A stretch of DNA of 64,000 bases. Origin: Owenia fusiformis (taxonomy: Eukaryota; Annelida; Polychaeta; Sabellida; Oweniidae). Location: the NCBI GenBank assembly GCA_903813345.2, contig CAIIXF020000012.1, positions 27,974,184 through 28,038,183 of the forward strand, in the 5' to 3' direction. The first letter of the stretch is position 1. The number at the start of each line of letters is the position of its first letter. Positions 1 through 64,000 of the stretch are shown here, in pieces. A program made the position numbers and the translations under genes. The notes below the pieces were generated by a model, which saw only the letters and a program-made list of their open reading frames with translations, ran no database searches and was not told the origin of the DNA.

Positions 1-596
1 AAATCTAAAGTCCCCTTTCAGACCACTTCTATCAAAGATTGTTGATGTATGGCGAATGACAACACACCTTCTCACACAGCAGCTTGTTAAAGTGGTGGGT
101 CACAAGGGCTTGTAGCTATACTATCGGGGTATGGAAAGCGTTCTACTATCTACTGTAAACCAGTTGCCAAATTTATAGAGGGGAGTGTAGTTAATATCCG
201 TGTGCGTTCCCGATTCAAACATTAGGGAGTTTAAGCTTGTGTATCAAATCGAAACGCCAACCTTTACGTATGACCAATCGCCCATACAAATGCATCGCTT
301 AAATATTTCCGTTCACGTTTAGATTGTGAAACACATTGCAAGCTTGAACTCACTATTTCCTCCTGTTAACGTCAACTGATGAGTTATGAATTACGCAAAA
401 ATATGCACCGGGACACAGTTTTTTCAAATATCTGATTATTACATTTAAGCCTGATAAGAAAATGTACAAACATTTGATTCACAAAAGCTTCTATATAATT
501 TTTCTATGTACATAGGTATATAGATTTATACTGTAAGTGTATACTGCAATGAACATGATTTCAGTTTTTGAGGAGAAACGAATATAGAAGTCATTA
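1..596. other. AT-rich flank, no gene seen
   Basis: I see no coding signature, RNA gene or clear repeat here. The short open frames on the minus strand between about 526 and 854 have AT-driven composition, no domain and no splice context. Confidence 0.5.
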
Positions 597-599
597 ATT

Positions 600-645
600 T
601 GTGTATTGAATTTGATATTTTCAGTGGTAAGATGAAGAGTTGTGT
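600..645 (+). other. Possible duplicated remnant of the start of the NRF-like gene
   Basis: The stretch reading ATTGAATTTGATATTTTCAG followed closely by an ATG-AAG closely matches the acceptor-plus-start region just upstream of the real first coding exon (about 1750-1782), which has the same acceptor-like string and an ATG-AAG. Downstream the reading frame closes after about 16 codons and resembles the real exon only at its first residues. It may be a decayed partial duplication of the 5' end of the gene, or an alternative non-coding exon. Confidence 0.25.
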
Positions 646-896
646 CATTAGGCTTGAATCATTCATAATTTTGATGACTTGAGGATAAGCGCATATAGGA
701 TTTTCATTCTGAATTCGATACATTCATGACTAAAAGAGAACCATCGATAGCACATTGCAAACGGCAAACAGCCACTCGCGATTCCTCTCTTCAAGAGGAT
801 GTAGGCGTAAATCTCTTTATATGTATATAATGCACAAATACGGGCAAAATACATTCATGATTTTTATAAACGTTTAAGGATGATCACCTTGTATAA

Positions 897-1628
897 CCCT
901 ACTATCACACCAAAATAGTTCTCACTACGTTCTCGAAAACGGGCTTCAACTGTGTACGAACGGACTGGACGTACTAAGAACCGTTTGGGATCTATTTAGA
1001 AACTTCATCGAACGTACTCGAACGGGTAGGTCCTCTAGAACTTAGACAACGCTCAAAATGTACTCGGGGTCGTCACGTTCTACAATTAGAACGAGTGACA
1101 ACGTACTAACGACGAGCTGGACGTACTACGAACGGAACCGTCGTACTTCAATCTTACTAGGGACGTTTTAACAACGAGTTGAACTGTCCGAGGACGTGTT
1201 GAGAACGAGGTAGAACTAATTGCAAACGGGTTTAAACTGATTAAGAACGTATTTAACACTGCTTAAGAACGAGTTAGCAAAAATATAGCTATCACACCAA
1301 ACAAGTTGCCACTGCGTTCTTCAAAACTGGTTTGAAACTGTGTGCGAATGGAATGAACGTAGCTGCAACTTTCTAAGGTCTATTTACGAACTTTATGAAC
1401 GTTCTCAGACGGGAATGTGATTTTAGAATTTTGAATCGATTCAAAGTTCGATGGCGACCATGCCGTTCTGTAATCAGGTCATGTTGACCTTCTAGACTAA
1501 GCGACGCGTTCTACGACGTTGCACACCGACGTGGTGCGACCTGAACGAACTGCGAACGAGATGGACGTATTGAAGACTGTTTAAGGACGAAGAAGCTAAT
1601 TATTTCAGACATATTTCCCGACCACAGG
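897..1628 (+). mobile_element. Truncated copy of a dispersed inverted-terminus element (family A)
   Basis: It starts with CCCTACTATCACACC and is dense in GAACG/CGTTC motifs. It is homologous over nearly its whole length to the reverse complement of 40072-40867. The homology stops abruptly at about 1628 after ATATTTCCCGACCACAG, so this copy lacks the last ~75 bases and the right terminus that the second copy keeps. An internal copy of the terminus (GCTATCACACCAAAC, near 1288) lies in the middle, suggesting the unit was built from two related elements head to tail. No protein is encoded. Non-autonomous DNA transposon is my inference. Confidence 0.7.
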
Positions 1629-1776
1629 CATTTCTGAGTTTGATACCAGCGGTGCTAAAATGGAGGCCATCAGCTGCGCAGACCAAATACGTTCATGATT
1701 GTTCTCATAACCTTTGGAGACAACACATTATATAAATCATTTGAGTTGAGTTGAATTTGATATTTTCAGGGTTAAA

Positions 1777-4700
1777 ATGAAGAACATCTGCGACACAAGC
1801 ACAACTAAGGCAGCCATGATACTCCTCATATTCGTAGCTGTGTTTCTCCACGGTGTTGAATCCCAAGCAGCGGGTGCTGCGTACACGATCGCTGATGACA
1901 CCGAACAAACGACAGTTAGAACAACCCCGGCAACGACACCAAAACCAAAATACGAGTTAGCCTTTGCGATTAAACTTAAGATTATGGAAAAGGAGGCTGA
2001 ACTGAGAGAGATGGTCGAAGAGTATAACATCACGGGACGTGATACGTATATGACGTATCAAAGCACGTGCTATAACGACAGCCTTCTGTTACTCAAGACG
2101 TTGGTCCAAGGTTTTAGGAATATGGATGATGGTATCGAGTTTGGACCCACGTGGGCTAAACAGTGTAAGTAATTAAAGCCATGTAACCAATCCCTCTTTT
2201 TAGCGACCGGGTAAAATTTGTATCGTAAAAAATAAAGATTATATATTGAGCAACTCAGATAGACCCCTGAGATACCAAAGCACCGTTCAAAATTAATTCA
2301 AAATTCATATCATGCAGGCAGGATTACAAGACTTCGAACGATGTCAATATTTGGTACTCCATTGGTCTTGTTCGGTGGTTTGTTAGTTTGACAATTAGTT
2401 CGATAAGACAGTACTGTGTGATTTCATTATTTGCAAGGGGGATAGTACGTGATGCAATTATTGCACAGTGTTGTAATTTGAGAATGGACTATATCTACTG
2501 TTTTTTCGATGTGTATACTTGGCTTCAGTGCAGCTATTTCCTCATGAACATATTTCCTCATTATTATCACCAGGAAATATTTTTCATCAAGAGACAATTA
2601 TCTTAACCAGGCTTCTGAAGTGGATATTTGAAAGTCTACACATTGAAGCTAGGTAATGGCCCAATCCCCAAAATGAGAAAAAATGACAAACGGCAGGCGA
2701 AACCACCTCGACCTTGAGCAGTCCATATTTAAGTACTAATCACATATTCTTAATTTTTGCCTACGATAGGAACTTATTTTCAGCCTCATTTTCAAAATAT
2801 GCCTTCTTTTAGAACATATATTTTTAATTTTGTCGTAGAAAATTGCACCAAACTCCTCCTTAACTACCCTTTGATTTCGTTCGACTTCACTTCTTAAAAG
2901 AGAGCTTCGTCTTCGTAGTTTATAACTAGACTCTGCGCACAGGGTCATTGACATTTCTTCAGAACCGCTCTTGTGAACGACAGGCGAAACCACCTAACCG
3001 CTCTTGCAAATGGAAACTCCGTAATTGAAAGTAAAGCTTGACTTGTTCCTGGAACACGATGTCCTGCATTGCTCTATATCAGTTCATATCTTCCTAGTGT
3101 TATTCAACATGCGACAAGGCAAAGCCATTCAGCGGAAAAACGAGCTGTCAAACCCAGCATCGATTCCCATTAATTGGCCTCAGTGCTTGATTGTTTTTAG
3201 ATGACTTGTATAATGTCATAAGAAACACAGAAACACACTTACAAACGTACATTATGTCTACTCGTGTGTATTTGCGTTCATGTGCAATCTTCTGTTTTAA
3301 ATTGTAGGAATTGTATATTATTAATTACTTGCCGTTGTTGCTCTATTTTCCCTTTTCAAGCAACTCTCGTGTTCATTTTTCTTTTATTTTCAGTTTATGA
3401 TTCAAGTGGGCATCTTCCCTCTGGTGTTTTAGAAGGAAACGTCCAATGGATGGGATCTCCATCACATTGTGGGACTTTGCAAGGAGGGGGTAAATCCGAT
3501 AAAATAAATAACCATGTTTTTGGCGGCAAATACTGTACTGCTAAGATTGGGATGAAAAAGGTAACTAGACTAAAAGAGAAACCAAACCCATTTAAAATTA
3601 GAAATGCGTTACACCTCTCTCGAAAGTTTTTAATGTAGATTTTTTGTAGATAGATTATTGAAAGAGATGTCGCCCCAGACTTTCACATGTTCACTTTTTG
3701 GTAATAATTTCTTAATTTTTCTCAAGCACCAAATATTACAAGTTTGATTTTCAGAAAGGGCGCCTTCATAAAGAGATGGGATACGTCTATGTAGGGTTAT
3801 GTTTACCCGATACATGTATTACCAACGACACGCCACATCTGTTTGAAGAGGGTAAGGAAATATACAAAAGTAATTTTAAAAAGTTATCCTATACTAATCT
3901 TACTGTGGGCACTATTAGCCTAATATTTGATTGTTGATGTAAAAATGCTATGCTCAGTACTTTCCTATACATTTGAATTTAAAAAATATAGGTAATAATT
4001 TAAAATATAACAAAGATTCTCTTAAGATTTTCCAAATGCTGTGTTGTATTTTCCAGTGTGCTTTTGAAATGGTTACCTGTATGGTAACTGTGTTAAATAC
4101 CATTTAGTCTGATCACAGAATCATATAAGTTACAGTACTCTAAGTTGTTAAGAAATCTCAAAAATCAGGCAGAGCAGCTAGACGCTCTAGGAATATGTGG
4201 TCATATGTGCCAAATAGGAAAAGACTACATAACATGACAAAACACAGCAATAAAGCGAAAAACGTCAAAAGCCCGAACGCTATCATGTGGAAAAAGCAAA
4301 ACCCAAATATCCCAAAAGATGATGTTATGCAAAATGTGTCTAATTCCCAACCTTCCAGGAATAAATATTACAAACCAAAACCATTGGATCCTTTACTGTA
4401 TACAATTTTAGACCTCCCTTAAGGTCAACTGGCAAATTGTATACCGAAACTGTAAACTTTGAAGGTATTGTTGACCGAGACTTGAGGTATACACATTTGC
4501 AAGGATAAATATTGAATGTCACGTCGAGATATGTGGATCAAGATATCAAATTTTAGCAAAAAATCCCCTAACAATTTTGTTTTTAATTGTTGTAGGTTTG
4601 TTGTCTGAGTTATTGTTTTCACTGGATCTAGTCGTTCTTCACACACATTGCGGTCACCATAGAGATTTAATGGCGGATCCCCTTGCCATTGTTGCCATGT

Positions 4701-7700
4701 GAGTAGTAATGAATACTGATATAGTTATAATGAAGACCTGGTAACGTAGTATTGAGTACCTCATATATTAGTGATGATGGGCACCCGATATAGCAGTAAT
4801 GAGTACCAGGTCTAGACAGAGTACTGAGTACCAGTTATTGTTGTAATGTTTACCTGATATTGTAGTAAGGAGTATCCGATGAAAAAGTAATTAACGCCTT
4901 ATAGGATGTTCTTACACACATTTACATATAAAAACATCGAGAAATTAGACCAGATCTCTCTGAAACGATGAAAACATCGATTTGCTCATTTCACCACCCT
5001 CGTGTTGTACCTTTCCCCGCAAGTTCAACTGTCACACTTAATTTGGTACAGTCCCTTTGATTATGGGATATACCCAACCCAAAACCAACTTTCATCGCAG
5101 CTCTTTTGTCGCAAGTTGGTTCTAAAATGTTTACTTTTGTCAATTCCAGGGCTACTCTTATCGTCCTTACAATTTTAGTGATTATTTCGAGCATTTTTGA
5201 AACATTCTACATAAAGAAAACAGATGCAAGATTAGAAGATGACGTTTTCCTAAAGGCAAAGCGAGATAAACGTCGTAGAAAACGAACGCATACTAACTCT
5301 GGAATGAGCATGACCCAGATACAAGAAATTAATGAGAATGACGAAAAACCTCTTAATGATAATACTGAAACTCAATCCCCTAAAAAATCTAGCTGTAATC
5401 CATTTCGTGTACTGACATCAAAGGCAAAGGCTCAAAAGAAAGATACAAAAGAGACAACAACAAAAACTAGAATCCATTGGAAATTTTTTTCTCCGTTTAA
5501 ATCTAAGAAAAATAAACAGGACCACGATGATTTAGATGGCAATCACGAACATCTAGAGACTGAAATTGATGAAATGTTGAAAGAAAACGATGAGACACTC
5601 GCAAGTGAATCACCAAACCTCATACAAAAAGCTCCAAAGAAACCCCCACGATCTTCAAATAAAAAACCCTGGGATTCATCAGTTAAATCATCACTTAAGG
5701 AAGATGATGCGCGTGCACATACTTCTGCTGAAAACGAACACATAGAGATGGAACTAAAAAATAAACACGTTTTTGGTCCATCGGTGAAACAACGACTAAG
5801 CGATAGCCCTTTAGCCAGGGAAAATAGATTACAATACAATGACCAAGTTCATTCCTCATTAGATACCCTGGTATCACTCAACACTGGTGTCGCTCACATT
5901 GGTATTAACCAAAAACCAAAAAGTGCCAAGAAAATCCAAAAACCTAAAAAGCTTATAGGATTAAAACGACAACCAGAGGTGGATACAGCAAAAGAAACAA
6001 AGACTGAAATAGAGCCTGTAAATAAAACCTCTTCAAATTCGGAGGAGGAAGGCATACCACTTTCAACAATGCACAATAGCGAGACACAAAGGAAACGACT
6101 GGAACGATTTGTGAGCCAAAGATCAGTTGTATCTACAGTGTCTGCTGTATGGCACATTCGTCAAGAGAAACTTGGTGAGTATACATTAAAGGGAGAATCA
6201 AGTCTTAAGTGAATGGCAAAATTGCAAGCAACTTGATTTTTTTACAGTTCACTTGCATCAATGAATTACACTATCTCCCAAAAGACCAACGATAAGTTAT
6301 CAATTTGTTCTTTAAGTTTCAAAGTGCAAAATTGGGATTAAATTCTCCCAAATAATAAATATGGTTGCCACTTTTGTATAATTCTTAGTTCTTCTCAAAT
6401 ATAGTATATCATATAGTATGGGATATTAAGAAAATAAATATGACAATGAATGATATGATCAAGGCGAAATAAATTCTAAAATTGAAACAATTTTTGTCAA
6501 AACGACTACTGGCCCCGGCCATCACACTTTTATTTCCTTCAAAGATTGTGGTAAAATTCACGATATTTTGGAGGGTGTCATCTCTCAGAAACGTTCACAC
6601 CTATAGCTACTCTTTTCTTATGCATATCATAGATAATGCATTATTTATGTTTTGTTATGTGATTACGGGATTAGGTTTGTATCATATGTATCATTGAATT
6701 TTAGCACTATGGAAACGGATACTGCTGGCATTTTCCGCTTACAACAATTCGTCGAAAATTTTGGACACCGGGCATCCTCCGGAAAAGATACGATCGCTGA
6801 ATGCATTGAGGTTATTCAGTCTTTGCTGGATTATACTTGGAAACACATTCAACCTTGGTATAAGTAAAACACAAGTAGCCACTGCAGGTAAGGAATATAA
6901 AACGGAATTAGGGGATTATAGGGAATTCCCGTAAGTCTCTATCTCACCTTTCAATGCTGATATTAGATTCACTAGTATGAAATTTGTATGCAGTGCACTG
7001 GATTGTAGATAGTCGACTGGATTCAATTTTCTTTCTGCTTATCTTTAGTAACAAGATGCCTCAAGGGACATCATGAAACGGAAACTCGAATTAAAAAACG
7101 ATACAAATAACATTGAAATTGATGGTTCCATTGCTCTATAACTACTGATATAGGCCCAATCCTAGGGTCTTCCTGACCTTTTGCTTTTCGACTATTAATA
7201 ACGAGGCTACATTTACTTACATGATGTGTTAAAAACATTCGTCATTCTTGTTTTAGAAAGATCTACTTCAGATGACCAAACAATTTGATAGAGAATTTGG
7301 AGTGTAGAGAAAGATTAATAAACTATCGAAATGTGCACTTTATTTTGTACCAAATATTTTTATTTCATTCATTTTCATTCCATGTAAGAAAGTCAATGTT
7401 AAAATTACATAAATGATTAATTGTTATGAGCTTCAATTTAAACATTATTCGAATGCCAACAAATAGGGATCTTGTTCAATGAGAACGTGACGTTTGAGGT
7501 GTGCAGTCTTCCCCAAATGATGCCTGTGAAATGAGAAGCAGCCAGCAGTAGTGTATAACAAGTGCCATTTTATGTTATTTTCAGTGAACGCAATGACCGA
7601 GAAAGAGCGTCTGTCCGAGACACTTCCTCATCAAATAGTTCTCAATGCATTCACAGCAGTCGATACCTTCTTCTTAGTCGGGTAAGTCAGATGAGAAAAA

Positions 7701-10700
7701 ACTGTGTCCCCAAGGTTACCAACCAGCAACCATATAACCTACAAAATATTTCTAATGTTATGAGTGTTGGTTATCAATTTATAACTACTCTTCAACATAT
7801 ACTGTAATAACTTCTGTATCAATGAAATTGTATGGTGTGGCTAGGGACATTAGACATTGTTTCTTTTCACATTAGTTATGGTTTGGGAGAGGGTTTGCTT
7901 CCTTATTACTGGTGTACATTTAAACGGTTCCTTTTCTTGCCGTGTCCTGTACAATTTTTGGCTCTTTCCCTTTGGTGGCACTTATGCTTACATATTTGGA
8001 GTATTATGATGTTTTTTTGTTGTATATTAAAACACGTGCCGCCTTAAGCAAGAATAGATAAAAGCCCTCATAACTGCAATAATAATTTTGTGAATATGAT
8101 ATTTTGGGGGATAATGTCGACGTTAAACGAAAAACGAAAAATCCGAAATTGCCTTTTTGTCTCAAATGACGTTTTTTAATATTCTCTTGAGAATTGAAGT
8201 GTTCCATTGAATACTTTTTTATAACGAGACCCAACAGTCTGACTGTAATTTCCTTCAGTTTTCGAAATTACTTGGGTAAAAATAGATAAAACAGTCCCTT
8301 GACAAAATAAATAACACAAACAGCTCGACAGATATTTGATTAGCAAATGCCATTTTCAGAACACACCATTGTCCTTTCTAGGAAATGCATAAAATCACAA
8401 AGGCAACATTCCTATTGCAAAATAATAGTGGGGATACATGTATCTAAGAGAACCTGTACTTGAACGTATGGCATTTTGGATATCTAGGGATTACTAGTTC
8501 TCACGGCGCATTAGCTTGCCTAATTTAGTAATAAGATTAAAGGAAAATAATTGTCATGAGGTTTCTGGAAAAATCATTTTAGAGTGAGACAGTAATCCCT
8601 TGGGTTATTATTTAACACGTTCACGTACAATAACTTAACCTCCTTTTAATCAAAACCTGTGATTAATTAATCATGTTCAATGAACGTAAATCGTCAATAT
8701 TTGCAACGTGAATCGCATTATATCTCATCGTTACTCAATGATTTGATTTGATGGAATTATAGAACACATTACGAGTATTTCAAATTAACACTCGTCCAAT
8801 AATGCTTACTCAAGTGGAAAAGAAAAAAGGTCCAAAAACAAATTGTAGATAAATGTGCATCATTTAAAGGAAAATGGACACAATTAAATTGTGAATGTCT
8901 ACCTAGTGTGTATTTCAGTGGAAACGTCAAAATGAAAACACCGACTGGCCGTTATTGAATTTCCAATGTGTTTATTTCTTCCAGAGGTGTCAGTGTCGTC
9001 CATCTGTTTTTATCTCACCTGGCCCACGTTGACGGTATGCCATCTATCGTCATGATGCTGAAGTTTATTTTTCATCGAATATGGAGGTAAGTATAGAAAT
9101 AGGTTGATAATTTCTAATACTCTAGTATAATTTCTAATACTCTAGACAGATCGGGTAAAGGAGACAATATGTTCAATGCTCTACACAATATCCCGTGTAT
9201 GTAAAATGGAAATTGATTTTTGTAGACTTGTTATTTTGAATTAACCTAGTGAATGGGGCGCTTTAAATAAAATAAGAAACTCGAACTTCTTGTCTTGGTG
9301 ACATTATATCGCTTGTAATTAGAATGTAACATGTAAATAGTTGTTAAAAATTGTTCCTTTATATAAAAAATGTTCTTTTTGTCTTTTTTATCAGTTTCTT
9401 TATATGTATGTTTATATTTTTGTAACTAATTGGTAATACCTAAATACCATGCCTTGAAAAAGAATATGATGGAAAATTGTGTGATTTCTATGATATTATG
9501 AATATTGTATATGTTAATGTAACTGCTTTCAAAAGTTTTCTATGAATAAAAAAGGAATAAAAAAAAATACCATAGTTTATCAATCAAGACCACGCCAATG
9601 TACCACGGCCATATACTTTGAGTGCGCTTCAGCTTTCTTGAATAGTTTACGTTCTCTGTTTAGAATTGTCCCGGTGTATATGCTCGTCATCTTCCTATTC
9701 ACTGCGCTGTATCCATACCTTGGAGATGGACCACTCTACCCAGAGGATCTCGCAGAGGGGGTGAACTGTAAGGTGCACTGGTGGACGAATCTACTCTTTA
9801 TTAACAACATGGTGTATGATAAACAGCCTGTAAGTAGTGTCAACCTTTTTATCCAACTTTTCAAAGTGCCATACTGGCGTTGTCATGTGCTGCTAGGAAA
9901 CTAGGAGTGCGCGCATGCGTATGTGCATGCGGGCCGGTGGACACTACATTTTTTTATTAGTAATATATATATTTATTATAATTATTTTTCATTTACAATT
10001 TACAATACATCACAAGTCACACACATAAGCACAGTTTTGGGTACTTTGACACTACATAAATATTGTCTCAAAATTAAGTTGGCTTTAACACGTAGTTCAA
10101 TGGGGGCTAAGGTTGCAAAATATTTGGAGGGATATGTACATCAACTATATATTGAAAAGAAATTATAACCAATTCATTATATTATTATCACAAGTAAGAT
10201 GTATAATATTGCATTTATTTCTTTGATTATTTTACAAAATATTTTTGCATTTTATACTAATGCTTTTTAATATCTAGGCATATTAGTGCACAGAACATAT
10301 TGCTTTTTTAATGCAATAGACACAATCAACCTCGAATCTTGTAAAGTAGTGTATATTTTTAAATGAATACAATTCACCATTATGATTTCTTTTTTGTAGT
10401 GTCTTACACATACGTGGTATTTAGCGGCTGATATGCAATTCTTCCTCGTCTCAATTGTGATATTACTATTACTTCTCAGGTACGTATCAACGTCTTGAAT
10501 CGCATTAAAACACAAACTTTGTAAACCGTATCCATTCTGTAGAACAAAATTTTGTCATATGGTACACCCGTCCATTGCTTACGTTCTGACACCTTATGTC
10601 GCATTTTTAAAACCTAATCTCGGTAGACTTTCCTATCGTAGCCATTTTTCTTTAAAATGTCGTCATATGGTCCGTTGCATAAACAAATGCTATATCTTTT

Positions 10701-13509
10701 TCAGACACCCGTCCGTTGCTTACGTTCTGCTGTCTCTACTATTTGGTGCTAACACTGCAGCTACTGGTATAGAAGCATACCGAATGTAAGTATCAAAATT
10801 GCATTGAAACTTGCGACCTCATTTTCAGTGTTTAGGAAACGTATATAAGACCGCCGGCACTAAAAAACGGCAACGGTCACGCTGGACTTGAGATCGATAA
10901 ATTCAGAATTGCTTATAGGGGTCATTTAAATTTCCTTACTTTACAATGTCGCATGGGTAAAGCAGACATCAGCAAAGGTGCACGTATAGAAAAATGTTCA
11001 AATTGATAGTTGTGATATTTTTATTGCTCACGGTGGCTCATTTCTTATACTGCTCACTTCTCATTAGTTGTCTTATGCTGTATGCTTATTTTTTTTATAT
11101 GTTGCTCATTTCTTTTACTGCTCATTTTTGCTCTTCAGCTATAGTGATCCAAATACAAGGGATGACTTCAGTGTATATTGGCATAATATCTTCATTAAAC
11201 CCTGGACCAGAGTTGGGCCATATCTTATAGGTAGGATGTAATACGATGCACTTATATTACTCCTAGTGTTTTTTTAACAATTGCCTGAAGGTAGAATGGA
11301 ATGTTAGAATAGCGAACTACGTATACGGTTGATGAATTATGAATTTAGTAATAGAATAATATAAAGCAAACGTATAGTATTAACTGGAGTAAAGATTTCG
11401 AGAAATATTCCATCTGAAATGAACATATATAACAACCTGATTAGATCTTGCAATATAAGACGAGGGTATTGCATGGATCATATTTGAAATTATATGCCAC
11501 ACATTTTCTCAAACATTTTTTGCTATTGGCCTTTAAAGTTCGCGCTGTGCTTTTCCTCTAGTATATTTAGATCTACAATATTAACCGTAAATCATATTTT
11601 ATTAGTACCTAAGTATAGCATATGGCTAATTTACTCCTTATAGTTTCTTGTAATCTACTGATATACAATAGTTTCTATTTTATATTATAGGAATTATATT
11701 AGGCTTTATTCTTTATGAAACTCAAGGAAAGATCACATTAAGAAAACCATGGAAACAGGTAGGTTTTTCAGCACATTGATTAAAATTGAAAACAGTACTG
11801 TTAAATTAGTAAGACTTGGAATGACTAGGAGTGAATTCTAAGACGGGTCCATTCTTTTTCTTGGTATGCGCTATCTTTGTTTGAAGTGTACTAAAACGTC
11901 AAGAGCGTGATAAAAGTTTATTTGATCCAATGACAAAATATAGATTTGCTTTTATTTCTGACATATTGTTCCTATGTTAATTTTACAATAATTTTATCAC
12001 TTTATACATATTGCTATTAGCTCGCCATAGTATTGGGCTGGGTACTCAGCGCCACCTTTATGCTGGTTGTGGTGTTTGCAACGTACAGTCAGAATCAACC
12101 GGGCGTTGAGAAATGGAACATCGGGACGTACGTTTTCTTTGAAACCACCAAGCGCTATATGTGGGCCATTGGGCTTGGCTGGGTGGTGTTTGCTTGTGAG
12201 GCAGGATATGGAGGTTAGCGTTATAAGAGTAGTTTACAAAAAGAAAAACAAATTATAATTTTTTTTGCTTTTGAACATAGAAGCCTGTGATAGATGGCGC
12301 AATAGTCAGTTCACTAGATAATTAAAGAAACATATCACATCGTACTTTATTGGTACTCTGATACTCATAACATCTCTGTCTGATTTCTCATGATGCTCTA
12401 TTGGTGAAACCCATTTCATGTATATGTAAACCCTTAACTAACGTCTATCATAAATTTATGGAAACTTTATAATAATACGTATGTTGCACGGTGTTATGGA
12501 CGTTTCATTATAACATGCATTGGCCTTTAACCAGGTTCTAATTAATCTAAAATTATGAGAATTCCATTTCAGTTTAATACTTACTACACTGTATGGCTAA
12601 TTCATCGAATATATATTACCATGAATGTGTTGGATTCAAATTGATAATATGCTTGTTTATTTAGGTATAATCAACACATTTCTGTCATGGGATGTTTGGA
12701 CGCCATTGTGTCGTCTCACCTATGTTGCTTATCTTGTCCATCCCATAATAATCTATAGATTCTGCTATACAAGGCTACAACCAATATACATAGCGGACTC
12801 AACCATGGTAAATACTTATTTTTTATAACAAATTACTATTACTATAATTGTCTAGCTGTTTATTGTTTGTGAAACATTTTCGAAATATCACGTGCTACTA
12901 TCTGAAGAATTTAAAACTATTGCGAATAATTATTACAATGAATGTAACATCGATGCAACAATGACGGACTATACTACGCTCATGCATTAACAGAAAATAC
13001 ACTATCATAAAGTATATTGAATTGATGACTGGGACTGTAAATGATGATATAAATTCTATAGTATTATAAAATCTTGAAATCCAAATGTTATCAGAAAACA
13101 AGTTATATAAAGGCACACATGGCACAAAAGTAAGAGAGAGCTCTTCGTCTCATTTTAAGTTATTTTTAAATTCCAGACATACTTCTATATAGGCCATGTG
13201 TTCTTCTCCTATGCGACTTCCTATTTCATAAACATTTTATTCGCTCATCCGATGTCGGAAATATATCAGGCTTTGACATTTGTGAAGGCCCCGAAGGATG
13301 ATGAACATTTGGGGTCCGCAACTTTGATTCCACGGTCTCCGTCACCTGTTGCTGCAAGACGATTAGAAAGAGTATTGTCACATCACGAGGAAGATATGAG
13401 GTCAAGGACATTTTCGTTCACAAGCTTCCGGTCGCTCTCACATGCCGGTAGCGTTAATAGTGTCACACAGTCGCCATCTTTACGACGAAGTGTGTCTCCA
13501 GTACGGTAG
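1777..13509 (+). CDS. NRF-6-like (nose resistant to fluoxetine) membrane acyltransferase, 16 exons
   Basis: Exons 1777-2164, 3394-3560, 3755-3851, 4596-4698, 5150-6174, 6705-6857, 7585-7681, 8985-9086, 9664-9829, 10400-10479, 10705-10785, 11139-11230, 11691-11758, 12021-12213, 12665-12807, 13177-13509 give 3,288 nt, 1,095 aa, with all phases matching. In order: a signal peptide (about residues 11-30), an extracellular NRF domain (FYDSSGHLPSGVLEGN, then GLCLPDTC), a first membrane helix (about 253-275), a ~315-residue charged low-complexity cytoplasmic segment, and the multi-pass acyltransferase-3 domain with family landmarks VDTFFLVG, THTWYLAADMQFF, FIKPWTRVGPYLIG and SRLTY-like CRLTYVAYLVHP. 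A Ser/Arg-rich tail ends it. Such proteins are thought to handle lipid-like molecules in animal membranes; the substrate is unknown. Odd points: the large insert, and Asn640 where the family has His. A 5' non-coding exon is likely, because an acceptor-like TTTCAG lies just before the ATG. Confidence 0.93.
9107..9145. repeat. Short tandem duplication in an intron
   Basis: Two adjacent copies of TAATTTCTAATACTCTAG lie just after the donor of the NRF-like exon ending at 9086. No function is implied. Confidence 0.6.
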
Positions 13510-14444
13510 CGCCGGCATTGTGTGGGCGTCAGTGGTACACTGTATTTTGAAAAAAAAGTGTTTTTAATGATTTCCAATACCGGAGAATTCCACAAAGACT
13601 GGCAACTGTATGATTTACATATGTATCGTTTAAGTAAAGCTAGCAAGCCCATGAGAACGTTTGTATAGACATGAACTGTGCGACTGCAGTATAAATTGTT
13701 GTTAGCAGGAACACATCGTATTCTTTCTCACCAACATAATCGTTTTAAACAATGTAGCCGTCGTCACTCGATGGTATATTTTCAAAAGGTAGAAACGACA
13801 ATCGTCCAACAGACAGTCAACTTATCTCGTATGTCGCTTTATTAGTTGTGACCCGTTTGACGATTGTTGTGGCGCATTTGTATTGAGTAAATATGTGACA
13901 TCGTATTCCTCTTACCTTCTTCTTACCAAAGGTATTAACGTGCGTAGTGAAAATGTTTTCATCAGTTACAACAGTGAAAAACGGTGAAAAACGACAAGTT
14001 GCCAAACTGTTTATTTGTTGAAGGAGGTTATGTTGAATCCTAGACTTGCATCGAGTGTTTTATTTTAATCTGTATATTGAATTTCAGTATTAATGAGTAC
14101 AAAAAGCAAATATAGACTACAAGAGGGAATGATCTGTTAATAACGAGAGAAGGTATGATGGATATTTCTTGACAAAAAAGTATCAAGACTTATCCTATGC
14201 CAAGTAGAGTTTAGGGAGATAAGTTGGTAAGATATATACCGTATCCTGATTTTGAGGTTTCCATATCCAGAACCTCCATATCTCCCGCTCCAGGGTATAT
14301 CTTCCCGCATTAAAAAGAAATTTGAAAAAATTGAAAAAACGTTGAAATTTAAAACAAATTAGAAAAAAGATTTGAAAAAATGTTGAAAAATTAGAATATT
14401 CTTTCAGAAAACACTACTGGTATAGGATAAAGCAGTTATGTACG

Positions 14445-14556
14445 GTCGGTTTTGATATGGGGTTTATCCCTCGTGAGATATGCAGTTTTGTCCCTACTGT
14501 CTCTCAGGTAGATATGCATATATCCCTCTGGATAAACCCCATATCCAAAACCTCCT
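14445..14556. repeat. Inverted repeat (hairpin)
   Basis: GATATGGGGTTTATCCCTC near 14453 is answered by GGATAAACCCCATATC near 14530. Arms of about 25-30 bases are separated by a ~50-base loop containing the short repeated AGATATGCA. A related CCATATC...CCTCC string occurs at 14260-14285. Confidence 0.6.
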
Positions 14557-15329
14557 CGTACATAACCCTTATTTATTTATGACTTATTTTCATAATCTTG
14601 ATCATATTGAGATAACAATATAATATATGTGATTGTGTATTCAAACCACACGTATATTTATAGAATAACCCGATATCCCTATTTCTCATTCGATTTGCAA
14701 AACATACTACCGATTGGGTATTGTCGTCATCGTTTCAGGCAGTTTTTCTCTCTCGGCCTTTTACTCTCGCATTCGATAACTGTTTTGCATTCGAAGGTTC
14801 GAGGACCACGACTGTTTCCTTATAAACATGTATGTTTTAATTAAAGAAGACGTTTAACACAGGTGCTGTACACTATTGTTAATAAGCTACAGGTATATGT
14901 ACAATTTAGTAATACAATAATAAATATTATAGATTTTATACGAACGTTTTAACTATAAACAACTTTGTAATGTACTTTTGTTCAGATCATGAACTAGAAT
15001 GCTAGATATCGAAAATATTTTTAGAATTACTATATACAGGGTCTCAAAAATTATATCGAGACAATGGAAACTTCGTCAGTGGTGAAGGGATATTCATTGT
15101 CATTAGTCATCTGACAGCAAACAATTTTAATTATCATGAGCATTATTAAGTTGCACTTGATCACTTTATTGACTTCTAAGAGAACATTTAATTTTTGTAC
15201 CATCAGGTATTTTCAATTTCCAGCAGCGCATTCAGCTCTGTGCTTTTATCAGGTCGGAGATCATTTTGAGCATGTGGTATAACATGTCAAATTTCTTAAT
15301 AAGTTATCCACAAAGTGAATTTTTTACTG

Positions 15330-15690
15330 CTAATTTAGAAATAAAAGACGATTCCCGGTTCGGAAAACAGTCTCCTAGGCTAATAATTTTTTTCATGAAA
15401 AATATAGAAATATCACCCAAATTAAAATATGAATATTCAAAAGAGGACATTTAAATCTACAATGGTAAAAATATCAAATTTGTCCGAAGCAGGGGTAACA
15501 CTCAATTAGACCGATTTAATGAAATACAAGTCTCGATTTGGGGAAAGAAGTTCATCAGTGAACCGCGCTAATATTTTTTGTGTGAAAAATCTAGAAATAT
15601 CACCCAAATTAAATTATGATTATTCAAAAGAAGACATTTAAATCTATTTGGCCGAAGCAGGGGCAATGCTCAATTGGAGTGATGAACTTT
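15330..15690. repeat. Degenerate direct repeat, two units of about 170-190 bases
   Basis: The strings ATATCACCCAAATTAAA (about 15410 and 15598) and CCGAAGCAGGGG (about 15484 and 15652) occur in the same order. Spacing differs by about 20 bases because of an indel. It lies in the 3' flank of the exchanger gene. Confidence 0.65.
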
Positions 15691-15713
15691 GTTCTCAAAA
15701 CCTAGAATCATCC

Positions 15714-15719
15714 TTTATT
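15714..15719 (-). promoter_or_regulatory. Candidate poly(A) signal of the exchanger gene
   Basis: AATAAA on the minus strand, about 120 bases beyond the stop codon at 15842. It is the first canonical hexamer I see downstream of the stop. Confidence 0.5.
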
Positions 15720-15841
15720 TTATCATGTCATCTCTCGGTGGTTTCATTAGGTTCGATTTTGTACTAGGATACCCAGTATTTAGAGATTGTAAACTACATA
15801 TACTGTTCACAATTAGGTGTGTTAGGTGAAGATACAGGGTG

Positions 15842-18800
15842 TTATTCATCGAATATCCCTTGGGCTGGACGTATTACTTTAGTCTCTGCAAGAAGTGCAA
15901 TTGTCAAGAAGGATATGTATAAAATAAACAGACATATTCCGTATATTTTGCTAACTTTGAACTTCAAGACCGGAACTACGACGATAGAAAACAGCATAGA
16001 TGCCCATACTCCAGCGCATAGTATTGTCTGTTGGAGGGTAAACTTCACCTGTAACAGAACACGTAGTCCTAGAGACAAAAAGAACCATATAGTAATATAT
16101 AATACATTATTGTACATATTAAGTTATATAAACTAAAGCAGAAGTTGCATGTAAGCCAAAACTTTTTTTCAAATTCTGGATGCTCTGGTTCGTATTTTGA
16201 ACCTATGAACTTTATTTCAATTTATTGATGCTAGCTTATAGCATGTCTACTGCCGCTATTGTTTTCGATGAAAAATATCCCATAATACATTGGAGTATTT
16301 TAAACATAAACAAGGTTTGGGACTTGCTGGTTCAAATACATCAAACGTAGTTTAATTTGGAGTTTTGGTAAAATTGGTAAAAACTAGGATCCCTTCACTT
16401 TACTCAAAGGGCTAATAGTTTCAATTCTTCGTAAACAATATCTAGTAAACAGTCTATTTTTATCATAATCATTATGTTACACAATCAACACTCTTGGACA
16501 TTAACATTCGTTTTTATAATCATTGGGGCTTGAAAACAGTGACACTTACGATTTCATCCGTTGCCCTCCTTCGAATGAATCTAATCGTAAAAGGAATTCC
16601 AACTCCCAACAATAGATCTAGTTAAAAGCTAAGGAAATTGTAACAGATCGGAAAGGCATACTAGACGACGACTGCTGTTCTCAAATATATAATACTAAAT
16701 GTACATGTATATCATAGAATTATTTCCCAATACAAAACTAGGTCACAATTATGAATGCCATTTATGCATAGCACGTATATTTAATCAATAATAATAATAG
16801 TGATATTTTGTAAAATTGTAACTAAAATCAAGAGATGTTACGACCCAACTGCCGTCGACATTTTTATCTTTATTTAATCTTATAATAGAGTAAACATAAG
16901 TAAACCAAGACGAAATTCAAAGTCTAAATATTATTGAGGTATGAATATGATAATCTAAAAAGGATACTGAATGTAGGTCCCCCAAAACACGCCGCAAAGC
17001 CCATTCTAGGCTCTCCTTTACGTGCCATCACAGTATTGGCGATCAAATCTGAAACCACGAATTGTCAACAAGAAAATATGCATCTATGTATGTTATAATA
17101 TAAGGTAAACAACTGTTCATCAAATACGAAAACAAATGCATTGAATTACTTGATCATTTGCACTTGGACGATACATATACAAATATTACTCTCAAAATCA
17201 GATCTGCCTCTATAAATAAGGACTAGAGCGTGTGACTCCTGATAATTACATAACAGTTGATGTTAATCTACCAATCGTATTGTAAAGAAGGTGCAACATT
17301 TTAAGAGTAATACCTCCGACACTGTTTCCCCAAGCGAGTAGTGTTAGTCCAAGGATCGCCTTTGAAATGTTGAACACCACCCCATAACTCTGAAATATTT
17401 AGAAATCATCATTTTTTAATAAATGCCTACAGTACATATGATTTTTTTCATTTGTTTTTCAATTCATGATCAACTCAGTCAATGTTCACATTTTGTCGAA
17501 AATAATGTCATGTAAATTCAGTCAAATGATCAATAAACAGACTACTCAAAAGCATGAACTTGATATTTCCATTCTGTCTAAAATAATGGGCAGAGAAGAT
17601 GGCAATTTTCATCATTTTAATTTGTTTCATGTATTTTTACTGGCCAAGTACAAGTACAGCGCCCTTCAAATAATGTCAGGTAAACAGATTGAGTCGTAAT
17701 CTTAATATGGCAAAAAAATCTTCTATCAGGGTCTCAGAGACTATAAAACGTACATTAATAGTGACAGCAGATAATGATCTTATGGCGCTGCCATTCCAGA
17801 ACAATTCCATTAGTATATCAGAATACAGGACTGCAGAATGCCCAGTTAGGTACGACTCTGTTTCACCAAGATAGTGTTATGCTCGTCGGTTATTAAATGA
17901 ACTCTTACAACATTTGGTTATCTATGGATGTTTTTCACTAACGGCCTAAATAACAAACCATGCATTCTATGATGCAATAGCCTACCTCTAAAATATTGAC
18001 GATTTCATTACATATAGTATAAATCCAAATGATTGCAATGAGGAATCCAATGTACGCGAATAACCAGTGGTATATCGGTGGTTGATCGTATTTTGATGTG
18101 AAGAATACTATACATGCAGCAACGACACCTATGATAAGAATCAGGGCCCAGACCGGAAACCGTCCACCAATCATTGTAGTCCCAACTGTAATTCAGAGAA
18201 GAGTTAATCATTAGATTATGAGCGTTAGGGTCTCTGATATCAAAAAAAATATTAAACATTATCAATTTTTGACAGAAGAAAGTGTAAAAACAAAAACTTT
18301 ATTTGACAATATTTCAGCTAATCGAAATGAGAAAACTGTATATTCTGAAGGAGTATACTTTTGTCAAAAGATTATAAAACAACATTGGAAAAATGTAACG
18401 AAAATACGGAATCAAGATGCTTCAGAAAACTTTACCTTCTCCCGCCATGACAAACCAGACTGGCCCGGTTACGCAGTGAATCATGGTTAGAATCTTATTC
18501 CAGTTGTTCATATCTTCCTCGTAGTTCACGACTGGGACAGTTATCGTCAGTGCGAATATGATTGGAGCCTTGAGAAAAATATTTAACAATTTAAATCTGA
18601 TTTGCGTCGGGAAAAGTAAAGTTATAAAAAGTATCTAACATTATAACTTTTGTTATCTTAACATGTATAGGGGTTTACTGTCTGTACGCCTATGTAAACG
18701 TTTCAATTTAATTTCAAAAAGCTGATTTTGAAGAACATTTTGTTTGAAAAAGTTGTGAGTTTATTTCAAAAAAATTTAGTCGTCACACACAAAAATAATG

Positions 18801-21800
18801 TACATAGATGAATGACATACATCCAACCCTCTGTATAATCTATATAATTGCCGAGTGATTTATACTCGGATAACCGATATATTTACACATTTCTGGTAAG
18901 TAATACCTTTATTATTTCATAGATTTTCACTATGATGTTCATTTCCCCAAAACCATCAACATCAATTGGGCAGATTTTCCAGAGAAACTGCGACAACAGG
19001 CTTCCTTTCGTAGCCCCAGGCTCGGCATCCTTTGCCGCTTCGAGTTCTGAAATGTATAAATAGTTGTACGTCATGTTGGATTTTCATGGATATATAAGCG
19101 GAAATGCCAAAGTAAGGGTGACTAAAAACTTTAAAGAAACCCAACAAGAAAAGCAAACTGTAAGTGTAAATCTGTCATAAGGAAAGTAGACCCAATATAT
19201 CCCAAAACCATGATCTAACGTGAAAAGAAACGATGTCTAACATCCCCCTCCCCCTCCAATCGAGAACCAATATCATGGATATTAGAAAACGAAATAGTCT
19301 TGAATTAAGCCTCTAGACCCCTCCCCTTCCCTATCTTCTTCAAGGGTCTTTGTTTTTGGACAATTCCATTCACTTACTGGCAGCAGATCACTGCAATCCA
19401 AGCTCATTTGAATAGGTAACTACGTACTGGATAAAGCATAAGAATGAGATTTTATAAGAAATAATACACCGAAGGCCGAAGGCCTGAGGTTATTACTTCT
19501 TATCAAATCGAATTCGAATGCTTTATCTTACTTAAATCACACACATTCTTATTACAGGTAAATGGTCTATTATATTACAGTTAAAAGGTCTTTAATCCGG
19601 AATAATGTGATTTCTTTTGTATTGACTATTCAAACTGTGAATTTTGCAAACTTCAACCAGGCTCACAATGACCCTGGCTCTTATTGGTTAACATTTGTTG
19701 TTATATAGCCAATTAATTGTAACAACAAAAAGAGTTGGTTGCATTGACCTCATGAGTGTGAGTTGATGTAAGTGACTGAGTGGGCTATAATTAGTCTAGC
19801 TTCAGTGCACTACAGGTGACTGTCCAGTCCAGAACATTGAATTTGAATACAGCAGAATATTTGTAAGTAAGATAAGATCAATGATGTAGATAGCAACAAA
19901 AAATGATAAATTGTTTTATTCTAAAGAATGCACAGTAACAAGAGAAGGGTACATGTATTTTTGTATATTGTTTTTTAGGGAATGAAAACTATCAAAAACG
20001 GTCAATGGTCATTTATGTCTCACTTGTTTTTGATAGCTTGCCAAGTGTACATTCTTTAAAAACAATAGAAAAATAATGCACTTTCCTTTTGATAAAACCA
20101 TACATTCTTAAAAATAAACCACAGCAAATTCTATTGTGTTGCTACCCAAGTGGGATTTAATTAAAAATAATTGCGACAAATTTGTGACTTAGCTAATTTA
20201 AAATAAAAAAACATTAATTTATTCTCTAAGCATTATTTGTAAGTCCTTTATTGTTTTGAGAGTTATTCGTTTTTGCATTAAGTTATATTTATTAATAAGA
20301 CATAACACATGCCTTACCCTTTTTTATAACTGGATCCATATCTCCTAAAATAAGAAACAATACATGAAATAAAAGACGCATGCATTGTTGTACAGTATTC
20401 TAAAAACTATTTAGATCTTCCTTCACAATATGTTTACAATCACCCTTAGTAAAAGCGCAAAATATAGACACACACTGATCTGTAGCCGCAGCTAGAGAGC
20501 CAAGGAGTTTACCTTCGAAAGCGGAATTAACATGGCCGTTTGAGCTTGGGATCGATTCCTTCCCTCCGATCAGTTCCGTCACGTCGATGAAAGAAATATC
20601 ATAAGTCTTTTTATCGCTCACTTCTGAGAATGGAACGTCAGAGGACACAGACATAGAACGCTGAATTGATTGTGTGTCACCACTTTTCTCCACTACAACG
20701 ATAAAGCAATCGTCATGAGAGACGCAGTTGATTAAACAAATTTCAAGTCAGCCGGATCCAAATCCAAAACGTTTTAGGGGTAATTTAGATCTTCGTTTTT
20801 CCTCAACGGTCCGGTACATGAGAAAAACATGTTTTTATTCGATCGTACTCACATTCACTCGCTCGTGAGAGTTTTCTCGGAAGTTCACGCTTCTCAAATA
20901 CCTTCCTTGACACCACCACTACTATGACGTATACAGCGTAAAACCCCATAAACCCTAAAAATCAAAAAGTTGATTAAACAGTTCTTCTGGTTTACCAGGT
21001 CCTCTAATATATGGCCTAAAAGTTAAGGGCATCGCGATGGTATATATAATTTATTTTGAGATTTGAATTTGCATTGCAACCCCATTTCCCTCTAAATATT
21101 TGACCAGGTGATTTACAGAGAAATTGGCCACCAAAACCTAAAAATTGAGTTATCATCAAACGACCTTTGATTAACGCATATTATAGTTACTATACTAGTG
21201 TTCGTGTAAAAATTTGATATTTCTATATTACTGTACCAATAGCTTCTCCCAGATAAACACGCTTCCTGTGAAGGATTGCGAATGTCCATCCAACAGAGGT
21301 GATATAAAACAAAATGTCTCTAATGTGTGGCCGTTTCATACAGGTAAACGGTCTCACGAAGGCAATAGCTCCAGCTACCACAGTAGACACGAATACCCCG
21401 GCTCCTGAAAGTATATAGTATGGCATTGAAGTGCAAATATACAATTTTGGTACACTCTGGTAAAGTTTGACAACCGGAAGTACTTTATCGGATCACATGT
21501 TAAAATTTATGGTATTTGTGTTTGGAGATTTCAATAAATTCATTAAGTTTGTAATTTTCTGACTTATTGAACCCTACATGTAGTAGCAAAATTAAGATAA
21601 AACCATGTATAATGTTTAAAACGCTTTATAATGAACATTTTCGATGAGCAAAGATGAAAAGGGGTGCTCTCATGTTTACACATCTAAGTCTTCTAACTCC
21701 CTATAAATGTCTATGTTAACATGAAATTTTAGTTTTTGATGCTTTAATATATCCAACTTTTACATGATATAGCACCCAATTTAACTCATTTTGCATAAAT

Positions 21801-24800
21801 AAAGAAGGGGGATCGAATCCCAGAATTCCTTGCCGAACATCTGACAACTTGAAAAACGAGGTAAGGGACCGATTTGGTAATAATAGTACCATTATCGTCA
21901 TCTCTTGACTAAATACTTTATCTAGAGATGAAAATTAAAGGAATATCATTACCAAATTTTTCCATGCAAGGCAAATGAGAATCGGGCAGGAATCCTGCTT
22001 TCCGATCCTACTTGATAAATAAGTATGTACCTAAGAGACCTCCTACTGACATCCCCATGTCGCCATCTTTCATGCTGTCAATTGAGGCGATGGACGAAAA
22101 GACATCTGGGGCGCCATTGCCAAATGCAAGAAATGTGACACCTTACTACAGTTAAGGTAGTGTACACAAGTGAAACTTAACACTACTAAATATTTTGTTA
22201 TTATCTACCCAAATAAATATATAGAAGTCGAAGCTACGAAGAATTAAGAATATCTTATAGCTGAAGGCACTCATAAGATCATTTTATACGATCACTAATA
22301 AGTTTTTGCGCCATTAAAATCAATTGCAATAACTAAGGATATGTTTTATGTATGTGTTATTACCTTGTGAGTAACATTGCATATAAAAAACGAAATATTA
22401 TCATTTGGTGCTGTGAGCTTACTATAATTGAAAAGGATATTGCCACATTTGGACTTATTCTTAGGGTATCCGAGATAACAACAAGTTGGGGGCAGAAGCT
22501 GAAAAAAGAAATAAAAGACAAAAAATGCGTGATTAAGTTATAAGGCCACTGTACATGAATAACGTAAAACCTGTGTATTCGCCAATGTGTGAAGTGGTTA
22601 ATGCGAATAAATTGTATACTATGACCTATATTGCCAATACTGTGATTTGCTGGATGCTCAAAAAGGGGTCCCAACCTTACAATGTTTTGGTCTCATACCA
22701 TTCCTTGTCAAAATGATGTGTTAATCTATCTAAAAATATGGTCGCCACTTTTTTATTAATTACAGTAAGGAACATTTTCACCGCCTAAATCTCTAATTCC
22801 GCATCTAAGGAAATAGTAAAACGCAACATATATATTTTTATGTACAACTGAGACAAAAAGGACCTCAATTTATTAATTGCATCCCTATGTCAAAAACCAT
22901 GACTTACAAATCATCTGCCGTAACTGCCAGTCCAATGAAAAGAAAGAGCCACCAGAGAAACTGAAAATCACATAAGAAAGGTTTCGTGTAACAGTCTTAA
23001 CATCATGCATTCTTATATGTAGACAACATACACATACCATACGGTTAGAGACACATGTCATGAGTGTTAATATCACACGGTAGATCTGATTTAAAGATCA
23101 CATTTCAAATTATCTTAAAAGTATGTTCTGAGACTATCGAAAAGCAATTTATATAATGGTATTGAACTGAAAATATGTCTTTGAAATGCACGTGTACTTA
23201 TATGTCAAAATATTTCACTTTACTCACAGGGCATATTTGTATAATTGTATTGTGATAAGATCAGGTGGAAACTTACGCAAATAAATACTCCGAGAGGAAC
23301 AAGGTTGGTGCCTAGTGAACAGTATATGAAATTGTGATAAGATCAGGTGGAAACTTACGCAAATAAATACTCCGAGAGGAACAAGGTTGGTGCCAAGTGA
23401 ACAGTAAATGAAATTGTTGTAATTGATGAAACCGTCATCGTTCTTACAGTCGTCTGTATTCTGTACAAATCTGCACCACATTGAACTGTTATATTTATGT
23501 ATGTCTCTGCAGTCCTCCTAGAATAAGATAGTACTGGTATATAGTGATATGAAAAATAATATAGATACTCAACGATGTTCATGTGCTAATTTTTATTTTT
23601 CCAGTTTAAGAGAAAAATAATATAATGCAAATTATAAATTGATTAATTCTTAATGTATAGGAATAGATCTATTCTCTAATGAATTAAGTTATATATTTCT
23701 AATAAGTGAGCATTGATAATCTGTTGTGAATATGATTATGATTTTTTAATTATTGCTGAAATTGTATACTTTTTCATAATCAATACCTATTTAAATCCTC
23801 AAACAAACTCAGCAAATGGTAAATGAATGAAATGACAATGAGATAAAGTACAGGGTACTCATATATAATTTTTGCACAAAATTATTCCTATATCCCAAGG
23901 AAATATTGGGCAAAACTAATGCTTCCCCCCCCCCCCAACTCTAGATTTTAGGATCTAACTCTTTGTATTTTTATGATTCTTTAAAATTGTCAAGAACGCA
24001 TATAAAAATAACGCAGTGTCACATTTGGTCTACATCGAACATGCATTAGGCAATTAATATCTGGAAGCTCTTACTATGTTGTTTGTTGCTATCGTATTAT
24101 TTCTATATTTGCTATATTTCTATGATGACCCTAAGGAAGGTCCTTGCTGAATTAACCTCAGGTGTATTTTCAGTAAAACAAATTCAAACTAAAAGGTTTA
24201 GACAGAAGCGGTAAGGAGGAGGTACTCGAAAACAAAAACAACATCTTCATGATTGTGATTGTGAATCTTGTGCATACTTGTATAACAGTTTAGCTACTCC
24301 TCTGGCAACACATCTCAATACATCTCCCGATTTGGAAGTGAACATTGATTGGGTAATAAGGTAACTATAGTTCGTTACTTACTCATTATAATTTATTTTA
24401 ATATCTACTAACTTTTGTAGATGAAAGAACATTATACGTAAGTCGAGGAATTGAAAAAATGATTTTTTCTCAAACAACATAGGATAAAGTAGGCCTCATA
24501 GCAAACCGAAAATAGTATTAAGCTACTATTAAACACAGTGGTGGTTGGGCATTTTGGTTCACAGCATTTCAGTTAAATAATAAACTATATTAAAAAGAGA
24601 TTGACAATATATTAAGAATGGCTGCCAACATTCAAGAAGAGAGTATCAATACAACGGCAATCGGACTGGAGCCTACAGCAGCGACGTATGACTTGATAGC
24701 TCATGCAGTGTTTGAATCTATAGTTGCACTTCTTATAATTGGAGGGAATGTCATAGTACTGACCACTCTATTGGCATTTAGGAACTTGCGCACAATTAAC

Positions 24801-27800
24801 AATATTTTTCTCATGAGTTTAGCTGTAGCGGATCTCTTAATGGGTGGCATTGTATGTCCCCTAACTATCCACAGACGGTACTTGGTACCACTTTTGTATG
24901 GTGAACACACGCAGGATAGGTGGCTATGCGCAATTGGACTGTATTTAAAGAGTGTTTCCCTTGGTGCATCTTTGTTTAGTATGGCTGGAGTTGCTTTAGA
25001 TCGATATTTTGCAGTCATGCATCCTTTACGTTATGGGACTTTGCTAACCCGTCGAAACGTTTCGGCTTATATCATATGTGTGTGGATATACATGCTATCT
25101 GTTTGCATGTTATATTTCTTCAGTAATAGAATTGGATCTGGGGACACTTGTAGTATAAAACGCGTTGCTTCGGTTGGTATGTTCGCCGTAATTAAAGTCA
25201 ATATCTTCATCGTAATGCTTCTAACTGTTATTTCACATACAGTAGTAGCAGTTCTTGCTCAGAAGCACAGGGCAGCAATCAATGCAGAGTTGGTGCGCTT
25301 CAGTAATAACATGGCCGTTGCGCACCGCAATGAAAACAAAATTGCCAAAACAATGACCTTAATGGTCGGGGTGTTTCTGTTGTGCTGGCTACCATGGACA
25401 ATAACTTCGTTTATTCGATTGAAAGAAGAACCAGTTTGGTACGAGTCATTCCGTTATTACACGACTATATTGGTAGTGTCGAATAGCGCGATGAATCCCT
25501 GGATTTATGCCACACGACTAAAGGAATTACGAAAGGCGATGGGGAATGTCGTAAGGTGCAAATATAGATGACGTGCATCCATTCTGTTAGTCCAATGAAA
25601 CTGACATTGACTACATATAGCCCGTCATAGAGTTAAAATGAACATTGACATATATAGCCCGCGATCGACTGTGTAAGTTCAAATGAACACTGACATTGGT
25701 TATATATAGCCCGTCGTCGAGTCAAAATGAACATTGACATATATAGCCCGTCATCGACTGTGTAAGTTGAAATGAACACTGACATTGGTTATATATAGCC
25801 CGTCATCGAGTCGAAATGAACATTGACATATACAGCCCATCATCGACTCTTTAAGTTCAAATGAACACTGACATTGGTTATATATAGCCCGTCATCGAGT
25901 CGAAATGAACATTGACATTGAATATACATAGCCCATCATCGAGTCAAAATGAACATTGACATTAAACCTTCTTCATTGTCTGTAATCTAATTGTTAGTCA
26001 AAATGAACCTTGACATTGAAAATATATATCACATCCTGGCATTGACTTTCAAGAGAAGGGTGTACTCTGTGAACTATAAACGTGATAACTTCAAAATGAG
26101 CAGAACTATGTTTCCCTTTTTGATAATAGAGAGTTTTAGATGTTAATGTTAATATTGTATGTTAATTTCTGGCGCATCATATTATAACTTGTTATTTCAC
26201 GTCAAGATAAAGAAAAGTGTAAGCAAGGCATATGTTTATATCGATTAAAATTTCATATTGACGTGCGTAGCCTAATTCAAAAATCAAAATGGGGGAAATT
26301 GTGTAACAAACGAAGGTGGTAAGCAATATAGCTTAACTAATTTGAACTATAACTTTTCTCTATAATGTCAAAAGTGGCTCAAAACAATGTTAATTTTTCA
26401 TTTGGTACTTCTTCCGTCCATAATTGTCATATTCTTATAAATCGTCGCATATACGTAAGAATATCACACATGTGGACGCATAGCCTGCACAATTAATAAT
26501 GACGTAAGCAAACGCTACATAAGTTATAAACTAAACGGGAATAATAAACATGCTACTATAAGTAAGTTGCTAATTCTCTCTATTATTATTACTGATGACA
26601 ATTTTTAGTTGTCATAATATTATTGATAATGAAAATACTGTATTTTTACGTAGTTGTTAAACGTGATACTGATCTATCAAAAGGAATTTGTCCGAAATAA
26701 CCTTGTCCGATTATCATTAAAATGGGTGGATCATCAACTTGTTGAGTTGTAATTAATCAATCAAAATGGGTCCTAAGTTTATTATTTGAGATAATACATT
26801 TTATGTAGTCATAATTAATTAACTCATTATCCTCGTTTTAATTCACATTTGACTTGTATTCACATTTGTTTGTATCACAATGTTTGTTTCGTCATGAGTA
26901 CGCGATATTCACTGGTGAATATATTCTTTCATTAAAAGATATATTGCCATTAATTAATCAAGTACAGATCATACATGAACTACCCAAATACCAGTGACAT
27001 CAAAGGTATCCCTCATTGTAGTACTTGTATTTACAATTTACAGTTTTCAATGAAAATGCATGCTAATAAGATGTTGAAATCTGGAAAACAGCATTTTTAG
27101 CTGAATCTAATCTATCTGAATATATTTGTATCTTGCTCACTGACTTACAGTTCGTACGAAAGCATATTACTGCACTTCTTCATTGCTCAACATGATCGGT
27201 TGAATAGTAATACGTAGTGACAAATGCTGTACCATAAATGTATTAAATAAAACTCATAAATTTATTGAAATAAATTTATTAACTTAGTAGTACGTAGTGA
27301 AAAATGCTATCCGATAGATATATGTTTGAAATTAGAAGTACAATTTCTTCAGACTCATAACTTCTTAGGGATATAGATTTAATGCATGTCCTTGGTTACC
27401 CTATATATTGAGACCAACGCATTTTGGCGAACAAAAGTAGCCATTCGTCACACTTCGTAAAACATTCGCAACAAATAGTTATCTTACATTACCATTCGTT
27501 TTGTTTTGAAATTATGTAACCGATTTTGTAACATTTTCGCTCAAGATTCGTCAGAATTGACAAATTTTCCTCATGAGCCAGGGTGCGTTCGGTGAATTCG
27601 CTCATATGTGAGGGGGCCTTTAGGCACAAATCTGATCCCCTAAAGTATCAAAGATTAGTAACCTTCACCTTGTAAGAAGTATGATAATTTCCAATCCAAC
27701 TTTTAAAAAACCTCATAATGTACTTCAGCTTAATCAATTATTCACTGTCTACTTGAAGCTTCAATAATAACAGGAAGTATTTATGTCTAAGTCTAAAACA

Positions 27801-28246
27801 GCTATTCGCTATTTAATATTTTTTACTAATTTTGAGATTACTCGAACAGTATTGTTATATTTTGACTGATATATCAAAAGCATTTTCGGACAGTTTGGCT
27901 ATAGAACCCAAATGTCTCCGCGGTAAAATAAGAGTGGTCAGTCAAAATAAGTTATGTATCAGTATATTTTGATTACACTTACCTCTTCCTCTGTTTTATT
28001 CTGCTGGGTGGCGTTTGTTGAATAAAAAACACTTCGCCTATGACGTAAATGAAGAGTTTCCGGGAAATCCGCAACTGAAAATTTCGTTTCGAAATCAGCG
28101 TCTATTGGTTTATTTATCCTCGTATAGGCTTCGTGAGATGAATATGCAACTATTGCAAAGAACGATAGAGATGCCATGCCAAGTTTGAAAAATATGTGGT
28201 CAGTTTTCCGGATGAAACCATCCTTGAGAGCATTTGTATTTGCCAT
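15842..28246 (-). CDS. SLC8B1: NCLX-type mitochondrial Na+/Ca2+ (Li+) exchanger, 16 exons
   Basis: In transcription order: 28246-27983, 23517-23359, 22960-22908, 22498-22441, 22142-22031, 21404-21237, 20954-20853, 20692-20513, 20344-20318, 19046-18907, 18568-18436, 18185-17986, 17389-17314, 17048-16968, 16617-16550, 16048-15842; 2,028 nt, 675 aa, all phases consistent. The Cys-rich N-terminal segment (EDCRDIHKYN...WCRFVQNTDDC) precedes helix 1. The alpha-1 repeat carries TADDFFCPQLVVISDTL and GNGAPD (186-191); the alpha-2 repeat carries GNSVGD (553-558) and ACFGGPTFNLLLGVG. A long cytosolic loop (~290-430) separates them, and KIYGICLFILYISFLTIALL is the last helix. Human NCLX exports Ca2+ from mitochondria in exchange for Na+ or Li+; orthology is inferred from both alpha repeats and the N-terminal cysteines. 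The first coding intron is 4.5 kb and houses a GPCR gene. Two introns look U12-type. Confidence 0.93.
16618..16967 (-). other. Probable U12-type GT-AG intron of the exchanger gene
   Basis: On the minus strand the intron opens with GTATCCTTTTT, which matches the minor-spliceosome 5' site consensus RTATCCTTT. Near its end it has TTTCCTTAGC, one base from the consensus branch site TTCCTTAAC, about 13 bases before the terminal AG. It splits an Asn codon in the alpha-2 repeat (GGPTF-N-LLLGVG), and family conservation across the junction fixes both boundaries. Confidence 0.7.
19431..19530. repeat. Imperfect palindrome in an exchanger intron
   Basis: GGATAAAGCATAAGAATGAG... TTATAAGAAATAATA is mirrored by TATTACTTCTTAT...GAATGCTTTATC, around a short GC-rich centre GAAGGCCGAAGGCC. 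It would fold into a hairpin with arms of about 40 bases. It may be a miniature element. Confidence 0.6.
22143..22440 (-). other. Probable U12-type intron with AT-AA ends in the exchanger gene
   Basis: On the minus strand the upstream exon ends ...SPNVA. The intron opens ATATCCTTTT, a perfect minor-spliceosome AT-type 5' site. CCTTAACT, matching the U12 branch site, sits 10 bases before the end. The reading frame (NVA|GVTFLAFGNGAPD, conserved in this family) requires the intron to end in TAA, not AG; the AG one base later shifts the frame. There is no GT donor near the exon end that keeps the frame. Confidence 0.75.
23251..23414. repeat. 82-bp tandem duplication spanning an exon end and its splice donor
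   Basis: Two near-identical 82-base units (23251-23332 and 23333-23414) each contain the minus-strand coding end GTNLVPLGVFIC and the donor GTAAGT. The unit nearer the exon body (23333-23414) supplies the donor used in the model (exon end 23359). The outer copy is a decoy; its use would add 82 bases and shift the frame. Confidence 0.9.
24618..25571 (+). CDS. Rhodopsin-class (class A) G-protein-coupled receptor, intronless
   Basis: One open frame, 317 aa, with seven membrane helices. Landmarks: Asn44 in GNVIVL (helix 1), LAVADLL with Asp72 (helix 2), Cys104 opening helix 3 and Cys178 in loop 2 for the usual disulfide, DRY at 128-130 followed by FAVMHPLRY, Trp156 (helix 4), CWLP at 256-259 (helix 6) and NPWIY at 293-297 (helix 7). 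An N-glycosylation site NTT is at residue 11. It would sit in the plasma membrane and signal through G proteins. Lys111 occupies the position where aminergic receptors carry Asp, and helix 5 lacks the usual proline, so I do not assign a ligand; the general look recalls adenosine/orphan receptors. The start ATG at 24618 is the first in frame. The gene lies inside intron 1 of the exchanger on the opposite strand and may be a retrocopy-derived gene. Confidence 0.93.
   Translation: MAANIQEESINTTAIGLEPTAATYDLIAHAVFESIVALLIIGGNVIVLTTLLAFRNLRTINNIFLMSLAVADLLMGGIVCPLTIHRRYLVPLLYGEHTQDRWLCAIGLYLKSVSLGASLFSMAGVALDRYFAVMHPLRYGTLLTRRNVSAYIICVWIYMLSVCMLYFFSNRIGSGDTCSIKRVASVGMFAVIKVNIFIVMLLTVISHTVVAVLAQKHRAAINAELVRFSNNMAVAHRNENKIAKTMTLMVGVFLLCWLPWTITSFIRLKEEPVWYESFRYYTTILVVSNSAMNPWIYATRLKELRKAMGNVVRCKYR
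25600..25980. repeat. Minisatellite downstream of the GPCR
   Basis: About eight degenerate copies of a unit containing ATATATAGCCCGTCATCGA and AAATGAACATTGACAT. Units alternate between roughly 40 and 48 bases, so the higher-order period is near 90. It begins within about 30 bases of the receptor stop codon and so probably lies in its 3' UTR. Its strand in the exchanger transcript is antisense intron. Confidence 0.85.
26030..27982. other. Intronic AT-rich sequence of the exchanger gene
   Basis: This is the rest of the large first coding intron. I see no exon, RNA gene or clear transposon. A short duplicated string TACGTAGTGA-AAATGCT occurs near 27211 and 27291. Confidence 0.45.
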
Positions 28247-29479
28247 GTTTATGTTTGCGCAAATGTGAGTGATCTAATTTTGAAATATTGAGCTTTTGAG
28301 TATTTCTTCTTCTTGTTATCTTTGATGCCTTAGAAATTATCCAAGAACTGTGACCAGCGATATAATCTCATTGCATCATTTATGAAACCTATATCACTAG
28401 TGAGATGCTAAAACACACATAGGGTCCAGCTATCCTTAAAATATGAAAATATTCGTCCGTATTCCAAACGATATCTTAGAAAATAAAGCGTATAACCGTT
28501 TTCGGTTATAATGAGTTGTAGAGTATCAACATATTTTTCACAGTACCGTACTTCTTGTTAAATCCACGTTTTATACAATTTTCCTTTCGGTAACGAATCC
28601 TTAAAATGTTGTAATTATACTCTAGGGTTGGACTGGGAGATTTTCAAGTACCTAACGATTATAACTTGAACTATGGAACATAAATCAAAAAAAGTTTAAT
28701 AAAGTGGGGTCCGAATTTTTTGGATATAATAATCTATATGGATCACATTCAACTATAAAGGACGACGACCAGTTATCAACCAGGCACTGTCAACGTGCTC
28801 AACATGTGCGTTTTAAATGGTTTATCAATATGCATTAAGATATAGATAGTGTTCATATTTACTCATGTACATGTGATAGTATAAAATATAAATTAAAAAC
28901 ATAATGTCTCTGTTTAGAGTTTGCGGTCTGGAAATTGGTGACTGTATAAATATACCGTATATATGAGCAAAGATAAAATCATTGACTGAGGTAAAACATT
29001 TCCTTTATTTTGACTGTAAGCAGTATCAGAGGATACATGTAAAGACACATTGGTAACTATTATTTAATTATCTCTCAAAACACCAATACTAGTAATAAGA
29101 TAACACGAAGAACATATAATTAAGTCAAAAAAAGCAAACAACAAGAATTCTAAATATTTTAAATCAGTTGCAGAAACCTGTTCAATACTGGTGTCTACCA
29201 GTATTTGATTAATTGTATAATATTATTAATTAGCTAATCAGCGATAAGAGTCTAATGTGAAGGTGAACTACTATCTATCTCACATCCATATAAGCTTGGA
29301 TATATGTTATCTATCTACACTCAATTTTGATAATTTAATTTATCTGTTTTGAAAATGAGATCCCAATGACAAGGTCAATGGCACCTCGAGACATATACTT
29401 AATGAAGTTTAGGGAGAGGGGTGAAAGTGCATTATTAGTACTTACATTTATCTTTTTAGGAAGTGCAAATATTTATATA
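28247..29479. other. Upstream flank of the exchanger gene, nothing recognised
   Basis: The 5' UTR and promoter of the minus-strand exchanger should lie in the first part of this interval, but I see no TATA box or other element that I could defend. Confidence 0.4.
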
Positions 29480-30269
29480 CAGGGTGTCTCAAAAAGGAAA
29501 CCGAGATTAAATTGCTAAGTTGTCAAAGATGAATAATGTTAGGGACAATTCGCAGGTACTGTCATTTGCGTCATTATGCCCCCTTTTATATGTGACCAAA
29601 ATGTGCTATTTTCCTCCACAGATGACTGACCAATGAGGGATTTAAGTGACCATGTCAGAAATGGGTTTGTGCCACTTTCAGCCAAGTCAATTCACTATCA
29701 TAACAAATATCAGGATATTACTTTTTTACGCATTTATTCCAATTAAAGTTACACATATCATATTTAACATCCCTTTTCAATCCCAATTACTAATCAAAGA
29801 TGTTTTAACCCCAGTGTCCTTCAACATGACCTCCATTCCTTTCAAGACAGATGTCTGCCCTAGATCTCATCGCACAGAACTGCATCCCAATGATGTCTCT
29901 CTGTCCCCTTAGATCCTGCTGCAACAATTCTGGCCCTTAGATTACCAATGCCTCATAGTATTGTTGTGTAGACTTTATCCTTGAGATAACCATAGAGGAA
30001 GAAGCCACAGGGTACAAAACCATCCTGGCGTAGCCATTTTAATTCCCCATTGTAATTCATGAAAGAAAAAAAGTGGCACAAACCCATTTCTGATATGGTC
30101 GCTTAAATCCCTTAGAACTCAGTCATCTGTGAAGGAAAATAGACAACCTTGGTATCATAAGAAATAGGACATCATAACATGTAAGATGATAGCTGTAAAA
30201 TTATCCTATTATTATTCATATTTGAGAAATGAGCAATTAAATCCCGGTTTCCCTTTTTGAGACACCCTG
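29480..30269. mobile_element. Palindromic miniature element with TA target duplication
   Basis: The 790-bp unit begins CAGGGTGTCTCAAAAAGG and ends with the reverse complement CCTTTTTGAGACACCCTG. It is flanked on both sides by TA. Inverted similarity continues well inside (for example GAAATGGGTTTGTGCCACTT near 29657 against its complement near 30073), so both halves are largely complementary. TA flanks and a CAGGG-type end suit a Tc1/mariner-related miniature element; that assignment is inference. The 88-codon frame inside (29646-29912) has no transposase features. Confidence 0.85.
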
Positions 30270-30851
30270 TATAATGGTATGCACTACATTGCACTATATA
30301 TCCAATTTATACTATACCGCACTATATATCGAATTTATAATTAACGACGGGTCGATCTGAAATGTAGTTTTCATTAAAATAACGTTATGCTTGCTTTGAC
30401 GTTTTCGGATTTTTACAAGTTTAAATTTTTACTTAATTTGTAATACGGGTATCGCTACAGCTAAATCTAATTTTAAGAAATTATTAACTTTTAATAACAC
30501 AAGTCTTTTTTTCTATCTTCCCTTATAAATATCAGATATTTTCAGAAATAAAGTTTTGTTATGTTCTTTTAATAGTTTTTATTTCAGGTTAAACAGCATC
30601 AGATGTACAATGATACAATTACAATAACAAAGTTAAATTTCGATTGATTATAGTAAAACAAACATTAATTTGTATATATAATGTATCTAAATGTTAGATG
30701 TATTTTGAGCTTTTGGAACACTTTTTATAGATTAGACAAAGGTAAAATTATTATATATACCTGTATGTATTGTTTAACCTAGTTTAATTAATTCTAAGCT
30801 ATAGATTATCTTACATATCTGGAAGTAGTTGATTGAATTTGTTGATTTGTT

Positions 30852-31062
30852 GTACATATTATTTTAATTAATAAGTAGCTTTGAGACTGTGCATTTAGAA
30901 TAATATAAGCGAATTTCTGAGTTGTGGTTTTGTTTTGTAATTATAAACTATAAGTACATATTATTTTAATCACTTGTATGTAGCCTTGAGACTGTGCATT
31001 TAGAATAATATAAGCGAATTTCTGAGTTGTGATTGTGTTTTGTAATCATAAACTATAAGTGT
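30852..31062. repeat. Direct tandem repeat, two units of 105 bp
   Basis: GAGACTGTGCATTTAGAATA starts at 30883 and again at 30988. Flanking sequence on both sides (ATTATTTTAAT..., TTTTGTAAT-ATAAACTATAAGT) is repeated in register. Confidence 0.9.
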
Positions 31063-32449
31063 AAGATAAGTACTAGCGTCATGCTAGCGGACAACTGTGT
31101 TGTTTGTTATTCCAGTCTGAGGTAATATCCACCTACACATACTTTGTATGCTAGATCAGTATAGAAGGAATCATATAGCATTTTATTCCAAAGGCATATA
31201 CGATACTGTAAAAGCCCAAATTTCGCTGACAAAAAACTGTTTTGTCAATCTGAAAAAGTTCATGTGCATTAAATTCCACTGTTTGAAGAAATATCCTATT
31301 AAATTCAATGTTAAATCAAATTTTCACTGTGCATTTAATTTCACGGTCTAGTCACGTCAGCGAAAAAGTGAAAATTAGAGAACCTTGACAATTTGGGATT
31401 TTACAGTATTTGAATTGAGTCCAATGAGGCATGGGTAAGAAATGATTTCTCAGCACGAACACTGGCACGCTTCTGAAGGGTAATGTCATCATTTTAGAAT
31501 GCAAATTCCACATTACAGATGCATTACTATATTTACTTGTACATTCCTTTTAAGTTTTTAGTTTATACCAATATTTACAAATGAAATTCTAGTTTAATAC
31601 ACAACTGTAGTAGGCTAATGACGCTGCTCTCAAATTTAAATCAAAATGATGTCACCACTTGAATAAATTGTTTTGTCATTATGTTTCATCAAAGGAGTCT
31701 TATCTCAGAGCATGTGTATTGACCTTTTGATATTGACGGATGTTCTTCTAAGTAGCTCCTGTGTTTGTTTGAATAAAACCAGTTGGCAATCACTTAATAA
31801 TTTGGCGAATCGTGATTTCAACAATTTGAAGTGGAGAAGGTCATTGTGAACAAATCCCAAGAAAATTTAAAGATAGTGAACATATAGTAAAAATGTGTAG
31901 ATAAAAGAGATATTTAGTAAATATATTCTTATATACAAATTTGAAATGTACAGAATTCAAAAAATGTAGGAAACTCAATTATATTCTATAGTTTTATGAA
32001 ATAGTTCAGCGGAATAAACACAGACATTTCAAACACAGGGATTAGAATCGGAAGCAGGAAATGTAAATTCTGGAAGTGGTATTTTACCTCAATTGTTTTA
32101 CTCATTTACAAGCCATCATCACTATTCAAACTTTTAACACTATCGAATAATTATCCAAGTCAAAGGAAGTCAAAATGGCATATTTCAAAAGAAATGACAT
32201 TTTAAAAATACCAGTTTTGTATACAAGGAAGTGTTTAAAGCGCTGCATAATGGGCTATATAAAAAGATTATTTCATAGCGTCCGTATCATTACCACGCAC
32301 ACCTTAAGCGTTTGAACAGTATTTGTAAAAGGAATTTATACGATTGTTCGCTTCAAAAGTTTACAAAAAACGTATTACTCCTAAACACTTGACGTGATTT
32401 AGAACCGAGTAATATTTCAAACATAAAGCTATTAAGTGAAAACAAAGAG
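31063..32449. other. Upstream flank of the metalloproteinase gene
   Basis: AT-rich sequence without a recognisable coding exon or repeat. The open frame at 31148-31351 has no motif and no splice context. Confidence 0.4.
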
Positions 32450-38185
<5,736 letters not shown>

Positions 38186-39328
38186 CCAATGCCAGGAACC
38201 ATATCATAACGTGATATTCAATATTTAGTGATCTTAAAGGGAGAATCAGATCTACAGGGGTGACAAAATGTGAACAACATGTAGAGTTGACCTACCAATA
38301 TATTCCTTGCTATTTCAAATATAATATCTCAAAAACGATCCGGGGTATAACATGAATTGGTGAAGTTATTAAGGGTTTAAAGAACAAAAATGGGCGGAAA
38401 AGTTTAAATTCTCCAAAATGATAAATTTGTAACCACAATTATTAAAAAATGAATGTATTATTGTAAACGTTGTAAAAATGTTCAGTTTCCTCAAATAAAG
38501 TGTACACACTTTGGGGATTTTTAGAAAATAGACATGACTAGGACTGATATGAGCCCAAAATATTCTGATATTTAAACAATCAATGTCACTACTACTACTT
38601 CTACTATTACTCGTTTTACAGATCTGATACCACCATTAAAGTCCTCATAAAACACATTTATCAATATGCAGTGTTCATTACGTTGGTACTTTGCTAAATA
38701 CGTGAATATTGTACTGTCTGATTTGCGTATATCACTCATTTTATATTTAAATTTACTTATGTTTCACACTGTTGATTAAAGATATATTACATAGTCTAAA
38801 ATGTGTACGCATTATTAATTACTAAGTTAAGTGAGCATATATTATAGTGTATAATGTGTATATCTAGTGTTGATCGCGCATATATCATCACAGTACTAAG
38901 CAGGATAGCTAAAGGAGACATTTAGGATTCCCCTTGGGGCAACATTCACATCTTTTTGGTGCTATTGATACAAAGTGGTGGATTGATCTCAATTATGCAT
39001 TTATATCTTTCCATGTCAATATTGTAGGGCGTAAGATATTTATCATATTTTAAGTACATAGTGATGGTATTATAGTATTACATGTACAAAGTACATTTTG
39101 TATGGCATGAAATATTTTAGTTAGTAATTTATTTTATTTATTATGATATTATATTGGAATATTTTTATGTAGATAATAGTATGAAATAAATTATTTGTAA
39201 TATATTAAAACATAATCCGGTGTATGTTTATTCTATTGATCGTGATGCTAGCTGAAACATGTAAACAACATTTAAATAAAAAAAAAGTGTCGATCGAAAT
39301 CAAACTAATTTACAAACATGATAACACA
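38186..39328. other. 3' UTR and downstream flank of the metalloproteinase gene
   Basis: AT-rich. It contains a short ACTACT-type microsatellite near 38588 and possible poly(A) signals (AATAAA within CTCAAATAAAGTG near 38494 and another at 39185). No other gene was seen. Confidence 0.5.
39185..39190 (+). promoter_or_regulatory. Candidate distal poly(A) signal of the metalloproteinase gene
   Basis: AATAAA about 1 kb after the stop, followed by a T-rich stretch. The earlier AATAAA near 38494 is an equally valid candidate. Confidence 0.35.
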
Positions 39329-39660
39329 AAAGAACGAGGGAAGTTAGTGCAACAGATTTTTGACAGTTGATAATTTTTTGCGAGTAGTTTCTGGCTGTAA
39401 AAAATAAATGCATATGAAAGTCCAATGTGTCATCTTTAAGAAAAGTTCAAAGAATGGTTCCAAGATCATGGACCATGGATTATTTCATAATCTGTGCTTA
39501 ATCCACCCATTAACAAGCATTTTTTTAAAATGCATTCATTATTTTCACCATCATCCATCAAATTTTTTACAATTTTTCATGTAAAGTTACATTATACCAT
39601 AACGTATGTTTCATCACTTAAAATATTTTAATCATTCCTTGATGATTAGGATTATGATAA
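39329..39660. repeat. Left arm of a long-range inverted repeat (uninterrupted copy)
   Basis: About 330 bases beginning AAAGAACGAGGGAAGTTAGT are repeated in inverse orientation at 45262-47432. That second copy is split by the foldback element at 45491-47339. At 39414-39419 this copy carries the intact target ATGAAA, and so acts as the empty site. The two arms bracket about 5.6 kb that includes two other elements; they could be the termini of one large decayed transposon or two independent insertions. Confidence 0.8.
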
Positions 39661-40071
39661 TCTAATATAATGGGGTCCAATGGGACTATGCTTCTAGTAC
39701 AGCACACCCAGATAAGATGTCATTAATATTTCAAACATACACACCTAGCTTAATAGTCCAACAACATTAGACCTAGCCTGGGCCTCGTTTCTTATCTGAC
39801 ATGTCTTATGGCTCCGGCTAGGTCTAACCTCCATGATCATTTTGCCCTTGATGCGTTAATTTAATCGTTCAGCAGGTTTCGACAAGCGGAACTAATTAAA
39901 CCCTGAAACCATGGTCATATTACACAAAGAATGTGATTCAAGCATGCATACATACCTTATGAATACATACACACCATCCCGTATTCCCTTTAGACCCTAT
40001 TGATGCATAATTACGGAAATATTGGAGACAGCGTTTGGAATATAACGAAAATGTCGGTCAGTTTCGGTAAC

Positions 40072-40867
40072 CCCCCTATCACACCAAACTCGTTCTTACC
40101 CGTTCTTGCCAGTCCTACGAAAACGTCGTAAAACGGGCTCAATCTGGCTGTGGTCGGGAAATATGTCTGAAATAATTAGCTTCTTCGTTCTTAAACAGTT
40201 TTCAATACGTCCTTCTCGTTCGCAGTTCGTTCAGGTCGCACCACGTCGGTGTGCAACGTAGTAGAACGCGTCCCTTAGTCTAGAAGGTCAACATGACCTG
40301 ATTACAGAACGTTATGGTCGCCATCGAATTTTGAATCGATTCAAAATTCTAAAATCATATTCCCGTCTGAGAACGATCATAAAGTTCGTAAATAGACCTT
40401 AGAAAGTTGCAGCTACGTTCATTCCGTTCGCACACAGTTTTGAAGAATGCAGTGGCAACTTGTTTGGTGTGATAGCTACATTTTTGCTAACTCGTTCATA
40501 AGCAGTGTTAAATACGTTCTCAATCAGTTTAAATCCGTTTGCAATTAGTTCTACCTCGTTCTCAACACGTCCTCAGACAATTCAACTCGTTGTTAAAACG
40601 TCCCTAGTAGGATTGAAGTACGACGGTTCCGTTCGTAGTACGTCCAGCTCGTCGTTAGTACGTTGTCACTCGTTCTAATTGTAGAACGTGACGACCACGA
40701 GAACATTTTGAGCATTGTCTAAGTTCTAGAGGACCTACCCGTTCGAGTACGTTCGATGAAGTTTGTTAATAGATCCCAAACGGTTCTTAGTAGGTCCAGT
40801 CCGTTCGTACACAGTTGAAGCCCGTTTTTGAGAACGTAGTGAGAACTAGTTTGGTGTGATAGTAGGG
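40072..40867 (-). mobile_element. Complete copy of the dispersed inverted-terminus element (family A)
   Basis: On the minus strand it starts CCCTACTATCACACCAAAC; the opposite end, read inward, is CCCCCTATCACACCAAAC, giving short terminal inverted repeats. Both sides are flanked by TAAC (40068-40071 and 40868-40871), a possible 4-bp target duplication. Homologous to 897-1628 in the other orientation. The internal terminus-like string GCTATCACACCAAAC is present here too, so it belongs to the family. It has no coding capacity. Confidence 0.8.
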
Positions 40868-41121
40868 TAACATCGAAATTGCAAATCGTATCAGAAATTA
40901 ACCGTCATCGCGGCACTGCATTTACAAACAGTAGGTTTGCAATTAATAACAATTTTGCGTGTATACACGCGCTATATAAATCAATCGAAGATACCTGCTA
41001 TCCTCAAAATTTATCTTTTAATGCGATTTATCGCGATAATAATTATCAATCTATTTGACAACAATTTCGTTTCGCTAGTAGTTTAATTTTACGATCCGGG
41101 ACACTCGGACGAACAGACACA

Positions 41122-41414
41122 ATGACGGACATGCGGAAATGTCATTTTAGAGATCGGTAAGTGTAGCCTCATTTTACTAGTATAAATGAACATTTAACGC
41201 AATAATATTGTGTTAAATCGCTTGATGTTATGTGTTTTTATATTATTGTCAAGTATCAATTGCACGTTATCGCGGCAAAATGGTTTCGATGGATCCAGAA
41301 CTTGCATCAAAGGAAAGAATAGCAAAGAGGTTAAACTCAATAACGGCCCCAAGAAAATTCCTTATAGTAAAGAACGCCGTTTTTAAGTTTAACGACGTTG
41401 AACTACTAGCTTAA
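41122..41414 (+). other. Possible small two-exon coding remnant
   Basis: A short frame starting MTDMRKCHFR runs into a good donor GTAAGT at 41158. An acceptor-like TGTCAAG at about 41252 precedes an open stretch with KMVSMDPELASKERIAKRL that stops at 41414. The phases of the two pieces as read do not match, and I recognise no domain. Likely chance or a remnant. Confidence 0.15.
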
Positions 41415-41439
41415 ATACTAAACATTGAGAATGTCTAAA

Positions 41440-42232
41440 CACCACAATTGGGGTGCTATGGAAGTTAACAGGAAATGACAAAACAGGAAGTGACAAATTT
41501 GTTTGCATTTTTAGAGATTTTTTGAACAAAGATAACAGAGTTCTGGTTTGACCTCCAGTCAATTTAACTAGTTCCAAATACCATTTACAGGACCAGCATC
41601 ACAATGTTCATGGTCAGAATGACCCTAAACATGATGAAATAACCTTTTTAGCCCTTTGAAAATGTGTCTGAAAAATAGCTAAAAGTAGGAGCGTAGGGAA
41701 GGTCACTAAACAGAATCTTTTGAATTTTTCAGAAAATGTGCCCAATATATTGCTCTAAATGATACAATCTTTGAAAATTTGATACCATTCATAGAAAAAG
41801 AAAAAAAATGAAAAAACTGATTTGAAAAGCGATCTATTTTCCTATTTATGACCGCCATTTTTGTTTAAGACAATTTTCTAAAATTTCAAACATTGTATCA
41901 GTTAGAGCATTATATTGGGCACATTTTCTAAAAAATTCAAAAGATTCTGTTCAGTGACCTCCCCTACGCTCCTACTTTTAGCTTTTTTTCAGTCACACTT
42001 TCAAAGGGCTAAAAAGGTTATTTCATCATGTTTAGGGTCATTCTGACCATGCACATTGTGATCCTGGTCATGTAAATGATATGTGGAAATAGTTAAATTG
42101 ACTGGAGGTCAAACCAGAAGTATGTTATCTTTGTTCAAAAAATGTCCAAAAATGCAAAAAAATTTGTCACTTCCTGTTTCGTCATTTCCTGTTTTACTTC
42201 CGTGGCACCTTAATTCCATTGGGTGTGTGGTG
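41440..42232. mobile_element. 793-bp palindromic (foldback) element
   Basis: The outer strings CACCACA...ATTGGGGTGC and, read inward from the right, CACCACACACCC...AGGTGCC are followed on each side by AACAGGAAATGAC and ACAGGAAGTGACAAATTT. The complementarity runs to the centre near 41836 (TTTAGGGTCATTCTGACCAT on one arm, its complement on the other). Arms of about 380 bases, no coding capacity. Confidence 0.85.
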
Positions 42233-45200
42233 TATACTATCTTCGTATAAATCACAATCATCATATCTAAGGTTTATAATATGAAATAATGAAATATCCG
42301 GTTTTCTTCCAAATTATTGTAAAAAAATATACACAAACAAAAAATGATTCTATCGGACCAGTTGTTGAGTCAACAATTACATTTATTAGGGAGGTTAAGA
42401 TCGCACTGTTTTAATTAACTTGTTCTTGAAACGTTTAAACTTATGGTCCCCTATCAGCTATTTTTCACATCACTTCATTTGCCTGATTGAGAATGAAGGT
42501 GTGAGGGAAGATATCTTTAATAATAAGGTCCAACGTTAAACCAGTTGAGAGGTGGACAACAATTCTGGGGTCCTAATTCTAGTTCTCTCGAATATGTGTA
42601 ACCTCTCTAATGTTTTAAGTCCAATACTAACAAAACATGACCTCTAATAATAATGAATAGTACCATGGGTACTGAGCTCACATGGTGTTGCTCAAAAAGT
42701 GAATGGCAGACAAAAAATAAAATGGGAATCCTATCGACTAAGGTCTTAAAACATGCCACTATTTTGGATTGACTGATTGAAGTGTATTTTGTTCGACAAA
42801 AATGTCAGCCATTTTGAAAATAGTCGAGGTCTGAACCAAGAGTCATATGGGAGCTTTCTGTATTGATGTTCAAGAGAAATAACTTAAAAGGGGAATCCCA
42901 TGGACAGATGTTTTAGAACGTGCCACTATTGTGGACTAACTGAGAGACAGATGGACAAATCAACGTTAACTAAAATAGCTGAAAAAAAACAGATATAATT
43001 TTTTGGCAACTTTTTGTAACAAAATTATTACATACTATTACTCTTTACATTAACAAGTGTTTTTACAATGGAAGACACCTGAATTTATTTATAAAGCTAC
43101 CGAATGGTCCAAAAGTGAATTTTGCGAGACAAAAATGCCAGCCATTTTGAAAATGGGCGAGCTTCTGAACCAGAAGTCATAGGGGAGTTTTCTGTATTGA
43201 TCTTATCGACAAAGGTTTTAAAACATGCCACTATTGTTAACAGACAGACGAACAAGTGGTTGATTGCAATAGCTCACCATGTGAGCTAAAAAGGCAAACA
43301 AAATTGCAAAACCTGTAGCAACTGAATTGGACTTTGGCATACCCCATTTACTAGTCCGTGGGGGGGTTGAGAGACACCCCTATCCCCTAGTCACATTTTC
43401 CATCAACATTCTGCAGTTTTTCACCATTTTACTTTTTAAAGTGATGTTGGGATGATGGTTTATAATTTTACTGTTGGTACAATAATTTCTCTTGATTCCT
43501 TACATATCAAATGCAAGCATATATACAGTGATCTAGAATTTCAACACTGGACCCTAAAAATCCTATGTCACGCTGTTATAGCATGACAGTTACGTCAGTG
43601 TGATTTGCAAAATCTTGCAGTATATAACAAAATCGATAACAAATAATGGCGGATGAGAAAGACAGCATGTCTTCTTTCTGGCCTGTAGGCAAGATTCACA
43701 GATAAGATTTCCTTTTAAACTAGTTCCATTCGGTGACGTGTATATGGATGGTTATAAAGAATGGGTCAAATCTGCCAGGTGGTCTACAAGAAGCAGAATA
43801 CAAACTGAGATATCCATCTTCATAATTTTTAGTCCATTCTCTCAGTATATGTGCCTCAGAGCCACTCAAAATATTAACTGTAAGTAAACCTGTACACCTG
43901 TCAGGTCAAGGTTGCTAGATCTGATAGCCTCTTTCCACATTATTATAATATAACGTCCCGTCGTCTTCCACTATGCCCCGTCGAGTTTATGACTACAAAG
44001 TCGATGTGGAAGACGACAGAACATATTGGTTAATTTGAACAGATGTGCGGGTGACGTAGACGTAGCGATGGAGGGTTGAAATGAGGGTCAATTCTGAAAT
44101 TATGGGCGAAAATGAATTAAAGACTCGCGAGATAACTAGACTTGCAGTTGAAAGCTATGAAAATTTGCTTAATCTCACAGCTGGAACGAGGAACTTTATA
44201 CACTAAGAAACAGACAGAGAGGCAATTTTTGCTTTTAATGGCATAAGTTTGAATAAAAACGGTGCAGTATGGGACTCACAATCCTTGATTTTTAAACACC
44301 TGGTAGGTTTAAAATTCAAAATAACGGTTTTGCAGGATGTAGTGGTTTCGATACGTCCTGTATAGTTGGTATCCCGTCAGAGTAGTAGAAAGTAATGCAC
44401 AAAGCTTAATTTTCTGTTCCATCGTGGCCATTTTATTGGATAAATCAGTGAACGAAGCAGTCCAACATCGTTTTCAAAGGTGGCATAACCGCATTGTCGT
44501 CAGGGCGACACCCCCCCTCCCCCTTTCGCTGATTTTTTTAGATTTGAAACTGAGCCTAGAATTAAAAGCTCTAGAGCTAATTAAAGTCAAAGTGTAATAT
44601 TGACAGAAATGACACTATGTTAGTACATAGTCTTCATCAGGCATAGAAGATCTCATTCCTCATATTATATTTAATTCTATACCATATATAGTTTCTCGGG
44701 AACCCATACAGTATGTAAATACTTTGATGTATATTTTAGTAAAAATCAAAGTTCTTTTTAGTCAAAGTCAAGTTAAGATTCTAAAAACACATTTTTTCTT
44801 GTTTTTATTATTGGAAATGTTGTGCTGAGATATGTTCAGAATGAACTAGAGGGGGTTTAAGTTTAAAAAAATTTCTGGGGGCATGCCCCCTGATCCCCCT
44901 AAATTGCGTTTTACGTGCAGCGCGCTTTACGCATGACCTATCCATACCCAAAAGTCACCCCTCCCTCGGCAAATCCTTTTGATGCCCCTGTAACCGTCAT
45001 GCTATAGCAGTGTGTATATTAGCTTGGAGTACAAAGTGTTTACAGTATTACTGTGTTTGTATTATTAATCTCTATGGTTTTTCAATAGGCTAACTCAGTC
45101 AATGAATGCAGAGATTAAAAAACAGCACACATGAGTAAATCACCAAACCATTTATGTTATTGAAAGACATTGCCATCTTTTGCATAACTTCTAAATTATC

Positions 45201-45261
45201 TCTGTAAACGTGCATTTTTAAAAATTGTTTTTTTCGAAAAAAACTAAAAAAAACAAATATA
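42233..45261. other. Repeat-derived sequence, no gene recognised
   Basis: Between 42690 and 43290 a module containing AAAACATGCCACTATT and CAGCCATTTTGAAAAT recurs about three times. GCTCACATGGTG (42677) and GCTCACCATGTGAGC (43272) bound it in a mirrored fashion. A hairpin with GTCGTCTTCCAC and GTGGAAGACGAC is at 43957-44019. A GGGGGCATGCCCCCTGATCC string is near 44876. No reverse transcriptase or transposase motif was seen. Confidence 0.5.
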
Positions 45262-47432
45262 AATCATTTATGGAATGATTTACATATTTTGTGTGATGAA
45301 ACATGTGTTCAAGTACAATGTAATTTTGAATAAAAAATTATAACAAAATTGATGGATGATGGTGAAAATAACGATTTTATTTTGAAAAAAGGCTGTTAGT
45401 GGGTGGATTAAACACGAGTTATGAGATAATCCAATTGATCTTGGAACCTTTCTTTGAACTTTTCTTGAAGATTATACATTGCTCTTTCATCACGCCTAAC
45501 CATCGCGTAAGCAGGCGTCACCGTACAGCGTCAAAAAATACAGTAGTACAGTTTTCTGTACGGTGACGAAAATTAACTGAGTTGAAGCAAAAACTATAAT
45601 GGGGTTTTTAAAAAAAACTAATTAGATGAAAATAAATACGATTTCGAGTGTAATAAAAACAGCATTCTCTTAGGAATGGTTTTAACTTTCTAATTATGAT
45701 AAAAGTTTTTCGAGCACTGCTCGGATTTTTTCTGACTGGATCGGCCCACACAATCGACTCGAGAGAAAAATGTTGTTTTTTCACTTTTCTTTTGGTTATT
45801 ATTTTCCCTGTCGTCTGAGAGTATGGATTATTTTTATGAGAATATGTATTTGTTATTTACACATTTTAGAACAGATGAATATTCGGCAAATAATCATTCA
45901 GTGTATTTATTTAAAAAAGATCAGATCTGTACGGTGACGCATCTGCTGTACGGTGACGATTCCTTAGATTTCATGAAGTGTAATATATGACCTCAGTATT
46001 AACTTAAGATTCCATAAGTTTTTGTGTGGAAATTCAAATGTTGTATCCCATTCAACATTGAAAAGATCAATTCTTATGTCTGATAAGAAGGATTAAATAC
46101 TGAAACACATTCAACTCTAAGCTTACTGTTCGAACAAGAGGTAAAAAAGCGTCAGATCTACATTATCACTGGTAAGTATCAAGCGAAGGTTACAGCCGTC
46201 ACCTTAGCATTTAAGATGGCGGACAGGAAGTATTAATTTCGATATTTTTAGTTTTCATGGAATTAACTATTTGAAAGTTGACGCAATGCTTTGATATCAT
46301 TTGAAATACAGACCAGGCTTTTCTCATATAACTAACAAAGATAGCCTACATAGCCATCTTTACCCCATGCAAGATATTGCATCTTTCATCCTAAAAATCA
46401 CACGTGCAAGATGAGATTTACTTGTGACATCCCTTGTTTCAAAACAATAATAACATAGCAACAAATATACTGAGTTTTTGGTTTCATGATCCCTACCGTA
46501 TCACACATTTCCAGTAACCTTCCATTAAGCGATGGAAGATATCGTTGAATTGTAGTGCCCATGCACTATATACGAACAAATGATCATACTCCAGAATTTC
46601 CATTTCATATAAGCCTAGTCTCATTTAGTTCATCAAAGCATAACGCCAACTATAAAGAATTCGATGAAAACTAAAAATATCGAGATCGACACTTCCTGTC
46701 CGCCATCTTATATGCAAAAGTGACTGCAGTAACTTTCACTGATCATTTTGACAACATGTTTACGAGGGATACTTGATTGGATCAACATTTGAACTTCCAC
46801 ACCAAAACTTATGCGATTTGAAGTAATAAATAATGAATTCTTTATATTACTTCTCACAAATTATAATGAATCGTCAACGTACAGCTGATGCGTCACCGTA
46901 CAAATTTGATATTTTTTAAATATACATAATGAATGGTTGTTTGTTGAATCTTCGCCCGTTCTAAAATGTGTAGTCGACAAATACATATTCTCATAAAAAT
47001 AATCCATACTCTCAGACGGCAGGGAAAATAATTACCAAACAAAATGTGAAAAAACAACCTTTTTTCATTCTGGTCGATTATGTGGGCCGATTCACTCAGA
47101 AAAAATCCGAACAGTGCTCGTAAAACATTTATCATAATTACAAAGTTAAAACCATTCCTAAGAGAATGCTGTTTTTATTTCACATGAAATCGTATTAGTT
47201 TTCATCAAATTAATTTTTTTTAAACCCTTGTCATAGTTTTTGCTTCAAAGCAGTTAATTTGCGTCACCGTACAGAAAACTGTACTCCGCTATTTTTTGAC
47301 GCTGTACGGTGACGCCTACCTACGCGATGGTTAGGCGTGTTTCATATGCATTTATTTTTTACAGCCAGAAACTACTCGCCAAAAAATTATCAACTGTCAA
47401 AAATCTGTTGCACTAACTTCCCTCGTTCTTTA
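45262..47432. repeat. Right arm of the long-range inverted repeat, split by an insertion
   Basis: 45262-45490 and 47346-47432 together match the complement of 39329-39660. The interruption is exactly the element at 45491-47339 plus one copy of its 6-base target duplication. Confidence 0.8.
45491..47339. mobile_element. 1,849-bp foldback element with 6-bp target duplication
   Basis: Both ends read CACGCCTAACCATCGCG inward. The duplicated target TTTCAT flanks it (45485-45490 and 47340-47345). Inverted similarity covers almost the whole unit, with the centre near 46415: for instance AAGATGGCGGACAGGAAGT occurs near 46213 and its complement near 46694. The 11-mer GTACGGTGACG or its complement recurs at least three times in each arm, like a subterminal protein-binding array. 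No transposase; the 80-codon frame at 46893-47135 lies inside an arm. The superfamily is not assigned. Confidence 0.92.
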
Positions 47433-48383
47433 TTCAGCTCATTTTGGAGATCTTGATTTTCAGTGAACATATATTTGACGATGAATTAGGTAATGTGAGT
47501 GTGTATTTGAAGAATTCAGTATTTCTGAATATTTGCAAGGTATTGCCCACGAAATGAATACGTTGAATGGAAGAGCGTTCTGCAATCAGGAGCTTTCAAA
47601 GCCATTGACTGAAATATTTTTCCTTTAGAGGTAACTCTCGAAGCCCAATTTATGATGGGAACCTAGATGCTATTAAGCTCTAGAAGCGTATACCACCTAA
47701 CAGATAAGCAAATTTTATTTTGATCAGATAGGTGATTTTCCAAAAATTTCAAAAACAATATTAATCGAGCATGTTTAGTATTTTAAATTGTCAGTTTACT
47801 TGCAGTATTGAAGGTTTCTGGTTGCCCCGGCAAACCTGCACAAGAGCGCAAGACCAATGGCAAATACCACTTAATACGATTAAACGAAAAGTCGCAAAAT
47901 GGGTCCTTGAGGAATACATCGAATAAATCTCAACGTTATAACATAAAATGAAAAGTATGGCACATCAATTTTCATAGCTCAAATCATACTTTAAAATATA
48001 TTTTATAACCAAATGGATGTTTACATCATATTGTGTTCTCTCATTTCTAAGGTAAGGTAGCTATTTGGTGTAGTGTAGTCATTTACATGTTTGCTGCATG
48101 GGGATCTCCACCCTTCAGCTCAAATGAATACTGGATTTTCCATCCTCCCCCATTGTAACGCCGAAAAAATGTCAAAACTCTAAAAGTATTTGGAAAAATT
48201 ATAAGAAATAGATTCTCAATTGGCTAATCAAATAATACGAAAGGTAGAACTAATCCAAAGAGAACCAACTCCAAACGTTCAAAAGTTTTCTAAAACGTGT
48301 AGCTCAGATTTTCCATCTCAGAACATTACAATTACGTGAGGAGTGATCTGTTTTTAATTTAGATAAAAGGAAACTGTTTTTAC
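47433..48383. other. No feature recognised
   Basis: AT-rich unique-looking sequence without coding signatures on either strand. Confidence 0.4.
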
Positions 48384-48540
48384 CGCCGTTCCTCAAGTAT
48401 TTCCCTCTCATCATTTGAATACACTGTACCAACTCCATATCCTGCAACGCCTTTACGACTCCCTTTACAGTAATACCAATGAATGGAGAAATATGTATCA
48501 GGACCATGGCCTCGACCTTCCTCGAGTATTCTTCGCACAC
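48384..48540 (-). other. Possible isolated coding exon
   Basis: On the minus strand an acceptor (TACATTCAG) precedes an open stretch with TYFSIHWYYCKGSRKGVAGY and TVYSNDEREILEE, and a donor GTAAAA follows. Composition is less AT-biased and the residues look protein-like (aromatic, Gly, Cys), but I recognise no family and see no partner exons. Confidence 0.25.
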
Positions 48541-48879
48541 CTGAATGTAGAGTTACCATTCTAATATGTTGAAATTGTTGAAAGTATCCCTTCATTTCGT
48601 ACATTTTTCATATCAATAACATTTCTCTGCCCTCGTCCAAATATCGACAAAGAAGTGTCTGGATGAAATATGATACTTATTATGATAATCTATTCCCCGG
48701 GTTCTATCTATCATTTCGCAATGACTGTTGTAAATATGATAATGATATGAAGCGATGTAGTGGCACTTAGGGAACCTCAGCGCATGCGTAGCCCAGTTCT
48801 TACAAATTAGCCGCCAGGATAACTTAAAATCACTTAGTACACTTCCAGTTGTACAAAGTGTGAGAAAATGGGGATCGCC

Positions 48880-48961
48880 TCATTATACCGACGCGTATTA
48901 TACCGAAACCCATTATACTGAAGCGCATTATACCGAAACCCATTAGACGCGCATTGTGCCG
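48880..48961. repeat. Minisatellite of CATTATACCGAAACC type, left part
   Basis: Alternating strings GCGCATTATACCGAAACCC and ATTATACCGACGCG repeat about four times. The array resumes as ATGCGCGTTTTACCGAAAT at 49886-49905 beyond the inserted element, so the array was interrupted. A similar array in inverted orientation is at 55915-56032. Confidence 0.8.
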
Positions 48962-48967
48962 AAAAGG

Positions 48968-49873
48968 TATGGCTGGCCATCTGGACCAATGTATCGTCAT
49001 ACTTTTAACGCCGTAAAATCTACTTTTAACGCCGTAAAAACGATTTTATACGCCGTAAAGAATTACTTTTACGCCGTTAAAAACGATTTTTTACGCCGTT
49101 AAAATTCATTTTGAACGGCGTCAAAAAAAAATTTAACGCCGTAAAAACGATTGTATACGCCGTAAAGAATTACTTTTTACGCCGTTAAAAACGATTTTGA
49201 CGCCGTCAAAACCGATTTTTACGCCGTTAGAAATTATTTTTTACGCCGTTAAAAATCTTTTTTACGCCGTTAAAAATTATTTTTTACGCCGTTAAAAATT
49301 ACTTTTTACGCCGTTAAAAATTACTTTTTACGTCGTTAAAAATTATTTTTTACGCCGTCAAAACTGATTTTTTACGCCTTTCGAAATTGCGAACGTACAG
49401 AACATTGTTAATCATTTGCGAAAAAATGTTTAAACAATGAAAACTCGATGTTTATCAAATTCCCGAGATTTCCATACAACCAAATGCGTCTGGCAAATAA
49501 AAATTCCAATATAAATGATAAATGTGACATGTACAGTGACAGAAAAATAGGTTTTGGATTTATATCAATCAGTCGGTAAGTCGAACATACACGTTCGTTT
49601 GTTCAATGAATACGTACAAAATCGTTTTTAACGGCGTAAAAAGTAATTCTTTACGGCGTATAAAATCGTTTTTACGGCGTTAAAAATTATTTTTGACGCC
49701 GTTCAAAATGACTTTTTACGCGTACATAATTATTTTTGACGCCGTAAAAAAATCAATTTTGACGGCGTACAAAATCGTTTTTAACGGCGTAAAAAGTAAT
49801 TCTTTACGGCGTATAAAATCGTTTTTACGGCGTTAAAAGTATGACGATACATTGGTCCAGATGGCCAGCCATA
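48968..49873. mobile_element. 906-bp inverted-repeat element with an ACGCCGT satellite core
   Basis: Terminal inverted repeats of about 50 bases begin TATGGCTGGCCATCTGGACC. A 6-base duplication AAAAGG flanks it (48962-48967 and 49874-49879). The interior is a degenerate array of a ~21-base unit around TTTTTACGCCGTTAAAAAT, mostly in one orientation on the left. The part after about 49620 carries the complementary form (TTTACGGCGT). No coding capacity. Confidence 0.9.
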
Positions 49874-49879
49874 AAAAGG

Positions 49880-51769
49880 CCTACCAATGCGCGTTTTACC
49901 GAAATCCGTGCCAGTGAGACGGCACATTGCCTTAACCCATCAGTTGTATGACGAGCACTTCCGCGTGGGACTATATCTTTACAGCGGGAATTTCAAGTTT
50001 TTGTCAGTGTAGACATAAAAAGTTGCAGTCGCGCGTTTTTCAATATTTTCATTTGAAACTCCAAGAACGGTGCTTTGAATCTACCTCTATACTCTTTCAA
50101 AACTTCATGGAGACACATGATTATGTACATGTATGACAGTGCACAGTAACATTATATAGGCATAGAATAATAAAAGTGGAGCCTGAAAAGTCAAATATGG
50201 TGCTATGTTGAAAAGCCAAGAGAAATGCTACTGTATCAGCATATAAAATAGATAGTTTATATATTACTTCATCATATACCTTGTTTCAAATTATACATGA
50301 TTTTTGCATTGAACAGACAAGTCTTGAAAATTAAAAATACATTTTTATTTACTTCCACAATATTTTAACTTTAAACTTTTTAATATGAGACTGGATGTTA
50401 ATCTGTTGTTTCTTTATTCATATTCAATTAAAAGTTTATCGCGCAAAAACATATTTTCAGATAAAGCTTAATTTAAAATCTTTGAACATCTTTACATCTC
50501 AGTTGCGGCCAGACATTTTTTAACTCATGCTAGGCGTTTCAGACTGAGGGGTCGTCTCAACAAACTTAATTCCAGTTAACCATCAATTTCTGTATTTCAT
50601 AGAGGATAAAGTCATAATTATGTTATTCATGTTTGATTATGGTAAATCTTGTACTTAAATATATTTAACCGTGGTAAATTCTGTATTAAATGAAGTAAAC
50701 ATTTATTTATACTGCATTGTTTCATTGGTAGAAATAATTAATTGTGCTATTAAATATAAAGTTTCACATTTCTTATTGAACTTGATAATTACTGTATTTT
50801 CGATCTTGTGCTGCTGGGGCCAAAAATTGTTGTCATGGAGAGAGAGCGAGATATGTTGTCATAGAGATAGTGAGAAACGCATTCATTTGTTTTACTTTAA
50901 ATCTTTCCAAATCCAAGTGTGATTTTTATCAATGTGTGCCACAATGATCCCATTAATTCTGAAGTTATTTCATTTTCTAACCATTTCACAAACATTTCTT
51001 TTCATATAATACTTCTAAATTGGCATAATTTCCATGTTTAAATTGCTTATATAGTTTTTGGCTACTGATATTATCTCTATCATCAGTTTTCATTCCACAA
51101 ACGAAATATCAATTATTTTGCCCAATATTTCAATTTCATTATTCAGCGCCCCTTTAATATCTATTTAGGGGCAAATCAATACTCGACTTAGCAGGTCATC
51201 TGATTCTCAATTTGATTTTGATTTGAATTGATTCTCAATTCGGACCCATAGTAACTTTGCCTCACCGTTCTTGGTTGAGTTTAAGTCATGGCTCTTATTG
51301 GTACAAAAATTAAGCTACCCACGAATGCTGTTTTTCTTCCGGGGCCTTGCCATATCTAACGAAAACAATGGTGTGGACATTTCTGGATTATTTCTGGTGT
51401 TTCCTTTTGTTGCTACCTCATTTCTCAAAGTACCCATGCTAATTTCTTGACTCTGTTGAAAGCCCATGGTCCAATCAACCGTACCTCCTTATCTTATGAT
51501 GACCGCACAAAATGATAGAGCGTGGGAACCGACCGAACCAAATGCTACGGATATTGCAGCTATGTGTGTTGTGTTTTCAAGTGTTATTTTATATATGTCC
51601 GACAAATCGAATTATGGTTTTGATAGTATCTAGATGTATTTAATAGTATCAATATGTCTCGTTCATTCATTTGGCCAATAAAAATCATAACTGCCTGGAA
51701 AGTAATATGAATAAAGTATGTAAATAAATGAATTAAAACGTCAAATTAAGAAGCAAAAGTCTTTCCTTG
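49880..51769. other. No gene recognised
   Basis: Apart from the resumed minisatellite at 49886-49905, this is AT-rich sequence without convincing exons. Open frames at 49948-50136 and 50671-50922 have no motif. Confidence 0.4.
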
Positions 51770-52126
51770 GTCACTGCGAATGGCATGATTTCCTCGAGTC
51801 TCTTCAGTTGCAAGGCAACCATACTGGGACCGATTCGCGTCGTTCCACTACTGCCCTTGGTGGGGGCCCGCTACCATACTATATGACTCCCGGAGTTTAC
51901 TAAAGCACGTTAGTGGAGGAACCAACCACAGTCTCACAATCTGTCTCCGGCAAGAGCGGCCAGAGAACCAACCCATGCCAAGGGCCGGTAAACGGTTGGA
52001 CCTTCGGACCGGGTGTCCGTAGTGACAATGATCAACAACTCCGTACCTGGGGCTCGAACGCGGGACCTCCGTATCCCACGACGTTCAACCGCAAAGTAGC
52101 CTCAGTCTACGCCACTAGGCTACCCT
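51770..52126 (-). mobile_element. tRNA-derived SINE
   Basis: The minus strand begins GGTAGCCTAGTGGCGTAGAC, with an A-box-like TGGCGTAGACTGAG. About 50 bases on, a B box GTTCGAGCCCC gives an internal RNA polymerase III promoter. It is not a functional tRNA gene: the cloverleaf is incomplete and about 270 bases of GC-rich non-tRNA body follow. Base composition is clearly higher in GC than the neighbours. The 3' end near 51770 is estimated. Confidence 0.75.
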
Positions 52127-52682
52127 GCTTAGGTGACAAAACTGCTAAAAATAATGTATTTGTTACAATTATTTGCTTGGATAAACATGATATTACATTT
52201 CTTATAATTGATTAATCTGATTTAGTTGGAATCGAAGTTCGACCAACGATCAAGGCAATGCAATCAACGACTCTTGCAAATGTGAACGGAAGTCGTAAAG
52301 ACAGAAAGTACAAGAATCGTGATCAATGTAAAGTATAATATTTAAGACACATCTTTGAATATCGGGTAGGAGAAACATTCCAAAATGAAGAAGAATCATT
52401 TAGAACATTTGATTTGTTGCCAATATATCAATTGCGTCTCAAATGAATGAAATAAAAGGTATCGCGGGCCACTAAAGCCGATAAGTGAAAACAATTATAA
52501 TTGACGCATCTAGATCGCTCAATATAACGGTAAGTGAATAGGTCTGTGTAGATACGTTGAGGAAAATAAGCTATTTCGACGCTTGAAATAATCTGATTAC
52601 GCTTATTAATAATTACGCGTGGCTATTAAACACAAGTGTTGTGTAGAACAAAAACAAGAAAACTGGACGATCTATTAAGGAA

Positions 52683-55206
52683 TAGCCTTGCCCAAGTCGC
52701 ACAGCGAAAAATGATACAATATCCTGCCTGGATATTTGCGAAATATTATAGTGATATGGAACGTATCCTTAAGAATCCGTGACAAATACTCTAAGTATCG
52801 CGATTTTGGAGATTCACGGATATTAGTGAGAGACGGAACACTGGTATCCTGAAATATCCATAGTTCTGGATACTACTGATATACATCACGTCTTTTCGCG
52901 TATTCTTAGGGGTATGACTAATATATGATTCGAATACTCACAAATATAGCTGAATATTCAACAATTTTCCGGGATATTTAGGGATACAGTTCGTAATATT
53001 TTTTGGGATATTCACGAATACGGTCGGGATTGCAAGGAGATTTTCGTTCATATTACCTAACAAACTAAACACGAAATGACGCATTTAAATACGTACAGTT
53101 TATTATCTCATCAATACAAATGAGATGTACGATAGGTGTAAGCATTAAAACATCTGATCACAAGGATGTATAACAATGACCACATCGATGTACTTAGGCT
53201 GTTCTGCTACTTTTACATCTCCTACTTGACGTCCTTCTTCACTTAGGAACTGATGTGGCTGCCATGCTGATCATTGTGTGTTCAATAATTTGAATTTCGA
53301 CTTGTAGGAAAATGCTCGATGTTTAAATTAGGGGCATTGATAACGTTGTAAGTTGTAACGATATTTCGTCTCAATTTATTGATAGCGCGCGGACGTCAGA
53401 GAGCAAACTTCCGGTTTGATTGCAATGTTTTAATGGCGACTAATATTTGTGTTTGTTACCTTATTTAAAAGCCATTTTCAGTGTCTACGAATATCGAAAT
53501 GTAGTAAACAAAAGTTTCCTAGTAAAGTTCATAAGATTCTCTACAAGATGAATTCACGTTTATATCTTGAAAGTACGACCGAAGCCAGATATAATGAGAA
53601 AACTACGAAATGTACAAGCTAAAATTCGACAGATTCACGGTATTATTGAAACAAATCAGTTGACATGAAGGAAATGTTGTTTCTACTTTAGTTGTTATAA
53701 ACGTTAATATACCCTCCATGCTTAGAAGCAAACTTTTCTTCGAAGCGCAGCTTATTGTCGATGAAATCGTTGATTGAATTTCCCAAACAAACACAAGTTG
53801 GAGTACCCAAAAATATCCTTTCGAGGATATTTCCGGATATTCGAAGTATCGGTGTCTATGTCTATGTCGATAATCTGCAAAAGGCTCATAAGCCCATATG
53901 AAGCAGATATATGATTTAACAGTAATAGAATTTGAAAAGAATATAACTTAAAACCTTAACATTTAAGAATAGATATATTTTAGACAATATCCCAGGAACT
54001 TTATTTAATATTATCTTCCATGCTTAGAAGCAAACTTATCTTCGAAGATCAGCTTATTGACGATGTAATCTTCGGTCATCATGAATTTCCTGTCTTTCAT
54101 ATGTCTGAATTTCCCAAACACAAGTTTTTCGATGGCAGCCATTTTGAGCAGTTAAGATATCACGAGGAGAATGTTGTTTCACTGCAGAAATTCATACAAG
54201 ATATTCCACATTCTATATGGCGAAACAAATGTTTCAATGACACTAAAATTGTTAATTGAACGTTATAATTTATGTACTAGCATAATTTCCAGGAATCAAT
54301 ATTCCGGATACTTAAAAAATTTTCTGGATACTAGGGTAGTCAACTATCCTGAAATATCCTTAATTCGGATATGTTGAAAGTTGGAAACTTGGAGTATCCA
54401 AAAATATCCCTTTGAGGATATTTCCGGATGTTCGAAGTATCGGTATATTTTAGGTTATTCAAGGATACCTCAAATATCCGGGATTTGCGATACGTACGGA
54501 AACTATAGGATATTACACCATTTTTCGCTGTGTCGGTCTCTTTTACTGATCTTGATTTCTATTATGACCGCCTTGTACCAAAGAGAAAGCCACGTGCTTT
54601 ACCGACAGTTTGTTGATGTCGGTAAAATTTGACCAATCAACGGCGGCCCTGTAGCGTTAGCTCATTATTATGCAGGGTCAAAAACAAGTACACTTTTCAC
54701 AGGGACTTTTCACGAACAAATCTTGCACGAAACTAAGCACAAATTCATCATGAAAATACAAATACAACATGACCCGCTACATTGGACTTGGTATTCGTGC
54801 ATTTTCATCGCGAAATCAGTTTTAAATCAACATTGAATCGCATTATTTGATTTATATTAATGAATCTCACCTTCGAATGTACGTTTAATTGCATAATGTA
54901 TTGTAACTCTAATGAAACACTCGATCAGATCATTGAATTTCAAGTTGTAGACGGGAAGTTTGTTTTGTTTATGCTGTTCAACCTGATAACGTTTTGATTG
55001 GTCATTCAGCCTGAAGTCACACGTCGTGTCCACGCGTATATCTGTTAATCAATAAGGTTTCGCGATACCCCTGATAACGTAGGTATTATGGAAATCTCGA
55101 AACCGTTGAATATCTCAGCATAATAACAGCGGAGATGTATTGGATTGTACAAGGCGGTAATAATTCAAGATCAGATAAGTAAAAAATACCGACTTGGGCA
55201 AGGCTA
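52683..55206. mobile_element. Mutator-like miniature element, split by a nested insertion
   Basis: Ends are TAGCCTTGCCCAAGTCG on both sides read inward. The 9-base string ATTAAGGAA flanks it (52674-52682 and 55207-55215). Nine-base target duplications are typical of the Mutator superfamily; that placement is inference. Without the nested element (52700-54532) the unit is about 690 bp with ~60-base inverted ends (CCGCCTTGTAC on both arms). A second copy begins at 63352 and is not interrupted. Confidence 0.85.
52700..54532. mobile_element. Nested 1,833-bp element with CACAG ends and 3-bp target duplication
   Basis: Terminal inverted repeats read CACAGCGAAAAATG inward, extending to about 25 bases ending in AATATCCT. 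The target TCG is duplicated (52697-52699 and 54533-54535). CAC-type ends with a 3-bp duplication fit the CACTA/EnSpm group (inference). The interior is rich in GGATATT/AATATCC motifs. It contains an internal direct duplication (CATGCTTAGAAGCAAACTT near 53719 and 54020; AGGATATTTCCGGAT near 53825 and 54415). A frame at 54020-54259 encodes 79 residues with no recognised domain; no transposase was seen. Confidence 0.88.
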
Positions 55207-55489
55207 ATTAAGGAACTGTGTTCAAGATATCCGCATGTTCAAAAACACAAAATTTATATTTTAGGCTATCCATATTTTGTCAGATATCTCCAATTCATAT
55301 TACAGGGAAAACATAATCATATTTCCGAAAAGAATTTACACTCGCTACTCAAAATTAGGCACGGACACAAGTACAGAGAATAGCCTAGTGAAGGCATCTA
55401 TCTAATGGTGGCTTTTCCAAATAGCTTTAAAATCTCGTTAAGGTCTCATAAATAATGAGATTTTAGGAGATCTGCATTTTTATGCACTA

Positions 55490-55893
55490 AAGACTAACAT
55501 TTTCTTCTATTTGAATTCTGTGTGTAATTTTCTATCAAAACAACTTAATTTTTGCACTGTTATTTACCTTTATTCAAATTCTAGCTATAGAGATTTTCAA
55601 GTTTTCTAAAAATGGTCGGGCTAAATACCCATTGACAAAGTGACATACATTGGTAATATAACAGGCTTTCGTCAATGTAACAAAAGCGAGGGGCTTAGTA
55701 TATGAATTACAGCTTCATTTACAAAACAAATTCCAAATCGAAGAAACTTATTAATACTAGGCTATATTTTCTAGCTTTGGGCCGAATTATAATCTGCAAC
55801 TTGACTTATTAGTAGGTTTAAATCGAGAAAGCAAAAAATCGTAACCAGGAAGTTCATCCATTTTATTACATTGACGTTCCGTCAAAGTAACTA
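55490..55893 (+). repeat. Dispersed repeat, copy 1 (uninterrupted)
   Basis: It contains AACAAATTCCAAAT...TATATTTTCTAGCTTTG and CAATGTAACAAAAGCGAGG. The same order occurs at about 57900-58172, where the second copy is interrupted by the 4.4-kb foldback element before its end at about 62600. The left boundary is approximate. Confidence 0.7.
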
Positions 55894-55914
55894 GTTGTGG
55901 AACAGTGATTATGT

Positions 55915-56040
55915 CATTCGGTATAACGCCTTTGGTTACAATGCGCGTCGGTACAATGCGCGTCGGTATAATGGGCTTCGGTATCGGGTTCAGTACAATA
56001 CGCGTCGGTATAATGGGTTTCGGTATAATGCGCGGACCCC
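55915..56040. repeat. Minisatellite of CGGTATAATGGGTTTCGG type
   Basis: About six degenerate units of CGCGTCGGTATAATG / GGGTTTCGGTATAATG. It is the reverse complement type of the array at 48880-48961. The overlapping open frames (65-70 codons) are products of the repeat. Confidence 0.8.
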
Positions 56041-56731
56041 AGAAAATGGGGCGTGTCCAAGTCTACCGATTGGGGAGGTTACCTTTTATTATAGATGAGG
56101 AATATTTTAGTTTTTGAAGATGAGAACTACACATGTAGACCTAAGAAATTCTTTGATTCTGTGAGTTTGAGTGCACTACCCCTTGCATATTATACATTAT
56201 TGTATTACTATCTAGTTCTAGCAAATGTATGTTTGGTCAAAACCGGTGAATATTTAGCGATATCCCACGCTCCCCGGGAATTTTCAAAGAATGTTTTGTT
56301 CAGTGTACATGTAAGTCAAAATGCCAGACGAGAAAAGATTTGAAGGAATGTCTCACGATGAAAACTTAAGATTAATTGAAAATGTACTCACAAGTAAAAC
56401 AAAAATCAGCTTAACGTTCGATTAGAGTTTTTGATGATTGGATAGAATAAACTTGGAACGATAAAGACTTGAAAATGTGAAAAACTTGAACTGAATACAA
56501 AATAATATCAATCTTTATAAAATGAAAAAAACAAGACTAGAAAGGGATCACTGCAGATCCCCGGGGCAGATCCATCCACGATGTTGAGTGCCATGGAATC
56601 AACAGTCAGTGATATGATAAAACGAATATTTCACTCTACTCATCGGTGAATACCCGTGACACTTTCACTAGATGGTATTCCACTAGTTCTCCGGACTTCG
56701 TATATCACTCCTGAAAGATGCACAGGTTCAC

Positions 56732-59700
56732 CTAAATAGAGTGAAATATTTGTTCAATATACTCCACATTAACATTACCTTCTCTTCCATGACCGGAGCT
56801 TAGACCATCAACAGCAATTACGGCATCTTTGTCCCAGAAGTTTGCAGCGACAGAGCAGTTAGGCTTCATCGAGTTCGTGCATTCTGGTAGCATAGTGGCC
56901 TCTTCATATTCCCTTGAGAAATTAGTAAGCTGATTCAACCCTGAAATAACCATAATTTCATCATCTCTGTAAAAATGTATTGTGAAAAGTGTATCCCTTG
57001 GATAGATGTTCAATGGGACCCCCTTTCTCCTGAACAACAGAGCGGAGCCTAGGGCAACTGGGCTATATTTTCAAGTGCCTCGATGCACTATTTCCCACAG
57101 CATACCCCACAATCTATAGTCACAAGCAGAAGAAGTGAGTCGCTCCCATAATTCTTTAGTATGTGTTTCCTTTGTATGTGTTGGACGTGGGAATTATGGG
57201 CTAATTAAGGCATGGGTTTATATAATAAAGTTACGTGATTGTTTAGGACAGGTGGGTGAAGAATAACCATTGACAAGATGACTTAATCAATAACGTAACC
57301 TGACTCAAATATAATACTTCGGGCTGGTTGAAATAGCTTAGCATATGTTGAGATATGAGAGATATTTAGTTCATTGAATTAACCGATCATTTGCAAATTA
57401 TGAGTTTCCTATAGTGTATACTGGACGAAACAAATCCAGTCAAATATCCCCGCTCCCGGGCACATGCAAATCAACTTCCTTACTCCCAAGACGAAATTCT
57501 CCGTCAATTCCTACACCTCGGGGCATTATTGCGTATAAAATTTCTTACCCTTCCCAGGGGGGCTCTCGCGAACAGTGAGGGGGCTCTCGCGAACATTTGA
57601 ATGGTACATAAGAAATGGTGCAGACATTAGGGTTAAATAGAACTCTGTTCAATTTCGGCATTACCGTTTTTCTGACATTGTTAGGCTTATTTATTGTGAA
57701 AATATGTGTGTATTCTGAGCAGAGATTTCTCTACAATGTAACAAAATGATTGAACTTGCTGGATACGACTTTTTGGTTTTCTCGATTTCAACCTACTTAT
57801 AAGTCAATTTGCGGATTGTCATTTGGCAGAAAGTTAACAATATAGTCTAGTTTTAAGAAATGCTCTCGGTTTGGAAATTGATTTTTAAATAAAGCGTTAA
57901 TTTATGCATTTAGACCATCGTTTTGTTACATTGACTTAAGTCGTCAAAGTAACATACATTGGTATAACAACAATGTAACAAAAGCGAGGGACTAAATTTA
58001 TGAACTGCAGCTTCTTTTACAAAACAAATTCCAAATAGAAGAAAATTAAAGCTAGACTATATTTTCTAGCTTTGTGCCAAATTACAATCTGCAACTTGAT
58101 TATTTTTATTGTAAGTAGGTTTAATTCGAGAGAACAAAAAACTCGTAACTAGGAAGTTCATTCATTTTGTTATAGTATAGTAGGAACAAGGGGTTCCCAT
58201 GCACCCATAAGGTGTGAATAAGTTACATACATTTTTGTAATCCCTAGGGTGTCTATTTAATGAATTCATTTGTTAACATTGCCAACTAATGTCCCATAGT
58301 ACTTTTATGGCGGCATTCAGTTACCATGGTTACGCATCTTTAGACATCTTACCTTGTTATCTTAAATCATTTGTAGCTCTGTCATTACTTGGTCTATAGA
58401 AATGATATTGGTACCAAATTGAACCTCGTTAAATTTTCAATAAATTTCTGTTATTCAATAATGCAAATTATCTAATTTGCATAAATTATGACGTCATCAA
58501 TCTATTTTTGGTTCAGAATTTCCAACTATAGCAACGTATCTATTAGAACTGAGGCCGTATGGCAAAATTTCTGAAAGGTTTTGTCCTTTATTCTATTAGT
58601 AGAAGGTATAAGCAACATAAAAGTGAAAACAGATTCAAAATTGAATCAGTATTACGAAAGTTATGTAACTTTCGAGGCAGCTATCGTGAATGTCATTATT
58701 TGACAATAATATACATACATGTACGTCTTACCTTGGAGTCTTGAATCAATGTAGCTTCGCCATTATTTGGTCTATAGAGATGATATTGGTATATGATTAA
58801 ACCTTATTAAATTTACTATATGGTTACAATATTCAGTTATGCAAATTAGCTAATTTGCATTAATTGTGACGTCATCAATCCATTTTTGGTTCAGAATATC
58901 CTAGTATAGCAACATATCTATTAGAACTGAGGCCGTATGACAGAATGTGTGCATAGTTTTGTCCCTTATTTGATGAGTGGAAGATATAAGCAACATTAAA
59001 GAGACAACATATCTTCAAAATTGGATCAGAATTAACAAAAGTATCCAGCTTTGGAGGCAGCTACTGTGAACGTCATTGTTTGACAATTATAAAAAGAATA
59101 TTAAATTAACAAAAAAGTAACAACCATAGTTGTTTCAATCTTATTGAGTAAAAATGTGCATGTATTGAACTGAACTTATAAGTATGTGGAAAGGTTACAT
59201 GTATTTTGACTATCATTCACAGGGGTCAAAACAGTTATCTCGACCCTGTATATTAAAGATCCAATTTTATAATTTACCATGCACTTTCAATGATTCATAT
59301 AAATAGTATGCATATAGTCTGATTTTCATCATATTCTTCATATTCTTGATTCTTAAAGTATCTGAAGTATAAAGCATGATTAGAAATGAAGATGATTCAT
59401 CATATGGTTTATGTAATATTTCTAACATTTCAGATGCTATGGTAACATCACTTGATAATGAGGTTTTTACATTTCATGTTCTTAATGAGTTAAAAGAAAG
59501 TTATTCTCTCTTTGCTTTAGAGATAAATAGTCACATGAATTTGATTAAAAAAATTATAACTTAATTTAACTCCCTCCTGACAGCCCCCATATTTGAAGAT
59601 TTTGCTGAAACCTGGCAAAATACATTAATTATTAGGTTCCAGAAGCCCCCAGAAGCTATACGATGGCCCCAAGAATCTATACAGGGGCCCCAAGTGGCCC

Positions 59701-62700
59701 CCAGAAGGTATACGATGGCCCCCAGGAGCTATACCGTGGCTCCTGAAACGAAGCTATACAGGAGCCCCAAAAAGCTACATGATGGCCCCAAGAATCTATA
59801 TGATGGCCCCCAATGGCTCCCAGAAGATGTGAAGGGCCCCCAGTAGCCCCTAGAAGCTATATGGTGGCCCCCAGTGGCCCTCAGAAGCTATATGATGGCC
59901 CCCAGAAGCTAATTAGTGGCCCCCAGGAGCTATATGGTGGCACCCAGAAGCTATACAGGGAACCCCAGTCGCCCCAAGAAGCTATACGATGGCCCCCAGA
60001 AGCTATACAGCAGCCCCCAGAATCTATATGATGGCCCCCAATGGCTCCCAGAAGCTATACAGGGCCCCCAGTAGCCCCTAGAAGCTATACGGTGGCCCCC
60101 AAAGCTATATGGTGGCCCATTGGGGGACACTGTATAGCTTCTGGAGGCCATCGTATAGCTTATGGGGGCTACCGTATAGTTTCTGCGGGCCCTTGCATAG
60201 CTTCTGGGGGCCATCGTATAGCATCTGGGAGCCACTGGGGGCCCCTGTATAGCTTCTGGGGACTACAGTACAGTTTCTGCAGGCCCTTGCATAGCTTCTG
60301 GGGGCCATCGTATAGCTTCTGGGAGCCACTGTGGGCCCCTGTATAGCTTCTGGGGGCCACTATATAGCTTTCGGGGCCACTGAGGGCCACCGTATAGCTT
60401 CTAGGGGCTACTGGGGGGCCCTTTATAGCTTCTGGGAGCCACTGTATAGCTCCTGGGGGCCACTAATTAGCTTTTGGAGGCCATCATATAGCCTATGAGG
60501 GCCACTGGGGGCCACCGTATAGCTTCTAGGGGCTACTTGGGGCCCTTCACATCTTCTGGGAGCCATTGGGGGCCATCATATAGATTCTTGGGGCCATCAT
60601 GTAGCTTTTTGGGGCTCCTGTATAGCTTCTGGGGGCCATCGTTTAGCTTCTTGGGGCCACTGGGGTCCCCTGTATAGCTTCTGGGAGCCACGGTATACTC
60701 CTGGGGGCCACTAATTAGCTTCTGGAGGCCATCATATAGCTTCCGAGGGCCACTGGGGGCCACCATATAGCTTCTGGAGACCATAGTATAGTTTTTGGGG
60801 GCCCTTGTATAGCTTCTGGGGGCCATAGTATAGCTTCTGGGGGCCCCATGTAGCTTCTGGGGGCCACCTTATAGCTTTTTGGGGCCACTTGGGGCCCCTG
60901 TATAGCTTCTGGGCGCCACCGTATAGCTCCTGGGGGCCACAGGGTTTCCTGTATAGCTTCTGGGAGCCACCGTATAGCTCCTGGGGGCCACTATTCAGCT
61001 TCTGGTGGCCAACATATAGCTCCTGGGGGCCACTATTCAGCTTCTTGGGGCCACTTGGGGCCCCTGTATAGATTCTTGGGGCCACTGGGGGCCATCATAT
61101 AGCTTCTGGGGGCTTCTGGAACCTAATAATTAATGTATTTTGCCAGGTTTCACCAAAATCTTCAAATATGGGGGCTGTCGGGGGGGGGGGGTTAAATTAA
61201 TTAAGTTATAATTTTTCTAAACAAATTCATGCGACTATTTATCTCTAAAGCAAAGGGAGAATAACTTCCTTTTAACTCATTAAGAACGTGAAATGTAAAA
61301 ACCTCATTATCAAGTGATGTTACCATAGCATCTGAAATGTTAAAAATATTACATAAACCATATGATGAATCATCTTCACTTTTAATCATGCTATATACTT
61401 CAGATGCTTTATGAATCAATAATATAAAGAATATGATGAAAATCAGACTATATGTATACTATTTATATGAATCATTGAAAGTGCATGGTAAATTATAAGA
61501 TTGGATCTTGAATATATAGGGTCGAGATAACCGTTTTGACCCCTGTGAATGATAGTCAAAATGCATGTAACCTTTCCACATACTTATTAGTTCAGTTCAA
61601 TACATGCACATTTTTACTCAATAAGATTGAAACAACTATGGTTGTTACTTTTTTTGTTAATTTAATGTTCTTTTTATAAACAATGACGTTCACAGTAGCT
61701 GCCTCCAAAGCTGGATAATTTTGTTAATTCTGATCCAATTTTGAAGATTTGTTGTCTCTTTAATGTTGCTTATATCTTCTACTCATCAAATAAGGGACAA
61801 AACTATGCACACATTCTGTCATACGGCCTCAGTTCTAATAGATATGTTGCTATACTACGATATTCTGAACAAAAAATGGATTGATGACGTGACAATTAAT
61901 GCAAATTAGCTAATTTGCATAACTTGATATTGTAACCATATAGTAAATTTAATAAGGTTTAATCAGATACCAATATCATCTCTTTAGACCAAATAATGGC
62001 GAAGCTACATTGATTCAAGACTCCAAGGTAAGACGTATGTATATTATTGTTAAATAATGACATTCACGATATCTGCCTTGAAAGTTACATAACTTTCGTA
62101 ATACTGATTCAATTTTGAATCTGTTTTCACTTTTATGTTGCGTATACCTTCTACTAATAGAATAAAGGACAAAACCTTTCAGAAATTTTGCCATACAGCC
62201 TCAGTTCTAATAGATACGTTGCTATAGTTGGAAATTCTGAACCAAAAATAGATTGATGACGTCATAATTTATGCAAATTAGATAATTTGCATAAATGAAT
62301 ATCAGAAATTTATTGGAAATTTAATGAGGTTTAATTTGGTACCAATATCATTTCTATAGACCAAATAATGACAGAGCTACAAATGATTTAAGATACCAAG
62401 GTAAGATGTCTAAAGATGCGTAACCATGGTAACTGAATGCCGCCATAAAAGTACTATGGGACATTATTTGGCAATGTTAACAAATGAATTCATTAAATAG
62501 ACACCCTAGGGATTACAGAAATGTATGTAACTTATTCACACCTTATGGGTGCATGGGAGCCCCTTGTTCCTACTATACTATTACTTTGACGGAACTTGTT
62601 AACGGCCATACCTCTACACGTAGCTCAGTGAAACAGCTCCAAGTGTTTATTAGAGTCCTATTTAGCTTATCATTACATGATAATGATACCGTGACCACAA

Positions 62701-63158
62701 GAATTCTGAGATAAATGAATCTGGAAAGAGCTGTACCACCAAAAAACTACCATTTTTCAGAAAAATGATTCTGCTCTACATAGCCTCAAAAATCACTCTG
62801 CCATCTCTAGAAATTCTGTTTCTAACCAAACTTGAATATGTTTTCTGATAGATAAGTATTTATTAATAAATCTCGATTCATTTATGATTTTACTCGATAG
62901 CTATGGCGCTGTACAGGACCAGAAAGGGAGAAAAAGCTTTTTATATAGGAAACCAAATTCCCGGCGTTATCCGCTAGCATCCCTACTCTGAACTATATTC
63001 AATTTTAACTTACAGATTCGTTCTCTTTTCGTAACATCCCATTCCCTTGGAAAACGCGGCACAGCTATCACCGTTTCTTCTGGAACTATAAAATCAATTA
63101 TCTGTGCTGATGCAACTCCAAACAAAAGTACCGCCAAAAGGAGCACTTGGTTCTTCAT
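56732..63158 (-). CDS. Small secreted protein of unknown family, two exons
   Basis: Exon 1 (63158-63014) starts at an ATG and encodes a clear signal peptide (MKNQVLLLAVLLFGVASA, cleavage before Q). It ends in a strong donor, ATCT|GTAAGT, in phase 1. The first downstream exon of matching phase that I find is 57048-56732, with acceptor CCTAG. It reads SALLFRRKGVPLNIYPRD, then FTIHFYRDDEIMVISGLNQL, and stops at 56732. Together they make 462 nt, 153 aa, with three cysteines in the mature part (one made by the splice junction). No domain is recognised. The ~6-kb intron contains the 4.4-kb foldback element. The join rests on phase and splice quality only; the two exons could belong to different genes. 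Confidence 0.45.
58173..62580. mobile_element. 4.4-kb foldback element with a minisatellite core
   Basis: Ends read TAGTATAGTAGGAACAAGGG inward on both sides; the first 50 bases differ at one position. The target TTA is duplicated (58170-58172 and 62581-62583). Two arms of about 1,470 bp are inverse complements. Each arm holds two tandem ~390-base modules marked by GGTCTATAGA, ATGCAAATTA..TAATTTGCAT, GACGTCATCAATC and AACTGAGGCCGTATG. The centre (59640-61110) is a minisatellite. No transposase was seen. It resembles foldback transposons in organisation; the superfamily is unassigned. Confidence 0.92.
59640..61110. repeat. Inverted minisatellite in the foldback core
   Basis: A unit of about 20-25 bases, CCCCCAGAAGCTATACGATGG in variants (shown truncated to CCCCCAGAAGCTATACGAT), runs in one orientation from 59640 to about 60118. 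It then flips to AGCTTCTGGGGGCCA-type units until 61110. The two blocks are unequal (about 480 and 990 bases), so the core expanded after the inversion formed. Several long open frames (up to 117 codons) on both strands are repeat artefacts. Confidence 0.92.
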
Positions 63159-63351
63159 TTCAGCTGTTTTCAGATTTCTCTTGTATCAGCTGATGCACTT
63201 TGATCGTTTTTATACCATATGTTATAATTTACCCTTGGTGTATTATCGAATCAAACGTTCTTACTGCATTCAAATCCCGCCTTGTATTACTTATCAACTG
63301 AGCTCCTAATAATATGCAAGTGTCTACTACTAGCCTAACAGAACAAATATG

Positions 63352-64000
63352 CCCAAGTCGGTCTCTTTTACTTATCTTGATTTCTATTATGACCGCCTTG
63401 TACCAAAGAGAAAGCCACGTGCTTTACCGACAGTTTGTTGATGTCGGTAGAATTTGACCAATCAACGACGGCCCTGTAGCGTTAGCTCATTATTATGCAA
63501 GGTCAAAAACAAGTACACTTTTCACTGGGACTTTTCACGAACAAATCTTGCACGAATCTGAGCACGAATTCATCATGAAAATACAACTATTTTATCAGAT
63601 AAATATCAATGAGAGTTTAGTGGATGCCGGGGCATCGATCGGATAACCAAAGGTGAGAAGATTTCAACAATAAACGTTGAAACGATCGCTGAACATGTAG
63701 GCTGAGATTCAATCACCGATCGACGACAACGAACATGACCCGCTACATTGGACTAGGTCTTCGTACAATTTCATCGCGAAATGAGTTTTAAATAAAACTT
63801 GAATCGCATGATTTAATTCATATTAATTACTCTTACCTTCCAATGTACATTTAATTACATAATATATTGTAACTCTAACGAAACACTCGATCAGATCTGA
63901 ATTTCAAGTCGTAGATGGGAAGTTTGTTTTGTTTATGCAGCTCAACCTGATAACGTTTTGATTGGTCATTCAGCCTGAAGTCACACGTAGTGTCCACGCG
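63352..64000 (+). mobile_element. Second copy of the Mutator-like miniature element, cut by the window end
   Basis: From GCCCAAGTCGGTCTC onward it matches 54533-55030 closely (CCGCCTTGTACCAAAGAG, CATGACCCGCTACATTGGAC). The outermost terminal bases differ (TATGCCC instead of CTTGCCC). It carries about 150 extra bases after 63587 that the first copy lacks. It shows the uninterrupted sequence AAGTCGGTCTC at the point where the nested element entered the first copy. Confidence 0.85.

Follow-up and report, generated by a model that had tools for sequence, protein, structure and literature searches.

A predicted minor-spliceosome intron with AT-AA ends in an NCLX (SLC8B1) gene of the annelid Owenia fusiformis

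U12-type introns with AT-AN ends (the A type) are characterized by a CCTTAAC-like branch site near the 3′ end. They also have a ATATCCTT donor and a variable last base (PMC2831892; PMC8280824). AT-AA is a known class of minor introns (PMC10639083; PMC8280824), and AT-AG has also been reported as an A-type end pair (PMC8280824). According to PMC10639083, non-canonical ends occur in about 3.8% of orthologous animal minor introns, with AT-AA as the commonest such pair, and the share of AT-AA among non-canonical pairs in animals is less than half of the almost 75% found in plants; the product of these percentages puts AT-AA below about 1.4% of animal minor introns. Switching between the GT-AG and AT-AC subtypes is known as well, with 36 reported clusters holding both subtypes (PMC2831892). 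The two types also respond differently to the loss of CENATAC: when human cells were depleted of it, 92% of A-type introns, among which AT-AA introns are counted, were affected, versus 24% of G-type ones (PMC8280824). No paper describing a minor intron in SLC8B1 (SLC24A6) turned up in a search of open full text, and an earlier listing in supplementary tables or intron databases is possible. Intron 4 of an NCLX gene of Owenia resembles the AT-AN introns in donor, branch site, and variable last base; it shows no difference in kind from them and is predicted to be a further AT-AA case. The initial annotation had called AT-AA ends rare even among U12 introns, of which the rarity stands, but AT-AA is at the same time the commonest non-canonical pair of animal minor introns (PMC10639083).

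The gene lies in a window of 64,000 nucleotides (the whole stretch of DNA analysed) on a 36.7 Mb contig of an assembly of 498 Mb in 525 contigs. Its model was assembled by eye from homology and splice sites, the first exon being the least certain part. The identity of the gene as NCLX, proposed in the initial annotation, is backed by Pfam PF01699 (Na_Ca_ex), which matches the 675-aa protein in two stretches (E 1.5e-51), and by two distinct sequences among solved chains matched at E < 0.001 (E 4.5e-125 and 3.7e-125, the latter being 9z4i, in two stretches). Both solved sequences are named NCLX or mitochondrial sodium/calcium exchanger, so the protein combines two Na_Ca_ex repeats with similarity to solved NCLX across both of them. 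All 16 exons are open, with no frame error in the 2,028-base coding model around position 22143, and 14 of the 15 introns are GT-AG, intron 4 alone being AT-AA. The coordinates are collected in Table 1.

Table 1. Features of the NCLX locus, in positions of the window
Feature	Position	Strand	Details
NCLX (SLC8B1) gene model	15842..28246	(-)	16 exons, 2,028 bases, 675 aa, one terminal stop, Pfam Na_Ca_ex
Exon 4	22441..22498	(-)	ends ...ISPNVA
Intron 4, predicted U12-type (minor), AT-AA ends	22143..22440	(-)	298 nt, phase 0, alpha-1 repeat
U12-type 5′ splice site of intron 4, ATATCCTTT	22432..22440	(-)	9/9 vs RTATCCTTT
U12-type branch site of intron 4, TACCTTAAC	22151..22159	(-)	8/9 vs TTCCTTRAY; branch A at 22152
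Competing AGs near the 3′ end of intron 4	22142..22147	(-)	AG ending 22146 (6 nt past branch A): immediate stop; AG ending 22142 (10 nt): frameshift
Exon 5	22031..22142	(-)	starts GVTFLAFGNGAPD
Intron 14, second predicted U12-type, GT-AG	16618..16967	(-)	GTATCCTTTT...TTCCTTAGC...TAG, phase 1, alpha-2 repeat (within FGGPTFNLLLGVG)

The locus and its surroundings hold several further features. A tandem duplication of 82 bp (window 23249-23417, 97% matches) copies the end of NCLX exon 2 together with its GTAAGT donor; splicing from the second donor would lengthen the transcript by 82 nt and break the frame. Within intron 1, on the plus strand, there is an open frame of 325 aa (window 24594-25571) for a receptor of the rhodopsin family (7tm_1, E 7.6e-40), and beside this nested gene lies a tandem array (window 25594-25963) whose period is about 45 or 89 bp. 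Elsewhere, an open frame at 36406-36729 contains a hemopexin repeat (PF00045, E 1.1e-11), and a minisatellite-like stretch at 59951-61094 has long open frames of simple repeated words (GPQKLY..., WGPSYSF...), some of them overlapping on opposite strands.

Donors and branch sites were scored against the U12-type consensus sequences RTATCCTTT and TTCCTTRAY. Intron 4 starts with ATATCCTTTTCA, its opening ATATCCTTTT agreeing with the donor consensus at 9/9 positions, as expected from the perfect AT-type 5′ site of the initial annotation, and it ends with CTACCTTAACTGTAGTAA, followed by GGT GTC ACA, so that the 3′ junction reads TACCTTAACTGTAGTAA/GGT. The branch adenosine is the second A of CCTTAAC and lies 9 nt before the last intron base, slightly closer than the 10 bases first noted. 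Among the 15 introns of the gene, donors score 9/9 in introns 4 and 14 and 2 to 6 of 9 in the other 13. Branch sites score 8/9 in the same two introns and 5 to 7 of 9 in the rest (7/9 in three of them), which means that the branch motif discriminates minor from other introns less well than the donor motif.

Neither motif is meaningful alone, because each is no commoner in the window than chance allows: on both strands RTATCCTTT occurs 3 times against 2.19 expected from shuffles, and CCTTRAY 27 times against 35.6. A further candidate AT-type intron, with ATATCCTTT at 53813 (+) and CCTTAAC at 53954 (+), was set aside, as no coding context was seen and 2.19 such donors are expected per window. 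For a donor at a fixed exon end combined with a branch site 7-21 nt before a fixed exon start, the joint frequency per intron is about 7e-8, which amounts to about 1e-6 for all 15 introns of the gene. Chance becomes untenable for intron 4 because minor introns occupy exactly this position in two further copies of the gene. The motif scores, the joint frequency, and the introns of the paralogues thus agree with the minor-spliceosome class originally assigned to intron 4.

The predicted ends of the intron, AT and AA, are demanded by the reading frame together with homology to solved NCLX. The junction NVA/GVTFLAFGNGAPD is obtained only with the AA end, and NVAGVTFLAFGNGAPD is identical in the two distinct solved NCLX sequences, the window protein being the same if the AA end is used. 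At the junction position, where they lack an intron, two SLC24-like genes of this genome read DVAGATF; the residue count at the junction is therefore fixed, since the solved sequences agree and the SLC24-like genes read through it uninterrupted. The AA end yields a protein of 675 aa, as compared with 178 aa for the AG 6 nt past the branch adenosine, 201 aa for the AG at 10 nt, 196 aa for the AC at 17 nt, and 204 aa for retention. Both the forced TAA/GGT end proposed at the outset and the frameshift predicted for the AG one base downstream are thus borne out by the gene model, the latter ending translation once 201 of the 675 residues have been made. With a GT end 12 nt past the branch adenosine, the frame would be kept at the cost of one glycine, but GT is not known to serve as an acceptor end. 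A scan of alternative ends covered donor shifts from -6 to +9, the pairs GT-AG, GC-AG, AT-AC, and AT-AG, and ends 4 to 24 nt past the branch, listing in-frame combinations only. It gave four candidates, all rejected: three, among them the AG at 6 nt combined with the donor in its original place, run into a stop at the junction, and the fourth, an AT-AC pair, removes part of the alpha-1 motif. No retrocopy with a spliced junction was seen in a genome search with intron 4 and both flanks, which matched only its own locus and one paralogue exon.

Protein searches of the genome with both repeats located four further NCLX copies besides the window copy (A): B on contig C6, C on C12 at 9.69 Mb, D on the 25 kb contig C221, and E on C12 at 31.35 Mb. 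At the same codon boundary as intron 4, B has a GT-AG intron of 401 nt (GTATCCTTTT...TTCCTTAATCAGGAATAG/GGT) and C a GT-AG intron of 1859 nt (GTATCCTTTA...CACCTTAACATAAACACAG/GGG), both with 9/9 donors. In D, the acceptor CACCTTAACTTAGACCAG/GGT carries CCTTAAC with AG 10 nt on, and no donor was seen in the contig stretch ahead of the exon. The minor class at the homologous position is hence found within the genome in B and C by 9/9 donors and AG acceptors, and in D by the acceptor only. All three alpha-1 donors seen are U12-type, and CCTTAAY is present in all four acceptors with the branch adenosine 9-11 nt from the end, which is AA in one and AG in the other three; the 9 nt of the window copy is the shortest distance (10 nt in B and D, 11 nt in C). 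The alpha-1 branch sites of C and D reach only 7/9, a score also found in three of the 13 major introns in the window gene. On these sequences, intron 4 is a predicted minor intron common to the NCLX copies of the genome, with the window copy differing in subtype from two GT-AG paralogues. As in the subtype switching described in PMC2831892, one intron position has two subtypes; in NCLX, however, both subtypes are found among paralogues within a single genome, and the A-type intron has AA as its 3′ end.

Over the whole alpha-1 segment, the window copy agrees with solved NCLX at 51% and is the most diverged of three, versus 60% and 63% for the others, while D shows 57% over a shorter segment. 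A tree of six rows leaves all three inner branches open and gives no direction of subtype change. The fifth copy, E (C12:31345305-31347688), was found by its alpha-2 exons. It may be partial, because no alpha-1 exon was seen in a motif search of the 20 kb ahead of its alpha-2 part.

The second predicted minor intron of the window gene, intron 14, has a branch match, TTCCTTAGC, without an A at the usual branch place and with an A one base earlier. U12-type alpha-2 donors are also present in all four other NCLX copies. The scored donors have 9/9 in A and D and 8/9 in B, and those counted by eye are GTATCCTTTT in E (9/9) and GTATCTTTTT in C (8/9).

Three other explanations of the ends of intron 4 have to be considered. 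In the first, the intron is minor and is spliced mainly as AT-AG through the AG one base on, so that most transcripts are frameshifted and the gene is of low output or decaying. The position of this AG, 10 nt past the branch adenosine, matches the AG distance in paralogues B and D, and AT-AG is among the A-type pairs reported in PMC8280824. The state of the gene nevertheless makes this highly unlikely: translation would stop after 201 of 675 aa, yet all 16 exons remain open and the protein still aligns with solved NCLX across both repeats, which is not expected of a gene no longer making protein. The predicted exon 4-5 junctions also differ, being AATGTGGCA/GGTGTCACA under AT-AA and AATGTGGCA/GTGTCACA, frameshifted, under AT-AG.

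Somewhat less probable still is an assembly error, in which a wrong call at the last intron base (22143) would conceal true ends of AT-AC or AT-AG. A single base would suffice, and the genome search gave one full match, hence no second haplotype as a check. However, 22143 lies outside any long homopolymer, and the surrounding 2,028-base coding model has no frame error. Usual assembly error rates are far below about 1.4%. AT-AA, though under about this share of animal minor introns, is the commonest non-canonical pair (PMC10639083). Finally, an AT-AC intron shifted inward, with the donor two bases on (ATCCTTTTC) and the acceptor CAC 17 nt past the branch to give NVAIFLAFGN, is scarcely credible: although no other AT-AC combination of the scan stays in frame, it gives up the U12 donor register, drops the alpha-1 GVT retained by the three other copies whose alpha-1 exon can be read, and departs from the intron position used in the paralogues. 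By far the best reading, and a very probable one, is that intron 4 of the window NCLX gene is a minor-spliceosome intron with AT-AA ends.

The genome contains the machinery for such an intron, with Rfam matches over the cut-off for U11 (two), U12 (two), U4atac (one), and U6atac (two). Both U12 copies contain GTAAGGAA, and the one U11 copy read starts with TAAAAGGG; by eye, the former can pair with the branch site and the latter with the donor. The Pfam CCDC84 (CENATAC) model gives three exon matches over the cut-off within about 16 kb on contig C10. A-type introns are known from a MutS homologue, and no RTATCCTT was found within the 3 kb examined at the MutS locus. In contrast to this locus, the importin-5 (IPO5) gene on C4 has an AT-AC intron of 775 nt that keeps the frame (KFYFHD-G/ATATCCTTTAAT...TTCCTTGACTTCACTCAC/GA-VRVAAAESMP) and is, by the same reasoning as for intron 4, a predicted minor intron. 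It shares with intron 4 the A-type donor ATATCCTTT, and by eye its branch site TTCCTTGAC lies 10 nt before the end; unlike intron 4, it ends in AC. In human IPO5, intron 21 is listed among the minor AT-AC introns (PMC8280824), the correspondence with the Owenia intron being by gene only. On this reading, A-type minor introns are present in at least one other gene of the genome, in keeping with the AT-AA interpretation of intron 4. The same region has a 100-bp tandem array, with eight copies seen in each of two overlapping loci, whose unit comprises the end of an intron, its acceptor, and an exon start (TTTTTCAG/ATGTACGTAAAGAC...).

In the splicing of intron 4, U11 would pair with ATATCCTTTT and U12 with ACCTTAAC, and U6atac would then take the place of U11, the roles of these snRNAs in minor splicing being well established. 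The AA 9 nt past the branch adenosine would become the 3′ end, probably helped by the CENATAC of the genome; we infer both the actual use of the AA end and a contribution of CENATAC to the splicing of this intron. The AA/G and AAG/ pair one base apart might even act as a switch, with CENATAC-dependent A-type splicing leading to full-length NCLX and the neighbouring AG to an early stop. This is a very unlikely proposal; if true, the output of a mitochondrial calcium exporter would track minor-spliceosome activity, and the GT-AG paralogues would escape.

With intron 4, the AT-AA minor introns gain a well-supported predicted member, in a gene for which the literature searched reports no minor intron. 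It also offers a natural comparison of the A type with the G type, one paralogue having the intron as A-type and two having it as G-type within one genome, while the transcript of the window NCLX would carry one A-type and one G-type minor intron together. With such subtype pairs in one genome and in one transcript, the reported preference of CENATAC for A-type introns would be testable with an internal control, outside mammals.
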